Below are positions 1 through 64,000 of a stretch of DNA of 64,000 nt, in pieces. The stretch comes from an uncultured Bacteroidales bacterium (GTDB lineage Bacteria > Bacteroidota > Bacteroidia > Bacteroidales > Bacteroidaceae). The notes under the pieces were generated by a model that saw only the letters and a program-made list of their open reading frames with translations, did no database searches and was not told the DNA's origin. The position numbers and the translations under genes were made by a program. The stretch covers positions 124,001 through 188,000 of the forward strand of contig CACWTU010000002.1 of the NCBI GenBank assembly GCA_902763885.1, given 5' to 3'. The first letter of the stretch is position 1, and each line of letters starts with the position of its first letter.

Positions 1-356
1 GCAAGGTGCTGGTTCGTGAGGGTGCACAGCATACCTCATCACAGCAGACCAACCGTAATATTTGTCTTACCCGTGAGGCCCGTATGTTTACACAGCCTCA
101 GTTGGAGATATATGCCGATGACGTTAAATGCAGCCACGGAGCTACCGTGGGCCAGCTTGACGATAAGGCATTGTTCTATATGCGTCAGCGCGGAATTCCG
201 CAGCAGGAGGCCCGTATGATGCTTATGCTCGCCTTTGTGGGCGAGGTTATAGGTAAGGTGGAACTGGAGCCTCTCCGTGACCGTCTGTACCGTCTTGTTG
301 AGAAACGTTTCCGTGGAGAACTCACCCAGTGTGAGGGATGCCGTGCCTGCAGATAA
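1..356 (+). CDS. sufD: SufD, Fe-S cluster assembly scaffold subunit (3' end only)
   Basis: Only the last ~118 codons are present; the gene runs off the left edge. The product is the C-terminal part of a SufB/SufD family protein, part of the cytosolic SufBCD scaffold that builds iron-sulfur clusters. The diagnostic stretch is KCSHGATVGQL (about nt 125-160), typical of the SufB/SufD beta-helix C-terminal core, followed by the helical tail with ARxMLMLAFVGEVI. SufD is preferred over SufB because the gene sits directly before sufS, as in the usual sufBCDS order of Bacteroidales. The stop codon (354-356) is one base from the sufS start, so the two are surely co-transcribed and probably translationally coupled. 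Confidence 0.9.
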   Translation, partial: KVLVREGAQHTSSQQTNRNICLTREARMFTQPQLEIYADDVKCSHGATVGQLDDKALFYMRQRGIPQQEARMMLMLAFVGEVIGKVELEPLRDRLYRLVEKRFRGELTQCEGCRACR

Positions 357-357
357 T

Positions 358-1572
358 ATGATTGATGTAGAGAAAATACGTAGGGATTTCCCCATATTGG
401 GACGTGAGGTATATGGCAAACCTCTTGTCTATTTTGACAATGCCGCCACAACCCAGAAGCCCCAGTGTGTCATAGATGCCATAAGTGAGGCATACTGCAA
501 TGAGAATGCCAACGTTCATCGTGGAATCCATTTCCTGTCGCAGCATGCTACAGACTTGATGGAGTCTGCACGTGACAAGGTGCGTCAGTTCATCGGCGCC
601 GGCAGCACGGAGGAGATTATCTTTACCCGTGGCACTACTGAGAGTATCAATCTGCTTGCCAGTTCATTTTCAAGTGCATTCCTGAAAGAGGGTGATGAGG
701 TGATTATCTCCGGAATGGAGCATCACAGCAATATTGTTCCTTGGCAAATCCAGTCTGAGAGATACGGTTTCAGGATAAAGGTTATTCCTGTTCTTGACAA
801 TGGAGAACTTGATCTGGAGGCTTTCAAGGCTCTTGTTTCAGACAAGACCCGTCTGGTAAGCATCACGCACGTTTCAAATGTGTTGGGTACCGTGAATCCT
901 GTCTCTGAGATAATCAGCCTGGCCCATTCACATGGCATTCCGGTGGCAGTTGACGGTGCGCAGTCTGTACCTCATATCAAGGTGAACGTTCAGGAACTTG
1001 GAGCAGATTTCTACGCATTCAGCGGACATAAGATTTACGGTCCTACAGGAATAGGCGTCCTGTACGGCCGCAAGGAGTTACTTGAGCAGATGCCCCCATA
1101 TCAGGGAGGCGGCGAGATGATAAAGCGTGTCACCTTTGAAAAGACCACATATAATGAACTGCCGTACAAGTTTGAGGCAGGTACACCTGATTATGTAGGC
1201 TCCATTGCATTGGCCAAGGCTCTGGATTATGTTCAGGGTATAGGGATGGACAACATAGCAGCATATGAATCTGAGCTATGCAGTTATGCCATTGAAAGGC
1301 TGAATGGAATCCCTGATATGCGGATTATCGGAAATGCTGAACATCGTAGTGCGGTCGTTTCATTCCTTGTGGGCAATATCTATCCGTCTGATATGGGTAC
1401 GCTGCTGGACCGTCTGGGTATTGCCGTGCGTACAGGACATCACTGCGCTGAGCCGCTCATGGACCGTCTGGGTATTCCGGGTACGGTGAGGGCCTCATTT
1501 GCTTTCTATAACACAAAGCACGAGATTGATTCACTTGCGGAGGGTATTGAACGTGTAAAGCAGATGTTTTAA
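358..1572 (+). CDS. sufS: SufS cysteine desulfurase (class V aminotransferase fold)
   Basis: PLP-dependent cysteine desulfurase that takes sulfur from L-cysteine as an enzyme persulfide and passes it to the Suf scaffold. The 404-residue product matches the usual SufS length. Visible features: FDNAATTQKP near residues 26-35, the PLP lysine in SGHKIYGP (Lys225), the EHHSN cofactor histidine region (~121-125), and the catalytic cysteine in RTGHHCAEP near residue 360, the group II (SufS/CsdA) form. The reading frame is open further upstream to 277 inside sufD, but the ATG at 358 gives the normal N-terminus (MIDVEKIRRDFPIL). It is the last gene of the suf operon; a new promoter follows it. Confidence 0.96.
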   Translation: MIDVEKIRRDFPILGREVYGKPLVYFDNAATTQKPQCVIDAISEAYCNENANVHRGIHFLSQHATDLMESARDKVRQFIGAGSTEEIIFTRGTTESINLLASSFSSAFLKEGDEVIISGMEHHSNIVPWQIQSERYGFRIKVIPVLDNGELDLEAFKALVSDKTRLVSITHVSNVLGTVNPVSEIISLAHSHGIPVAVDGAQSVPHIKVNVQELGADFYAFSGHKIYGPTGIGVLYGRKELLEQMPPYQGGGEMIKRVTFEKTTYNELPYKFEAGTPDYVGSIALAKALDYVQGIGMDNIAAYESELCSYAIERLNGIPDMRIIGNAEHRSAVVSFLVGNIYPSDMGTLLDRLGIAVRTGHHCAEPLMDRLGIPGTVRASFAFYNTKHEIDSLAEGIERVKQMF

Positions 1573-1578
1573 CTATTT

Positions 1579-1609
1579 TTTGTATTTTATGAAAAATGGG
1601 CTAACTTTG
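1579..1609 (+). promoter_or_regulatory. Bacteroidetes-type promoter for the 1636 lipoprotein
   Basis: A TTTG -33 element at 1579-1582 and a TAACTTTG -7 element at 1602-1609 are separated by exactly 19 nt, matching the Bacteroides sigma-ABfr consensus. The start codon of the lipoprotein follows 26 nt later. Confidence 0.8.
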
Positions 1610-1635
1610 CCCAAGTATTAATAAAACACATAATT

Positions 1636-3270
1636 ATGAGAAGGCTGTTATTTTGTTTGATTGCACTGTATGTAGGTGTATGTACATTCACTTCATGTGA
1701 TGAGAAAGAGAAAAATGATTTAATAGAGCGAAATGATGACAATCAGGGAGGTCAGAAAGATACGACCAATACCCAGGGAGATACTGCCGTAACCAATGCG
1801 TTGACTATATCAGAACAGCAGGCCAGGTTATCGGGAGCGCTGAATACTGTGGTTCGATCCATTGATTTTACGGATCTGGGCCAGGCTTTGAGAAATATCA
1901 TGGCTGAATATGGTGATAATACTATTAGTCTGGATTCTATCCTTGCATCAATTGCCGCGCAGGATGAGCAATTGGCAAACAGAATTATTTCAATCCGTGA
2001 GCTCCTGTTTGTTAAGGGGGATAAACGTGTTGATTTTGAGGAACTGTTTTTTGAGGCAACCCTGAATTTTATGCTGGATACCATACAGTTCCCGGACGGT
2101 GAAGGTGGTTTTAGGGATTCAGTTGTAATCAAGCCTGTTCTTTCAAATGTAAACTATAAGGCAGATCAGTTCAAGTTGACTATCGGATTCAATAACAAGG
2201 AAAATGCGGTTATTGTCTTTAAGTGTCATAATGATGTTGAAAGTAGGGTTGAATTTACTGATTCATTAACCAAAGAGGTAACAAATATTACTCTCCCCGA
2301 TACGTTGGAGTTATCGGTAGCCATTGGTTCCAAGACCGTTTTATCGGCCAACATTGGGTATAAGACCGATTTCCAGGTTCAGATTGAAGGAAGTGGCTCA
2401 ATTATCAAAAAACGAATTAATGGAGTAATACAGGATAATGATAAGTTCAAACTCACCAAACTGATACTCAACGGAGAGAAACTGTCATTGAATGCAGGTG
2501 TTACTCTTGACAAGTATTCCATTCTGGCAAAAGCTGACTATGATAAGGAGAATGGCTTGATTCTGAATGCAAATGCACAAATGTTGGGTTTTGATGTCCT
2601 GTCCATAAGGGCTAAGGTTGATGCCACCATAAAAGATGGTATGGACTGGACGGATGTTGTTAACGGCATTTTACCATGGCTTACAGCCAATAATGACAGG
2701 ATGGCGAGAGGCGTAGATGTTGAAGCGGTTCTTGGCAATAAGGACATTACGCTGTTGGCATCGGTGGATCTTACCGATAATGATATTCTAAATGCTCTTA
2801 TACCATTCATTATAACCCAACCTAAAAACGAAGATGAAAGGAATTCATTCAGACAAATGACAGAATATTTTAACAGACGTATTAAAGGCGAGCTGTATTT
2901 TAAGGATTACGATGCCCCTCAGGCTAAGATCAGGTTTGTTTATGATCCGGAATCTGCAGGTGAGATGCAAGTAATCAACCCCACAGCACTCGATATTAAT
3001 GCTTTTATGAACAACCTTAAGAACTGCGGTCTCCGCATTATGGTTGATACATATGATGATAACAAGAGACCTGTAACTGTATCATTCCAGGAGTATTTTG
3101 GTGAACTTGATATCAAGGCTATAGGAGGAGAAATCCTGTCCAAGTTCAAGAATGCTTTTGGTTCTCTTGTACCTACTACTGAACCATTGTCAAGTGGTGG
3201 CATCTATGATGTACAAACGATTGAAGATTTAAAAGGTAGAATAAAAGAGATAGCAGCCCTGCTTAAATAA
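1636..3270 (+). CDS. Predicted lipoprotein of unknown function (544 aa)
   Basis: The product begins with a basic, hydrophobic leader ending in FTSC, so Cys21 is the likely lipidated residue (signal peptidase II). A charged, low-complexity linker rich in D, N, Q and T follows (~22-55), as is usual for Bacteroidales surface lipoproteins. The body (about 60-544) is a soluble, mixed beta/alpha domain with regularly spaced aliphatic residues; no catalytic motif or known domain was recognised. It has its own promoter (1579-1609) and a strong terminator (3302-3340), so it is a single-gene unit between sufS and gpmI. Function cannot be inferred from the neighbours. Confidence 0.8.
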   Translation: MRRLLFCLIALYVGVCTFTSCDEKEKNDLIERNDDNQGGQKDTTNTQGDTAVTNALTISEQQARLSGALNTVVRSIDFTDLGQALRNIMAEYGDNTISLDSILASIAAQDEQLANRIISIRELLFVKGDKRVDFEELFFEATLNFMLDTIQFPDGEGGFRDSVVIKPVLSNVNYKADQFKLTIGFNNKENAVIVFKCHNDVESRVEFTDSLTKEVTNITLPDTLELSVAIGSKTVLSANIGYKTDFQVQIEGSGSIIKKRINGVIQDNDKFKLTKLILNGEKLSLNAGVTLDKYSILAKADYDKENGLILNANAQMLGFDVLSIRAKVDATIKDGMDWTDVVNGILPWLTANNDRMARGVDVEAVLGNKDITLLASVDLTDNDILNALIPFIITQPKNEDERNSFRQMTEYFNRRIKGELYFKDYDAPQAKIRFVYDPESAGEMQVINPTALDINAFMNNLKNCGLRIMVDTYDDNKRPVTVSFQEYFGELDIKAIGGEILSKFKNAFGSLVPTTEPLSSGGIYDVQTIEDLKGRIKEIAALLK

Positions 3271-3301
3271 TCACCAGCCGGGACAGCATAAATCTTTTAT
3301 G

Positions 3302-3340
3302 GAAAGGGTGGCCGTTAATAAGGCCATCCTTTCTTTTTTA
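3302..3340 (+). terminator. Rho-independent terminator after the 1636 lipoprotein gene
   Basis: Arms 3302-3313 and 3322-3333 form a 12-bp stem with one G-T pair and an 8-nt loop, followed by a T-rich run to 3339. Confidence 0.85.
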
Positions 3341-3403
3341 GCCATTTTTGAACTTTGCTTTGAAGGTAAACTATACATCGGGATAAAAAACAAACAAGTT
3401 TAT

Positions 3404-3434
3404 TTTGTTCTCCCCCCGTCTTGTATTACCTTTG
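3404..3434 (+). promoter_or_regulatory. Bacteroidetes-type promoter for gpmI
   Basis: TTTG at 3404-3407 and TACCTTTG at 3427-3434 with a 19-nt spacer: an exact match to the -33/-7 consensus. The gpmI ATG lies at 3472. Confidence 0.85.
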
Positions 3435-3471
3435 CAAGTCAAAAAAATTGAAGGTTAAATAAATACGATAT

Positions 3472-4974
3472 ATGAAACAGAAAGCACTCCTTATGATTCT
3501 TGACGGCTGGGGCATAGGTAACCGCTCCAAGGCTGATGTGATTTACAACACACCAACTCCTTATATGGATTATCTGAACGCCAACTATCCTAATGCACAG
3601 TTGCTGGCATCGGGTGAGAACGTAGGTCTTCCTGACGGTCAGATGGGTAACTCGGAGGTTGGTCACCTTAATATCGGTGCCGGCCGTGTGGTATATCAGG
3701 ATCTGGTCAAGGTAAACCGTGCCATTGCTGACGGCAGCATCCGCCAGAACAAGGAGATCGTATCTGCTTACACATACGCCAAGGAGAACGGCAAGAAGCT
3801 GCATCTTATGGGTCTGGTATCAGACGGTGGTGTTCACAGTTCACTGGAGCACCTGTTCTGCCTTACCGACATAGCCCGTGAGTATGGTATTGACAAGACA
3901 TACGTACACTGCTTCATGGATGGTCGTGATACCGACCCCAAGAGCGGTAAGGGTTTCATTGACCAGCTCGTTAAGCGTGGTGACAAGGTAGCCACCATAA
4001 TCGGCCGTTATTATGCAATGGACCGTGACAAGCGCTGGGAGCGTGTCAAGATAGCATATGACCAGTTGGTTGGCGGTGAGGGCCGTAAGGCTTCTGATAT
4101 GGTAAAGGCTGTTGAGGAGTCATATGCTGAGGGCGTTACTGATGAGTTTATGAAGCCTATCGTAAATGAGGCTTATGACAGCCGCATAGAGGAGGGTGAT
4201 GCAATCATCTTCTTCAACTTCCGTAATGATCGCGCCAAGGAGCTCACCATCGTCCTGACTCAGAAGGATATGAACGAGGAGGGTATGCATACCATTCCCG
4301 GTCTGCAGTACTACTGCCTCACTCCGTACGATGCTTCATTTACCGGTGTTCACATCCTGTTTGACAAGGAAAACGTAAACAATACTCTTGGTGAGTATCT
4401 GTCAGCACAGGGACTCAAGCAGCTTCACATAGCTGAGACTGAGAAGTATGCTCATGTAACATTCTTCCTTAACGGTGGCCGTGAGCTCCCGTTTGAGGGC
4501 GAGGACCGCATCTTGGTTCCCTCACCCAAGGTTGCCACATATGACCTGCAGCCCGAGATGAGTGCCTACATCGTCCGTGACAAGCTGGTCGAGGCCATCG
4601 GAACTGATAAGTATGACTTTATCGTAGTGAACTTTGCCAACGGTGATATGGTTGGTCATACCGGCGTATATGAGGCTATTGAGAAGGCGGTCGTTGCAGT
4701 TGATGCCTGCGTTCATGATGTCATTGAGGCAGCCAAGGCCCATAATTACGAGGCTATAATCATTGCCGACCACGGTAATGCTGACAACGCCCTGAACCCC
4801 GACGGCACCCCCAATACGGCACACTCGCTGAATCCTGTTCCGGTTATCTACGTAACCCCGCGCAAGGATGCCAAGGTTGAGTCCGGTATCCTGGCCGATG
4901 TGGCTCCTTCAATTCTCACCATAATGGGTCTGCCAATACCTGCTGAGATGAACGGCAAGGTACTTGTAAAGTAA
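3472..4974 (+). CDS. gpmI: 2,3-bisphosphoglycerate-independent phosphoglycerate mutase
   Basis: Glycolytic/gluconeogenic enzyme that interconverts 3- and 2-phosphoglycerate in the cytosol through a phosphoserine intermediate, using two Mn ions; alkaline phosphatase superfamily. Visible features: the N-terminal metal motif LMILDGWG (Asp11), the phosphorylated serine in [15 protein letters not shown] (Ser61), FMDGRDTDP near residue 145, FFNFRNDRA near residue 240, and the C-terminal metal motif [10 protein letters not shown] plus [10 protein letters not shown]. The 500-residue length is close to the family norm (~510). It has its own promoter and terminator. Codon use is strongly biased (CGT, AAG, CTG), as expected for a highly expressed glycolytic gene. 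Confidence 0.97.
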
Positions 4975-4995
4975 ACCATAGACTGTATTATCATA

Positions 4996-5036
4996 GCCGA
5001 CGACCTGAGTCAAGGCCGTCGGCCTTATGTTTTTTG
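4996..5036 (+). terminator. Rho-independent terminator after gpmI
   Basis: GCCGACG (4996-5002) pairs with CGTCGGC (5017-5023) across a 14-nt loop and is followed by a T-rich tract. Confidence 0.7.
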
Positions 5037-5049
5037 TTCCCTAAAACAG

Positions 5050-6465
5050 ATGAAACTGATTCCTATATACACTTGGAACAGGAGCATGCTCCAGTTCAAC
5101 CGTAAAAGAGACAATTTATCACGTCAGCCCTGGTTTCAGGGCGTAATCCTGATGGTCTGTGTCATTGTGGCAATGCTGTTGGCTAATCTGCCTGCCACAC
5201 GTTTCTATTATCACTCTTTCCTTGAGACCAGCGTACAGATTCATTTCCAGAGTCCTGACGGCCGTGTTGACTGGCTGTTCCCTCACGGAATGACCATAGA
5301 GAAGATCATCAACGATGTGCTGATGGTGGTTTTCTTCTTTACCGTAGGTCTGGAAATAAAGCGTGAGGTAGCACATGGTGAACTCTCCTCGATAAAGAAG
5401 GCTCTGCTTCCGGTTATTGCCGCATTCGGCGGAGTCATAATGCCTGCATTGTTCTACACATTGATAAACCACGGCACTGTAGCGTCATCAGGTTGGGGTA
5501 TTCCTACTGCAACTGATATAGCATTCGCAGTATGCATCCTGTCGGTCTTGGGCGACAGGGTCCCGGTTTCACTTAAGGTTTTCCTTACTGCACTTGCCAT
5601 AGCCGATGACCTAATCGCCATACTCGTGGTAGCATTCTTCTACGGTGGTCATATCAATATGCTTCTTTTGGCATTATCGGTTGTGGTGATATTTGTTGCG
5701 TGGCTGTTCAAGCACTTCGGACAGAAACATGTTTGGGTTTACCTTTTGTTGGCTGCCATCGTGTGGGCCCTGTTCTACTATTCCGGAATTCACGCTACGA
5801 TGTCGGGTGTGGTGATGGCTTTCATAATACCTTCCGAGGCACGTTTTGAACGTTCATACGTGCTGCACAAGATCAAGTTCTTCAGTCAGAAACTGCTCTC
5901 TTTTGACCAGATTGATGATGAGACCATGTTCCCCAACGGGCCGCAGCGCCATCTGTTGCGTAAAATACACCAAACCGCATATGGCTCACTCAATATGAGC
6001 TACCGAGTAGAACATGCTCTTTCACCGTGGGTAAATTTTGTCATAATGCCGATATTCGCACTGGCCAATGCCGGTGTTGAGATACCTGACCTTACATATT
6101 TCAATATTTTCAATACAGCCGGCTTGACAGGAGGAGTAGGGCTTGGCATATTCCTTGGCCTAGTTTTAGGCAAGCCGATAGGCATTACACTCTTCAGCTT
6201 TGCCGCTATTAAGACGCGTCTTTGTGAGATGCCTGAGAAAGCGGGGTGGGCCATGTTCTTTGCGGTGGCCTGTCTGGGTGGTATCGGATTTACTATGTCA
6301 ATATTCGTTGATACGCTCTCTTTCCAGGATGTGGCTCAGGTTGAGGAAATGAGAAATGCCGGCAAGATAGCCATCCTGATGGGCTCTCTGGCTGCCGGCA
6401 TTTTAGGATCCCTGCTTATTAAGTTTGTTGCAGGGATAAGTTCCGGAAAGGAATCACTCAGCTGA
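5050..6465 (+). CDS. nhaA: NhaA-type Na+/H+ antiporter
   Basis: Inner-membrane electrogenic antiporter that expels Na+ (or Li+) in exchange for protons, for sodium and pH homeostasis. The product shows about a dozen hydrophobic segments and NhaA signatures: [12 protein letters not shown] near residue 97, the cytoplasmic funnel [13 protein letters not shown] near 155-165, and the paired transport aspartates in [12 protein letters not shown] (Asp186, Asp187). At 471 aa it is longer than E. coli NhaA (388 aa), mainly through N-terminal and loop insertions. An alternative start is Met14 (5089). The last 12 bases overlap the rubredoxin gene on the other strand. Confidence 0.95.
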
Positions 6466-6612
6466 GAAATCGTCCTTGCCTACGCCGCACATGGGGCATA
6501 CAAAATCATCGGGTATCTCCTCCCAGGGGGTACCCGGTGCTATTCCACCCTCAGGATAACCTACAGCGGGATCATACTCCCAGCCGCACATATCGCATAC
6601 ATACTTACTCAT
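6454..6612 (-). CDS. Rubredoxin (52 aa)
   Basis: A short minus-strand gene: ATG at 6612-6610, TGA at 6456-6454. The product is a complete single-domain rubredoxin, a one-iron Fe(Cys)4 electron carrier. Both cysteine knuckles are present: [12 protein letters not shown] near the N-terminus and [13 protein letters not shown] near the C-terminus, with the usual aromatic core and the [14 protein letters not shown] loop between them. It overlaps the end of nhaA by 12 bp in tail-to-tail orientation and is divergent from a flavodiiron protein gene 89 bp away, its natural electron acceptor in O2/NO detoxification. A TATGTTTG -7 element (plus-strand 6645-6652) lies upstream. Confidence 0.95.
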
Positions 6613-6644
6613 AATATTGATTGCTTTAGGTTAATACTTATCTG

Positions 6645-6680
6645 CAAACATATAAAAATCGGCAGATTTTTGTAAGTTTG
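6645..6680. promoter_or_regulatory. Divergent promoter region between rubredoxin and flavodiiron genes
   Basis: For the minus strand, CAAACATA at 6645-6652 is a TATGTTTG -7 element for rubredoxin. For the plus strand, TAAGTTTG at 6673-6680 fits the -7 element of the flavodiiron gene. Neither has a perfect TTTG at the -33 position, which may mean activator dependence, but no operator was identified. Confidence 0.55.
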
Positions 6681-6701
6681 TGTCTGCTAAATTTTTGGAT
6701 T

Positions 6702-7883
6702 ATGATAAAGAATCTGAGCGATAAAGTAAGGTACATAGGTGTCGATGACCTGGATTTGGACCTGTTTGAGAGTCAGTATATTGTTCCTGAGGGAATGGCG
6801 TATAACTCATACGTGATACTTGATGACAAGGTAGCTATACTTGATACGGCTGATGCACGTAAGGCTGATGAGTGGAAGGCAAATCTCCGTGAGGCTCTTG
6901 CAGGCCGCCAGCCTGATTATCTTGTTGTTCATCACATGGAGCCGGATCACTCTGCTCTTATTGCATGGGCTCTTGAGGCATATCCCAGTATTACTCTCGT
7001 AGCCAGCGCCAAGGCTATCCAGATGCTTGGCCAGTTCTTTGAGGATATCAACGTGGAGGGCCGCACTCTGGCAGTCAAGGAGGGCTCTGTGCTTGAACTG
7101 GGCAGCCACAGCCTTAAGTTCATCGGCGCCCCAATGGTTCACTGGCCGGAGGTAATGGTCTCTTTTGATGAGGCTGAGGGTGCGCTCTACAGCGCTGATG
7201 CCGTGGGTAAGTTCGGTGCCTTGAGCAAGTGCGGATTCTATGGTCGCGATGATGATGACTGGGCATGTGAGGCCCGTCGTTACTACTTCAATATTGTAGG
7301 TAAGTATGGCGCTCCTGTACGTACCCTGCTGGGTAAGTTGGCTGAGCTTCCTATAAAGAGTATCCGCCCTCTGCATGGCCCTATCCTTGAGGATAACCTG
7401 TCAGAGTACATTGACCTTTATAAGACATGGAGCAGCTATGCTGTTGAGACAGAGGGTATCTTCATCGCCTGTGCCTCCATTCACGGCGGCACAATGGTGG
7501 CAGCTCAGAAGCTGGCTGAGATACTGCGTGCCAAGGGTGCGCCCCGTGTTGAGGTGAGTGATTTGTGCCGCTCTGATTTTGCTGAGAACGTTGAGGATGC
7601 TTTCCGTCATTCCAAGCTTGTATTGGCTGCTTCATCGTATGATGCCGGGCTGTTCACTCCTATGTATGAGTTCCTGCATCGGCTGCAGATAAAAGGCTTC
7701 TGTAACCGCAAGGTAGCTATCATTGAGAACGGCTCATGGGCACCATCAGCCGGTCGCGTCATGAAGGAGATGCTCTCCACAATGAGCAACATCGAGATAG
7801 TAGAGCCTATGGTTACCATCAAGAGTCGCATGAAAGAGGCTGATATCCCAGTTCTGGAATCTTTAGCTTCAGCGCTTCTTTAA
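6702..7883 (+). CDS. Flavodiiron protein (FprA/rubredoxin:oxygen oxidoreductase type)
   Basis: Cytosolic enzyme that reduces O2 to water and/or NO to N2O with electrons from rubredoxin, protecting anaerobes from oxidative or nitrosative stress. An N-terminal metallo-beta-lactamase-like domain (~1-250) carries the di-iron ligands HxExDH (His78, Glu80, Asp82, His83) with further ligands in the GAPMVHWPE and YSADAVGKFGAL segments. A C-terminal flavodoxin domain (~255-393) begins at EGIFIACASIHGGTM, the FMN phosphate loop. The frame opens at 6678, but ATG 6702 gives the conventional start (393 aa) and lies downstream of the -7 box. Pairing with the divergent rubredoxin supports the role. Whether O2 or NO is the main substrate cannot be told from sequence. 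Confidence 0.94.
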   Translation: MIKNLSDKVRYIGVDDLDLDLFESQYIVPEGMAYNSYVILDDKVAILDTADARKADEWKANLREALAGRQPDYLVVHHMEPDHSALIAWALEAYPSITLVASAKAIQMLGQFFEDINVEGRTLAVKEGSVLELGSHSLKFIGAPMVHWPEVMVSFDEAEGALYSADAVGKFGALSKCGFYGRDDDDWACEARRYYFNIVGKYGAPVRTLLGKLAELPIKSIRPLHGPILEDNLSEYIDLYKTWSSYAVETEGIFIACASIHGGTMVAAQKLAEILRAKGAPRVEVSDLCRSDFAENVEDAFRHSKLVLAASSYDAGLFTPMYEFLHRLQIKGFCNRKVAIIENGSWAPSAGRVMKEMLSTMSNIEIVEPMVTIKSRMKEADIPVLESLASALL

Positions 7884-7891
7884 CCTGTAAA

Positions 7892-7979
7892 AAAAATGAT
7901 ACCATTGGGGTCTGTCCCCTTTGGTATCATTTTTGAAAATAGTACCATTGGGGTCTGTCACCTTTGGTATCATTTTTTT
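7892..7979. terminator. Two tandem imperfect palindromes, likely bidirectional terminators
   Basis: The first palindrome has arms 7892-7904 and 7922-7934 (13 bp, perfect) enclosing an inner GGGG/CCCC stem. The second, 7942-7979, is a diverged copy. Both carry A/T runs on either side and lie between two convergent genes. The inner TTGGGGTCTGTCCCC resembles the GGGAC(A/T)GTCCC hairpins at 19230, 21944 and 40968. Confidence 0.75.
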
Positions 7980-7986
7980 AGTTTGA

Positions 7987-9036
7987 TTATTTCTTGGCCT
8001 TGGCGCGCTGAGCGTCCAGGAAGTCGGTCATTTTCTTGAGGTTCTCCTCGGTGTACATGGCTGCGCCGCCGTGGCTGCCCTCGGGTACGCGTACTATGTA
8101 GCTCTCTACGCCTGCCTCCTGCATCTTGTCATACAGATACTGGCTTACGCATGATGCAACTACAAAGTCTGCATCACCGTGGAACATGTAACCTGCTACG
8201 TCATTCTTATCCAGGAAACCTGATGCACTCAGCAGCATGAACTTATCCTCATTGCCCTCCTTGGGTGCGCCGATGAGCTGCTCCTCGGGAGTGTTGCCCT
8301 TGCCGCCGAATACCATTGCGTTACCGCACTCCATCTGCAGGAGCTCTGTGGGACCTGACCAGTCGCAGAATGCGTTTACATAACTGGACTCCTTGGTGTA
8401 GGGGCCTACGTTACCCTCAATGTCATATTCGGCTGTGCCGTACTTGCCAATCTTGACTCCGTTTGACAGAGCGGTAACGGCACTCAGGTGACCACCTGAT
8501 GAGAAACCTGAGATAGCGATGAATGAGGTATCGAATTTGTACTTGGCTGCGTTAGCGCGGATAAAGCGGATAACGGCCTTGATATCGTTAACCTGAGCAG
8601 GCCACTTGCCGTCGGCAATTGAACGGTGGTTAGGGCAAACCACTGCATAACCGGCATTGAGGAGAGCCTGACCGATAGTGTTCACATCGGCCATACCCTT
8701 TGAGCTGTTGCTGCCCCATGCGCTACCGTAAATGTGTACAACCACGGGATACTTATCCTTAACCTCCTTGGGCAGATAGATGTCAAGCATGTGATAAACC
8801 TGACCGTCATCGCCGGCATAGTTTATGTCTGTAAATTTCTCGGAGCACTCAACCTGGGCACCGCCCTGAGGACCACCGAATCCGCCGAAACCGCCGAATC
8901 CGCCACCACCCATCGGGGGCATACCGCCACCCATAGGAGGCATACCGCCACCAGGAAAACCACCACCGCCCGGGAACTGGGCGAAACATGTGAGCGACAT
9001 AACGACAGCCGCTGCAAGAAGAATCTGTTTTTTCAT
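7987..9036 (-). CDS. Secreted alpha/beta-hydrolase, esterase (BD-FAE-like)
   Basis: A predicted exported carboxylesterase of 349 aa. A cleavable signal peptide (1-20, ending CFAQ) is followed by an unusual Gly/Pro/Phe/Met-rich low-complexity segment (~21-60). The alpha/beta-hydrolase domain (65-345) has the nucleophile elbow GFSSGG (Ser179), a late acid in HGDADFVV and a catalytic His in PEGSHGG near the end. The oxyanion region reads HIYGSAW in place of the HGGGW of related esterases, a variant that I recall from Bacteroidales members. The substrate is unknown: acetylated or feruloylated plant polysaccharides are plausible but not shown, and no other carbohydrate-active gene is nearby. It converges on the flavodiiron gene. 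Confidence 0.83.
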   Translation of the reverse strand: MKKQILLAAAVVMSLTCFAQFPGGGGFPGGGMPPMGGGMPPMGGGGFGGFGGFGGPQGGAQVECSEKFTDINYAGDDGQVYHMLDIYLPKEVKDKYPVVVHIYGSAWGSNSSKGMADVNTIGQALLNAGYAVVCPNHRSIADGKWPAQVNDIKAVIRFIRANAAKYKFDTSFIAISGFSSGGHLSAVTALSNGVKIGKYGTAEYDIEGNVGPYTKESSYVNAFCDWSGPTELLQMECGNAMVFGGKGNTPEEQLIGAPKEGNEDKFMLLSASGFLDKNDVAGYMFHGDADFVVASCVSQYLYDKMQEAGVESYIVRVPEGSHGGAAMYTEENLKKMTDFLDAQRAKAKK

Positions 9037-9107
9037 ATTATTGTGTAATTAAGAAGTAATAATCTGTACTTAATATATGCAAAGGACAGGCAAAGTTAAA
9101 ATTTTTT

Positions 9108-9587
9108 TTAGAAAAGTATATAGTATGTCATGGTTACAGTGACAATAAGTTTCATGCCTGTGCCAACCAGGAAACCTGCAAAAGTGCCCAGAGAAGACTT
9201 CAAGGCCCCGCCGACACTCTTTTCTGACTGAAACAGTTCGGCAAGGAAAGCACCTAAAAGGCTGCACGGGATCATACCTATGGGTGTAAGGAACATTCCT
9301 ATAATCATTCCTATCAGTGCTCCCTGGCTTCCGGCCTTGGTTCCGCCGGCCAACTTGGTGAATTTGGCGGGAACGATGTAGTCAAGTATTGTAACGATAA
9401 TTGTCACTCCAAGCCAGATAAGCACAAAAGTAAGGGACATATCGGCCCCACCTAACTTATGGCTCAGGAAAGCCAGCAGCACACCTACCCAGCTGAGCGG
9501 TGGCCCGGGAAGCCCCGGAACGATGCTGCCTATTATACCTGCCACGCCAAGAATAACAGCCAGCACTATCAGTACGGTTAACCACAT
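9108..9587 (-). CDS. DUF456 family small membrane protein
   Basis: A 159-residue, very hydrophobic protein with about four or five membrane segments. Features typical of DUF456 are the N-terminal IVPGLPGPPLSWVGVLL motif after the first helix, the ILDYIVP segment, and a glycine-rich middle (AGGTKAGSQGALIGMIIGMFL). Function unknown; it probably sits in the inner membrane. It is transcribed in the same direction as the esterase gene 71 bp downstream, but they need not form an operon. Confidence 0.85.
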   Translation of the reverse strand: MWLTVLIVLAVILGVAGIIGSIVPGLPGPPLSWVGVLLAFLSHKLGGADMSLTFVLIWLGVTIIVTILDYIVPAKFTKLAGGTKAGSQGALIGMIIGMFLTPIGMIPCSLLGAFLAELFQSEKSVGGALKSSLGTFAGFLVGTGMKLIVTVTMTYYILF

Positions 9588-9656
9588 GATTTGCCTAATT
9601 TGCCGCTAAGATAGCAATAAAATCATTACTTTTGCCATCCTGAATGTAAACCGCCG

Positions 9657-10238
9657 ATGGTACAGATCCAAGACACAATAGTATCGCTCGATGTCATAAC
9701 CAAGGAGTTCTGCTGTGACCTTAAGAAATGTCACGGCGCCTGCTGCATCGAGGGCGATGCCGGTGCTCCGGTAACTACCGATGAAATCGCACAGATTGAG
9801 CAGTTGCTGCCGCAGATCAGGGATATGTTATCGGCCGATGCCATAAAGGCGATAGAGGAGAGAGGTATTGCATACCCGGACCCTGAGGGGGAACTGGTAA
9901 CCCAGATAGTGAACGGCAAGGACTGCGTGTTTACCTGCTATGATGAGGATGGATGTTGTTACTGTGCCATTGAGAAGGCATATCGCGAGGGTAAGGTGAG
10001 TTTCATGAAACCGGTTTCCTGTCATCTCTATCCCATCCGCGTCAAGAAACTGGGTGCATACTGGGGACTGAATTATAACCGTTGGGATGTGTGTCAGGCT
10101 GCAGTCATCAAGGGACACAGAGAGCATATCCCCGTGTATAAGTGCCTGAAAGAGCCATTGATCCGCCGCTTCGGCCAGGAGTGGTATGATGAACTGGAAC
10201 TGACGGTGAATGAAATGAAGAAACAGAACATTATATAA
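9657..10238 (+). CDS. DUF3109 family cysteine-rich protein
   Basis: A 193-aa soluble protein with a conserved cysteine set: CCDLKKCHGACC at residues 19-30, then CVFTCYDEDGCCYC near residue 88 and PVSCHLYPIR near residue 120. This spacing is typical of DUF3109 (YkgJ-like Zn/Fe-binding proteins) and suggests one or more metal or Fe-S sites. The biochemical role is unknown. A TACTTTTG -7 box lies at 9627-9634, ahead of the ATG at 9657. The gene ends 2 bp before the next ATG, so it is probably co-transcribed with the following lipoprotein. Confidence 0.85.
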   Translation: MVQIQDTIVSLDVITKEFCCDLKKCHGACCIEGDAGAPVTTDEIAQIEQLLPQIRDMLSADAIKAIEERGIAYPDPEGELVTQIVNGKDCVFTCYDEDGCCYCAIEKAYREGKVSFMKPVSCHLYPIRVKKLGAYWGLNYNRWDVCQAAVIKGHREHIPVYKCLKEPLIRRFGQEWYDELELTVNEMKKQNII

Positions 10239-10240
10239 AT

Positions 10241-10996
10241 ATGAAATCAAGGTCAATTATCAGATATTGTGTCATTCTGGCTGTTATAGCTTCTGTAATG
10301 TCATCTTGTGGCAGCGGCTATCAGGAGATACCGTTCGGAGGCATGAAAGGGCGTGTCCAGAAAGTTACCGTAATACACAAGGAGCCGGAGATGTGGCACG
10401 GAAACAGGGCGTATTCCGATGTCATGTCAGTGGAGGCGTCAGCTTATGATATCAATGGTAATGAGATCTGTTCTGCGCAGATGGATAGTGCCGGTATAGT
10501 GCTTGGCGAAGCTGAGAGCCTGTTTGATAAAGGTGTGTGCATACGCAGCACCCAGAAATCCGGAAACAGGGTTATAGCCCGCCTTAATCTGTTGTCACAC
10601 ACCAAACGCACATTGGAATATAATAAGGAGGTGCTTGGCAATACAGTGAGAATGGTGGTAAAGAAGAGCTCCTTTGGACGCAGACACAAAACCGTTGTTA
10701 TTGAGGATGGTGAGATTGTAAACATAAGCATAATAAAGACAGACCGCAAAGGTTATCCTATAGAGGTAAAGGAGAAACATCCCCAAACCGGTTTTGAGGC
10801 TTATCAGTTGAATATTTACGATGATAATTGCAATCTGATTGAGAAACATGTTACCACATCAGATGAAAAGCAAGAAGAGATAATCTATACAAAGTACTCA
10901 GAGTTTGATGAAAAGGGGAACTGGATTAAGGCACGCACATCCAACCGCAACCATCTGCCCGTTGAGAACCTTGAACGCGTTATAGAATACTGGTAA
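10241..10996 (+). CDS. Predicted lipoprotein of unknown function (251 aa)
   Basis: The leader MKSRSIIRYCVILAVIASVMSSC places the lipidated Cys at residue 23. The mature part is beta-rich and contains short phrases such as AYDINGNEI, DRKGYPIEV, IYDDNCNLIEK and EFDEKGNWIKA. These recall the YD/RHS-like small repeats found in many Bacteroidales hypothetical lipoproteins, suggesting a beta-sheet repeat structure. No catalytic motif is visible. It starts 2 bp after the DUF3109 gene and is the second gene of that pair; any functional link is unknown. Confidence 0.75.
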   Translation: MKSRSIIRYCVILAVIASVMSSCGSGYQEIPFGGMKGRVQKVTVIHKEPEMWHGNRAYSDVMSVEASAYDINGNEICSAQMDSAGIVLGEAESLFDKGVCIRSTQKSGNRVIARLNLLSHTKRTLEYNKEVLGNTVRMVVKKSSFGRRHKTVVIEDGEIVNISIIKTDRKGYPIEVKEKHPQTGFEAYQLNIYDDNCNLIEKHVTTSDEKQEEIIYTKYSEFDEKGNWIKARTSNRNHLPVENLERVIEYW

Positions 10997-11053
10997 ACGT
11001 GTTTTTTACACCGAATAAAAAGATTCCCTGGGACAGATATTGTAAAAAAGGAG

Positions 11054-11061
11054 TATATTTG
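11054..11061 (+). promoter_or_regulatory. -7 element of the tRNA-Val(CAC) promoter
   Basis: TATATTTG fits the TAnnTTTG -7 consensus and is 47 bp before the mature tRNA 5' end. No TTTG lies at the -33 position. Confidence 0.5.
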
Positions 11062-11108
11062 CGTTCGGTTTAATGAAGTTGAGCTTCGCTCGACCTCACT
11101 CCGCCAAT

Positions 11109-11183
11109 GTTTCGTTAGCTCAGCCGGTTCAGAGCGCTTGCTTCACACGCAAGAGGTCGGCGGTTCGAATCCGCCACGAAACA
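11109..11183 (+). tRNA. tRNA-Val(CAC)
   Basis: A complete cloverleaf of 75 nt: a 7-bp acceptor stem (11109-11115 with 11176-11182), D stem GCTC/GAGC, anticodon stem CTTGC/GCAAG with loop TTCACAC (anticodon CAC, reading GUG), T stem GGCGG/CCGCC with loop TTCGAAT, and discriminator A73, the valine identity base. CCA is not encoded. Confidence 0.95.
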
Positions 11184-11193
11184 CAAAGCAAAT

Positions 11194-11221
11194 GACCACC
11201 CGTGAGGGTGGTCGTTTTATT
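11194..11221 (+). terminator. Terminator after tRNA-Val(CAC)
   Basis: A perfect 8-bp stem (11194-11201 with 11206-11213) with a GTGA loop is followed by a T-rich stretch. Confidence 0.8.
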
Positions 11222-11275
11222 TGTAGTCGGCCACAAGGCAAGCTTGCTTGCATTAGGGGCCGACTGCAAATAAAA
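11215..11275. repeat. 18-bp near-perfect inverted repeat with a palindromic loop
   Basis: Arms 11215-11232 and 11258-11275 match at 17 of 18 positions. The 25-nt spacer contains the palindrome GCAAGCTTGC. It overlaps the T tract of the tRNA terminator and could form a cruciform or a second terminator stem. No gene lies here. Confidence 0.8.
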
Positions 11276-11321
11276 CTCATCCTGGCGTAGCCTGGATGTA
11301 ATTTGCTTTGCCCAGTTAGCT

Positions 11322-11432
11322 CCCCGCAGGGGATTGCGGATGCGCGTCAGCGAATCCGCCCCGCAGGGGATTGCGGATGCGCGTCAGCGAATCCGCCCCG
11401 CAGGGGTTTGCGGGTGCGCGTCAGCGAATCCG
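11322..11432. repeat. Three tandem copies of a 37-bp GC-rich repeat
   Basis: Units 11322-11358, 11359-11395 and 11396-11432 are head to tail. The first two are identical; the third differs at two bases. Each unit contains a CCCCGCAGGGG palindrome and a GCGGAT/ATCCGC inverted pair, so each can fold into two hairpins. They lie in the 360-nt gap between tRNA-Val and the first MG2-like gene. No protein-coding signal supports the small open frame across them. Confidence 0.9.
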
Positions 11433-11491
11433 CCCCAAACCTTGCCCTCTGATTTATTCCTATTGAGTCTCATTTTTAGCATTATTAGTTT

Positions 11492-11499
11492 TACTTTTG
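11492..11499 (+). promoter_or_regulatory. -7 element for the first MG2-like gene
   Basis: TACTTTTG fits TAnnTTTG and lies 43 bp before the ATG at 11543. The -33 position lacks TTTG, so confidence is moderate. Confidence 0.5.
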
Positions 11500-11542
11500 G
11501 TAAGTTTTTGCAACCTATATATAGAGACCAATAACCCTGCTT

Positions 11543-14500
11543 ATGATGCAAAGAGTCCTTTTGTTTGCTTTCTTATCCCTTATGCCCGCATTTATGTTTG
11601 GGCAGAGTACCGTTACAGGCGTTGTTCTTGACAGCCTCACTCAGGAGCCGCTGCCATCTGCTACGGTTTATATTAATGGCACAACTCAGGGTACCACCAC
11701 AGATTCCGATGGACGTTTTGAGTTGAAAGATGTATCCTTTCCCGCTACGGTTGTGTTCAGTTTTGTGGGTTATCAAGCCAAGGCAATGGAGCTGGACCGT
11801 AATCCGGGAATGCTTACAATAACTCTCTCTCCAAATATTGAATTGCCTGAGATTGTTGTATCGGGCAAGGCCAACAGGGTTGATAAAGTAAATCTGGACT
11901 ATTTCAAGACCATGTTCCTGGGTGATGACAAATGGGGCAAGCGTGCCACCATAAAGAATGAAAATGTACTGATGTTTGACAGATCATACCAATATTCATA
12001 TCAAACCAGACAGATAGGCCAGGCCAGATTCGCAAAAGATTACCTTTCTGTTGATGTGGTTGAGAAACATGAAAAATATCTGGATACGGTAAAAGTGGTT
12101 ACGAGCGTATTTACTGCATGGGCGTATGAACCCCTGATAATTGATATGCCTCTACTGGGATATGAACTTTATGTGGATCTGGTAAGATTCACTGTTGAGC
12201 AGGTAAACAATGTCTCTTCATGTGATATGCTGGGCTACTTTTACTACAAGCCTTATGAGAAACTTAAAAAACGTCAGGCTCAAAGCATAGTCTCAAATCG
12301 TCAAAGAGCATATTGGGGTTCAAGCCAGCATTTCCTGAGGTCTTTTGCCCAGAACAGTTTGGCCGAGAACGGATACATACTGACCGTGCCTGAAACAATT
12401 GAAAAAGGTAAGAGAAAGATATCAATGTCTTTACCAGTCGATGTCAATGAACACTCTACCGGCGTAGGAGACAATACGATTCAGATTTCCGGCCTGAAGG
12501 ACAAGGAGCTCAAGATAAGGTACTACCATAGAGGTGACGGTTCTCCCATGAACTTTAAGGAAAGAGTAAAAGGAATCCGCCATTACACGGAGTCCGGGAT
12601 AACTTTTCTGGAAGAAGGCTGCACATTCCTTAAAGAGGGAATAGTGATAGACAACAACATAAGGTTTACCGGTGAAATATCAAAGAAGAGAGTGGGAGCC
12701 AGCCTTCCTGGTGATTACTGTCCTCCTGCTGATACAAGCAGGACTTATGCGGTCCAATCTATGGATTACGCCGATAATCTGATTAAGTTTACTGATAACA
12801 TCAACCGGTTCAATAGCATATTTCCCCAGGAGAAGGTATATCTTGAATTTGACAATACGGCCTATTTCCAGGGCGAGAACATATGGTTCAAGGCTTTTGT
12901 CACACATGCCACTTCTCTGGAACGTGCGCCCAGCGGGGTTCTTTATGTAGATTTCCTGGCACCTACCGGCCAGCTCATCCTTCAGCAGAAACTAAAGATT
13001 GAGGCGGGTCAGGCTGACGGCGTAATATCTTTGCTTGATGCCGGCACTCAGCAGACACGTGAGAAACGCGGCATTGTGGCATACCCCAGCGGATTCTATG
13101 AGATAAGAGCCTACACCCAGAATATGCTGGACTTCAGTCCCGAAGCTATTTTCTCACGAGTAATTCCCGTCTATACCCAACCAAAGTTTGTAGGAGAGTA
13201 TGACCGCTCACATGTGGTCAGCAATGAGGATAATCCCCTCGTGACAAAGATACGTGGTGAATATAAAGAACAAAAAGAACAAAGAGAACAAAAATGGCGT
13301 GGTAAAGACGTCATGGTGTCATTCTATCCTGAGGGAGGCAATTTTGTCAAGGGCCTGCCCTGCAGAGTGGCATTCAAGGCCATAGGCAGTGATGCGTTCG
13401 GCATTGAAGGAACTCTGGTGGTTGCAGGTGTTTGGGATTCTGTGCGTACCGTTCATGACGGTATGGGTTCATTCTTGATAACTCCCGCAGGAGACTATAC
13501 TAATACGGATTTCTTTCCATCAGGCAGTGACAAGAAATACCAAACCGTGCTGCCTTTTGTAGAAATCAGCGGATACTCCATGATATCCGATATGCTATCT
13601 GACTCACATTTGCAAGTGAACATCTGGCGTACGCAGGACCGTATAGGTGAGCAGACGGCGTTTGCCGTAACCTGTCGTGGTGAGGTGATTTATTTTGAGG
13701 AGATAAAGGATGTTGAGAACAGTCAGTTAAACATAGACTGCTCAGATTGGCCGGTTGGTATATGCCGATTAACTCTTTTCAATAAGGAGGGTAGGATTCT
13801 TTCATCACGCAGTATATTCCATGGCAGTGGGAATTTGAACAGTCCCACGATAGCGGTCAATACAGATAGCTTGTCACACCAGTCTTGCGACAAAGAGGTC
13901 ATTGAGTTCAAACTTACTGATGAGTCCGGCAATCCTCTGCGTGACCGTTTCTGCCTGTCAGTACGTGATGCTGCGGATTATGGCGGCGGACAGACCGATA
14001 ACTTGCAGACCAATTTGCTACTTTCATCTGACCTGAGAGGATACATTCATGACCCCGCCTGGTACCTTGAATCCAATGATGAGGAGCATCGGGAGGCTTT
14101 AAATCTGTTGACTCTGGTGCAAGGCTGGGAACGTTATGAGTGGCAGACTATGACAGGACAGAAAGAGTTTAAGGAGAAGCACCGCATAGAGGAAGGTCTC
14201 ACCATGAACGGCTGGATACTGTCATACGGAAGACGTCAGCCTGTATCGGACATAAGCATCTATGCGGCACTGATGCCTAATGATGACAAGACTCTGTTTG
14301 AATCCTTTGATTACCAGACTGATTCTACCGGTTACTTTGGGTTTGACCTCTCTGACTTTTATGGAAACGGCAATTTTACCATCCATGTGATGGGAACAAA
14401 TAAGAACGGTGAATCCAAGTATAAGACAGGTAAACGCATCCGTTTTGAGCGCGCTGACAGACCTGAGCCCAGACCGTTCTATAAGCAGGAGACAGACCTT

Positions 14501-15427
14501 GACCACAACACATCTCAAGTGTTAGACTATAAGGTTGATTATACTGATTATGACCTTACCCCTGCCCAGCGCCGTAAACTGGGAAAGATGATTGATGACG
14601 TTGATATAGAAGAGGAGAGTGGAAAACTTCGTTTCATTGATTATGACACCTTCACGTCTTTTGAGGCTGAGGAGGATTCGGAGTTTGAACTGGATCAGGG
14701 TGAATACACCACTGATGTTGAGGGATACTTTTTGGACCGCGGTATCAGATTCATAACAGATGCAGAAGATAATTTTGTGGAAATTGCAGAAGAAGGAGAA
14801 GAAAGCGGGACATATGTTGAGAAAGGTATCCACCCCTTCTTTTATGTACACAATCAGGAAAAGATGCTTGAACATAAACCATTTGACAGACCCTTACATA
14901 TCGATATGATTGATGTCAAGAGCATCATTCTTTATGATAATCCCATGTATCCAAGAGATTTTGTGGATCTGATTCCTTTGACGGTAGAATGGAGTAGAAA
15001 ACATGCTGGCGAATGTCCTCCGGGATTGCCCAAAAGCAATAAACTTACCGGATCAGAAATATTCATTCATGACTTTTTCAGCTGGGTGATCCTTACGTGG
15101 GATAGGTTCTATGTGGTTGACATACAGATCAAGAATGACCGGGAACTGCTCTTTTACAATGAAATCCGTAATCTTGGCCGCAGGAGCACCACCGTCAAAG
15201 GATTCACCCGTACCGTGCAGTTCTATGCTCCCGAGTACCCCGATGGACCCATAGAAGGAAATGTTGATGCACGCCGCACCCTCTATTGGAATCCCAACGT
15301 GATAACCGATGAAGAAGGCCACGCCCGCGTGGAGTTCTACAACAACAGCTTCACCCGCCGCTTCACCATCAATGCTGCCGGCATCACCGCCTCCGGCATC
15401 CCATATGTCCTAAACCAAAACTGGTAA
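11543..15427 (+). CDS. Large exported CarboxypepD_reg/MG2-like protein, paralog 1 (1294 aa)
   Basis: Signal peptide 1-20 (ending MFGQ), then a CarboxypepD_reg-like beta-sandwich (~22-105; GVVLDSLTQEPLPSATVYI ... FSFVGYQAK), as at the N-terminus of many TonB-linked Bacteroidetes proteins, but no TonB plug or barrel follows. From about residue 427 (FPQEKVYLEFDNTAYFQGE) there is an MG2-like module resembling the second domain of alpha-2-macroglobulins, then further beta-rich segments. The end, YWNPNVITDEEGHARVEFYN, resembles the last macroglobulin domains. No thioester CxEQ motif was seen. Bacteroidales have related uncharacterised large proteins; a periplasmic or surface protease-trap, adhesive or scaffold role is only a guess. 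First of three tandem paralogs; the next starts 1 bp after its stop codon. Confidence 0.8.
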   Translation: MMQRVLLFAFLSLMPAFMFGQSTVTGVVLDSLTQEPLPSATVYINGTTQGTTTDSDGRFELKDVSFPATVVFSFVGYQAKAMELDRNPGMLTITLSPNIELPEIVVSGKANRVDKVNLDYFKTMFLGDDKWGKRATIKNENVLMFDRSYQYSYQTRQIGQARFAKDYLSVDVVEKHEKYLDTVKVVTSVFTAWAYEPLIIDMPLLGYELYVDLVRFTVEQVNNVSSCDMLGYFYYKPYEKLKKRQAQSIVSNRQRAYWGSSQHFLRSFAQNSLAENGYILTVPETIEKGKRKISMSLPVDVNEHSTGVGDNTIQISGLKDKELKIRYYHRGDGSPMNFKERVKGIRHYTESGITFLEEGCTFLKEGIVIDNNIRFTGEISKKRVGASLPGDYCPPADTSRTYAVQSMDYADNLIKFTDNINRFNSIFPQEKVYLEFDNTAYFQGENIWFKAFVTHATSLERAPSGVLYVDFLAPTGQLILQQKLKIEAGQADGVISLLDAGTQQTREKRGIVAYPSGFYEIRAYTQNMLDFSPEAIFSRVIPVYTQPKFVGEYDRSHVVSNEDNPLVTKIRGEYKEQKEQREQKWRGKDVMVSFYPEGGNFVKGLPCRVAFKAIGSDAFGIEGTLVVAGVWDSVRTVHDGMGSFLITPAGDYTNTDFFPSGSDKKYQTVLPFVEISGYSMISDMLSDSHLQVNIWRTQDRIGEQTAFAVTCRGEVIYFEEIKDVENSQLNIDCSDWPVGICRLTLFNKEGRILSSRSIFHGSGNLNSPTIAVNTDSLSHQSCDKEVIEFKLTDESGNPLRDRFCLSVRDAADYGGGQTDNLQTNLLLSSDLRGYIHDPAWYLESNDEEHREALNLLTLVQGWERYEWQTMTGQKEFKEKHRIEEGLTMNGWILSYGRRQPVSDISIYAALMPNDDKTLFESFDYQTDSTGYFGFDLSDFYGNGNFTIHVMGTNKNGESKYKTGKRIRFERADRPEPRPFYKQETDLDHNTSQVLDYKVDYTDYDLTPAQRRKLGKMIDDVDIEEESGKLRFIDYDTFTSFEAEEDSEFELDQGEYTTDVEGYFLDRGIRFITDAEDNFVEIAEEGEESGTYVEKGIHPFFYVHNQEKMLEHKPFDRPLHIDMIDVKSIILYDNPMYPRDFVDLIPLTVEWSRKHAGECPPGLPKSNKLTGSEIFIHDFFSWVILTWDRFYVVDIQIKNDRELLFYNEIRNLGRRSTTVKGFTRTVQFYAPEYPDGPIEGNVDARRTLYWNPNVITDEEGHARVEFYNNSFTRRFTINAAGITASGIPYVLNQNW
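15287..15402 (+). repeat. 116-bp segment nearly identical to 19089-19204
   Basis: Inside the 3' end of paralog 1. It differs from the equivalent segment of paralog 2 by one base (GTG versus GTC), whereas flanking coding sequence of the two genes is much more diverged. Likely gene conversion tract. Confidence 0.85.
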
Positions 15428-15428
15428 T

Positions 15429-18400
15429 ATGAAAAGATTGTTGTTTGCATTATTATCCCTAATCCCTGCTATCCTGTATGGACAGAACACCATTACAGGA
15501 TATGTCGTTGACAGTAAAACCAGAGAGCCTCTTCCTTCTGCTACAGTTTATATTAATGGTACGACTAAAGGAACCACTACCGATAAAGACGGCCGTTTTG
15601 AGCTGAAAGATGTGTCGTTTCCGACTACTGTTGTATTCAGTTTTGTGGGATATAAGCCGCAAGCCCGTGATCTGGATCGGGTTCCGGATAAAATGACAGT
15701 TGCTCTTGAAACCAATGACAAATTGCCGGAGGTAGTGATATCGGGCAAGGTCAAGAAAAGAGACCTGAACTATTTTAAACGTATGTTCCTGGGTGATGAC
15801 TACTGGGGACGTAATGCGGTCATAAAGAATGAACAGGTCATTACGATAGACATATCTGAATCTTCACGTCCTGTAGAGATAGAAGATAAAAGAGCCGTAG
15901 AATCAAGCGAGATAACTACAGTATTCAGGGCACGGGCCAGTGAACCCATATTGATTGATCTTCCTTTGCTGGGATATGAGTTGTATGTGGACCTGGTAGA
16001 GTTCAAGACTACAAATACTAAAACCCGCTGCTCGAGTGGTATAGGTGGTACTCTTGATATTAACAACCGTACGCTGTGTGATATACTGGGCTACTTTTAC
16101 TACAAGCCCTATGATAACCTTAAAAGACGGCAGGCTCAGAGAATTGAGGAAAACCGCCGGAAGGCATATTGGAACTCAAGCCAGCATTTCTTGAGGTCTT
16201 TCTATGAGGACCGGCTGGCGGAGAACGGATACAATCTGTTTACAAAGGAACTCATCATGGAGGTAGTAAATAGAGACACTATTCCTGTGCCAGAGTCTTT
16301 CCCGGTAGATATAAAGGAGCATTCTCTATTCCTGGGCAATAACAGGATGATGATCTATGGATTGAAGGGGCCGGTTCTTTTTTTGAGATACTATCAGCAG
16401 CGTGACGGCTCACCGTTGGATCTGAAGGAAAGCAGTGATGCCCTTAGACATAAGGATTTCTCTGAATCAACGATTCTTATGTGGCAGGATACCTGTATCT
16501 TCTATAAAGATGGGGGCGTGGCCGATAATAACATACTGTTTGGTGGTTGCATATCGGAAAAGAAGGTCGGAGCATGTTTGCCCGATGACTATACGCCAGC
16601 GGTAAGTGAAAGGAAAGAGAGTAAAGAGAGGGTAAGGTATGAATTGGCAGTAAAGGATTCATCAAGCTATACAAAGGAGCTTATGCGTTTTGCCGGCAAT
16701 ATAAGGCAGTTCAATGAGCTGTTCCCGCAGGAGAAGGTCTATCTGGAGTTTGATAACACAGCATACTTTCAGGGTGAGGATATCTGGTTCAAGGCATTCA
16801 TAACTCACGCCACAACGTTGGAACGTGCCCCCAGCGGTGTACTGTATGTGGACTTCCTGGCACCGACGGGACAGTTGCTCATGCAACAGAAGCTGGAGAT
16901 TGTTGATGGTCAGGCCGATGGCTCCATTTCTCTTATTGACGAAGGTACAGCCCAGTCACGTGAAAAACGCGGTGTTGTGGCATATCCCAGTGGTTTCTAT
17001 GAGATACGTGCTTATACGCAAAATATGCTCGACTTTAGTCCCGAGGCCATATTCTCACGAGTAATACCCGTATATACCCAGCCCAAATATGTGGGAGACT
17101 ATGACAAGTCACATGTAGTAAGCTATCAGGATAATTCCCTTGTAGAGAATATCCGTAAGGAATCTGATGCTACAAAAGGACATAATAACAGTGTGCATGT
17201 ATCATTCTATCCTGAAGGTGGTGACCTGATAAACGGACTCCCGTGCAAGGTGGCATTCAAGGTTACAGGCGGTGATGCATTCGGCATAAAAGGAACCTTG
17301 GTTGTGCCGGGTCTGGATGACTCTGTTTTAACTGTTCATGACGGTATGGGCTCCTTCATTATCACTCCCAAAGGAGCAGGGACGGTTCAATTCATTACAC
17401 CTGATGGCAAGAGCACCCGTTTCATCTTGCCAAAGCCTGTAAGGAGCGGATACTCAATGATTACCAATTCAAGTTCAGATTCATTATTACAGGTAAATAT
17501 CTGGAGGACGCTGGACCGTAAGGGCGAACCTGTGGCATTGACGGTAACCTGTCGTGGTGATATAATCTACTTTGAGGAGATAAAGGACAGTATTGACTCC
17601 AACTTGAACATTGACTGTTCATCCTGGCCCATTGGTGTCTGCAGGATGACTTTGTATGACAGGAATGGTATGATTCTCTCATCACGCAGTATATTCCACA
17701 ACAATGATGAATTCAGAAGTCCTACAATCATTGCCAATACCGACAGCTTGTCACACCAGGCATTCGGCAAAGAAGTTCTGGAGTTCAAACTGAATGACAA
17801 GGATGGTATTCCTTTGCGTGACCGTTTCTGTCTGTCAGTACGTGATGTCGCAGACTACGGCAACGGTATGAACGATAACCTGCTGACCAACCTGCTGCTG
17901 TCATCGGACCTGAGGGGATACATTCATGATCCGGCATGGTATCTGGAATCAAATGATAAGGAGCATCGGGAGGCATTGAACCTGCTTACTTTAGTGCAGG
18001 GTTGGGAGCGCTACGAATGGCAGACTATGACCGGACTTAAGGATTTTGAAGAGAAACACCGTATTGAGACCGGCCTGACCTTGAACGGATGGATACAGTC
18101 ATATCACAAACGTAAACCGGTAGCTGATATAGACATATATGCAACGCTGGTACCGGATAAAAAGACTTTCTGGTCTATTGACAAGTTTAAACATCGTACT
18201 GACTCTACGGGCTATTTTGGCTTTGATTTGTCTGACTTTTACGGCGAGGGCAAGTTCACCATCAACCTGATGTCAACCAAGCGTAGCGGCCAGTCCAAGT
18301 ATGAGAGGCATAAAAGAATTACGCTTGAACGTGCTGAACGTCCTGCACCCAGACCATTCCTGAAACAGGAGATGGACCTGAACCATAACAAGCTCCAATT

Positions 18401-19229
18401 GGTCGGCTATAAGTTTGATTCAATGGAGGATGACCAACCTAAATTGATAAGTATGGATCAAGGAATTGTTCTTGATGCCGTTGATGTTGAGGCTGAAGCA
18501 GGAAAACGTCAGTTCATTGATTATGATACCTTTACATCATTTGACGCAGAGGAGGATGCAGAGAATGAACTTGATATGGGAGAATACACCACTAATGTTG
18601 AAGGGTATTTCCTGGATCGTGGTATCAGATTTGGAAATGAATATATAGATGGGGTAAAAGACGGTGACATGTACATTGAGAATGGAGTAAAACCCTTCTT
18701 TTATGTGCATAACCAGAAGAAATTGCTTGACAAGAAACCATTTGACAATCCCATGCAGATAGATATGATAGATGTCAAGAGCATTCTTGTTTATGACCAG
18801 CCCATGACTCTACACGAACTGACCCGATTAACTCCACTGCTTAATGACTATCATAGAAAGCACATTGATACCGAGTGGTTCCAGAAGGTTGAAACAAGTT
18901 GGGATAGGTATTATCTGATAGACATACAGATCAAAGAAGACAAGAATCTGCTGTTCTATGGAGAGATCCGTGATATGGGACGCAGGGTTATTAAAGTACA
19001 AGGCTACTCAAGACCAGTCAGTTTCTATTCACCCCAGTATCCGGAAGGACCTATAGAAGGTAATGTAGATGCGCGCCGCACGCTCTACTGGAATCCCAAC
19101 GTGATAACCGATGAAGAAGGCCACGCCCGCGTCGAGTTCTACAACAACAGCTTCACCCGCCGCTTCACCATCAATGCTGCCGGCATCACCGCCTCCGGCA
19201 TCCCCTATATCCTTAACCAGAATTGGTGA
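15429..19229 (+). CDS. Large exported CarboxypepD_reg/MG2-like protein, paralog 2 (1266 aa)
   Basis: Same architecture as the preceding gene: signal peptide (1-19, ILYGQ), CarboxypepD_reg-like domain (~20-103), a family-specific middle, an MG2-like module from about residue 432, and a macroglobulin-like C-terminal segment ending GIPYILNQNW. The ATG is 1 bp after the previous stop, so the two are co-transcribed. Overall similarity to paralog 1 is clear but diverged, except for the last 116 nt before the tail, which differ by a single base (15287-15402 versus 19089-19204), suggesting recent gene conversion. The TGA stop runs straight into a palindrome (19230-19254). Function unknown; see paralog 1 for possibilities. 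Confidence 0.8.
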   Translation: MKRLLFALLSLIPAILYGQNTITGYVVDSKTREPLPSATVYINGTTKGTTTDKDGRFELKDVSFPTTVVFSFVGYKPQARDLDRVPDKMTVALETNDKLPEVVISGKVKKRDLNYFKRMFLGDDYWGRNAVIKNEQVITIDISESSRPVEIEDKRAVESSEITTVFRARASEPILIDLPLLGYELYVDLVEFKTTNTKTRCSSGIGGTLDINNRTLCDILGYFYYKPYDNLKRRQAQRIEENRRKAYWNSSQHFLRSFYEDRLAENGYNLFTKELIMEVVNRDTIPVPESFPVDIKEHSLFLGNNRMMIYGLKGPVLFLRYYQQRDGSPLDLKESSDALRHKDFSESTILMWQDTCIFYKDGGVADNNILFGGCISEKKVGACLPDDYTPAVSERKESKERVRYELAVKDSSSYTKELMRFAGNIRQFNELFPQEKVYLEFDNTAYFQGEDIWFKAFITHATTLERAPSGVLYVDFLAPTGQLLMQQKLEIVDGQADGSISLIDEGTAQSREKRGVVAYPSGFYEIRAYTQNMLDFSPEAIFSRVIPVYTQPKYVGDYDKSHVVSYQDNSLVENIRKESDATKGHNNSVHVSFYPEGGDLINGLPCKVAFKVTGGDAFGIKGTLVVPGLDDSVLTVHDGMGSFIITPKGAGTVQFITPDGKSTRFILPKPVRSGYSMITNSSSDSLLQVNIWRTLDRKGEPVALTVTCRGDIIYFEEIKDSIDSNLNIDCSSWPIGVCRMTLYDRNGMILSSRSIFHNNDEFRSPTIIANTDSLSHQAFGKEVLEFKLNDKDGIPLRDRFCLSVRDVADYGNGMNDNLLTNLLLSSDLRGYIHDPAWYLESNDKEHREALNLLTLVQGWERYEWQTMTGLKDFEEKHRIETGLTLNGWIQSYHKRKPVADIDIYATLVPDKKTFWSIDKFKHRTDSTGYFGFDLSDFYGEGKFTINLMSTKRSGQSKYERHKRITLERAERPAPRPFLKQEMDLNHNKLQLVGYKFDSMEDDQPKLISMDQGIVLDAVDVEAEAGKRQFIDYDTFTSFDAEEDAENELDMGEYTTNVEGYFLDRGIRFGNEYIDGVKDGDMYIENGVKPFFYVHNQKKLLDKKPFDNPMQIDMIDVKSILVYDQPMTLHELTRLTPLLNDYHRKHIDTEWFQKVETSWDRYYLIDIQIKEDKNLLFYGEIRDMGRRVIKVQGYSRPVSFYSPQYPEGPIEGNVDARRTLYWNPNVITDEEGHARVEFYNNSFTRRFTINAAGITASGIPYILNQNW
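19089..19204 (+). repeat. 116-bp segment nearly identical to 15287-15402
   Basis: Partner copy inside the 3' end of paralog 2. The last ~25 nt are also present unchanged in paralog 3 (near 21893-21918). Confidence 0.85.
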
Positions 19230-19263
19230 CCCAAAAGGGACTGTCCCTTTTGGGCCATTTTTC
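19230..19263 (+). terminator. GGGAC(T)GTCCC-core hairpin between paralogs 2 and 3
   Basis: Arms 19230-19240 and 19244-19254 form a perfect 11-bp stem with core GGGACTGTCCC, followed by a short T run. It begins directly after the TGA stop of paralog 2. It may attenuate or end transcription before paralog 3, and belongs to the dispersed hairpin family also found at 21944 and 40968. Confidence 0.75.
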
Positions 19264-19309
19264 ACCTGATTTGTTTGATTTTAAGTGCAATTGTTTTTTC
19301 TTTGCTGTA

Positions 19310-21943
19310 ATGAGACGCCTGATTGCTTTAACCCTGACCTTAGTCCTGTGCTTTCCTCATGTGAGTGCGGAGGATATTGACATGCAGGGTTCTAATGAAT
19401 CAGCTGGCGTCACTGGTGATCTGATGCGTTTTGCGGGCAACATACACCACTTCAACAGCATATTTCCGCAGGAAAAGGTCTATCTACAATTTGACAACAC
19501 GTCATATTACAGCGGAGAGACTATTTGGTTTAAGGCTTTTGTGGTAAGCGTAACCACACTGCAGCGTGCGCAGAGCAAGGTCCTTTATGTAGACCTGATA
19601 TCACCTACAGGCACATTGCTCAAACAACAAAAACTCAAGATTGAGGATGGCCAGGCCGATGGTTCTTTCTCCCTCCTGGACGGTACTGTGTCACAAGCAA
19701 ATGAGAAGCGTGGAAGAATTGGTTATCCCAGCGGCTTCTATGAGGTCCGTGCATATACCAACTATATGCTCAACTTCAGTGAGGAAAGCGTGTTCTCACG
19801 CGTGTTTGCCGTTTATGAGAAACCCCAGCAGGAGGGAGGCTACTACACAGAGAACCCCACCATTAAACAGCACAAGCGGGAATCTTGGGAACTCCGGCCC
19901 AAGACTGAAAAGCCAAACAAAATCAACTGCTCGTTCTATCCTGAAGGCGGTCATATCGTAATGGGCAAGCCCTGCCGCATAGCTTTCAAGATAACTGATG
20001 ATACCGGATTAGGGGTTGACGCCACAGGGGTTCTTAAAAGCAGTGGCCTGACCTTCTCAACGCTCCATGATGGCATGGGCTTCTTTACATTCATACCCCA
20101 GAACAATCGCAATCTGGTTGAAATAACCGTAGGAGATAAATCACAAACTTTTGAACTGCCACGCACAGAGAGTATAGGCTGTGCTCTCTCCGTTAATCCT
20201 TACGGCACGGATAGCGTAAAACTTAAAGTTGACTGTACATCAGGTTTGGCAGACAACTGCATCGGCATGACTTTGACCTGTCGGGGTGAACTGTTGGATT
20301 TCTGTACTTTTGATATAAACCAACCTGTAGAGAAAACCATTTCTATGCGCGGCGTACCTGAAGGAGTATGCCGCATACACATATTTGACAGTGCAGGTAA
20401 TATCTACGCCAGCCGTTCCATCTACCATCACAGCCAGGAATTCAAGGCTCCGATATTAGAGGTCATCCCGGACAAACAATACTACAATCCGTTTGAGAAA
20501 GTTGCGTTAAGTTTCAGTCTCAAGGATGGGCAAGGCAATCCTTTACAGAACAGTTTCTGTCTCTCCGTGCGTGATGTCCGTGGTCAGGCTAACGCGTGTG
20601 CTGATGATTTGCGTACATCACTCTTGCTTTCATCGGAACTTAAAGGTCTCATCGAGAATCCTTCATGGTATTTTGAATCAGATGCTCCTGAACGCGACCA
20701 GGCTCTTGACCTGCTCATGCTTGTGCAGGGATGGGAACGTTATGACTGGATGACCATGACCGGACAGAAGGACTTTAGCGGGTCACATCATGTTGAAGAG
20801 TCATTGGCAATGAACGGTTGGATACTGAACTCATCAGGCAAGAAGACTCTTGCGGGCATAAAGATAAATGCCCTGTTGGTCATGCAGCTACAGGATGAGC
20901 GTATCACCCGGAAATACTCCTGCGCAACTGATACATCGGGCTATTTCAGCATAGATATAGAACCGGAATTCTATGGCAGGGCTTCATTTGGAATTCATGC
21001 CAAAGCGCGCAAACGCCTGATAGGCCCCGATGCTCGTATCATGTTTGAGCGTTCCATGAAACCGGCCATACGTCCATATTTGCAGCAGGAACTTGTATTC
21101 AACAGCAGGCTGAGCATGCCTGTCCAATCCCATGGTATAAAACAGCAGGATATAGATGACCAACTTCCCGCTGTCATTAATGTCGATGAAGGTATCTTGT
21201 TGCCTGACGTTGACATAAGCGAGAAACGCAAGTACATAGACTACTTTACATTTACCGCCTATGATGTAGGCACGGATGCGGAGGTTGAAATGGACAAGGG
21301 TGAATACACTACCGATATGATGGGCTACCTTATTGACAAAGGCTATGCGTTCTTCAATACGCTAAATGACGGGGTACTGATAAACGGATACAAGCCATTC
21401 TTCTACATCCATGATGCCAACAGCTTCTATTATGCCGGCTCAAATGCCAACCCTGACACCAAGTACCTTAAAAGCATTCTGGTTTACGATGATCTTGTAT
21501 CTATGGCCGATATACTTAAGGAATGCACCTTGATGCCCAAGGACATGAGAAATCCCCTAACGTCTCCTTTTATCTCCATCAAGGAATACGCCCCGGAGTT
21601 TGACCGTGAAATGAACGAGCGGTATCTGCTTATTGACATCCTTGTAAAGGAGCGTAAAGACCTGGGTAAAAAGGGAGACATCTATAACATAAACAAACGC
21701 ATCACCACAATAGACGGCTACTCAATTCCATATGTTTTCTACTCTCCGGAGTATCCTGAAGGTCCTATCCCCGGTGATGTGGATTATCGTCGCACCATCT
21801 ACTGGAATCCCAATGTTGTGACTGATTCAACCGGTTCCGCTCAAGTGGAGTTTTACAACAACAGCTACAGCACCCGGTTCAACATCAGCGGAGCCGGCAT
21901 CACCGCCTCCGGCATCCCCTACATCCTAAACCAAAACTGGTGA
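19310..21943 (+). CDS. Exported MG2-like protein, short paralog 3 (877 aa)
   Basis: Third member of the tandem family. The open frame extends to 19223 but the first ~29 codons read across the terminator hairpin; the ATG at 19310 gives a proper signal peptide (MRRLIALTLTLVLCFPHVSA). It lacks the N-terminal CarboxypepD_reg domain and the following ~330-residue region of its neighbours, starting almost directly with the MG2-like module (FPQEKVYLQFDNTSYYSGE from about residue 52). The remainder aligns through to the same C-terminal GIPYILNQNW. The domain difference suggests that the MG2-containing part works on its own. The TGA stop again abuts a palindrome, here a perfect 27-bp one. Function unknown. 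Confidence 0.78.
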   Translation: MRRLIALTLTLVLCFPHVSAEDIDMQGSNESAGVTGDLMRFAGNIHHFNSIFPQEKVYLQFDNTSYYSGETIWFKAFVVSVTTLQRAQSKVLYVDLISPTGTLLKQQKLKIEDGQADGSFSLLDGTVSQANEKRGRIGYPSGFYEVRAYTNYMLNFSEESVFSRVFAVYEKPQQEGGYYTENPTIKQHKRESWELRPKTEKPNKINCSFYPEGGHIVMGKPCRIAFKITDDTGLGVDATGVLKSSGLTFSTLHDGMGFFTFIPQNNRNLVEITVGDKSQTFELPRTESIGCALSVNPYGTDSVKLKVDCTSGLADNCIGMTLTCRGELLDFCTFDINQPVEKTISMRGVPEGVCRIHIFDSAGNIYASRSIYHHSQEFKAPILEVIPDKQYYNPFEKVALSFSLKDGQGNPLQNSFCLSVRDVRGQANACADDLRTSLLLSSELKGLIENPSWYFESDAPERDQALDLLMLVQGWERYDWMTMTGQKDFSGSHHVEESLAMNGWILNSSGKKTLAGIKINALLVMQLQDERITRKYSCATDTSGYFSIDIEPEFYGRASFGIHAKARKRLIGPDARIMFERSMKPAIRPYLQQELVFNSRLSMPVQSHGIKQQDIDDQLPAVINVDEGILLPDVDISEKRKYIDYFTFTAYDVGTDAEVEMDKGEYTTDMMGYLIDKGYAFFNTLNDGVLINGYKPFFYIHDANSFYYAGSNANPDTKYLKSILVYDDLVSMADILKECTLMPKDMRNPLTSPFISIKEYAPEFDREMNERYLLIDILVKERKDLGKKGDIYNINKRITTIDGYSIPYVFYSPEYPEGPIPGDVDYRRTIYWNPNVVTDSTGSAQVEFYNNSYSTRFNISGAGITASGIPYILNQNW

Positions 21944-22010
21944 CCCAAAAGGGACAGTCCCCCTTGTGCCGTTTTTTAAAAATGGCACAAGGGGGACTGT
22001 CCCTTTTGGG
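21944..22010. repeat. Perfect 27-bp inverted repeat, GGGACAGTCCC family
   Basis: Arms 21944-21970 and 21984-22010 are exact reverse complements separated by 13 A/T-rich nt. Each arm itself contains the GGGAC(A/T)GTCCC core palindrome, so the element looks like two family hairpins head to head. It begins directly after the stop of paralog 3 and will act as a strong terminator. Confidence 0.9.
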
Positions 22011-22081
22011 CCACGCGGTCCCGGAGGGCCGCCAAGCGAGCGGAGTGAGCGCTTTTGCGAAGCAAAATAAAAAAAGGAAAT

Positions 22082-22156
22082 AGTTCAAACCTGCTAAGGA
22101 TCACAACGAAAAAGGCGGCAAAGCCGCCTCGTTGTGATCCTTAGCAGATTTGAACT
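22082..22156. repeat. 28-bp inverted duplication of the tRNA-Val(GAC) 3' end with internal terminator
   Basis: Arm 22082-22109 copies, in opposite orientation and with one mismatch, arm 22129-22156, which covers the T loop, T stem, acceptor 3' strand and trailer of tRNA-Val(GAC). Between them AGGCGGC/GCCGCCT (22112-22118 with 22122-22128) forms a 7-bp stem with an AAA loop. Read on the minus strand it ends in T's and is the tRNA terminator. Confidence 0.85.
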
Positions 22157-22209
22157 GCTGACCTCTTGCCTGTCAAGCAAGCGCTCTAAACCAACTGAGC
22201 TAAAGGATC
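22135..22209 (-). tRNA. tRNA-Val(GAC)
   Basis: A 75-nt cloverleaf on the minus strand: acceptor GATCCTT/AAGGATC, anticodon stem CTTGC/GCAAG with loop TTGACAG (anticodon GAC, reading GUC/GUU), T stem AGCAG/CTGCT with loop TTCAAAT, and discriminator A. CCA is not encoded. Its anticodon arm and variable loop are almost the same as those of tRNA-Val(CAC) at 11109, in inverted orientation about 11 kb away. Confidence 0.95.
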
Positions 22210-22460
22210 AAATCCTGCTCTCCTGAACTGAAAGCATGGCAAAGGTACACCATTTTCCTGAAAATGCAATATTAGCCTGATGCTCTTTTGGAATCTCCAT
22301 ATGGCAAATGAGGTTAAAATTGTATAATTGTGGTAATTATATGTAATGCGCGTAGGGCAGGTGTTACAATGAGGGCTGGAAATGTGTAATTTCGCGGCCG
22401 AAAACGAAAAGTGTTAAATTAACAATGTCGGCAAACGGTCGGCGTAAATGATGTAACTTT
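22210..22460. other. Intergenic region upstream of the SulP transporter
   Basis: No gene is seen in these 251 nt. A TAATTTCG element at 22387-22394 is a one-base variant of the -7 consensus and is shared, with flanking GTAATTTCGCG, with the parC upstream region (59560s). The tRNA-Val promoter should lie at the left end on the minus strand but no clear consensus was found. Confidence 0.4.
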
Positions 22461-24137
22461 ATGAATCTTAGAGGTTTCCAACCTAAACTGTTCTCTACTC
22501 TTAAGAACGGTTATGACAAACAAACTCTTGTTCAGGACCTGCTTGCAGGTGTAATTGTAGGTATAGTGGCTCTGCCACTTGCCATCGCATTCGGTATCGC
22601 ATCGGGAGCTACTCCTGAGGCGGGTATTCTCACTGCTATCGTAGCAGGTTTCATCATCTCTTTCTTTGGCGGAAGCAAGGTGCAGATAGGCGGTCCTACA
22701 GGAGCGTTTATTGTAATTGTGTATGGAATAATTCAGGAATACGGCATGAGCGGGCTCTGCATAGCCACGTTTATGGCGGGTGCATTCCTGATCCTGATGG
22801 GTGTCCTGCATTTGGGAACCATAATCAAGTATATTCCTTATCCCATTGTGGTAGGTTTTACAAGCGGTATTGCCCTTACAATATTCGCAACACAGATAAA
22901 GGATCTGTTCGGACTCCAGATAGAGAGTGTTCCGGCTGGTTTCATTGATAAATGGGCTGTCTATTTCCAGCATTTTGACACTGTGAGCTGGTGGTCACTG
23001 CTGATAGGCGTGGGCAGCATACTGATCATTATTTTTACTCCTAAGATCAGTCGAAAACTTCCTGGTTCTCTGGCGGCAATCATCATTATGACAGTTGTCT
23101 GCCTCATACTGCGCAGCTTAGGCGTGGAGGGCGTTGAGACCATCGGTGACCGTTTCTCAATATCAACAGAACTGCCGCAGGCCGAGGTACCCAAAATCAG
23201 TTGGGAAAACATTACGCGTCTGGCTCAGCCCGCTATGGTGATTGCCATGCTGGGTGCAATAGAGTCATTGCTCTCGGCAGCTGTGGCCGATGGTGTGATT
23301 GGCGACCGTCATGACAGTAACCAGGAACTTGTGGCACAGGGTATTGCCAATATGGTATCGCCTCTGATAGGCGGAATACCTGCCACAGGCGCAATAGCAC
23401 GAACCATGACCAACATCAACAACGGCGGGCGCACTCCCATTGCCGGAATCGCGCACGCCATTGTCTTGGCTCTCATCTACCTCTTCCTGATGCCGCTTGT
23501 CAAGTTCATCCCCATGGCTTGCCTGGCCGGTATTCTGGTTGTGGTATCATATAACATGAGTGAATGGCGCAGTTTCAAGGCCATACTCAAGAACCCCAAG
23601 TCCGATATCGTAGTACTGTTGGTTACATTCTTCCTCACGGTGATATTCGACCTTACCATTGCAATTGAAGTTGGTGTCCTGATTGCCTGCCTGCTCTGCA
23701 TGAAACGTATGGCTGAGACCACCAATGTTTCAGTGTTGAGCGATGAGATTGACCCAAGTGCCGATACTGACGTGCAGGGTAACCTAGAGCATCTGGTTAT
23801 TCCTGAGGGTGTCAAGGTGTATGAGATTAACGGTCCGTATTTCTTTGGCATAGGTAACAAGTTTGAGGAGATGATGGGCGATATGGGTGGTCGCGCCAAG
23901 GTGCGCATAATCCGTATGCGTAAGGTTCCGTTCATTGATTCAACCGGTGTTCACAACCTGCAGAACATGTGCCGCATGTGCTCTCAGATGGGTGTCAAGG
24001 TAGTCCTTTCCGGCGTGAATCCCCAGGTTATGAAGGTTATTGAGGATGCGGGGATGGATGATATTGTGGGGAAGGAGAATATCTGCAGCCACATAAATAT
24101 CGCTCTCAAACGGGCTCAAGAGATAATTGATAATTGA
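22461..24137 (+). CDS. SulP family anion transporter with STAS domain
   Basis: Inner-membrane transporter of the SLC26/SulP family (sulfate, bicarbonate or other anion uptake). The N-terminal ~430 residues contain the family's hydrophobic helices and signatures: DLLAGVIVGIVALPLAIAFGIASG near residue 25, GPTGAFIVIVYGII, and GGIPATGAIARTMTNINNGG near residue 300. The C-terminal STAS domain (~440-555) has VPFIDSTGVHNLQNM, the conserved loop. Substrate cannot be decided from sequence; Bacteroidales homologs are usually just called sulfate permease. It is a single-gene unit closed by a hairpin terminator at 24159. Confidence 0.92.
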   Translation: MNLRGFQPKLFSTLKNGYDKQTLVQDLLAGVIVGIVALPLAIAFGIASGATPEAGILTAIVAGFIISFFGGSKVQIGGPTGAFIVIVYGIIQEYGMSGLCIATFMAGAFLILMGVLHLGTIIKYIPYPIVVGFTSGIALTIFATQIKDLFGLQIESVPAGFIDKWAVYFQHFDTVSWWSLLIGVGSILIIIFTPKISRKLPGSLAAIIIMTVVCLILRSLGVEGVETIGDRFSISTELPQAEVPKISWENITRLAQPAMVIAMLGAIESLLSAAVADGVIGDRHDSNQELVAQGIANMVSPLIGGIPATGAIARTMTNINNGGRTPIAGIAHAIVLALIYLFLMPLVKFIPMACLAGILVVVSYNMSEWRSFKAILKNPKSDIVVLLVTFFLTVIFDLTIAIEVGVLIACLLCMKRMAETTNVSVLSDEIDPSADTDVQGNLEHLVIPEGVKVYEINGPYFFGIGNKFEEMMGDMGGRAKVRIIRMRKVPFIDSTGVHNLQNMCRMCSQMGVKVVLSGVNPQVMKVIEDAGMDDIVGKENICSHINIALKRAQEIIDN

Positions 24138-24248
24138 GAATTGAAAATTGAAAATTATAAAAAATGACGATCCGAATGGACCGTCATTTTTTAATGTCGC
24201 GGGTGTTACGCACCGCATGGTTAATTTTCAATTTTCAATTTTCAATTT
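24131..24248. repeat. Inverted AATTGAAAATTG repeats around a terminator
   Basis: An A/T-rich stretch built of TTGAAAA units (24131-24156) is mirrored by TTTTCAA units (24222-24248); 24 of 25 positions match in inverted orientation. The same motif recurs between murE and mraY (29811-29843). Confidence 0.75.
24159..24192 (+). terminator. Terminator after the SulP gene
   Basis: An 11-bp A/T-flanked stem (24159-24169 with 24182-24192) plus an inner TCC/GGA stem around a GAAT loop; ends in six T's and could work in both directions. Confidence 0.85.
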
Positions 24249-24362
24249 ATCAACATCCTGATAAACTTCCCAAAAGTAATGCTTTAACCATCTGCAGCTA
24301 AGATTCTAATCATCAGTCCGCTGAGTTATCAACAGGTAGTTAAAAACTTTTTTAAATAAAAA

Positions 24363-24387
24363 GTGGGGAAATGTGGGTGGAAGTGGA
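24363..24387 (+). promoter_or_regulatory. MraZ operator: three GTGGR boxes at 10-bp spacing
   Basis: GTGGG (24363-24367), GTGGG (24373-24377) and GTGGA (24383-24387), each followed by a 5-nt spacer, form a direct-repeat array with one-helical-turn periodicity. MraZ is known to bind tandem TGGGN-type boxes with 5-nt spacers upstream of its own gene. The array covers the -33 region of the promoter below, consistent with autorepression of the dcw cluster. Confidence 0.8.
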
Positions 24388-24398
24388 GTGAAAAGTTA

Positions 24399-24406
24399 TA
24401 ACTTTG
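24399..24406 (+). promoter_or_regulatory. -7 element of the mraZ/dcw promoter
   Basis: TAACTTTG matches TAnnTTTG exactly. It overlaps the TTG at 24404, which rules that codon out as the mraZ start. Confidence 0.7.
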
Positions 24407-24433
24407 AATCCGAATATCGATTATCAGCAAAGA

Positions 24434-24889
24434 ATGAGTTTCATAGGTCAGTTCCCAGTGCGTCTGGATGCCAAGAACAGGGCATTCATGCCGGCCGGAT
24501 TCCGCCGCATACTGCAGCAGTCCGGTGTCCAGACCTTAGTGGTCCGCAAGGATTACTTTGAGAACTGTCTTGTGGTATATCCTGCACAGCAGTGGCAGGA
24601 GGAGATAGCCGGAGTGCGGGCCAAGTTGAACCGTTTTGACGGAAATCAGCAGATGGTATATCGCAAACTGGTGTCAGAGGCTCAGGAGGTGCAGCTGGAC
24701 AGCAATGGTCGTATGCTGCTGCCACAGGCGTTGCTTGACAAGGTGGGCATTAAGCAGGATGCGCTGTTTGTGGGTATGGAGCAGACCATAGAGATATGGG
24801 CTCCTGATATAGCCGCAGGTACAGGCAGCCAGCCGTTCATTTCAGACAGCGAGTTTGCCGATAGTCTGAAAAAATTCATGACTGAGTGA
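24434..24889 (+). CDS. mraZ: MraZ, transcriptional regulator of the dcw cluster
   Basis: DNA-binding repressor with two AbrB-like halves, first gene of the division and cell wall cluster. The 151-residue product has the N-terminal FIGQFPVRLDAKNRAFMPAGFR motif and the second-repeat VQLDSNGRMLLPQALL motif (around residues 95-110), the two DxxGR-type turns that contact DNA. The start is taken at ATG 24434 since it gives the canonical N-terminus and lies 28 bp past the -7 element. Its likely operator (three GTGGR boxes, 24363-24387) lies just upstream. Confidence 0.93.
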   Translation: MSFIGQFPVRLDAKNRAFMPAGFRRILQQSGVQTLVVRKDYFENCLVVYPAQQWQEEIAGVRAKLNRFDGNQQMVYRKLVSEAQEVQLDSNGRMLLPQALLDKVGIKQDALFVGMEQTIEIWAPDIAAGTGSQPFISDSEFADSLKKFMTE

Positions 24890-24914
24890 TACATGCAACA
24901 TACATAACAGGTAA

Positions 24915-25823
24915 GTGGACACAATCGGGACATATCATGTGCCGGTCCTTCTCAAACAAAGCGTAGAAGGGCTTGTGGTGGACCCTGACGGGGTCTATGT
25001 GGATGCCACCTTCGGTGGTGGTGGCCACTCGCGCGAAATAGTGTCCATACTCAGTAACAAGGGTCATCTGTACGGTTTTGATCAGGATGCCGATGCCATG
25101 AATAACATAATCAAGGATGACCGGTTTACGTTTGTTTATTCCAATTTCCGCTATATGAGCAATTTCATGCGCTGGTATGGGCATGAAAAGGTGAATGGCA
25201 TACTGGCTGATCTGGGGGTGTCATGGCATCATTTTGATGACAGTACCCGTGGGTTCTCATTCCGTTTTGAGGGGCCTATTGATATGCGCATGAACCAGAA
25301 GGAGGGGATAAAGGCATCGGATATACTTAATGAATATCCTGAGGAACGTCTGGCGCAACTGTTCTGGCTGTACGGAGAGTTGCAGAACGGCCGTCAGATA
25401 GCACAGACTATAGGCAAGGCCCGTAAGAACGGCCGTTTGGAGACTGTAACCCAGTTACTGGATGCCATACGTCCCGTAATAGGCCGTGAACGTGAAAAAA
25501 AGGATACCGCAAAACTGTTCCAGGCGCTGCGCATGGAGGTGAACCATGAGGTTGATGCCCTGCGCGAAATGCTGACAGGTGCTGTGGGGTTGCTTGACAA
25601 AGGTGGCCGATTGGTGGTGATAACATATCACTCCATTGAGGATCGCATGGTCAAGAACCTGATGAAAAGCGGAAACATAGAGGGTGAGATAAAGACTGAT
25701 TTCTACGGAAACCGTGAAGTGCCGTTTAAGGCTATCGGGAAACCTGTTGTTCCCGATGCTGCAGAGCAGGCCGCCAACCCGCGTTCCCGCAGCGCAAAAC
25801 TGAGAATTGCCGAGAAGTTGTGA
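24915..25823 (+). CDS. rsmH: RsmH, 16S rRNA m4C1402 methyltransferase
   Basis: S-adenosylmethionine-dependent enzyme (formerly MraW) that methylates N4 of C1402 in the 30S P site. The 302-aa product starts with the typical YHVPVLLKQSVEGL and contains the SAM-binding VDATFGGGGHSREI, GFDQDADAM, GILADLGVSWHHFDD and, near the C-terminus, ITYHSIEDRMVKNLM and NPRSRSAKLRIAEKL motifs. The start is GTG 24915, 25 bp after mraZ; no ATG gives a sensible N-terminus. It is the second gene of the dcw operon and its stop is 1 bp from the next ATG. Confidence 0.96.
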   Translation: MDTIGTYHVPVLLKQSVEGLVVDPDGVYVDATFGGGGHSREIVSILSNKGHLYGFDQDADAMNNIIKDDRFTFVYSNFRYMSNFMRWYGHEKVNGILADLGVSWHHFDDSTRGFSFRFEGPIDMRMNQKEGIKASDILNEYPEERLAQLFWLYGELQNGRQIAQTIGKARKNGRLETVTQLLDAIRPVIGREREKKDTAKLFQALRMEVNHEVDALREMLTGAVGLLDKGGRLVVITYHSIEDRMVKNLMKSGNIEGEIKTDFYGNREVPFKAIGKPVVPDAAEQAANPRSRSAKLRIAEKL

Positions 25824-25824
25824 T

Positions 25825-26148
25825 ATGGAGGACAATAACGCTGATAAGACCGTAAGGAAGAAAGGATTGATGCAGTCCGTGCCTGATTTCATCAACCGTA
25901 ACATCTGGTTGCTGCTGGAGGTGCTGGTTTGCATCATCTTTTACATCGGAAACCGATATGCATATCAGCGTGACCAGGCGTATGCTGAGAGGTTGAGACG
26001 TGAGCTGGTGGATATGGAATATCAGACTCTGAACACCACGAGTGATGTATCGGCCAAGAGCAAGCCGTCATATGTAGAGAAAGCAGCAGCCAGAAATGGC
26101 TCAGGATTGCAACCTATAACAGAACCGCCGTACCGTCTGCCCAAATGA
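25825..26148 (+). CDS. ftsL: FtsL-like divisome protein
   Basis: A 107-aa bitopic membrane protein: short cytoplasmic N-terminus, one transmembrane helix (~28-46, IWLLLEVLVCIIFYIGNRYAY), then a periplasmic coiled-coil stretch (QRDQAYAERLRRELVDMEYQ). This topology and its place between rsmH and ftsI identify it as the Bacteroidales FtsL-type protein, which bridges FtsQ/FtsB to the FtsWI synthase. Sequence similarity among FtsL proteins is always low, so the call rests mainly on position and topology. Its stop overlaps the start of ftsI (ATGA). Confidence 0.85.
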   Translation: MEDNNADKTVRKKGLMQSVPDFINRNIWLLLEVLVCIIFYIGNRYAYQRDQAYAERLRRELVDMEYQTLNTTSDVSAKSKPSYVEKAAARNGSGLQPITEPPYRLPK

Positions 26149-28334
26149 GAGAGATGAAAGATAAGGAGACTCGTTCACAGGAGAAGAAGAGGGTGTCACG
26201 TAAATACCTCTCTCTGTTCCTGCTCATGTTGGTGTGGGGCATATTCATCATAGTGAAGATGGCTTTTGTCATGTTTGGGGAGAGACAGTACTGGAACGAT
26301 GTGTCCAAGAACATGACTCCCGTGAACAGGGTGATTGAGCCGCGTCGCGGTAATATCCTGAGTGATGAGGGGTTGCTTCTGGCAAGCAGTATGAAACAGT
26401 ACCGTGTGTTCCTGGATTTCCGTACTGCCGAGAAGGATGAGGTTCGTGGCAAGAAGGATCAGGAGCGCAAGGATACACTCTACTCAAGACATCTGGCAGA
26501 GTTCGCGCACCAGATGCATGAGATATTCCCGCAGTATTCAGTGCAGGAATTTGCCACTCATTATGAGAAGGGGCATGCTGCCAAATCCCATTCATGGATG
26601 CTTTTGCCTGGTGGTTCACGTAACTCTTATCCCATAACATATAATCAGTATAAGTCATTGGCCAAGACTGTATGGCTCAAGCCCAAGTATGAGGGGTGGT
26701 TCTTCAGTGCCGAGTCCAAGATCTCACGCCAGAAACCTTTTGGAGCTCTTGCTGCAAGAACCATCGGGAGTATGTTTGAGGCCAAGGATTCAGCCAGAAA
26801 CGGTCTGGAACTGTCATTTGATTCTCTCCTGCGTGGTGTTCCCGGGCGCGGTCATCAGGAGAAGGTACAGAATGTAACCCGTATGATTGCCGATATCCCC
26901 CAGATAGACGGTTGTGACATACACACAACCATCAATGTGGATATGCAGGACATTGCTGAGGTGGCTTTGCGTAAGCAGCTTGAATTCAGGAACGCAGCAT
27001 CGGGCATAGTAGTGCTTATGGAAGTACCCACTGGTGATATAAAGGCTATTGCCAGTCTTACCAAGACGGAATCAGGCCAGTTCAGCGAGATACAGAACAA
27101 TGCCGTAAAGGAGTTGTTTGAGCCGGGTTCCACGTTCAAGCCTGTATCCATGATGGTGGCTCTTGATGACGGCAAGATTTCACTTACAGACAGTGTTTAC
27201 TGTGAGCATGGCTTATATACTGGCTTTGGAGGCGCCCGGATGACGGATGCAAGCAAGAATTACGGATGGCTTACTGTGGTAGGAATTATCCAGAATTCAT
27301 GTAACATAGGAACATCCAAACTGATAAATGCAGCGTACAAGGATAATCCGCAGGCTTTTGTGGATGGAATATGCCGTACGGGCATCAATACCCATTTTGA
27401 CCTTCAGCTTACAGGAACTGCTGCTCCGGTGATAAAGCGTGACGGTTATTGGGATGCTACCCGTCTGCCCTGGATGTCAATAGGATATAACACCCAGCTG
27501 CCTGTGATAAACACTCTTGCTTTCTACAATGGTGTGGCTAACGGAGGGTGTATGGTGGCTCCACGTCTGGTTACGGAAGTAACCCGTGAAGGTGAGGTAG
27601 TACAGGAATTCCCGGTTGAGGTAGTGAAACGGCACATGTGTAAGGATGAGACGCTTGAAAAAGTGAGGTTCCTACTTGAAAACGTGGTTCAGAACGGCAC
27701 AGGAAAGAATGCAAGTTCCAAATATTTTCCTGTGGCCGGAAAGACCGGAACGGCACAGCTCTCACAGGGCGCAGGGGGTTATAAGAGCGGGAGACAGACT
27801 CATATGGTATCGTTCTGCGGATACTTCCCGGCCGATAATCCGCAGTACTCATGTATAGTATCCATACGTACCGATGGCGGTGCTGCCGGCGGTGCCACCT
27901 GGGCGGCTCCTGTATTCCATGAGATATCAGAGAAGGTTATGGCAAACCGTAACATCAGGGATGTGAAGGAGGCATTTGATTCAACCCGCCAGTTCATACC
28001 TAAGGTCCTGCCGGGTGATCTGGCCAAGGCGGGTACCGTACTCAAGGGGCTTGGCAAGAAGAATCTGATGAGCCGTATTGACCGCGCCGTGGCAGATACG
28101 GTATGGGGGAGTGTAAGCTCGGATTCGGGACGTTATGTGATGAAGCATGTGGAGTACGCTGAGGGGCTGGTTCCTGATGTGCGCGGCATGGGAGCATCGG
28201 ATGCACTCTATCTGTTGGAGAAGATGGGAATGAGGGTTAACATCAGCGGAGTGGGCAAGGTAAAGAGCCAGAGCCTGCAGAAAAATACCCGTTACCGCAG
28301 GGGTGACAGAATACAATTGACATTATCAATGTGA
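26145..28334 (+). CDS. ftsI: FtsI/PBP3, septal peptidoglycan transpeptidase with PASTA domain
   Basis: Class B penicillin-binding protein that crosslinks septal peptidoglycan together with FtsW. Order of parts: short cytoplasmic tail, one transmembrane anchor (~24-46), PBP dimerisation/pedestal domain, transpeptidase domain with all three active-site motifs, SxxK (Ser329, GSTFK), SxN (Ser385-Cys-Asn) and KTG (Lys533), and a C-terminal PASTA domain (~670-729, [21 protein letters not shown]). The PASTA extension is common in Bacteroidetes FtsI. The start overlaps ftsL by 4 bp; the stop overlaps the region just before murE. Confidence 0.96.
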
Positions 28335-28339
28335 GATAT

Positions 28340-29788
28340 ATGGTGACAATAGGAGAACTTGTATCAGGACTTAAGGTAGTCAGGACTGTCGGTGATACCG
28401 CAGTGACTGTTACTGATATCCAGCTTGATTCACGCAAGGTGGGTAAAGGGTGTCTGTTCGTGGCTATGCGCGGTACTACCGTTGACGGCCATCAGTTCAT
28501 ACCCAAGGCAGTAGAACTGGGAGCTGGCTCGGTGCTTTGTGAGGTATTGCCTGAGCAGCCTGCAGATGGCGTTACATACATACAGGTGCCGGATTGTGAG
28601 GATGTTGTGGGAATTGTCTCCACAAGGTTCTTTGGTAATCCTACCGATAAGGTCAAACTGGTGGGTGTGACGGGAACAAACGGCAAGACCACCATTGCAA
28701 CCTTGTTATATAACATGTTCCGGGCGTTCGGTTACAAATGCGGACTGGTTTCAACCGTCTGCAATTATATTGACGGAGAGCCGATACCTGCTGATCATAC
28801 CACACCTGATGCCGTAACACTGAACCGTCTGCTGGGTCGTATGGCCGATGAGGGTTGCAAATACGTGTTCATGGAGTGCAGTTCACATGCCATAGTGCAG
28901 AAACGCATAGGCGGACTCAAATATGCAGGTGGCATATTCACAAATCTTACCCGTGATCATCTGGATTACCACAAGACGGTTGAGAACTACCTCAAAGCCA
29001 AGAAGAAGTTCTTTGATGATCTGCCCAAGGAGGCTTTTGTGGTTACCAACCTGGATGACAAGAACGGGCTGGTAATGGCACAGAACACCAAGGCAAAGGT
29101 TACCACATACTCATTGCGCAGCATGAGTGACTTCAAGGGCCGTCTGCTGGAATCCGGTTTTGACGGTATGCTGCTTGAGATAAACGGCCGCGAGGTGTTC
29201 CTTAAGTTCATAGGCAAGTTCAATGCAAGTAACCTGCTGGCAGTTTACGGTACAGCCGTGAACCTGGGCCGCGATCCTATGGAGGTGCTTACCGTAATGA
29301 GTACGCTGGTGCCTGTGAACGGCAGGTTTGATGCCATACGCTCACCCAAAGGCTTTACCGCCATTGTTGATTACGCCCATACTCCCGATGCGCTTACCAA
29401 TGTGCTCACAACCATTGTTGATGTGCTGGACAAAAAAGGACAGATAATCACGGTGGTGGGTGCAGGCGGAAACCGTGACAAGGGTAAGCGTCCGCTCATG
29501 GCAAAGGAGAGCGTGAAGTACAGTGACAAGGTTATCATTACATCAGATAATCCCCGTTTTGAGGAGCCGCAGGATATCATCAATGATATGCTGGCTGGTC
29601 TTACCAAAGAGGATATGCAGAAGGTGATAACGATTGTTGACCGCCGTGAGGCCATACGTACCGCGTGTATGATGGCTCAGCCCGGTGATGTGATACTAGT
29701 GGCAGGCAAGGGCCATGAGGATTATCAGGACGTAAAGGGAGTAAAACACCATTTTGACGACCACGAAGTCATCCGTGATTGTTTTTAA
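28340..29788 (+). CDS. murE: MurE, UDP-MurNAc-L-Ala-D-Glu:meso-diaminopimelate ligase
   Basis: ATP-dependent cytosolic ligase adding the third residue to the peptidoglycan stem peptide. The P-loop [15 protein letters not shown] lies near residue 110, and the C-terminal DNPR motif ([11 protein letters not shown]) specifies meso-diaminopimelate rather than lysine. 482 aa is the usual length. A GTG at 28331 would overlap the end of ftsI, but ATG 28340 gives the more normal N-terminus ([11 protein letters not shown]). A 60-nt gap carrying AATTG-type repeats separates it from mraY. Confidence 0.95.
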
Positions 29789-29810
29789 TAAAGTAAATGG
29801 AGTAATTCTA

Positions 29811-29843
29811 AATTTTCAATTTTCAATTCTCAATTTTCAATTT
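29811..29843. repeat. TTTTCAATT repeat tract between murE and mraY
   Basis: Tandem TTTTCAATT-like units, the same family as the inverted tracts at 24131-24248. No terminator is evident, so the operon probably reads through. Confidence 0.7.
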
Positions 29844-29848
29844 GAAGA

Positions 29849-31135
29849 ATGTTATACAGTCTCTTTGAATACCTAAAGAATGCCGGGATTGATATTCCCG
29901 GAGGAGGAATGTTCCAGTATGTGACGTTCAGGGCCATATCTGCGTTGGTACTGTCACTTGTGGTATCGTGCTGGTTCGGCAGTCATTTCATTGACGTGCT
30001 GAAAAGGAAAAACATATCAGAGACTCAGCGTGACGTAAAGCTGGATCCCTTTGGCGTAGCCAAGAAGGGTGTGCCTACTATGGGTGGCGTCATAATAATA
30101 GTGGCAATCCTTGTGCCTTGCCTCCTGATAGGTGACCTTAAGAACATCTATATGTGGCTGATGATCATAACTACTGTCATTTTAGGTGCCATCGGTTTTG
30201 CTGATGACTACATCAAGACCTTCCGTAAGAACAAGGATGGATTGAACGGCTGGTTCAAGGTGGCCGGGCAGTTGGCTTTAGGTCTGATAGTGGGCCTTAC
30301 ACTCCGTTACAGTCCTCAGGTGGTCATTAATGAGAAGGTAGAGACCCGTATAGAGAACAATACCGAGGTGGTTATCAAGACTCCCGATGTCAAGTCCACC
30401 CGTACCACCATCCCGTTCTTCAAGAACCATAATCTGAATTATGCCGACGCTTTCAGTTGGTTGGGAGAGAAAGCCAAGTATCCGGCAGGTTGGATATTTT
30501 TTGTACTGCTTACACTGTTCATCGTGACGGCTATATCAAACGGCTCAAACCTGAATGACGGTATGGACGGCATGGCGGCAGGTAATTCTGCGATAATAGG
30601 CGTGACGCTTGGTGTTCTGGCATACGTGTCAAGTAACGTTGTCACGGCAAGTCACTTTGACCTGATGTACATTCCCGGCAGCCAGGAGGTGGTAATCTAT
30701 TTGTGCACGTTTGTGGGTGCCCTTATAGGTTTCCTTTGGTTCAACTCCTATCCGGCACAGATATTCATGGGTGATACAGGCAGTCTTACCATAGGTGGAA
30801 TAATAGCTGTGGCTGCACTCTGCATACACAAGGAACTGCTACTGCCGATATTGTGCGGCGTGTTCGTGGTGGAGAGCCTCTCAGTGATATGTCAGCGATT
30901 TTACTACAAGCTGGGCAAACGCAAGGGCGTGCATCAGCGTATTTGGAAACGTACGCCCATACATGATCATTACCGTACAAGCATGGAACAGGTCCTGAAG
31001 GCCGATCCCGGCAGTACGGTAAAGTTCCAGGGTAATGACAATAAGTTACAGTTAGAGACCAAGATAACGCTCAGGGCCTGGATCATAAGCATAGGTCTTG
31101 CAGCGCTTACAATATTGACCTTGAAAATCAGATAA
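29849..31135 (+). CDS. mraY: MraY, phospho-MurNAc-pentapeptide translocase
   Basis: Integral membrane enzyme that attaches phospho-MurNAc-pentapeptide to undecaprenyl phosphate, forming lipid I. Visible motifs: KKGVPTMGGVIII near residue 73, FADDYIK (catalytic aspartates) near residue 115, NGSNLNDGMDGMAAG near residue 231, and the cytoplasmic HHH-like KRTPIHDHYR segment near residue 370. About ten hydrophobic segments; 428 aa is normal for Bacteroidales, which have a loop insertion (about 165-190, acidic and lysine-rich) compared with E. coli. Confidence 0.96.
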   Translation: MLYSLFEYLKNAGIDIPGGGMFQYVTFRAISALVLSLVVSCWFGSHFIDVLKRKNISETQRDVKLDPFGVAKKGVPTMGGVIIIVAILVPCLLIGDLKNIYMWLMIITTVILGAIGFADDYIKTFRKNKDGLNGWFKVAGQLALGLIVGLTLRYSPQVVINEKVETRIENNTEVVIKTPDVKSTRTTIPFFKNHNLNYADAFSWLGEKAKYPAGWIFFVLLTLFIVTAISNGSNLNDGMDGMAAGNSAIIGVTLGVLAYVSSNVVTASHFDLMYIPGSQEVVIYLCTFVGALIGFLWFNSYPAQIFMGDTGSLTIGGIIAVAALCIHKELLLPILCGVFVVESLSVICQRFYYKLGKRKGVHQRIWKRTPIHDHYRTSMEQVLKADPGSTVKFQGNDNKLQLETKITLRAWIISIGLAALTILTLKIR

Positions 31136-31140
31136 TTGAA

Positions 31141-32475
31141 ATGGCAAAGAAAATTGTTGTACTGGGTGCAGGTGAGAGCGGTACAGGTGCCGCCATATTG
31201 GCAAAAGCCAAAGGGTTTGACGTGTTTGTATCGGACCTTTCAGAGATAAAGGCGCATTATCGTAACGAACTGGACCTGCGTGGTATTAAATGGGAACAGA
31301 AACAGCATACTGAGGCGCGTATCCTTGCTGCCGATGAGGTGATCAAGAGCCCCGGCATCCCCAAGGAGGCTCCCATCATTCAGAAACTCATGGCCCAGGG
31401 CACGCCCATCATATCGGAGATAGAGTTTGCAGGCAGATATACAAATGCCAAGATGATATGTATAACCGGCTCAAACGGCAAGACTACAACCACATCGCTC
31501 ATTTACCATATCTTCAAGATGGCGGGCATGAACGTGGGTCTGGCCGGTAACATCGGAAGCAGTCTGGCATGGCAGGTGGCTGAGAAGAACTTTGATTACT
31601 ATGTGATTGAACTGAGCAGTTTCCAGCTTGACAACATGTATGATTTCAAGGCTGATATAGCCATCCTCATGAACATAACTCCTGATCATCTGGACCGTTA
31701 TGACTATGAAATGCAGAACTACGTGGATGCCAAGATGCGCGTTATTCGTAACCAGACCAAGGATGATGCATTTGTCTATTGGAGTGATGACCCCATCATT
31801 ACCCGTGAACTCAAGAAGTACGGACTAAAGGCTACCCTCTATCCGTTTGCTGAGGCTAAGAAAGAGGATCTGGCTGCATACGTTGAGGACGGCACTCTCT
31901 ATTTCAACAAGCCGTACGCCTTCAATATGGAGCAGGAGTCGCTGGCACTTACCGGCAAGCATAACCTGTACAACTCAATGGCTGCCGGTATATCGGCCAA
32001 TATCGCCGGCATAAAGAGTGAGACCATACGCAAGGCTCTGCAGACATTCCAGGGTGTGGAGCATCGTCTGGAGCGCGTTACAAGAGTGAACGGCATAGAC
32101 TTTATAAATGACTCCAAGGCTACCAATGTGAACAGCTGCTGGTATGCCCTGCAGAGCATGCCTGTAAAGTGCGTACTGATACTGGGCGGCAAGGATAAGG
32201 GTAATGACTACAATGAGATAGCTGATCTGGTACGCGAGAAATGCTGCGGTCTGGTCTATATGGGCCTGCATAATGAGAAACTGCACGGTTTCTTTGACAG
32301 CTTTGGCCTTCCTGTGGCCGATGTACAGTCAATGAAAGATGCTGTGGATGCTGCTTACAAGATGGCTCAAAAGGGTCAGATAGTATTGCTCAGCCCCTGC
32401 TGTGCAAGTTTTGACCTATTCAAGAGCTATGAGGACCGTGGCGAACAGTTCAAGGCTTGCGTGAGAGCCCTGTAA
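31141..32475 (+). CDS. murD: MurD, UDP-MurNAc-L-alanine:D-glutamate ligase
   Basis: Cytosolic ligase adding D-glutamate, the second stem-peptide residue. The N-terminal Rossmann-like domain begins KKIVVLGAGESGTGAAILA; the ATP-binding P-loop CITGSNGKTTTTSLI is near residue 104; NITPDHLDRYDY and the NDSKATNVNSCWYAL motif near residue 322 are typical MurD. It starts 5 bp after mraY. Confidence 0.96.
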   Translation: MAKKIVVLGAGESGTGAAILAKAKGFDVFVSDLSEIKAHYRNELDLRGIKWEQKQHTEARILAADEVIKSPGIPKEAPIIQKLMAQGTPIISEIEFAGRYTNAKMICITGSNGKTTTTSLIYHIFKMAGMNVGLAGNIGSSLAWQVAEKNFDYYVIELSSFQLDNMYDFKADIAILMNITPDHLDRYDYEMQNYVDAKMRVIRNQTKDDAFVYWSDDPIITRELKKYGLKATLYPFAEAKKEDLAAYVEDGTLYFNKPYAFNMEQESLALTGKHNLYNSMAAGISANIAGIKSETIRKALQTFQGVEHRLERVTRVNGIDFINDSKATNVNSCWYALQSMPVKCVLILGGKDKGNDYNEIADLVREKCCGLVYMGLHNEKLHGFFDSFGLPVADVQSMKDAVDAAYKMAQKGQIVLLSPCCASFDLFKSYEDRGEQFKACVRAL

Positions 32476-32490
32476 AAAGAAAGATGTGAT

Positions 32491-33780
32491 ATGGAGATAA
32501 ATGAAGAGAAAAAGGAACGCAGGCAACTGCTGAACGGCGACCCGACTATTTGGGCAATGGTTATAATACTGTGCTGCATCTCACTTGTTGAGGTGTTCAG
32601 TGCAAGTAGCCGTCTTACGTTCGGTAAGAGCAGTTTTCTGGCTCCCATCATATCGCATACCATACATCTGTGTATGGGCGTAGCGGTTATGTACGTTCTT
32701 CATTTGCTGCACTATAAATGGTACAGGCTGTTCCCCGTACTGCTTGTGCCGGTATCAATTATCCTGTTGGCTTACCTTTCAATACAGAGTGCCAGTTCAT
32801 CGGGCGCTGAACGCTGGATAAACTTAGGTTTCTTCCAGTTGCAGCCTTCAGAGGTGGGTAAGATTGCGGTCATCATGTCAGTGGCATACTGGCTGTCAAA
32901 ACTAAAACCTGACGATGAGCTGAGCCAGTCCAATACGTTCTGGAAAATAATGGCACTGACAGGGCTGGTATGTCTGCTGATAGTAGGTGAGAACCTGTCG
33001 ACAGCGGTACTGCTGGCCGGAGTGATATTCGTAATGATGATATTGGGCGGAATTGCCTGGCGGCGTATATTGGCTTTGTCAGGTGTAGTGGCGGCAGCAG
33101 GAATTGTAGCCTTAGTGGTACTTTTGTTCGTTCCGGCACAGACCATACGTGACTCCAAGATAATTCCGTCACGTGCCACTACCTGGCAGGCCAGATTGCA
33201 GGATTTCTTCCAGCCGGGAAGTGAAGGAACTCCCACGGCATATGAATATGCCAAGATAGTTGCGCCTGAGAAACCTCAGGAGACACATGCCAATATAGCC
33301 ATTGCAACCAGTAACATACTGGGTAAAGGGCCTGGTAACTCTGTTGAACGTGACTATCTGCAGGAGGCCAGTTGTGACTTTATCTATGCGATAATAATAG
33401 AGGAACTTGGCATGGCCGGCGGAATAGTTGTCATGCTGGTCTATGTCATACTGCTCTTCAGGGTAGGGCGTTTGGCAACCAAGTGCAGGGAGAAATATCC
33501 GGCATATCTGGCTATGGGACTGGGTATGCTCATAGGCTTGCAGGCATTCATTAACATGTCTGTTGCCGTGGGTCTGTTCCCTGTAACGGGCCAGCCGCTG
33601 CCTCTTATAAGCAAGGGCGGTACGTCTGTGCTGATGACAAGTTTCTGCATGGGCATGCTGCTTGGCATAAGCAATACGTTGGAAAAAGAGGAGCGTGGAG
33701 AGTATGTACTGGGAACTGAAACCGATGTTCCCACGCCTATAGAAGGAAAAGAATCATTTGACGATATAACCGAATCCTGA
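32491..33780 (+). CDS. ftsW: FtsW, septal peptidoglycan glycosyltransferase (SEDS family)
   Basis: Polytopic inner-membrane enzyme that polymerises lipid II at the septum as partner of FtsI. Ten or so transmembrane segments; SEDS features include GAERWINLGFFQLQPSEVGKIAVI near residue 105-128 (with the catalytic-region Pro-Ser-Glu), DFIYAIIIEELGMAGG near residue 295 and the C-terminal PVTGQPLPLISKGGTSVL. The 429-aa length fits. It lies 15 bp after murD and 2 bp before the murG::murC gene. Confidence 0.95.
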   Translation: MEINEEKKERRQLLNGDPTIWAMVIILCCISLVEVFSASSRLTFGKSSFLAPIISHTIHLCMGVAVMYVLHLLHYKWYRLFPVLLVPVSIILLAYLSIQSASSSGAERWINLGFFQLQPSEVGKIAVIMSVAYWLSKLKPDDELSQSNTFWKIMALTGLVCLLIVGENLSTAVLLAGVIFVMMILGGIAWRRILALSGVVAAAGIVALVVLLFVPAQTIRDSKIIPSRATTWQARLQDFFQPGSEGTPTAYEYAKIVAPEKPQETHANIAIATSNILGKGPGNSVERDYLQEASCDFIYAIIIEELGMAGGIVVMLVYVILLFRVGRLATKCREKYPAYLAMGLGMLIGLQAFINMSVAVGLFPVTGQPLPLISKGGTSVLMTSFCMGMLLGISNTLEKEERGEYVLGTETDVPTPIEGKESFDDITES

Positions 33781-33782
33781 AT

Positions 33783-36287
33783 ATGGATGCAAAACCAAGA
33801 ATAATAATAAGTGGAGGAGGCACGGGAGGACATATATTCCCGGCCATCTCAATAGCTCATGCCATCAAATCATTGAACCCTGATGCTGAGATCCTGTTTG
33901 TGGGGGCACAGGGACGCATGGAGATGCAGCGTGTTCCTGCTGCCGGGTTTGATATCAAAGGTCTGCCTATATGTGGGTTTGACCGTAAGAATCCGTTCAA
34001 GAACATAGTGGTTCTGTTCAAGATAATACGCAGCCAAATAATGGCACGCCGTATTATCCGTCAGTTCAAGCCTATGGTAGCCGTGGGCGTGGGTGGTTAT
34101 GCCAGCGGTCCCACATTGCGCATTGCAGGCAAGATGGGCATACCTACGCTGTTGCAGGAACAGAACTCATACGCAGGCGTGACCAACAAGATCCTGGCCA
34201 AGAAGGCGGCCCGTATATGTGTGGCTTATGATGGTATGGACAGGTTCTTCCCTGCCGACAAGATTCTTAAGACCGGTAATCCGGTACGTCCCAATCTTAC
34301 CAAAGGTGGCATGACACGTAAGGAGGCTGCCCGTAAGATGGGGCTTGATGCTTCCAAGCGTATAGTACTCATTGTGGGCGGCAGTTTGGGAGCACGCACT
34401 CTTAATGAGAGCGTAATGGCTAATCTGGACCTGATACGTATGTCAGATGACGTGCAGTTTGTATGGCAGACCGGCAAGTTCTATTTTGAGGAGATGAAAC
34501 AGCGTCTTGCAGATCAGCCTAAGGTATCCAATCTTTTCCCTACGGAGTTTGTGCAGGATATGGATCAGGCATACGCAGCCGCAGACCTGGTTATATCACG
34601 TGCCGGTGCCGGAACCATATCTGAACTGTGTCTGTTGGGCAAACCGGTCATACTGGTGCCGTCACCCAATGTTGCTGAGGATCATCAGACCAAGAATGCG
34701 CTAGCACTGGCTGATAGGGATGCCGCAATACATATCCGTGACGTGGATGCCCGTAAGGAACTTATTCCGGCAGCCGTTGACCTGGTTAAGGATGAGGCAC
34801 ACCTGGTACAACTGCATGAGAATATACTCAAACTTGCCATGTATGATTCGGCCGAGGTTATTGCAAATGAGGTACTTAAACTGGCCGGTTACGGTTGTGG
34901 CACACTAAAGCTGGATGATATAAAGTCAGTATATTTTGTGGGAGCAGGCGGCATTGGCATGAGCGCTCTTGTCCGCTATTTCCTAAATAGAGGATGTCAG
35001 GTGGGAGGTTATGACAAGACCTCTACGGATCTTACATCGGCCCTGATAAAGGAGGGTGCAAGGATTGGTTTTGAGGATGATGTAAATAAGGTGGATGAGT
35101 GCTTCAGGGATCCTAATTCAACTCTTGTGGTATATACTCCGGCTATTCCTGCTGATAACAAGATATTGCGTTGGTTCAACATTCACTGCTTTGATGTGCA
35201 GAAACGCGCCCAGGTACTGGGTACTCTGACACGCTCTCTTGACGGCTTGTGTGTGGCAGGTACACACGGCAAGACCACCACATCATCAATGGTTGCACAT
35301 ATCCTTGACGGCACTCCGGAGAGGTGCAATGCGTTCCTGGGCGGAATACTCAAGAACATAGGCAGTAACCTGATGGTAAGCAATAAGAGCCGCCGTGTGG
35401 TTATTGAGGCCGATGAGTTTGACCGTTCGTTCCATCATCTCACTCCCTTGCGTTCTGTCATCACTGCCGTTGATCCCGATCATCTGGATATCTACGGTAC
35501 ATATGAGGCATATGTGGAGAGCTTCCGTAAATATACATCGCTCATAAAGCCGGGCGGTGACCTTATACTCCATGTGGGATTGGAAGAGAAGATCAGGCCC
35601 CAGCTCCAGGATGGCGTGAACCTCCATACATACGGACTGGATGAGGGTACATTCCATGCTGCAAACATCAGGATCGGCAACGGTGAACTGAGGTTTGACT
35701 ATGTATCCCCGCTTGGCAGTATTGCTGATGTTGAGCTGGGTGTGCCTATTCCCATCAATGTGGAGAATGCTGTGGCTGCCATGGCTATGGCTCAATTGAG
35801 CGGCGCATCAGATGATGTGATCCGTGAGCGTATAGCATCGTTCCGTGGATGTGACCGTCGCTTTGACTTTCATGTAAAGAGTGCTGATAAGGTTTATCTG
35901 AGCGATTATGCCCATCATCCGGAGGAGATACGCCAGTGCGCCCTGTCACTGCGTAAGCTCTATGCAGACCGTAAGATAACATGCATATTCCAGCCGCATC
36001 TATATACCCGTACCAGAGATTTCTACAACGAGTTTGCTGAGAGTCTCTCACTGTTTGATGAGGTCTGGCTCCTGGAGATTTATCCAGCGCGTGAACAACC
36101 CATACCGGGAGTTACAAGTAATCTTCTGGCAGACAACATGAAGCCAGGAGTTTGTAAAGGCATAATATCCAGGAATCAGGTACCTGAACTTGTGGAGTCA
36201 ATAAAGGATGACATTCAGGTTCTGGTTACACTTGGTGCCGGTGATTTGGAGGATTATGTGGAAACCATAACAAAGATACTCAAGTAA
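33783..36287 (+). CDS. MurG-MurC fusion: GlcNAc transferase plus UDP-MurNAc:L-alanine ligase
   Basis: One 834-codon frame encodes two cell wall enzymes. Residues ~1-368 are a full MurG (GGGTGGHIFPA at 11-20, GGYASGP, QEQNSYAG, GGSLGA, RAGAGTISEL, PVILVPSPNVAEDHQ), making lipid II from lipid I. Residues ~376-834 are a full MurC (VYFVGAGGIGMSALVRYF, P-loop GTHGKTTT at 493-500, EADEFDRSF, DPDHLDIYG, DYAHHPEEI), adding L-Ala to UDP-MurNAc. The join is ~GYGCGTLK (nt ~34890-34910); there is no stop codon between them and no ATG, GTG or TTG near the MurC N-terminus in its frame, so MurC cannot be made separately by a conventional start. Neighbours keep the usual ftsW-murG-murC-ftsQ order. Bacteroidales usually have two genes here; an assembly error is less likely because both domains are intact and in frame. 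Confidence 0.9.
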   Translation: MDAKPRIIISGGGTGGHIFPAISIAHAIKSLNPDAEILFVGAQGRMEMQRVPAAGFDIKGLPICGFDRKNPFKNIVVLFKIIRSQIMARRIIRQFKPMVAVGVGGYASGPTLRIAGKMGIPTLLQEQNSYAGVTNKILAKKAARICVAYDGMDRFFPADKILKTGNPVRPNLTKGGMTRKEAARKMGLDASKRIVLIVGGSLGARTLNESVMANLDLIRMSDDVQFVWQTGKFYFEEMKQRLADQPKVSNLFPTEFVQDMDQAYAAADLVISRAGAGTISELCLLGKPVILVPSPNVAEDHQTKNALALADRDAAIHIRDVDARKELIPAAVDLVKDEAHLVQLHENILKLAMYDSAEVIANEVLKLAGYGCGTLKLDDIKSVYFVGAGGIGMSALVRYFLNRGCQVGGYDKTSTDLTSALIKEGARIGFEDDVNKVDECFRDPNSTLVVYTPAIPADNKILRWFNIHCFDVQKRAQVLGTLTRSLDGLCVAGTHGKTTTSSMVAHILDGTPERCNAFLGGILKNIGSNLMVSNKSRRVVIEADEFDRSFHHLTPLRSVITAVDPDHLDIYGTYEAYVESFRKYTSLIKPGGDLILHVGLEEKIRPQLQDGVNLHTYGLDEGTFHAANIRIGNGELRFDYVSPLGSIADVELGVPIPINVENAVAAMAMAQLSGASDDVIRERIASFRGCDRRFDFHVKSADKVYLSDYAHHPEEIRQCALSLRKLYADRKITCIFQPHLYTRTRDFYNEFAESLSLFDEVWLLEIYPAREQPIPGVTSNLLADNMKPGVCKGIISRNQVPELVESIKDDIQVLVTLGAGDLEDYVETITKILK

Positions 36288-36292
36288 GAAAG

Positions 36293-37030
36293 GTGGTAAA
36301 GAAGATTCTATCCATATTGACGGTGTTTCTACTGGCGGGATATATGGTATATTCCGTCCTGGGAATGACAAACAGGCATGAGGATGTCCGTTTGTGCAGT
36401 GGCGTTGACCTGCATATTACGGACAGTCTTCATTTTGACCTGATTGATGAGGATATGGTTCTGAGTCTTCTTAAGGAGCATTCTCTGGATCCTATAGGGT
36501 CTCCGCTTGAGGCAATAGATGTGGAAGCTATAGAACAGACATTGGCACTGCATCCGTTGGTGGGTAAGGCGCAATGCTATAAGACCGGCGGTGATATGCT
36601 CAGGATAAACCTGTCGGGAAAGGTGCCTCTGGTACGTGTTCTGAATAACCGTGGACAGGATTTCTATGTGGATAGCCATGGCGAGATACTTTCACAGCAC
36701 TCATTGGCGGTACAGCTACCTGTGGCTACTGGATATATAGACAGAGAGTTCGCATCAAAGGAACTCCTGGAGGTGGTACGTGCCATAGACCGTTCAGAGT
36801 TCTGGAAGGCACAGGTGGAGCAGATAAACGTTACGTCAGACAAGCAGATTGAGTTGGTGCCAAGGGTGGGTGACCATCTGCTTATATTGGGTACGTCCGA
36901 TAATATTGAGGATAAGCTGGAGCGTCTGATGAACTTTTATGAGAAGGGGCTTGACAATGTGGGTTGGAACAAGTATCGTTCCATAAGTGTGGCCTATGAG
37001 AATCAGGTTGTGTGTAAGAAACGAAAATAA
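36293..37030 (+). CDS. ftsQ: FtsQ-like divisome protein
   Basis: A bitopic protein with a short basic N-terminus, one transmembrane helix (~4-22, ILSILTVFLLAGYMVYSVL) and a periplasmic region. The start is GTG 36293, 5 bp after murG::murC. The periplasmic part has an apparently reduced POTRA region followed by the beta domain; motifs such as GDMLRINLSGKVPLVRV and DFYVDSHGEIL are like those of Bacteroidetes FtsQ. The call is supported by the exact position before ftsA and ftsZ. Confidence 0.88.
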   Translation: MVKKILSILTVFLLAGYMVYSVLGMTNRHEDVRLCSGVDLHITDSLHFDLIDEDMVLSLLKEHSLDPIGSPLEAIDVEAIEQTLALHPLVGKAQCYKTGGDMLRINLSGKVPLVRVLNNRGQDFYVDSHGEILSQHSLAVQLPVATGYIDREFASKELLEVVRAIDRSEFWKAQVEQINVTSDKQIELVPRVGDHLLILGTSDNIEDKLERLMNFYEKGLDNVGWNKYRSISVAYENQVVCKKRK

Positions 37031-37035
37031 TATAA

Positions 37036-38511
37036 ATGGGAAACGACAAAGTAATTGTTGCTATTGAGCTTGGTTCATCCAAGATCTCAGGAGTGGCCGG
37101 TCAGAAGATGTATGACGGTTCTCTCAATGTTCTGGCGTATGCCAGCGTGCCATCATCATCCTGCATAAGGCATGGTGCTGTTTATAATCTGGACAAGACT
37201 GCCAATGCAATAGCGGAGGTGGTGGAAAGGCTTAACACAATCCTGTCAGCCAAGATAGAAAAGGTCTATGTAGGCTATAATGCCAAAGGGCTCAGGTCTG
37301 TCATAAGCAAGGTGGAACACAAATTTGATGAGGAGACTGTGGTGAGCCAGGAGGTTCTGGATGATATGTTCCAGCAGTGCAGTGAGATAGATTATGACGG
37401 TTATGTTAACCTGTTCCAGGAGTCACAGGAGTATATCGTTGACAACAAACGTGGTACGGAGACAGACCCTATGGGTGTGGCGTGCTGTTCATTGAAAGGT
37501 AATTATCTGAATATCCTGCTTAAGAAACAGGTGGCAGATTATATAGCACAGTGTTTCATGGCAGCCCAGGTGGAGATTGTTGACGGTTATGTAGCCCCTA
37601 TGGCACAGGCTGAGGCGGTGCTCACTGAAGATGACCTTCAGCAGGGTTGTGCCTTGGTGGATTACGGTGCAGATACCACTACTGTATCAGTCTATAAGAA
37701 CGGCCTGTTACGCTATCTCAGGGTTATCCCGTTGGGCAGTGCACTTATTACCCGTGACCTTTCTTCAATACTCAAGATAGAGCTTGAGCAGGCTGAACAG
37801 CTTAAGTGCGCCTATGGACTATGTAATCTGATAGGCAGTCAGGATTCAGGTGAGACAATTACTGTCAATGACCATTCAATCCCTCTGAAGAATATAGGTG
37901 ATATAATTGAAGCCAGAAATGAGGAGATAATACGCAATGTTTACTCTCAGATCAAGGCCTCAGGGTATGGTGAGGTCCTGTATGCAGGAGTTGTTCTGAC
38001 AGGTGGCGGTTCACAGTTGCGCCAACTGGATAAGATATTCATCAAACTGATGCCTTCTATGCGTAAACCGCGTATAGTGTTAGAGCCTGCTTGCGGCGTA
38101 GTTTGGGCTGAACCCAGATGGAAACGCGGTGACGGTTCCCAATTGGCGCTTCTGTCAGTCCTGGCCAAGGGAGATGAAAGCTGCTGTGAACTGCGGGAGC
38201 CATTGCCAAAGATGGATGCGATAGATAACATCACTGCTGAGGATCAGGACAGGATTGTTCAGCAGGACCTGTTTACAGAAGAAGGCGAGAGTGCTCAGGA
38301 GGAGCGCGACCGCAAGGAACAACAGAAACGTGAGGAGGCTGCAGCCAGAATGGAGGAGGAGACTGCTAAGGAAGAGGAAGCTGAGACCAAGAAGAAAGAG
38401 AAAAAGCCCAGCGTTTTCAAACGTTGGTATGATAACTTTATGAATATGGGTGAGAACTTCTTTGATGACAAGGAGGAGAAGGAGCCTAAATCAGAGAACA
38501 CTGATAATTGA
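37036..38511 (+). CDS. ftsA: FtsA, actin-like membrane tether of the Z ring
   Basis: ATP-binding actin-family protein that anchors FtsZ filaments to the membrane. The phosphate-1 motif VAIELGSSKISGVAG is at the N-terminus, the SHS2 (1c) domain at ~85-165, and the phosphate-2 motif ALVDYGADTTTVSVY near residue 212 and adenosine motif AGVVLTGGGSQL near residue 316 follow. The C-terminal 80 residues are highly charged (E/K-rich) and end in a short amphipathic stretch, FKRWYDNFMNMGENFF, which could be the membrane-targeting helix, though it is followed by a further acidic tail, unlike E. coli FtsA where it is terminal. 491 aa. Confidence 0.95.
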   Translation: MGNDKVIVAIELGSSKISGVAGQKMYDGSLNVLAYASVPSSSCIRHGAVYNLDKTANAIAEVVERLNTILSAKIEKVYVGYNAKGLRSVISKVEHKFDEETVVSQEVLDDMFQQCSEIDYDGYVNLFQESQEYIVDNKRGTETDPMGVACCSLKGNYLNILLKKQVADYIAQCFMAAQVEIVDGYVAPMAQAEAVLTEDDLQQGCALVDYGADTTTVSVYKNGLLRYLRVIPLGSALITRDLSSILKIELEQAEQLKCAYGLCNLIGSQDSGETITVNDHSIPLKNIGDIIEARNEEIIRNVYSQIKASGYGEVLYAGVVLTGGGSQLRQLDKIFIKLMPSMRKPRIVLEPACGVVWAEPRWKRGDGSQLALLSVLAKGDESCCELREPLPKMDAIDNITAEDQDRIVQQDLFTEEGESAQEERDRKEQQKREEAAARMEEETAKEEEAETKKKEKKPSVFKRWYDNFMNMGENFFDDKEEKEPKSENTDN

Positions 38512-38519
38512 TTGTGACT

Positions 38520-39731
38520 ATGAACCAGGACATTAAAGATTTTGAGGAGAATGGGATTCTTCCGTTTGATTTCCCTACTGAATCACGTAAGATAATCAAG
38601 GTTATCGGTGTGGGCGGCGGCGGTGGCAATGCTGTCAAGAATATGTACCGTGAAGGTATTCATGATGTGGTATTCGTCATTGCCAATACTGACCAACAGG
38701 CATTGGTGGACTCAGATATCCCTATCAAGCTCCAATTAGGCCGACAGACCACCAATGGTCTTGGCGCAGGAAATGACCCCGCCGTGGCCCGTAAGGCTGC
38801 CGAGGAGAGTATTGAAGATATTAAGGCTCAGTTCAAGGATGAAACACAGATGGTGTTCATCACTGCAGGAATGGGCGGTGGAACCGGAACCGGTGCAGCC
38901 CCTGTGATAGCAAAGTGTGCCAAGGAATGCGGAATGCTCACAGTAGGTATCGTAACCATACCGTTCAAGTTTGAGCAGCGCCCCAAAATCAAGCAGGCGC
39001 TTAGAGGTGTCAGGGATATGTCTCAGTATGTAGATGCCCTGCTTGTGATCAGCAATGAGAAACTGCTTGAGATATATCCTGACCAGAGTGTGGCAAACGG
39101 ATTCAAGTATGTTGATGAGACCTTGACCACTGCAACCAAGAGCATAGCTGAACTTATTACCTGCCGTGGTATAATAAACCTTGACTTCCGTGATGTTAAG
39201 AAGATATTGAGCAATGGTGGTGTGGCTATAATGAGTACAGGAATTGCCAAGGGTGAGAATCGCGTCAACCAGGCATTGGATTCAGCACTCAAATCCCCTC
39301 TGCTTTATAACAATGATATCCATAGGTCCAAGAAGATACTGTTCAACATATATCAGAGTACGCATGCCGAGCATCAGCTTATGCTTGATGAGATGAATGA
39401 GGTGCGTCACTTCATGGATAAGTTTGAGGATAAGAATATAGAGGTCATTTGGGGCCTTGCCAATGATGATACTCTAACTGAAGAGGTTAAGATAACGGTT
39501 CTGGCTACCGGATTCGGAATGGAGAGCATTCCGGAAATGGAGGATGAGGATGAGACAGATCGCGTGATAGAGGATCTGTATGGTGATCGCGTTGACAAGC
39601 GCCAGCTCTATCTTTACGAATTGTCTGATAATGATCTTGACAATGACGCCCTGATAGATGCTATTGAAGCATCTCCTTCTTATCTCAGAAATTCAGTGGA
39701 ACTAGCTGAGATCAAGGCTCTTCGCGCTTAG
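38520..39731 (+). CDS. ftsZ: FtsZ, tubulin-like division GTPase
   Basis: GTPase that forms the cytokinetic ring. The tubulin signature GGGTGTG is at residues 119-125, the N-terminal GTP loop [13 protein letters not shown] at 31-43, and the T7 synergy-loop region ([11 protein letters not shown]) near residue 220. The open frame extends to a TTG at 38508 within ftsA, but ATG 38520 gives the normal N-terminus (403 aa). The C-terminal linker is short and acidic; the segment SPSYLRN near residue 388 is the probable counterpart of the C-terminal peptide that binds FtsA, followed by an extra 11 residues. Ends 4 bp inside convergent recO. Confidence 0.96.
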
Positions 39732-40456
39732 CCGAATACGGTTTCAAGCACCTCAATTGATTTGAGAACCGGAAAGGCCGGTACGTGCAGACGGAACCAG
39801 TTGTTAAGTGCATTAAGCAGCATGACGCGCTCCTGACTTGTCAGGGGCGCATCTTTTATTCCGTCAAAGCTGCAGGTCATAAGCATGTGCAGCTTGTATG
39901 AGAGCTGCGGGTCTATCCATTCGGTGTGCTTGGGCTCCAGTGAGCAGAAACAGCCTTCCCTCAGGTCCAGCACATATCCGGGGTGATAATCATCGGCATT
40001 GGGGCATACACCTGTGTATGTGGCCGTTCCGATCATGAATGCTATGTGGAAGTTGGCGTAGCTGCCATTAGGAGCGTTATCAAACCAATTCAGGGATTCG
40101 GTAAGATATCGGAACAGGGGAGGGTTGTTCTGCTCACCTTTCAGTGCGTATGTGAGGAACTCTGACAGGAAAAGCGCAATGGCGCTCTTATGCGGGTTAC
40201 GTGGAATATCCCTGTAAGGGGCAAGGTTTTTTATCTCCTTGATGTGTTGGAGTGATTCCGTGGGGATATATTCGGCCTGAAATTCCAGTTGCGTAAGGGA
40301 CTGTAAAAGGGTGTTACGGCTGGCATTCTTTCCGCTTTTGGACATGAACCAGATGAACGGTACCATGCCGTGGGCACTTGTGAATATGTGCGCCACGCTG
40401 GTCCTGTCGTTATGACGGACTGCTCCTATCATTATGCCTTTTTCCGGAATGTACAT
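39728..40456 (-). CDS. recO: RecO, recombination mediator (Bacteroidetes type)
   Basis: DNA repair protein that helps RecR load RecA on SSB-coated DNA. The 242-aa product has the N-terminal OB-fold region (~1-80: MIGAVRHNDRTSVAHIFTSAHGMVPFIW) and a helical C-terminal domain. In the latter, VCPNADDYHPGYVLDLREGCF replaces the four-cysteine zinc site of other RecO proteins, as in Bacteroidetes. The gene is convergent with ftsZ and overlaps its end by 4 bp, so antisense transcription through the end of the dcw operon is possible. Confidence 0.88.
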   Translation of the reverse strand: MYIPEKGIMIGAVRHNDRTSVAHIFTSAHGMVPFIWFMSKSGKNASRNTLLQSLTQLEFQAEYIPTESLQHIKEIKNLAPYRDIPRNPHKSAIALFLSEFLTYALKGEQNNPPLFRYLTESLNWFDNAPNGSYANFHIAFMIGTATYTGVCPNADDYHPGYVLDLREGCFCSLEPKHTEWIDPQLSYKLHMLMTCSFDGIKDAPLTSQERVMLLNALNNWFRLHVPAFPVLKSIEVLETVFG

Positions 40457-40534
40457 GCAGCAGGCTGTTTGTCAGTACAAAAATAGTTATCGGAAGTGAA
40501 ACCTCGTAATAATCTAAAAAATTAAGAGAGATTG

Positions 40535-40565
40535 TTTGTGAATTGGAAAAATGTAACTACTTTTG
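40535..40565 (+). promoter_or_regulatory. Consensus promoter for tRNA-Glu (and rpsT)
   Basis: TTTG at 40535-40538 and TACTTTTG at 40558-40565 with a 19-nt spacer, an exact match to the Bacteroides -33/-7 consensus, as expected for a stable RNA gene. No terminator separates the tRNA from rpsT. Confidence 0.85.
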
Positions 40566-40609
40566 CATCCGCTTTATAGGGCAGCCTCTCGAGGCTTACC
40601 GGAAAGGAT

Positions 40610-40681
40610 GGCGCGTTCGTATATCGGCTAGTACTCAAGATTTTCATTCTTGCAAGATGAGTTCGACTCTCATACGCGCTA
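40610..40681 (+). tRNA. tRNA-Glu(TTC)
   Basis: A 72-nt cloverleaf: acceptor stem GGCGCGT with ACGCGCT (first pair G-T), anticodon stem CAAGA/TCTTG with loop TTTTCAT (anticodon TTC), T stem ATGAG/CTCAT with loop TTCGACT, discriminator A. CCA is not encoded. It starts 45 bp after a consensus -7 box and is followed by rpsT. Confidence 0.93.
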
Positions 40682-40713
40682 CAAAGTGATAACAAATAAA
40701 TAATTGATTTATA

Positions 40714-40970
40714 ATGGCAAACCACAAATCAGCCTTGAAGGCTATCAGAAAGAGCGAGAAGAGAAGACTTCACAACCGTTATTATGCAAAGACCATGCGT
40801 AATGCAGTTCGTCAGAGTTTCGCGCCATGACCAACAAGGAGGAGGCCGTTGCAACCTATCCTAAGGTTCAGAAGCTTCTTGATAAGCTGGCTAAGACCAA
40901 GCTCATCCACAAGAACAAGGCCGCTAACCTCAAGTCAAAGCTCTGCGCTCACATCGCTAAGCTCGCGTGA
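40714..40970 (+). pseudogene. rpsT: rpsT, 30S ribosomal protein S20, interrupted by a 1-base deletion
   Basis: The N-terminal part ([18 protein letters not shown], then [16 protein letters not shown]) is ordinary S20, but the frame then reads SFAP and stops at 40828-40830 after 38 residues. From about 40826 a different frame continues with [19 protein letters not shown] and [22 protein letters not shown] to a stop at 40968-40970, which is the rest of S20. Adding one C in the TTCGCGCC segment (40819-40826) would restore a continuous 85-aa S20, the normal length. Either a true frameshift, giving a ribosome without intact S20, or a sequencing/assembly error. It is co-oriented with tRNA-Glu 32 bp upstream. 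Confidence 0.88.
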
Positions 40971-40998
40971 CACAATAGGGACAGTCCCCTTTGTGCCA
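40968..40998 (+). repeat. GGGACAGTCCC-core hairpin at the rpsT stop codon
   Basis: A 31-nt imperfect palindrome with core GGGACAGTCCC whose first three bases are the TGA of rpsT. Same family as the elements at 19230 and 21944. A short T run follows. Confidence 0.8.
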
Positions 40999-41016
40999 TT
41001 TTTGGATCAAAAAAAC

Positions 41017-41044
41017 AGGTTGGAATTTCTTCCAACCTTTTTTG
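41017..41044 (+). terminator. Terminator after rpsT
   Basis: Perfect 9-bp stem AGGTTGGAA/TTCCAACCT (41017-41025 with 41030-41038), TTTC loop, then six T's. Confidence 0.9.
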
Positions 41045-41394
41045 TTTCCTTTTTTTCAATACTACCGCACCTGCGTGTCCACGTGCGTGATTCTAATCTG
41101 CAGATAGGTTTCCCTGAGCGTGGTTCTAATCTGTAGATAGGTTTCCAGCTGCACTCAGTAAAACCAAAAGGTTTTAGCAAAGCGTAAACATTTTGGTTTT
41201 ACCCGGCCGGAGGCCGGCAGAGTGAAATGGAACGAAGTGGAATGAAACGGGTTTGGGGCGTCGCCGCCCCAAACTAAAAAAATGTCGTGTATCTAATACG
41301 CAGAAAAGTTTCCATCCAACGACTTTTGAGGCGAAGCCAAAAAAGTCAAAAAACACCGAGCTGCGAAGCTGCGAGTTTCTGCCGGATGGCCTAC
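41045..41394. other. 350-nt repeat-rich gap between rpsT and gyrB
   Basis: No gene is supported. It holds a 29-nt direct repeat (41085-41113 and 41118-41146, two mismatches), a perfect 12-bp inverted repeat (41158-41169 with 41191-41202) and a GC-rich hairpin around 41250-41275 (TTTGGGGC paired with GCCCCAAA). The hairpins may serve as gyrB terminators on the minus strand. Confidence 0.7.
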
Positions 41395-43425
<2,031 letters not shown>

Positions 43426-43479
43426 TCATTTCTCTATAAGTATTATATATCGGAATGCGTTCAATTCAGAGGGTTTTTG

Positions 43480-43487
43480 TAATTTTG
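43480..43487 (+). promoter_or_regulatory. -7 element for the first XRE-cupin gene
   Basis: TAATTTTG fits TAnnTTTG, 40 bp before ATG 43528. It probably drives the four-gene regulator/ligase operon. No TTTG at -33. Confidence 0.55.
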
Positions 43488-43527
43488 CCGGTTGAAACGG
43501 AATGTTCCGTATATAAATACAAAATTA

Positions 43528-44103
43528 ATGAATACTAAAGTACCAGTCGGAAAGAAAATCCGCTCCCTTAGGGAATCAAAACAGATGGAGATTGAGGTGC
43601 TTGCCGAGCGCGCACAGCTACCTTTGGAACAAGTCAAGGCTATTGAGGAAGACGGCCCGCTGCCGGGTCTGGCTCCCCTAATCAAGATTGCACGTGTTCT
43701 AGGCGTACGACTAGGTACTTTCCTGGATGACCAGCAGAGCGTAGGTGCAGTGGTAAGCCGTGCGGCCGAGGAGCATGAGAGCGTAAGGTTCTCAAACCAT
43801 GCATCAGGTGGTCATGAGAATATGATATATCACTCACTCTCTGAGGGTAAGGACAACCGTCATCTGGAGCCTTTCGTGATAGATATCCTGCCTAATGAGA
43901 ATCCCAAGTTTGACCTCTCAACCCATGAGGGTGAGGAGTTTATCTATGTGCTTGAGGGTCAGGTGGAGATCAACTACGGCAAGAACACCTATGTTCTTGA
44001 GAAGGGTGACAGCATCTACTATGATTCCATCGTAAAACACCATGTGCACGGATATAACGGCCAGAAGGCCCGCATCCTTGCTGTTGTCTATACTCCAATT
44101 TAA
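43528..44103 (+). CDS. XRE-family regulator with C-terminal cupin domain (first copy)
   Basis: A 191-aa protein with an N-terminal helix-turn-helix (~6-58: VGKKIRSLRESKQMEIEVLAERAQLPLEQVKAIEE) and a C-terminal cupin beta-barrel (~105-190: FDLSTHEGEEFIYVLEGQVEINYG ... GDSIYYDSIVKHHVHGYNGQKARILAVVY) with the HxGEE and later His metal-binding type residues. Such HTH-cupin proteins usually sense a small ligand and regulate an adjacent metabolic gene. Here it is 8 bp upstream of an acyl-CoA ligase gene, suggesting that it regulates acid activation. The frame opens at a TTG (43492), but ATG 43528 lies at the expected distance from the -7 box. Confidence 0.88.
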   Translation: MNTKVPVGKKIRSLRESKQMEIEVLAERAQLPLEQVKAIEEDGPLPGLAPLIKIARVLGVRLGTFLDDQQSVGAVVSRAAEEHESVRFSNHASGGHENMIYHSLSEGKDNRHLEPFVIDILPNENPKFDLSTHEGEEFIYVLEGQVEINYGKNTYVLEKGDSIYYDSIVKHHVHGYNGQKARILAVVYTPI

Positions 44104-44111
44104 TCTGAAAG

Positions 44112-45764
44112 ATGTATCAGTTATCAGAAAAGACATTGGGAGACTGGCTTGAGCATTGGGCTCAGGTTACTCCCGATAAGGAATACATAGTATATTCTGA
44201 CCGCGACCTCAGGTTTACCTGGAAACAGTTCAACGAGAGGGTTGATGACATGGCCCGCGGTCTTATAGCCATCGGTGTGACCAAGGGTACTCATGTAGGC
44301 CTGTGGGCTCAGAACGTGCCTGACTGGCTTACTTTCCTGTATGCATGCGCCAAGATAGGTGCCGTGTGTATCACTGTAAACACCAACTACAAGCAGAATG
44401 AGCTGGAGTATCTGTGCAAGGACTCCGATATGCACACCCTCTGCCTTACTGACGGCACGTGGGAGAGCAACTACGTGGATATGGCTTACACCATGCTGCC
44501 TGAGCTGCGTGAATGCCAGCGCGGACACCTGGAGAGCAAGCGTTTCCCCAAACTCAAGAATGTGGTATATATAGGCCAGGAGAAGTATCGCGGTATGTAC
44601 AATACTGCAGAGATATTGCTGCTGGGTGAAAATACTGATGATGATGAGTTCATGCGTCTGCGCAAGTCAGTGAACTGCCACGACGTAGTGAATATGCAAT
44701 ATACATCGGGTACTACAGGATTCCCCAAGGGTGTAATGCTTACCCATTACAACATAGCCAATGACGGTTTCCTGACAGGTGAGCACATGAAATTCACTCA
44801 GGATGACAAACTCTGCGTATGTGTACCACTGTTCCACTGCTTCGGCGTGGTGCTGGCCACCATGAACTGCCTCACACATGGTTGTACTGAGGTTCTGGTG
44901 GAGCGCTTTGATCCGTTGGTTACGCTGGCATCGGTCCATAAGGAGCGTTGTACAGCCCTGTACGGTGTTCCCACCATGTTCATAGCTGAGTTGAACCACC
45001 CCATGTTTGATATGTTTGATCTCTCATGCCTGCGTACAGGTATCATGGCCGGTTCACTCTGCCCGATTGAGCTGATGCGTAAGGTTGAGGAGAAGATGTA
45101 TCTGCACGTTACAAGCGTATATGGTCTTACGGAGTCATCACCCGGTATGAGCCAGACCCGTATTGACGATCCTGATGAGGTACGTTACACTACTGTGGGC
45201 CGTGACTATGAGTTCGTTGATGTTAAGGTACTTGATCCCGAGACCAACAAGGAGGTTCCTGTTGGTACTCAGGGTGAGATGTGCTGCAAGGGCTTCAACG
45301 TGATGAAGGGTTACTACAAGAATCCCACTGCTACCGCTGAGGTCATTGACGAGAACGGTTATCTGCACTCAGGTGACCTGGGCATCATGGATGAGAACGG
45401 TAACTACCGCATCACCGGCCGTATCAAGGATATGATAATACGTGGCGGTGAGAATATCTACCCGCGTGAGATAGAGGAATTCCTCTATCATCTGCCCGGT
45501 GTGCGTGACGTTCAGGTGGCAGGCGTACCCTCCAAGAAATATGGCGAGGAGGTGGGTGCATTCATCATTCTGGATGAGGGTGCCAGCCTTACTGAAGAGG
45601 AGGTTCGTGACTGGTGCCGCGGCAAGATAGCCCGTTACAAGATTCCTAAATATGTGTTCTTTGTAAAGGAATACCCGCTTACTGGCAGCGGAAAGATTCA
45701 GAAATTCAAGCTTCGCGAACTTAGCCTTAAGCTTTGCGAGGAAAAGGGAATAGAAGTGGTCTGA
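44112..45764 (+). CDS. Acyl-CoA ligase (AMP-binding family), first copy
   Basis: Adenylate-forming enzyme of 550 aa that activates a carboxylic acid, most likely a fatty or aromatic acid, to its CoA thioester using ATP. Motifs: the phosphate-binding [16 protein letters not shown] near residue 196-211, [15 protein letters not shown] near residue 337, [35 protein letters not shown] near residue 418-450, and the catalytic lysine in [14 protein letters not shown] near the C-terminus. Overall closest in pattern to medium/long-chain fatty-acyl-CoA synthetases. Flanked by two HTH-cupin regulators; its stop is 1 bp from the next ATG. Substrate unknown. Confidence 0.92.
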
Positions 45765-45765
45765 T

Positions 45766-46323
45766 ATGGAAATAAACGAACAAATAAAGCAGATGGCCAT
45801 GCGTCTTCGCGGGTTGCGTGAAGACCTTGACATGACCATTGAGGAGGTTGCTTCAAAGTGCGGCATCACTCCCGATGAGTTGAAACAATATGAGTCAGGA
45901 GAGTCAGATATCCCCATGAACTTCCTGTGCAATGCAGCAAACGTACTTGGCGTTGAGCCTCTGGAACTGTTTGCCGGCGATGCTCCCAATATGAGCAGCT
46001 ACTGGCTGGTACGTAAGGGCAAGGGTCCCGTTATTGAGAGACAGAAAGCCTACAAATATCAGGCTCTTGCCATGGGATTCAAACATGCCAAGGCATCACC
46101 TTTCATAGTGACCGTTGATCCCAAGATGGAGAGTGAGATGCATCTTAACTCACATGAAGGACAGGAGTTCAACCTGGTGCTTAAGGGCACGCTATTCTTG
46201 AGTATAGGAGGCAAGGACCTGATCCTGAACCCCGGTGACAGCATATACTTTGATTCAACACAACCGCACGGAATGAGGGCACTCAACGGTGAGCCTGCCA
46301 GATTCCTTGCTATCATATTCTGA
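45766..46323 (+). CDS. XRE-family regulator with C-terminal cupin domain (second copy)
   Basis: A 185-aa protein with the same layout as the regulator at 43528: HTH (~10-62: MRLRGLREDLDMTIEEVASKCGITPDELKQYESGESDIP) and cupin barrel (~105-184: MHLNSHEGQEFNLVLKGTLFLSIGGKDLILNPGDSIYFDSTQPHGMRAL). It is clearly a diverged paralog, not a copy. It lies 1 bp after the first ligase and 8 bp before the second, so the whole block 43528-48002 is one operon of two regulator-ligase modules. Confidence 0.88.
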   Translation: MEINEQIKQMAMRLRGLREDLDMTIEEVASKCGITPDELKQYESGESDIPMNFLCNAANVLGVEPLELFAGDAPNMSSYWLVRKGKGPVIERQKAYKYQALAMGFKHAKASPFIVTVDPKMESEMHLNSHEGQEFNLVLKGTLFLSIGGKDLILNPGDSIYFDSTQPHGMRALNGEPARFLAIIF

Positions 46324-46331
46324 TTTTTGCG

Positions 46332-48002
46332 ATGCTTGAAAAATATTTACAGAAAGTTGAGTTTGACTCTCTTGAGGATTTCAGGGAGAATTTCAAGATA
46401 ATAGTACCTGACAACTTCAATTTCGGCTACGATGTGGTTGATGAATGGGCCAGGACAAATCCTGATAAACTGGCTCTGCTTTGGACCAATGATGAGGGTG
46501 CAGAGCAGCGTTATACATTTGCCGATATAAAGCGCAAGTCAGACCAGGTGGCATCATTCTACCAGACGCTTGGCATTGGCAAGGGTGACTGCGTGATGAT
46601 GATGCTCAAGCGCCGTGCCGAGTTCTGGTTCTCAATCGTGGCTCTGCACAAGCTGGGTGCCGTGGCTATTCCGGCTACTCATCTGCTTACTCCCAAAGAC
46701 CTTATTTATAGAGCCAACTCGGCAAAGATAAAGATGATAGTCTCTGCCGATGAGCCTATCATGATACAGCATGTCAATGACTGCCTCAAGGACTCTCCTT
46801 CAGTCAAGGTGCTGGTGGCTACCGGCTCTTACTGTGAGGGCAACTGGCACAGTATGGATGAAGGCATGAAGAACGCTCCTGAGTTTGTGCGTCCGGCTCA
46901 TGTCAATGACAATCGTGACATATCACTGTTGTACTTTACATCAGGTTCAAGCGGAAACCCCAAGATGGTGGCCCACAACTTCCTTTATCCGCTGGGACAT
47001 ATCGTTACAGCCAAGTATTGGCATAATGTTAACGAGAACAGTCTTCACCTTACTGTGGCCGATACCGGCTGGGGTAAGGCTGTATGGGGCAAGCTCTACG
47101 GACAGTGGCTGTCAGGAGCAGCTGTGTTTGTATATGACCACGAGAAGTTCACTCCGGCCAACATTCTGGAGGCAATGGCTAAATACAAGGTTACATCATT
47201 CTGTGCACCTCCTACTATCTACCGTTATCTGATACGTGAGGATCTGTCACAATATGATTTGAGTGCGCTTAAATACTGCACTACTGCAGGTGAGCCGCTC
47301 AATCCCAGCGTATTTGACTTCTGGAAGGAGCATACGGGTCTGGATATACATGAGGGATTCGGCCAGACTGAGACGGCTATGACCATAGGTACATTCCCAT
47401 GGATGAAACCCAAACCGGGTTCATTGGGAGTACCCAATCCTGCATACGATATGGATCTGCTCACCAATGACGGCCGCTCGGCAGAGGACGGTGAAAGCGG
47501 TGAAATCATCTTGCACACAGACAAACGTATCCCTCTGGGACTGTTTGAGGAGTATTATCATGATCCGGAGCTTACCAAGACTGTCCATAACAACGGCATT
47601 TACCATACGGGTGATGTGGCTTGGCGTGACGGTGACGGCTATTACTGGTTCGTGGGCCGTACTGATGATGTCATCAAGAGTTCAGGCTACCGTATAGGAC
47701 CGTTTGAGGTGGAGAGTGCCCTTATGACACACCCTGCAGTTGTGGAGTGTGCCGTGACAGGTGTTCCCGATGATGTCCGCGGCCAGGTGGTAAAGGCTAC
47801 CATCATCCTGTCCAAGGAGTATCGTGACTACCCTGACAAGGAGGCTCTGATAAAGGAGATCCAGAATCATGTAAAAAAGGTATCTGCACCTTATAAATAT
47901 CCGCGCGTAGTGGAATTCGTGGATGAACTGCCCAAAACCATAAGCGGAAAGATACGCAGGGTGGAGATTCGCGATAAGGACGCTTCAAAAAAAATGTGTT
48001 AA
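46332..48002 (+). CDS. Acyl-CoA synthetase, acetyl/medium-chain (ACS-like) type, second copy
   Basis: A 556-aa adenylate-forming enzyme of a different subgroup from the first ligase, resembling medium-chain acyl-CoA synthetases and acetyl-CoA synthetase-like proteins. Motifs: LLYFTSGSSGNPKMVAHN near residue 199, HEGFGQTETAMTIGTFPW near residue 338, YHTGDVAWRDGDGYYWFVGRTDDVIKSSGYRIGPFEVE near residue 420-456, and the terminal PKTISGKIRRVEIR with the acyl-adenylate lysine. It may activate branched-chain, aromatic or short-chain acids from amino acid breakdown; a 2-oxoacid:ferredoxin oxidoreductase that makes acyl-CoAs from 2-oxoacids lies 7 kb downstream but in a separate operon. No obvious terminator follows. 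Confidence 0.92.
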   Translation: MLEKYLQKVEFDSLEDFRENFKIIVPDNFNFGYDVVDEWARTNPDKLALLWTNDEGAEQRYTFADIKRKSDQVASFYQTLGIGKGDCVMMMLKRRAEFWFSIVALHKLGAVAIPATHLLTPKDLIYRANSAKIKMIVSADEPIMIQHVNDCLKDSPSVKVLVATGSYCEGNWHSMDEGMKNAPEFVRPAHVNDNRDISLLYFTSGSSGNPKMVAHNFLYPLGHIVTAKYWHNVNENSLHLTVADTGWGKAVWGKLYGQWLSGAAVFVYDHEKFTPANILEAMAKYKVTSFCAPPTIYRYLIREDLSQYDLSALKYCTTAGEPLNPSVFDFWKEHTGLDIHEGFGQTETAMTIGTFPWMKPKPGSLGVPNPAYDMDLLTNDGRSAEDGESGEIILHTDKRIPLGLFEEYYHDPELTKTVHNNGIYHTGDVAWRDGDGYYWFVGRTDDVIKSSGYRIGPFEVESALMTHPAVVECAVTGVPDDVRGQVVKATIILSKEYRDYPDKEALIKEIQNHVKKVSAPYKYPRVVEFVDELPKTISGKIRRVEIRDKDASKKMC

Positions 48003-48048
48003 AAAGTCGATTTTTTTACGTTTTTTTAAAATATATAGATTTTTTCTC

Positions 48049-48056
48049 TACATTTG
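48049..48056 (+). promoter_or_regulatory. -7 element for the coiled-coil lipoprotein gene
   Basis: TACATTTG fits TAnnTTTG. About 85 nt of leader follow before ATG 48147, including a small CCTTAC/GTAAGG hairpin (48074-48088). Confidence 0.55.
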
Positions 48057-48146
48057 CACGATGATTCCGAACCTTACTCGTAAGGGAGGAGTCTGCCCAA
48101 ATGTTATAGGGCTATCATAGATAATTGATTTATAACGTTATACAAA

Positions 48147-50987
48147 ATGAAAAAAAGATTAATTTGTTTTCTGATCCTTTCCAGTTTTATAATTGGTTTG
48201 GTGTTCGTCGGTTCGTGTAAGGACTACGATGATTTTGCTTTAGACATCAGGGTAGAGAACCTTGAGAATAAGCTTAATCAAAATTGCGAGAATTTGTCAG
48301 ATACTATTGACTCTATCAAAGCAAGATTAGGTCGTATTAAGGAGTGCGCTTGTACTCCAAGTAATATTAAGGACAGCATTGCCGTTCTTTATGAATATCT
48401 GGGCGATGTCCTGAAAGACACTGTAGTAAGTGCAGACAGCGCAAACAAGACGTTTAAGGGTATTCAAAACGTTATCAATTACCTTAACAAGCGTTTGTCA
48501 AATGTAGCTGTTACCGCTGATTCCGCATATTCAATTGCAGATTCATTGAGACAGTTGAGATTTGGATGGGGTGATTCTCTTAAATTGGCTTATGACACCA
48601 TTCTGATGCTTAACAGGAGTGTAGAGAAAATCTATATCAGACTTGACAGCATTAAGATGCTGGATTCTGTAATAAAGGTAAAGGATTCTCTTACTCAGGT
48701 CAGGATTGACAGCGTCATCAAAGAGTATAAGAAGGCTGATTCTGCACAGCAGGCATCAATTGACACCCTGTTCAAGCATGATTCAATAATCAATGTATCA
48801 ATTAAGGAGCTGATCAAGCAGGATTCAGTTCATACTGCAAGAATTGACAGTCTGGCTAAGGTAACTTATCAGCTTGACTCTTTGGCTAAGGATTATCGTG
48901 ACACCGCAATGGCTTGGGCTGACACCGTTGCCAATCGTGTTAAGGTTGCTTTGAATGACAGGATTGATAGTGTCATTAAGGAATATAATAAGGCAGACAG
49001 TGCAATCAATAAGCGTATTGATGCATGCCTTGACACAATGAGACTGAACTGGAATAGGATTCAGCAGATTAACGATACATTGAATGTAATTGACAGTACA
49101 TTGAAGTCTCATAAGATCCGTCTTGATTCAATTGATCTCCGTCTTGATTCACTTGAACTCCGTATGGATTCACTTGAGCTGAGAGTTGATACCCTTGAGC
49201 TTGAAGTTGATAGCCTGAGAGATGCTGAGATGAAACGCATCAGCAGCATCATAATACAGGGTACAAAGAACGATGTATTCGGCTCATTCGCCCTGCCTAT
49301 TGGTGTAAGGTCAAATATCCTTATGGCATATTCCACTAAATTCAATGGAGCTGACTTCCCGACAAGGATGCCTGGCTTGAAAGGTTCAGATGTAATTTCT
49401 TCAAAAGATGCCGCAGTTATTCCTCTTACTTTTGAGCAGTCATTAGATGGTGAGAGTGTTATCAGTGGTGGAAATGCATCAGATAATGCCGGTAAACTTT
49501 ACTTTACATTGAACCCGAACGATGTTAAGATTGACAGCACATATCACTTCTATCTTATAAACAGCCTGGGTGACAAGACTCCTGTTACTATTGACAGCGT
49601 AAGGAAATCAAAGGAGAAACTGACATTCGGTTATACTGCAGCCAAGAACGCATCACAGGTTGTTGCGGATGATATCAATACTGTAAATGGTTTCTATCAG
49701 GCCGATGTTAACATTGCCGCATCTGACGCTTATAGCCTCAGACCAAATCTGGATGAGTCAGCACTTGCTGCAGTGGCTAAGGATGTCAAGAATTTCCGTG
49801 ACGGTATTGACCTTGGAAACCTGGCATCTACAATGCTTAACTCTGTAGATGGAGTACTTGATGCAAATGCCCTGTATGTAACATGGGAGGATAAGTTCGG
49901 TACTCATAGTGCAACTTCAGAATACAATCTTGCTGTTGCAACTATTAAACCGCTTTCATACAATATTGTAGATAAGATATCCGGTAAGATTCCTAATTAT
50001 GACATTCCAAATAATCCTATCCATTATTTGTTGAATGAGCTTAATGTGCCTTCTTTCACCTTGAATTTTGATACTATCAAGATTGATGACATAACAATCT
50101 CTATTGATACCGTTAAGTTCTCACTTCCTGACAAGGCAGATTCCTTGAAGGTGACAATAGATTTGTATGTGCCGGTTACTATGACTGCTGATGTTGTAAT
50201 AGATGATACACTTAAGGGCGATTCAATTCATTTGAAGGGAAATGCTACCGTTGACGATTCTTTACATATCGTACATTCAACCTACGTTCACATTGATTCA
50301 ATCTATACTACGTTGAATGGTAATATAAAGCATCTCCTTGACAGTGTTAATATCTCTCTCAAGAATGTAAACGGTAAGATTAATAGTCTTGTCAATAATA
50401 TTCAGGATCAGATTCAGAGTCAGGTCAACAAGATGTTGAATTCTATACAAGGTTCTGTTGACCAGACTGTAACTGATATTGTAGGTGACATTAAGACACA
50501 GATCGGTAACAACAAGTTCGTCAAGAAGGTTGAAAAACTTGCTAATAAGTTGAATAGTTATTATGAACGTGTTGATGGTCTGGGCAGAACACTTACACAG
50601 CCTATGCTGATGTATGCCGCTAATGGTGATTTCCATCCGGTAAGTAAGTCAAAGGGCATTCCTACTCCGATCGCAGGAACAGGTACTCATGAGCTTGTGA
50701 TAACATCACTTACAAATGAAATTGTAACACCTTCTTACAAGAAGTATATTGCAGTTACTAACTTCAAGGATGCTTCAACGGGTAAGGATTACCAGAAGGA
50801 TGACCAGAATGCTGATTACATAAAGAATACTGTTAACAAGGCTGGTGATTTCGGCAAGATCCTGGATGGTGATACAAAGATTGTAAAGTTTGTGCCTACT
50901 AAGAAGGGTATCTATGAAATCTTGATTTCTACCATTGACTATAGTGGTTACATGTACCACCGCAAGTTCTATGTGAATGTAAAGTAA
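48147..50987 (+). CDS. Large surface-type lipoprotein with heptad coiled-coil stalk (946 aa)
   Basis: Signal peptide with lipobox ending VGSC (Cys24). Residues ~30-360 are built of DS(I/L/V)-rich helical repeats (for example IDSVIKEYKKADSA and IDSVIKEYNKADSA) ending in a run of perfect heptads, RLDSIDLRLDSLELRMDSLE and on, at about 325-360: a long coiled-coil stalk. Residues ~365-640 form a beta-rich domain; ~640-760 has repeated short beta units (VTIDLYVPVTMTADVVID); ~760-850 is again helical (VNGKINSLVNNIQDQIQSQV); the last ~100 residues are beta. No enzyme motif. Followed 19 bp later by an OmpA-like protein, so both are probably co-expressed envelope components. Possibly an adhesin or an envelope spacer; unknown. 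Confidence 0.82.
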   Translation: MKKRLICFLILSSFIIGLVFVGSCKDYDDFALDIRVENLENKLNQNCENLSDTIDSIKARLGRIKECACTPSNIKDSIAVLYEYLGDVLKDTVVSADSANKTFKGIQNVINYLNKRLSNVAVTADSAYSIADSLRQLRFGWGDSLKLAYDTILMLNRSVEKIYIRLDSIKMLDSVIKVKDSLTQVRIDSVIKEYKKADSAQQASIDTLFKHDSIINVSIKELIKQDSVHTARIDSLAKVTYQLDSLAKDYRDTAMAWADTVANRVKVALNDRIDSVIKEYNKADSAINKRIDACLDTMRLNWNRIQQINDTLNVIDSTLKSHKIRLDSIDLRLDSLELRMDSLELRVDTLELEVDSLRDAEMKRISSIIIQGTKNDVFGSFALPIGVRSNILMAYSTKFNGADFPTRMPGLKGSDVISSKDAAVIPLTFEQSLDGESVISGGNASDNAGKLYFTLNPNDVKIDSTYHFYLINSLGDKTPVTIDSVRKSKEKLTFGYTAAKNASQVVADDINTVNGFYQADVNIAASDAYSLRPNLDESALAAVAKDVKNFRDGIDLGNLASTMLNSVDGVLDANALYVTWEDKFGTHSATSEYNLAVATIKPLSYNIVDKISGKIPNYDIPNNPIHYLLNELNVPSFTLNFDTIKIDDITISIDTVKFSLPDKADSLKVTIDLYVPVTMTADVVIDDTLKGDSIHLKGNATVDDSLHIVHSTYVHIDSIYTTLNGNIKHLLDSVNISLKNVNGKINSLVNNIQDQIQSQVNKMLNSIQGSVDQTVTDIVGDIKTQIGNNKFVKKVEKLANKLNSYYERVDGLGRTLTQPMLMYAANGDFHPVSKSKGIPTPIAGTGTHELVITSLTNEIVTPSYKKYIAVTNFKDASTGKDYQKDDQNADYIKNTVNKAGDFGKILDGDTKIVKFVPTKKGIYEILISTIDYSGYMYHRKFYVNVK

Positions 50988-51006
50988 CCTTTAAACAGAA
51001 AGAACA

Positions 51007-52191
51007 ATGAAAAAGTTTTATATAATCGCAGCTGCTGCACTTATGGCTGTGCTTCCGATGGTGGCACAGGATGATGCAGACGAGCAGTTCGAGTATGAAT
51101 TCAATCCCCATTGGTTCATACAGGGCCAGTTCGGCGGTCAATACACTCTTGGAGAGGTTTCCTTTACAGATCTTTTGAGTCTTGACGCAGAACTTGCTGT
51201 AGGATATGAGTTTACTCCTGTAATTGCCGGTCGTTTCTCAATCAATGCATGGAAGAGTAAAGCTGGCTCAGAGGGTAAATATTCTCCTGATGGCAAACAG
51301 TATGATTGGAGCTGGAATTTTGTAGCTCCCTCTGTTGATGTAATGTTTGATCTTACTAACCTGATCGGTGGATTCAAACCACGTAAGATAAATGCCGGAG
51401 TTTTGGCCGGTATAGGATTGAACATTCCGTTTGGAAAGGATAATGTTAAGGATGCCAGAAACGATATGATTGCAGCTTATAATGCAGCATATCCTTATGC
51501 AACAGCTACAGATCCGAATTATGTTGATAACAAGATTATCAAGTGGGCTGATGATAAGGGTCCATACGTGGTAGGTCGTGTAGGTGCTTATGTAGATTGG
51601 CATATCAATGACAACCTGGCATTAGGTTTGGAGTTCCAGGCAAATACCCTGTCTGACAAATACAACTCCAAGCAGGCTAACAACTGGGACTGGTATTTCA
51701 ACTGCCTGGTTGGTGTGAAGTACTGCTTCGGTCAGACATATACCGAGAAGCCAGCTCCCAAGATGATACCTATATCAGAAGCTGCAAATTATGCTCCTAA
51801 GTGCAATCCTGAGGATAATGTTGTTGAGAAGGTCGTAGAGAAGGTCGTAGAGAAGGCTGTTGCTAAGACAGAGATTTACGAGGAGATTTACTTCCTTATC
51901 AACAAGCACACTTATGAGAAGACAGAGAGATACAAGATTGAGCATATTATTGAGGCTCTCAAGAAAGATCCGAATGCCAAGATCAGCATCTCTGCCTATG
52001 CTGACAGTGCTACAGGTACTGCTTCTTATAACCAGAAGATTTCAGAGCGTCGTGCAGAGACTGTCAAGAATGCTCTTATTGAGGCTGGCATAGATGAGTC
52101 ACGTATCACTACTGCAGCTCATGGTTCAAGCTTCGCAGTTCATCAGGATGATATTTCACTTAACCGTGTCTGCATCTGCGTAGTTAAATAA
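51007..52191 (+). CDS. OmpA-family outer membrane protein (394 aa)
   Basis: Signal peptide 1-20 (ending MVAQ), an N-terminal beta-barrel-like domain (~30-245; alternating aromatic/hydrophobic strands such as WFIQGQFGGQYTLGEV and LALGLEFQANTLS, ending GVKYCFG), a short linker with a VVEKVVEKVVEKAV repeat (~275-289), and a C-terminal OmpA-like peptidoglycan-binding domain (~292-394) with ISISAYADSATGTASYNQKISERRAETVKNALIEAGI. The usual N-x-x-L-S-x-x-R-A motif is present as YNQKISERRAETV. It ends NRVCICVVK. Likely links outer membrane and peptidoglycan; highly expressed judging by codon choice. A strong terminator follows. Confidence 0.9.
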   Translation: MKKFYIIAAAALMAVLPMVAQDDADEQFEYEFNPHWFIQGQFGGQYTLGEVSFTDLLSLDAELAVGYEFTPVIAGRFSINAWKSKAGSEGKYSPDGKQYDWSWNFVAPSVDVMFDLTNLIGGFKPRKINAGVLAGIGLNIPFGKDNVKDARNDMIAAYNAAYPYATATDPNYVDNKIIKWADDKGPYVVGRVGAYVDWHINDNLALGLEFQANTLSDKYNSKQANNWDWYFNCLVGVKYCFGQTYTEKPAPKMIPISEAANYAPKCNPEDNVVEKVVEKVVEKAVAKTEIYEEIYFLINKHTYEKTERYKIEHIIEALKKDPNAKISISAYADSATGTASYNQKISERRAETVKNALIEAGIDESRITTAAHGSSFAVHQDDISLNRVCICVVK

Positions 52192-52209
52192 TACTATTAC
52201 CTTTAATAT

Positions 52210-52258
52210 GGACTTGCCTGTAGCCTTTTGGCAGGTTTACAGGCAAGTCCATTTTTTT
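52210..52258 (+). terminator. Terminator after the OmpA-like gene
   Basis: A perfect 13-bp stem (52210-52222 with 52238-52250) with a 15-nt loop and a run of seven T's. Confidence 0.92.
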
Positions 52259-52262
52259 ATAT

Positions 52263-53426
52263 ATGAAGAATCTGATAATCATAGCTTTGTCTTTTATAAC
52301 GGTTTTCATTAATGCCCAAAAGGCTGCCGAGAGCGGCTATTATAGGATCCAGAATATGAAAACTGAAAGATATGTTTATGTCCGTGATAACACCGGCTCT
52401 ATTAACTGGGCTGCTCTTGATGCGGAGATGGGTGCTATTGAGTTATGGAAAGAGTCGCCGGGGCATAGTAGGTTTTCTGATCCTGGATCTGTTGTATATG
52501 TTGAGAATCATGGTAATAATCAATATGATTTGCAGGGCCAGGGAATGGGAATATATAAGATGTTCAAGGAATATCTTACTGTGACGGTAGGAAACGGATA
52601 CTATCAGCTGACTGTTACCAAAGAAGGCGTAAAAAAATCCCTTTGTGATGCCAATACAACCCTTGATATGGATAAAGGCAAAATGGGAACAGACGGCTCC
52701 GGTACTTACCGAAACTGGATAGGAACCAAACTTGATGTCACAACCGATGAATGGTTTGGTATAACTCCCTCAATTGAGGTTGACGGCAAGTTTTATCAGC
52801 CTTTTTATGCTGATTTCGGTTTTACGCCGGTGTCAGAAGACATGAAAGTCTGGTATATATCTGTTGTGGACACGGCGGGGGCCGTACTTAAGGAGTTTAC
52901 CGGCAGTGTCATACCGGCCAATATGCCTGTATTCATAGAATGTGCATCAAGTGTTACGGCCCAGAATAAACTGGATCTGAAATATAATCATACTACTCTT
53001 CCTACTGACAATAAGTTAAGGGGTGTATATTTCAATAATCGTACCCGAAATAAGATATCGCCGGATGCCAGGACAGAATTTGACAGCAAAACCATGAGGG
53101 TGCTTGGCAAGATGGCGGATGGTCGTCTGGGCTACGTACTCTCTAAGGAAACTGCTGAAAACGGAATACAGTATCTTGCAGCCAACCAGTCTTATCTTAT
53201 AGTTGGCTCAGATTGTCCTAAGGAAATTCCTGTCATTACAGAGGAACAGTATGCTGAGATATTGGCTGAACGTGCAAATGCGGCAGTTCATAGTGCTACC
53301 TACTCACGTCTTAAAGAGGTCTATTCCATTTCCGGAAAGTTCATCGGAATGCTTACCTCTGAGGAGATTAATAACTTAGATCCTGGCGTTTATATCATTG
53401 ACCGCAAGAAGGTAAAGGTGGAATAA
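52263..53426 (+). CDS. Secreted protein of unknown function (387 aa)
   Basis: A cleavable signal peptide (1-18, ending FINAQ) is followed by a beta-rich region that starts SGYYRIQNMKTERYVYVRD, a phrase reminiscent of ricin/RICIN-like or lectin-type beta-trefoil starts in Bacteroidales secreted proteins. The C-terminus, YSISGKFIGMLTSEEINNLDPGVYIIDRKKVKVE, has the typical sorting-type beta domain seen at the end of many Bacteroidetes exported proteins (consensus SGK...GVYII...KV). No catalytic residues recognised. The gene starts just 4 bp after the OmpA terminator and is likely expressed at a lower level by read-through. Confidence 0.75.
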   Translation: MKNLIIIALSFITVFINAQKAAESGYYRIQNMKTERYVYVRDNTGSINWAALDAEMGAIELWKESPGHSRFSDPGSVVYVENHGNNQYDLQGQGMGIYKMFKEYLTVTVGNGYYQLTVTKEGVKKSLCDANTTLDMDKGKMGTDGSGTYRNWIGTKLDVTTDEWFGITPSIEVDGKFYQPFYADFGFTPVSEDMKVWYISVVDTAGAVLKEFTGSVIPANMPVFIECASSVTAQNKLDLKYNHTTLPTDNKLRGVYFNNRTRNKISPDARTEFDSKTMRVLGKMADGRLGYVLSKETAENGIQYLAANQSYLIVGSDCPKEIPVITEEQYAEILAERANAAVHSATYSRLKEVYSISGKFIGMLTSEEINNLDPGVYIIDRKKVKVE

Positions 53427-53443
53427 CGGACACAGGAATTTAT

Positions 53444-53479
53444 AAAAAAAGAAAGCCTCATCAGGGCTTTCTTTTTTTT
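53444..53479. terminator. Bidirectional terminator between convergent genes
   Basis: AAAGAAAGCC and GGGCTTTCTTT flank a short loop, with A's on the left and T's on the right; serves the genes on both sides. Confidence 0.9.
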
Positions 53480-54506
53480 ACTTGAATATTCTGTATGTCA
53501 GGCTCACATTCAGCAGGGGGAATACTTTAAGTGGGCGGATAAGTTTTACGTAGTCTTCTATCTGGTGATTTAAGTTGGTCAGGTCATGCACTATCTCAGT
53601 CCCGTCATGGGTGTATATTTTTGGTGTCCCGCCCCAAAAGATGATTCCACAGTCAACGGCAAATCTGAAACGGTCATCGTTCTTGCTTAGTTGACCGCTG
53701 AATCCGCCACCCAGATATGGCTTGAAGGAATTTACCACCATTTCTGCCTTGACCATATTATCGGCTCCAGGTTCCATCTTATAGCGGACGGGCTTACCGT
53801 TTATGTCAGTCTGGTCCTTAAAGTCACCTACGTGCATCCCCATACGGCCGGCATCAAATATCTTATCCGTTATTTCCTGTGATAATTCAACACCCAGGAT
53901 TACGCCGTGAGGTTCAGCATCATCATTATACTCTGTATCATATACATTGTCATAGATGTTGTTGTACATGGCGGCAGCAATAAGCGTGGTCATATCCTCC
54001 GGGCGGTTCTGTGCACGGCCAATAACTGAAGAACCGGCATAGAAACCTGTGGTGATATACCATCTCTTGTCTTTGAAGGGATGTACGTCAATGAGCAGCT
54101 TGAAGTTGTACATATTGGGTTCACCTATCATCTCAACCTGCTGGGAAATCTTAAAGCCTGTTATCTCTTCCAATTCACTGGCCATACGCTCAAAACGGGA
54201 ACGCCCCTGACTGTCATAATCGGGATTATCATCATCTCCAACTTGTATCCTGAAATGAAGAGGCACCTCAAAATGAGGCATCCAGGTAAAGCTTGTGCGT
54301 ACCCCGAAATATTGATTCAGGCGTGACTCAAGACCCACTCCTATTCCTGTAGTTCCTGTCTCAAATGAAACGCTCAGGTCCGGTTTGAAAGCATATAGCT
54401 CCGGATTAATTGAGAACTGATCCAGGTCAAGTCTAAAAGGCAAGGCTGCCGCACTGTCTAAACACAATGCGGCCGCCATGATGAGTGTTATTCCGAATTT
54501 TTTCAT
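53478..54506 (-). CDS. Predicted outer membrane beta-barrel protein (342 aa)
   Basis: Signal peptide (~1-21, CLDSAAA), then alternating amphipathic strands (VSFETGTTGIGVGLESRLNQYFGVRTSFTWMP, KRWYITTGFYAG, FKPYLGGGFSGQL, FRFAVDCGIIFWGG) and a final strand LLNVSLTYRIFK ending near an aromatic residue, as in outer membrane barrels. The family was not identified. The gene starts 19 bp after the gamma subunit of the 2-oxoacid oxidoreductase on the same strand and so may be at the end of that operon, although no functional link is evident. Confidence 0.75.
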   Translation of the reverse strand: MKKFGITLIMAAALCLDSAAALPFRLDLDQFSINPELYAFKPDLSVSFETGTTGIGVGLESRLNQYFGVRTSFTWMPHFEVPLHFRIQVGDDDNPDYDSQGRSRFERMASELEEITGFKISQQVEMIGEPNMYNFKLLIDVHPFKDKRWYITTGFYAGSSVIGRAQNRPEDMTTLIAAAMYNNIYDNVYDTEYNDDAEPHGVILGVELSQEITDKIFDAGRMGMHVGDFKDQTDINGKPVRYKMEPGADNMVKAEMVVNSFKPYLGGGFSGQLSKNDDRFRFAVDCGIIFWGGTPKIYTHDGTEIVHDLTNLNHQIEDYVKLIRPLKVFPLLNVSLTYRIFK

Positions 54507-54525
54507 CGGGATAAATCAAGTTAAT

Positions 54526-55062
54526 TTACTTTACCAGCTCCATTCCAGCCTTGATGGCTTTCTCGTTCAGGGGCAGGTACTTCCAGTTACGCTCTGATAC
54601 GGAGTGCTTGATGCCTTCCATAACGTACTCCACATCCAGTATGGGGCGTATCTTCATGAACGCTCCAAGCAGGAACATGTTGGCTACCTTTGAGGCGTTG
54701 ATCTTGGCTGCCTCCTCGATGGCCTTGATGGGGTAGATGGTAATGTCAGTACGTGTGGGCTTACGGGTAATGGTGCTGGGGGTGTAGATGAGTACGCCAC
54801 CGGGCTTTACCATAGGCTCAAACTTGTCCATTGACTGCTGGTTCAGGATGATAGCGGTGCTGAACTTCTGCAGGATAGGTGAGCTGATGCGGCTGTCACT
54901 CAGGATAACCGTTACATTGGCTGTGCCGCCACGGATCTCAGGACCGTATGACGGCATCCATGACACTTCCAGACCCTGCATGAGGCCTGAATATGCTATT
55001 ATCTTACCCATTGAGAGGACACCCTGTCCTCCGAATCCGGCTATGATTATCTCTTCTGTCAT
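54526..55062 (-). CDS. 2-oxoacid:ferredoxin oxidoreductase, gamma subunit
   Basis: A 178-aa gamma-type subunit (KorC/VorC/PorC family), starting EEIIIAGFGGQGVLSMGKIIAYSG with the family glycine-rich motif, followed by SWMPSYGPEIRGGTANVTVILSD. It completes the four-subunit enzyme that oxidatively decarboxylates a 2-oxoacid to acyl-CoA and CO2 while reducing ferredoxin. Last enzyme gene of the operon; 21 bp after the beta subunit gene. Confidence 0.93.
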   Translation of the reverse strand: MTEEIIIAGFGGQGVLSMGKIIAYSGLMQGLEVSWMPSYGPEIRGGTANVTVILSDSRISSPILQKFSTAIILNQQSMDKFEPMVKPGGVLIYTPSTITRKPTRTDITIYPIKAIEEAAKINASKVANMFLLGAFMKIRPILDVEYVMEGIKHSVSERNWKYLPLNEKAIKAGMELVK

Positions 55063-55083
55063 AATATGTGTCTCTTTTCCGGG

Positions 55084-55890
55084 TTATCTGGGAGCGTTCA
55101 TGTCCATGACGATTTTACCGTCAACCTTCATGTCGCCCAGAGGATATTTCTTGAACATATTCTCGACCATCCAGTCGTTTGCCTGTTTGGGAGTGAGACC
55201 CCAGCCTGAGTTACAGTTGGAAACAACCTCAACGATTGATGTCCCCTTCTTGTCGCGCTGGTTCTCAAATGCCTGACGCAGTGCCTTCTTGAGCTTGCGT
55301 ACATTGGCGGGGGTGTGAACTGAGTGACGTGTCACGTAGCAAACACCGTCCAGCTGAGCCAGCAGCGGGGTGATATTGAGGGGGTAACCCATGGTCTTGA
55401 CGTCACGGCCGCGTGGGCAGGTGGTGGTCTTCATTCCCTCCAGAGTGGTGGGGGCCATCTGACCGCCGGTCATACCGTAGATACCGTTGTTGATGAATAC
55501 TATCACGATGTTCTCACCGCGGTTGCAGGCGTGCATGGTCTCACCTGTACCGATGGCAGCCAGGTCACCGTCACCCTGATAGGTGAAGACGAACTTATCG
55601 GGCTGAACGCGCTTGATACCGGTTGCAACGGCGCAGGCACGTCCGTGAGCAGCCTCAACTACATCGAACTTATAGAAATCATAGAGGAATACTGAGCATC
55701 CTACCGGTGAGATGCCTATTACGTCATGCTCTATGCCCATCTCCTCAATAACCTCGGCAATGGTACGTACCACTACACCGTGGCCGCAGCCGGGGCAGAA
55801 GTTGAACTGCTTCTCAGCCATCAGACGGCTTTTCTGATAGACCAGATTCTCAGGTTTGATTATATCGTTTACTTCCATTGCTGTGCTCAT
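55084..55890 (-). CDS. 2-oxoacid:ferredoxin oxidoreductase, beta (TPP-binding) subunit
   Basis: A 268-aa thiamine diphosphate-binding subunit. The CPGCGHGVVVR segment near residue 34 carries cysteines typical of the family's iron-sulfur region; the TPP motif is GDGDLAAIGTGETMHACNRGENIVIVFINNGIYGMTGGQ (~105-143). Related to KorB/VorA. Its start overlaps the end of the alpha gene by 4 bp, showing translational coupling. Confidence 0.94.
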   Translation of the reverse strand: MSTAMEVNDIIKPENLVYQKSRLMAEKQFNFCPGCGHGVVVRTIAEVIEEMGIEHDVIGISPVGCSVFLYDFYKFDVVEAAHGRACAVATGIKRVQPDKFVFTYQGDGDLAAIGTGETMHACNRGENIVIVFINNGIYGMTGGQMAPTTLEGMKTTTCPRGRDVKTMGYPLNITPLLAQLDGVCYVTRHSVHTPANVRKLKKALRQAFENQRDKKGTSIVEVVSNCNSGWGLTPKQANDWMVENMFKKYPLGDMKVDGKIVMDMNAPR

Positions 55891-56966
55891 TTGATATTAA
55901 AGTAATTGTAGAGAGCAGTCTCAATCTCCTCTGGTGTGGGAACCATACCGCCCAGACGGCCAAAGAAGCCTACGGGCTTGCGGCCCTCAACAGCCAGACG
56001 GATATCCTCAATCATCTGACCGGCGCTCAGCTCAACAGAGAAGAGGCCCTTGATGCGTGGGTTGTCAGCCAGCTCGCGTATCTGGTCATAGGGGAAAGGA
56101 TAGAGTGAGATGGGGCGGAACAGACCGATCTTGTGGCCTTTGGCGCGAGCCAGCTCAATGCTCTTCTGTGCTATACGGGCGATGATACCGAATGCTACTA
56201 TTACGTAGTCAGCGTCATCGCATTGAATCATCTCGTAACGTACCTCGTTCTGCTCCATCTCGCGGTATTTCTTCTGCAAGCGGATGTTCACCAGTTCATG
56301 CTCCTGCGGAAGCAGGTTCAGGGAGGTGATGAAACGACGTTCCTTTCCCTCAGGGGTACCGTTGGTGGCCCAGTCAGGATACTCGGTCATACGGGGACGC
56401 TGTGCGGGCAGGTATATCTTCTCCATCATCTGACCCAGGGCACCGTCGGCCAGGATCATCGTGGGGTTGCGGTATTTGAACGCAAGGTCAAATCCCAGTG
56501 CGATGAAATCAGCCAGTTCCTGAACTGATGAGGGAGCCAGGGTGAGCAATTTGTAGTCACCATGACCACCGCCCTTTACAGTCTGGAAATAGTCAGCCTG
56601 GCTGGGCTGGATGGTTCCAAGTCCGGGACCTCCGCGTGATACGTTGATAAGCAGGCATGGAAGCTCAGCTCCTGCCAGATATGATATACCCTCTGCCATC
56701 AGGCTTATGCCGGGGCTGGATGAGGATGTCATAACTCTGTGTCCTGTGGATGCACCGCCATAGACCATGTTGATGGCGGAAACTTCACTCTCGGCCTGGA
56801 GAACTGCCATGCCTGTACGTGCGGTGGCATCGGTCTCCATAAGATACTCCATTACCTCCGTCTGCGGAGTGATGGGGTAACCGTAAAAGGCATCGGCACC
56901 GGCGCGGATAGCGGCCTCGGCAATTGCCTCGTTGCCTTTCATAAGTCTCATTTCTCTTTCTTCCAT
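55887..56966 (-). CDS. 2-oxoacid:ferredoxin oxidoreductase, alpha subunit (VorB/KorA type)
   Basis: A 359-aa alpha subunit with FYGYPITPQTEVMEYL near residue 28, LQAESEVSAINMVYGGASTGHRVMTSSSSPGISLMAEGISY (~54-95) and RGGPGLGTIQPSQADYF near residue 110, the last being a typical pyrimidine-binding region. Bacteroidales homologs are named either 2-oxoglutarate (KorA) or 3-methyl-2-oxobutanoate (VorB) oxidoreductase; sequence reading cannot choose between them. In gut Bacteroidales either would supply acyl-CoA for the reductive TCA branch or for branched-chain fatty acids. Confidence 0.94.
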   Translation of the reverse strand: MEEREMRLMKGNEAIAEAAIRAGADAFYGYPITPQTEVMEYLMETDATARTGMAVLQAESEVSAINMVYGGASTGHRVMTSSSSPGISLMAEGISYLAGAELPCLLINVSRGGPGLGTIQPSQADYFQTVKGGGHGDYKLLTLAPSSVQELADFIALGFDLAFKYRNPTMILADGALGQMMEKIYLPAQRPRMTEYPDWATNGTPEGKERRFITSLNLLPQEHELVNIRLQKKYREMEQNEVRYEMIQCDDADYVIVAFGIIARIAQKSIELARAKGHKIGLFRPISLYPFPYDQIRELADNPRIKGLFSVELSAGQMIEDIRLAVEGRKPVGFFGRLGGMVPTPEEIETALYNYFNIK

Positions 56967-56968
56967 AA

Positions 56969-57199
56969 TTACTCCTCTACTTTTACCCTATAGACTGAAA
57001 TAACTCCGTCTGGGCAGATAATGCCGCAGTTTGTGCAACCAATGCATGCTTCAGGGTTTACCATATAAGCATAGTGGTAACCCTTGCTGTTGACGGCTGT
57101 TGACATGCCCAATACCTGTTTGTCACAGGTAGAGACACACAATTCACAGCCTTTACAACGCTCGTTGTCAACTGTAACAGCACCTCTAATTTTTGCCAT
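56969..57199 (-). CDS. 2x[4Fe-4S] ferredoxin (delta) subunit of 2-oxoacid oxidoreductase
   Basis: A 76-aa ferredoxin with two classic cluster motifs: CKGCELCVSTCDKQV and CIGCTNCGIICPDGV. It starts the oxidoreductase operon (delta-alpha-beta-gamma) and lies 2 bp before the alpha gene. It carries electrons out of the TPP-subunit to cellular ferredoxin. Confidence 0.94.
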   Translation of the reverse strand: MAKIRGAVTVDNERCKGCELCVSTCDKQVLGMSTAVNSKGYHYAYMVNPEACIGCTNCGIICPDGVISVYRVKVEE

Positions 57200-57235
57200 A
57201 ATTGTAATTTGTTATTGGTATGTTTGGTATAAATA

Positions 57236-57853
57236 TTATCTCTTGGAAAGACTCTGCCCCGGAACTGCAAATTCCGTGAGGTTGATCTCATATATCAAAG
57301 CCGAGTAGCCTGGGATGCTGGATCTGTCATTTGTTCCATATCCGAGACCATAAGGGATATACACTATCCAGTAGTCACCGCAATGCATGTTCATGATGGC
57401 AGTTGCGGCCCCGTCTATCAATGAGGATACCTTGAATGATGAAGGAATATTCATTTCAGGATTAAGGTTGGCGGTCACGAATGAACGGTCAACCACCTGT
57501 CCTTCAGGATAATTGTCGGTGGGCATCAGACGTACGCGATAATTGATACGTATGCTGTCTGTGAAGTTAGGCGATACGGTACCCGTGCCTTTCCTGATAA
57601 CCTTGCAGTAAACGTATGAACCGTCTCCCCACTGCCTTGCATTGTCAAGCTTGTAAGAGAGTAGCCTGAACATCTGTCCTTCTGCTGCGGTCTGAGGCGT
57701 CAGGTCACTGCACTGAGAGGCAATGCTTGATATAAAGCTGGCATTGCGGTCTTTCCAGTTGGCATGGTCATCGGTCTCCTTGGTCTCAGAGCATGAGATA
57801 AAGGAGAACAGAGCGGATGCCAGCAGAACAGATATTGCAAGGATACGCTTCAT
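57236..57853 (-). CDS. FKBP-type peptidyl-prolyl isomerase lipoprotein
   Basis: A 205-aa lipoprotein: leader ending FISC (Cys21), a helical stretch (~30-75), then an FKBP-like domain (~80-198) with the typical start YVYCKVIRKGTGTVSPNFTDSIRINYRVRL, and the later YWIVYIPYGLGYGTNDRSSIPGYSALIYEINLTEF, which matches the FKBP VPYxLGYG.....IPPxSxLIFEVEL pattern. Predicted envelope protein-folding factor, anchored in a membrane. It lies 2 bp after glyS, a linkage common in Bacteroidales, and 36 bp before the ferredoxin subunit gene. Confidence 0.88.
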   Translation of the reverse strand: MKRILAISVLLASALFSFISCSETKETDDHANWKDRNASFISSIASQCSDLTPQTAAEGQMFRLLSYKLDNARQWGDGSYVYCKVIRKGTGTVSPNFTDSIRINYRVRLMPTDNYPEGQVVDRSFVTANLNPEMNIPSSFKVSSLIDGAATAIMNMHCGDYWIVYIPYGLGYGTNDRSSIPGYSALIYEINLTEFAVPGQSLSKR

Positions 57854-57855
57854 GA

Positions 57856-59357
57856 TCAGAGTGTCTTGAGTACGCTGGTTATTGAAACGGTATCTGAAAG
57901 GATATTGCAGAGGTCTGCAATCTTTACGCGCTGCTGCTCCATGGTGTCACGGTTGCGCAGGGTTACGGTCTGGTCCTCAAGTGACTGATGATCAACTGTT
58001 ACGCAGAACGGGGTACCTATGGCATCCTGACGGCGGTAACGCTTGCCTATTGAATCCTTCTCATCATACTGGCAGTTGAAGTGGAACTTGAGGTCGTTCT
58101 GGATGCTGCGTGCCAGCTCTGGCAGTCCGTCTTTCTTTACGAGAGGCAGGATAGCCAGCTTAACAGGAGCAAGAGGTGCTGGCAAGTGCAGAACCACGCG
58201 GGTCTCACCGTTCTCAAGGGCCTGCTCCTCATATGATGCGCACATAACGCTCAGGAACATGCGGTCAACACCGATAGAGGTCTCGATTACGAACGGAGTG
58301 TAGCTCTCGTTGGTCTCGGGATCAAAGTATTTGATGCTCTTGCCGCTGAACTTCTCATGCTGTGAGAGGTCAAAGTTGGTGCGGCTATGGATACCCTCCA
58401 CCTCCTTGAAACCGAACGGCATGAGGAACTCGATATCTGTTGCTGCGTTGGCGTAGTGTGCAAGCTTGTCATGATCGTGGAAACGGTAGTGGTCTGCGCC
58501 GAATCCGAGAGCCTGATGCCATTTCATGCGGGTCTCCTTCCACTTGGCAAACCAGTCAAGCTCAGTGCCGGGCTTGATGAAGAACTGCATCTCCATCTGC
58601 TCATCTCGTTACGGAAAGCCTTACCTATCTGGGCTATTCCGAAAGGAATCTTCATGCGGCCTGTCTTCTGAACGTTCAGGTAGTTTACAAAGATACCCTG
58701 AGCGGTCTCAGGACGCAGGTAGATCTTCATTGAGCCGTCAGCTGTGGAACCCATCTCAGTTGAGAACATAAGGTTGAACTGGCGTACATCGGTCCAGTTA
58801 CGGGTGCCGCTGATGGGGCAAACAATACCCTCATCCAGGATAATCTGCTTGAGTTCCTCAAGATTGGTCTCATTCATGGCCTTCTTGTAACGGTCATGCA
58901 GGGCATCACGCTTGGCTATGTGTTCCAGAACATTTGCACTGGTGGCACGGTACTTGGCCTCATCAAAAGAGTCACCGAAACGCTTGCGTGCCTTGGCTAC
59001 CTCCTTTTCTATCTTCTCATCATATTTGGCTATCTGGTCTTCAATGAGAACGTCGGCGCGATAACGCTTCTTGGAGTCGCGGTTGTCAATCAGGGGGTCA
59101 TTGAATGCGTCAACATGACCTGATGCCTTCCAGATGGTGGGGTGCATGAATATTGCGGAGTCTATACCTACAATGTTGTCATGCAGCAGGACCATGCTCT
59201 GCCACCAGTAGGTCTTGATGTTGTTTTTCATCTCAACGCCTAACTGTCCGTAGTCATAGACAGCTCCTAATCCATCATAAATCTCACTTGAAGGGAATAC
59301 GAAACCGTACTCCTTGCAATGCGCTACAATCTTTTTGAAAACGTCTTCTTGTGCCAT
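57856..59357 (-). pseudogene. glyS: glyS, glycyl-tRNA synthetase (class II, single-chain), interrupted by a ~37-nt deletion
   Basis: The first frame (from ATG 59357) gives [19 protein letters not shown] through [16 protein letters not shown], an intact alpha2-type GlyRS N-terminal half, then runs out of frame at 58604. A second frame picks up at 58602 with [17 protein letters not shown] and continues to the proper end (anticodon-binding domain, KLAILPLV ...). Between NE and EQMEMQFF, family members have about 13 residues (of the form I-x-P-R-x-F-x-F-R-x-R-E-F), the second half of class II motif 2, which binds ATP and the acceptor end. Only two bases remain there. Restoring 37 nt would give 1539 nt, 512 aa, the usual length. 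As glyS is normally single-copy and essential, a real loss would need a second GlyRS; an assembly error is a strong alternative. Confidence 0.88.
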
Positions 59358-59383
59358 AATCAGCTTTTTTCCGAAAATTTCCG

Positions 59384-59391
59384 CAAAGGTA
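59384..59391 (-). promoter_or_regulatory. -7 element for the glyS operon
   Basis: On the minus strand TACCTTTG fits TAnnTTTG, 27 bp upstream of the glyS ATG. Probably drives glyS, the FKBP gene and perhaps the 2-oxoacid oxidoreductase genes. Confidence 0.6.
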
Positions 59392-59589
59392 CTCTTTTAT
59401 TTAATATAAAAGGGAGTCTGTAGTCTTAAAAAAGGGTAATTAAGCTTGCTTTGAAGTGAGGTGACAGAGTGAATGAAATATGCCGATCTGTTGAAAAGTT
59501 AATGCCCTGAGCGGGTCAAGTTGGACGTTTTGGATTGGGAATTGTCGCTGAAAAGCAGTAATTTCGCGTCCAAAGACATTTTTTTGCGA

Positions 59590-62256
59590 ATGAGCGACGA
59601 ACTTGACAATATAGTAGAGACCGATGATGAAGGCCAGGAAGCAGGGCACTCTTCATACCAGCCTGTCAAGGATGACAACGGCATGATCAGACACAGACTT
59701 TCAGGTATGTATCAGGGCTGGTTCCTTGATTATGCCTCATATGTTATCCTGGAACGTGCCGTGCCGCATTTTGTGGATGGCCTGAAGCCGGTGCAGAGAC
59801 GTATCCTGCACTCCATGAAACGCCTGGATGACGGACGTTTCAACAAGGTGGCCAACATTGTGGGTCACACTATGCAGTTCCATCCTCATGGCGATGCCTC
59901 AATAGGCGATGCTCTGGTTCAGATGGGCCAGAAGGACCTGCTTATAGAGTGTCAGGGTAACTGGGGAAACATCCTTACCGGTCATCGTGCCGCTGCTCCG
60001 CGATATATTGAGGCCCGTCTTTCAAAGTTCGCTCTCGAGACCCTGTTTAACCCTAAGACCACTGAATGGAAGGCCTCATACGACGGCCGTAACAAGGAGC
60101 CGGTCACACTGCCGGTCAAGTTCCCATTGCTGCTGGCTCAGGGTGCTGAGGGTATTGCCGTAGGTCTATCATGCAAGATTCTGCCTCATAACTTCAATGA
60201 ACTTTGCGATGCTGCTGTATCATATCTGCGCGGTGAGGAGTTCCACCTTTATCCTGATTTCCAGACAGGCGGTGCCGTTGATGTTTCACGCTACAACGAC
60301 GGAGAGCGCGGCGGTATGGTACGCATCCGTGCCAAGATATCCAAGGAGGCCGATAACAAGACTCTCGTGATAAACGAGATTCCGTACGGTGAGAACGTGA
60401 TGACCCTGTGCGAGTCAATCGTAAAGGCCGGTGAAAAGGGTAAAATCAAGATCCGCAAGGTGGAGAACCTTACGGCCGATAAGGTGGAGATACGCATATC
60501 ATTGGCTCCCGGCGTGTCAAGTGACAAGACGATAGATGCTCTCTATGCGTTTACCAACTGTGAGGTAAGCATTTCACCCAACTGCTGCGTGATTGATGAG
60601 AACAAGCCTCATTTCCTTACGGTGAGCGATGTGCTGCGCAAATCAGTTGACAATACGCTTGAACTGCTGCGTCGTGAGCTTGAGATAGAGCGTGGGGAAC
60701 TGCTTGAGCAGCTGCATTTTGCATCACTTGAGAAGATATTTATTGAGGAGCGCATCTATAAGGACCGTGAGTTTGAAGAGGCTCCCACTATGGATGCCGC
60801 CTGTGAGCATATTGATGACCGCCTGACGCCTTACTATCCGCATATGATACGTGAGGTTACCAAGGAGGATATCCTCAAGCTGATGGAGATAAAGATGGCC
60901 CGTATCCTCAAGTTCAACAAGGACAAGGCAGAGGAGGCAATTGCCAAGATGAAGGCTGACATCGCACGCATTGACAAGGATTTGTCAAATATGGTGGGTG
61001 TGACCATACGCTGGTTCAATATGCTCAAGGATAAGTACGGCCCTGCCTATCCGCGCCGTACCGAGATAAAGAATTTTGACACAATCGTAGCTACAAAGGT
61101 CATTGAGGCTAATCAGAAGCTGTACATAAACCGTGCTGACGGATTCATAGGCATGGAGCTCAAGAAAGACGAATATGTATGCAACTGCTCTGAGATTGAT
61201 GACATTATCCTGTTCTACAAGGACGGAAAGTACAAGGTTGTCAAGGTGGCTGACAAACTTTTTGTAGGTCAGGGTGTGCTCTATCTTGACGTGTTCAAAA
61301 AGAATGACAAACGTACCATATATAATGTAGTATATCGTGACGGCAGGAACGGCGCCTATTTCATGAAGAGGTTTGCCGCTACCGGCTTGACCCGTGACAA
61401 GGAGTATGACCTGACACAAGGTAAGGCCGGCTCCAAGATCTGCTACTTCAGTGCCAACCACAATGGTGAGGCTGAGGTTATCAAGATAACGCTCAAACCC
61501 AATCCTAAACTCAAAAAACCTGTATTTGACAAGGATTTCAGCGACCTGATGATCAAGGGCCGTCAGTCAATGGGTAACCTGCTCACACGTAATGAGGTGC
61601 AGCGCATAGGGCTCAAGTCACAGGGTACATCAACGCTGGGTGGCCGTAAGGTATGGTTTGACAAGGATATACTGAGGCTTGACTTTGACGGGCACGGTGA
61701 GTATCTGGGTGAGTTTGACAGTGATGACCTTCTGCTTGTGGTGAACGCTGACGGAGAGTATTATACCACTGCTCCAGATGCCAACTGTCATTTTGATGCC
61801 GGCCTTCTGCGCATTGAGAAATATGATCAGGGTAAGGTGTGGACTGCACTTCTGTTTGATGCTTCACAAAAGGGCTATCTCTATCTCAAGAGATTCAATC
61901 TGGATCCGTCAGCCAAGCGCATCAACATTCTGGGTGATGAGAAAGGCAGTAAGCTTGTGCTGCTTACAGATACCGTATATCCGCGTGTACTTGTTACTTT
62001 GGGCGGAGCTGACAGTTTCCGTGAACCTATGGAGATTGATGCTGAGACGTTTGTCGGCATCAAGGGGGTAAAAGCCCGCGGCCGCAGGGTTACCGCATTC
62101 AATGTTAATGATGTGGAGGAGCTGGAGCCGCTGCGTATGCCTGAACCTGAGCCTGAACCCGAATCTGATGTAAATGATGCAGAAGAATCAGATATTTCTG
62201 AATCCGATGATGAAAAAAACAATATTCCTGACGACGGACAGCTCTCTCTGTTCTAA
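59590..62256 (+). CDS. parC: DNA topoisomerase IV subunit A (ParC-like)
   Basis: Type IIA topoisomerase A subunit of 888 aa that decatenates chromosomes with ParE. The breakage-reunion domain has YVILERAVPHFVDGLKPVQRRILHSM (~51-76), HTMQFHPHGDASIGDALVQM (~93-112) and the catalytic tyrosine in AAAPRYIEARLS (Tyr139). The C-terminal region (~500-870) has irregular beta-pinwheel blades without the GyrA-box, which favours ParC over GyrA, as does the length pattern of Bacteroidetes. The tail is rich in E, P, D and S. The open frame reaches upstream to a TTG at 59521, but ATG 59590 (MSDELDNIVE) is the natural start. A TAATTTCG element (59558-59565) resembles that upstream of the SulP gene. Confidence 0.9.
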   Translation: MSDELDNIVETDDEGQEAGHSSYQPVKDDNGMIRHRLSGMYQGWFLDYASYVILERAVPHFVDGLKPVQRRILHSMKRLDDGRFNKVANIVGHTMQFHPHGDASIGDALVQMGQKDLLIECQGNWGNILTGHRAAAPRYIEARLSKFALETLFNPKTTEWKASYDGRNKEPVTLPVKFPLLLAQGAEGIAVGLSCKILPHNFNELCDAAVSYLRGEEFHLYPDFQTGGAVDVSRYNDGERGGMVRIRAKISKEADNKTLVINEIPYGENVMTLCESIVKAGEKGKIKIRKVENLTADKVEIRISLAPGVSSDKTIDALYAFTNCEVSISPNCCVIDENKPHFLTVSDVLRKSVDNTLELLRRELEIERGELLEQLHFASLEKIFIEERIYKDREFEEAPTMDAACEHIDDRLTPYYPHMIREVTKEDILKLMEIKMARILKFNKDKAEEAIAKMKADIARIDKDLSNMVGVTIRWFNMLKDKYGPAYPRRTEIKNFDTIVATKVIEANQKLYINRADGFIGMELKKDEYVCNCSEIDDIILFYKDGKYKVVKVADKLFVGQGVLYLDVFKKNDKRTIYNVVYRDGRNGAYFMKRFAATGLTRDKEYDLTQGKAGSKICYFSANHNGEAEVIKITLKPNPKLKKPVFDKDFSDLMIKGRQSMGNLLTRNEVQRIGLKSQGTSTLGGRKVWFDKDILRLDFDGHGEYLGEFDSDDLLLVVNADGEYYTTAPDANCHFDAGLLRIEKYDQGKVWTALLFDASQKGYLYLKRFNLDPSAKRINILGDEKGSKLVLLTDTVYPRVLVTLGGADSFREPMEIDAETFVGIKGVKARGRRVTAFNVNDVEELEPLRMPEPEPEPESDVNDAEESDISESDDEKNNIPDDGQLSLF

Positions 62257-63076
62257 GATTCTGTCAGTGTTCTTTTGTCTGGCTTTCATTCCGGCATTGG
62301 TTTTGCCGGCAGCAGGCCAGTCATTGGCTTGGGAACTACCTGAACATAAGGAAAGGATTGATGCTTTTTCTGTAGGTATAGGAAAGAGCTGGGAGAGGGA
62401 GACGTATATCTCAGAGCTCTCTTACAGCGGTCTTACAGGGTCACTGCAGTGGGACAGCTGGAAAGGGGCTGTACCTGACGGGAAATCAGGATTCGGTAGG
62501 ACTCATTCATCAGTATTGTTCGGTAGGCCTGAAAGCATGGTAGGTAGCCGCATCCTTTATGCTTCTGTGGATTATTTCTACTCACGGGAATGGAATGTTG
62601 TTCACACAGAGTCTTCTGACCTGCTTCTGGGCCCATCGGCCATGTTCAAGCTATGCGGTCTGTATGACATGTCCAATTCAAACAATACGGCCACCGGCGA
62701 CGGCTATCTGTCATTGGGCTTATGTGCTGATTATGTAGGGCGTTTTAAGATCCGGAATTATCCGCTTGCCGTTCAGGTGAATATGTTCTCACCGTTGATA
62801 GGCATAGCTCCGGCTCCCAATTATGACCAGCCTTATTGGTTCGTGTACAAATACAATCAATACACAAGCCTGATTCATTTTGCTTGGTTTGGTAATTGCT
62901 TTGGCTTGAACGGACAGGTGAATGTTATCTGTCCAGTACGTGGCGGCAGCATAAGAGTGGGATATAATCTTGACTACCTTGGCAATAAACTGGGAGGTCA
63001 CCTGACGCGTCTTACGGATACCTGCTTTACGATTGGTTTCGTCCACAGATTGGCAAAAAAGAACTTACGGCAATGA
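62210..63076 (+). CDS. Predicted exported protein, possibly DUF3316-like (288 aa)
   Basis: The chosen ATG (62210) lies within the last 47 bases of parC in another frame and gives a signal peptide (KILSVFFCLAFIPALVLPAAGQ, residues ~13-35). An ATG directly before it (62207) or another at 62174 is also possible. The mature part consists of beta-strand-like segments (AFSVGIGKSWERETYISELSY, LYASVDYFYSREW, GYLSLGLCADYVGRF, GSIRVGYNLDYLGN, CFTIGFVHRL), consistent with a small outer membrane barrel or a DUF3316-type protein; I cannot confirm which. Its stop overlaps the start of the next gene (ATGA), so it is coupled to the S41 peptidase lipoprotein. Confidence 0.72.
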   Translation: MKKTIFLTTDSSLCSKILSVFFCLAFIPALVLPAAGQSLAWELPEHKERIDAFSVGIGKSWERETYISELSYSGLTGSLQWDSWKGAVPDGKSGFGRTHSSVLFGRPESMVGSRILYASVDYFYSREWNVVHTESSDLLLGPSAMFKLCGLYDMSNSNNTATGDGYLSLGLCADYVGRFKIRNYPLAVQVNMFSPLIGIAPAPNYDQPYWFVYKYNQYTSLIHFAWFGNCFGLNGQVNVICPVRGGSIRVGYNLDYLGNKLGGHLTRLTDTCFTIGFVHRLAKKNLRQ

Positions 63077-64000
63077 AAAGATTGAGATTATACCTGGCTG
63101 CTGTTCTTTTGATGGCATTGATGGTGCCGTCAATCATGTCGTGTACCCGGAGCAGTGATGATGATTATGCGGAATTCATCAATACACCGCGTGGAGTCTT
63201 CTCTGCTTTGTGGACGATTATGGACAAGCACTACTGTTTTTTTGATCTCAAGCAGAAGGAGCTGGGTGTAGATTGGAACGCGGTGTATAATAAGTATAGC
63301 GTCTCCATATCGGATAATATGAGCAGCCGTGCATTGTTTGAGGTGCTTTGCTCAATGATAGGTGAATTGAGGGATGGGCATGTGAACCTTTACAGTCAAT
63401 ATGATATGGGCAGGAACTGGAGTTGGAAAACTGATTATCCTGACAATTTCTCAGAGGATCTGCAGAGGGCTTATCTTGGAAAGGATTATATCATTGCAGG
63501 TGAGGATATTTCTTACCGGCTTTTTACTGATAACATAGGTTATCTGGTAATAAAGAGTTTCCTGGGGGGAGTATCTGACAGTCGGTTCAATTCAATGTTC
63601 AATACCCTTGCCTTATGTAACGGCTTGATCATTGATGTACGTGACAACGGAGGCGGAAACACATTAAATGCAGATCAGATTGCTTCCAAGTTTACTGAAG
63701 AACGTGTTCTTACAGGTTATTCATGCTATAAGAACGGCCCGGGTCATAATGATTTTTCAGATTTGGAGGAGAATTGGCTGGAACCTGACAGACACAATCT
63801 CAGATGGGTGAAACCGGTTATTCTGCTAACCAACAGAGGTTGTTTCAGCAGTACTAATGATTTTGTCAATATCATGAAGAATCTGCCTAATGTAACTGTT
63901 TTAGGTGATTCTACCGGTGGTGGCGGCGGTTTCCCGTTTACGTCTGAATTGCCTAACGGCTGGGTCGTGAGGTTTTCATCAGCTCCCACATTCGATGTAT
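63073..64000 (+). CDS. S41-family peptidase lipoprotein (3' end missing)
   Basis: The gene starts at ATG 63073 (overlapping the previous stop) and runs off the right edge after ~309 codons. A lipobox ending IMSC gives Cys24 as the lipid anchor. The region RGVFSALWTIMDKHYCFFD ... GVDWNAVYNKYSVSI and LFEVLCSMIGELRDGHVNLYSQ is the N-terminal tricorn/S41 helical part; the S41 core follows with IGYLVIKSFLGGV, GLIIDVRDNGGGN and LTNRGCFSSTNDFVNIMKNLPNVTVLGDSTGGGGGFP, where the first Ser of the SSTN group is the expected nucleophile. No PDZ domain is evident. Such tail-processing-protease-like lipoproteins are common in Bacteroidales; substrate unknown. Confidence 0.9.
   Translation, partial: MKRLRLYLAAVLLMALMVPSIMSCTRSSDDDYAEFINTPRGVFSALWTIMDKHYCFFDLKQKELGVDWNAVYNKYSVSISDNMSSRALFEVLCSMIGELRDGHVNLYSQYDMGRNWSWKTDYPDNFSEDLQRAYLGKDYIIAGEDISYRLFTDNIGYLVIKSFLGGVSDSRFNSMFNTLALCNGLIIDVRDNGGGNTLNADQIASKFTEERVLTGYSCYKNGPGHNDFSDLEENWLEPDRHNLRWVKPVILLTNRGCFSSTNDFVNIMKNLPNVTVLGDSTGGGGGFPFTSELPNGWVVRFSSAPTFDV

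Follow-up and report, generated by a model that had tools for sequence, protein, structure and literature searches.

Fusions of MurG with MurC have been mentioned in the literature. A 2016 review reported that murG-murC gene fusions had been found, named the actinomycete C. gilvus in the legend of its Figure 3, and pointed out that the reactions of the two enzymes are not sequential (PMC4929429). The report was repeated in another paper, in which the MurG of B. pertussis was described as an oligomer binding MurE-MurF and a Mur-enzyme complex scaffolded by MurG was treated as an open question (PMC6420597). A hexameric MurG has also been described (PMC8256705). MurC is joined to a different partner in V. 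spinosum, where a MurB/MurC fusion complements E. coli murB and murC mutants, and such a fusion was present in 9 of the 9 Verrucomicrobiales of that paper (PMC4803751). The available excerpts of the two publications on MurG/MurC contained no biochemical characterisation of the fused protein (PMC4929429; PMC6420597), and we could not find a report of a MurG-MurC fusion in Bacteroidales in the open-licence PubMed Central literature. The initial annotation of the present locus knew of no characterised example of such a fusion; fusions as such have been in print since 2016.

In the window, by which we mean the whole stretch of 64,000 nucleotides that was analysed, a single open frame runs on the plus strand from the ATG at 33783 to the TAA ending at 36287, with 834 codons and no internal stop. 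It encodes a complete MurG of the GT28 type followed in-frame by a complete MurC of the Mur ligase type (Table 1). The initial annotation had claimed that both halves were complete, and the domain analysis bore this out: all five Pfam domains exceeded their gathering scores, with the N- and C-terminal GT28 domains at residues 7-146 and 194-345 of the 834-residue protein, and the N-terminal, middle and C-terminal Mur ligase domains at residues 383-484, 491-670 and 692-815. Matches to solved structures agreed with this division. The MurG half matched chains 1f0k, 3s2u and 7d1i, the best MurG chain spanning residues 6-368, and the MurC half matched best 9ir5, a MurC (E 4.8e-64), and then 1gqq (E 1.8e-61), the best chain spanning residues 375-827. 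None of the 19 chains listed spanned both halves.

Table 1. Features of the fused gene and its dcw neighbours, in positions of the window
Feature	Position	Strand	Remarks
murE, mraY, murD	28331..32475	+	dcw cluster; NCBIfam
ftsW/rodA family gene	32491..33780	+	2 bases upstream of murG; best match TIGR02614 ftsW, 251.6 bits, below its cut-off of 337.5
MurG part	33783..34886	+	residues 1-368; UDP-GlcNAc:lipid I GlcNAc transferase, GT28; PF03033 + PF04101, TIGR01133, solved MurG chains
Linker	34887..34919	+	residues 369-379, GYGCGTLKLDD; junction open in 31/31 fused genomes of the genus
MurC part	34920..36284	+	residues 380-834; UDP-MurNAc:L-alanine ligase; PF01225 + PF08245 + PF02875, TIGR01082, solved match 9ir5
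TAA stop of the fused frame	36285..36287	+	
ftsQ-position gene	36293..37030	+	5 bases downstream of the fused stop; name assigned by position, between murC and ftsA
ftsA, ftsZ	37036..39731	+	dcw cluster; NCBIfam

With the NCBIfam models, the MurG half passed the curated equivalog cut-off of TIGR01133 (residues 5-362, 276.7 bits vs 250.25), while the MurC half, at residues 383-826, missed that of TIGR01082 (324.8 bits vs 335.1), a cut-off that is a naming threshold. The miss is probably not caused by the fusion. Scanned alone, the MurC part of the window scored 327.3 bits, also below the cut-off. Two of four stand-alone MurC proteins missed it too (333.9 and 332.1 bits; the others passed with 360.9 and 357.2), which points to a strict threshold for these proteins, and of three fused MurC parts the window's and that of L046 (324.2 bits) missed whereas that of L064 passed (359.9 bits). 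In a motif comparison we found DYAHHP, RRF, the FQPHxxTRT type and GGS[LQ]G[AS] in all 46 fused proteins collected in this work, GGGTGGH in 45 and GTHGKT[TS]T in 44. Other patterns failed in part, namely DxDHLDIYG in 12 proteins, NxxNA in 9 and SRAGA[GM][TS] in 6, perhaps owing to the strictness of the patterns.

The linker of the window's protein has 11 residues, counted between the final KLA of the MurG match and the IKSVYF of MurC. The initial annotation had put it at about seven. That it is short was correct; the figure varies with the choice of boundaries. In a separate sister genome (G016) the two native ends, DNG and MEINQ, total about 8 residues at the same place, so only some three of the linker residues are extra. 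Within the genus, linker length changes by whole codons only. Among the 15 junction codons (residues 366-380), compared in the 27 of 31 fused genomes of equal length, third positions were the most variable, with a mean entropy of 1.47 bits vs 0.73 and 0.55 at the other two positions. The linker thus varies as coding sequence does.

The gene lies in a cluster with the order murE-mraY-murD-ftsW-[murG-murC]-ftsQ-ftsA-ftsZ, named with NCBIfam except for ftsQ, which was named by position. For the latter gene (36293-37030) no NCBIfam match was obtained at E 0.001; its relatives come right after MurC in 167 loci. The window's own genome, 90.92% complete, yielded no second murG or murC; its other matches were two Mur-ligase relatives with 24 and 22% identity. 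The fused gene is the sole murG and the sole murC found in this genome. Outside the window, the same genome carries a MurF-alanine racemase fusion (G000:C2:223500-225965; NF008897, 1248.4 bits vs a cut-off of 804).

Our survey of the genus revealed the same open joined frame in 31 of 37 genomes, the own genome included, with 70-100% identity to the window's protein. Fused members include RUG14495, a MAG from horse faeces and a MAG from water-buffalo caecum. At the level of sequence, this confirmed that the in-frame fusion proposed by the initial annotation is real in the genus. The remaining six genomes (G011, G015, G016, G017, G022 and G024) have two abutting or overlapping genes, the first murC ATG lying at -17 to +11 bases relative to the murG stop. 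The initial annotation had regarded two genes at the same locus with the same flanking bases in close relatives as a sign of error. Two-gene relatives do exist in these six genomes, but their junction bases differ and they fall outside the fused clade, so they represent an older state and not an error.

In a tree built from six proteins of the dcw neighbourhood, for which 54 of 57 rows were used and three outgroup rows lacking enough genes were left out, the 31 fused genomes formed one clade requiring one change (SH-aLRT 99, FastTree support 1.0), and none of 500 shuffles was as low. G011, G015, G016 and G017 were the sister of the fused clade, and G022 and G024 lay further out. The quick tree from MurG and MurC data alone needed two changes in the genus. 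However, one fused clade was not rejected by these data (p-AU 0.723), and the tree in which the fused members were held together was 26.5 lnL better than the free tree. We rejected two fusion events within the genus on this better likelihood and on the single change in the six-protein tree. A grouping of G008 and G013 with G022 and G024 was also rejected with the six-protein data, though not strongly (p-AU 0.020). The best tree shows that the genes fused once, in the common ancestor of one clade within the genus, and no loss was seen among the 31 sampled members of the clade.

In a sample of 301 family genomes, in which fusions with long linkers could escape detection, a joined frame was present in 17 of 21 genus members and in 0 of 280 others among the matches listed. 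We read 25 genomes of other genera of the family directly (20, plus 5 with suspicious frame lengths), and all were separate, as expected by the initial annotation, which regarded separate, adjacent genes as normal for Bacteroidales. The fusion-like frames of 865-1007 aa in G159, G198, G100, G227, G120, G065 and G055, which include those five genomes, proved separate on direct reading in all seven. The order sample (393 genomes, E <= 1e-215) contained at least four joined frames: those of the own genome, G507 (family f91), G511 (f96) and G366 (f51). In the phylum sample (395 genomes, E <= 1e-170) the joined frame was seen in the own genome only. Four fusions were present among the 80 genome_contigs loci that came best in a longer list; three belonged to this genus, and the fourth, L064, came from a Paludibacteraceae MAG, its linker being 59 codons long by the measure used for all fused genes. 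In f96 the one other genome read (G595) was separate, and the f51 sample consisted of G366 alone. On the trees L064, G511 and G366, each a fusion known from one genome, grouped neither with each other nor with the genus or most of f91. Counting f91, f96, f51 and the Paludibacteraceae L064, there are four lineages besides the genus with fusions, and their linkers are unrelated. Among the 15 fusions outside the genus, the linker had no ATG in 11 and none of ATG, GTG and TTG in five; these counts disfavour simple one-base errors for most of them.

In the family f91 the fusion was scattered. We read 37 loci of 36 of its 45 genomes; in the other nine a gene was absent, or murG and murC were cut or on different contigs. 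Both genes were present in 36 loci and 12 were fused. In a quick MurG+MurC tree of 34 rows, three loci with missing or partial MurG having been dropped, the state changed nine times, with 9 of 39 inner branches weak, and one fused clade was rejected (p-AU 9e-55). Fused members were scattered in the six-protein tree too. From these sequences, gain and loss of the fusion were indistinguishable in f91, and the pattern suggests that the fused or separate state matters little there. Single cases need care, since some fused genomes are contaminated, namely G1105, G1108 and G1133 at 7%, and G1113 carries one fused and one separate copy. The dcw neighbourhood looks loose in this family. The two genes are on different contigs in G1106, G1096, G1110 and G1114, and about 200-400 bases apart in G1132, G1116 and G1109. 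Several f91 loci were unusual in other ways: in five genomes (loci L236, L237, L238 and L256, and G1124) the match to MurC is interrupted around query residue 618-622 by about 70-160 additional bases, the DxDHLDIYG pattern is absent from 11 of the 12 fused proteins, and the linker of L238 (G1097) consists of seven-residue repeats, HSSPFTL in three copies plus a fragment, which looks like an intergenic repeat that became coding.

Our preferred reading, which we consider probable, is that the gene makes one bifunctional protein, whose membrane-associated MurG would keep MurC close to the site of lipid II synthesis in a 1:1 ratio. The genes murG and murC, abutting or overlapping in the closest unfused relatives, became one frame, and the product would be a single polypeptide whose two enzymes fold independently. 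MurG would dock on the inner membrane face and, as reported in other bacteria (PMC6420597; PMC4929429; PMC8256705), may oligomerise and bind Mur enzymes. The fusion would then place MurC, which joins UDP-MurNAc and L-Ala, where lipid II is made, in a fixed amount. If there is a gain, it would lie in keeping a Mur complex together or in the fixed stoichiometry. Direct channelling of an intermediate is unlikely, because MurD, MurE, MurF and MraY act between these two steps. Any benefit, like the membrane tethering and flux coupling suggested by the initial annotation, is an inference from the gene sequences.

A nearly equally likely explanation, which we hold to be a serious possibility at somewhat less than an even chance, is that abutting and probably co-translated genes lost a stop and a start, that the fused protein works equally well, and that it persists without benefit. 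The murC start abuts or overlaps the murG end in the unfused members of the genus, so a stop loss via a small change would be an easy route, and reversal would require a new stop plus a new start. The many changes of state in f91 fit this explanation as well, as do linkers of dissimilar sequence whose lengths, measured across the whole set of 46 fused genes, range from 12 to 59 codons. However, no loss was seen in the genus clade, and no other dcw pair about as tight was truly fused in the loci compared. MurG-MurC was fused in 46 of 171 adjacencies (174 loci), a proportion inflated by a sample gathered on purpose with the fused protein and fused genomes. The seven other neighbouring pairs gave 0/94, 0/146 (MraY-MurD), 1/158, 0/160 (FtsW-MurG), 0/167 (MurC-FtsQ), 0/163 and 0/116, and several of their gaps were shorter than the MurG-MurC gap. 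The single case, MurD-FtsW in L108, was an artefact in which the FtsW match starts 5 codons before the MurD stop. Membrane topology forbids some of these fusions, while MurD-FtsW, FtsW-MurG and MurC-FtsQ should be allowed. The wider proposal that selection has favoured MurG-MurC fusion convergently in Bacteroidales, with at least five independent origins (the genus, f91, f96, f51 and L064) and unrelated linkers while dcw pairs of similar tightness stayed unfused, seems doubtful to us. If it were true, MurG and MurC would be in physical contact within a genuine cytoplasmic Mur complex, and natural fusions would allow that debated complex to be tested.

It is improbable that two products are made, MurC being freed by internal initiation or by cleavage of the linker. 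The initial annotation had stated that MurC has no usable start of its own, and indeed the linker of the window's copy contains no ATG, GTG or TTG. It does contain an in-frame CTG (34911-34913), from which a rare start is formally possible, and 10 of the 31 fused genomes of the genus have an ATG, GTG or TTG somewhere in the linker. However, the other 21 have none, the positions are not conserved, the linker sequence varies, and MurG would still have no stop of its own. An assembly or binning error joining two genes has a negligible chance for the genus: the named members are metagenome assemblies and most others, judging by their contig counts, are apparently drafts, but chance and error are ruled out by the agreement of 31 of 37 genomes, whose linkers carry substitutions and whole-codon length changes.

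The MurG/MurC fusion as such was already known; what is new is a Bacteroidales clade that carries it and its recurrence in the order. The clade consists of gut bacteria known mainly from metagenomes, in which an early and the last cytoplasmic step of wall-precursor synthesis lie in one gene. Natural fusions with short and long linkers, with unfused sisters as controls, could be used to test whether MurC sits by MurG, and whether joining non-consecutive steps alters flux or localisation. The protein of about 830 residues can also be given a correct annotation label.

The closest described system is the MurG/MurC of C. gilvus, in which the same two dcw genes are fused (PMC4929429). It belongs to a different phylum, and the likeness is by description only, to a protein depicted there as a schematic. 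The two fusions probably arose separately, since the relatives nearest the Bacteroidales clade are unfused. The MurE-MurF of Bordetella pertussis is also two Mur enzymes in one polypeptide and binds MurG; however, it joins two ligases of consecutive steps, whereas the window's protein pairs a glycosyltransferase with a ligase, from steps far apart in the pathway (PMC6420597). In the MurB/MurC of Verrucomicrobium spinosum, MurC is likewise joined to another pathway enzyme, but MurB acts directly before MurC, and both partner and origin differ (PMC4803751). The MurF-alanine racemase is a fused wall-enzyme pair of the very same genome; unlike MurG-MurC, it consists of other enzymes, lies elsewhere and already has a named family model (NF008897).
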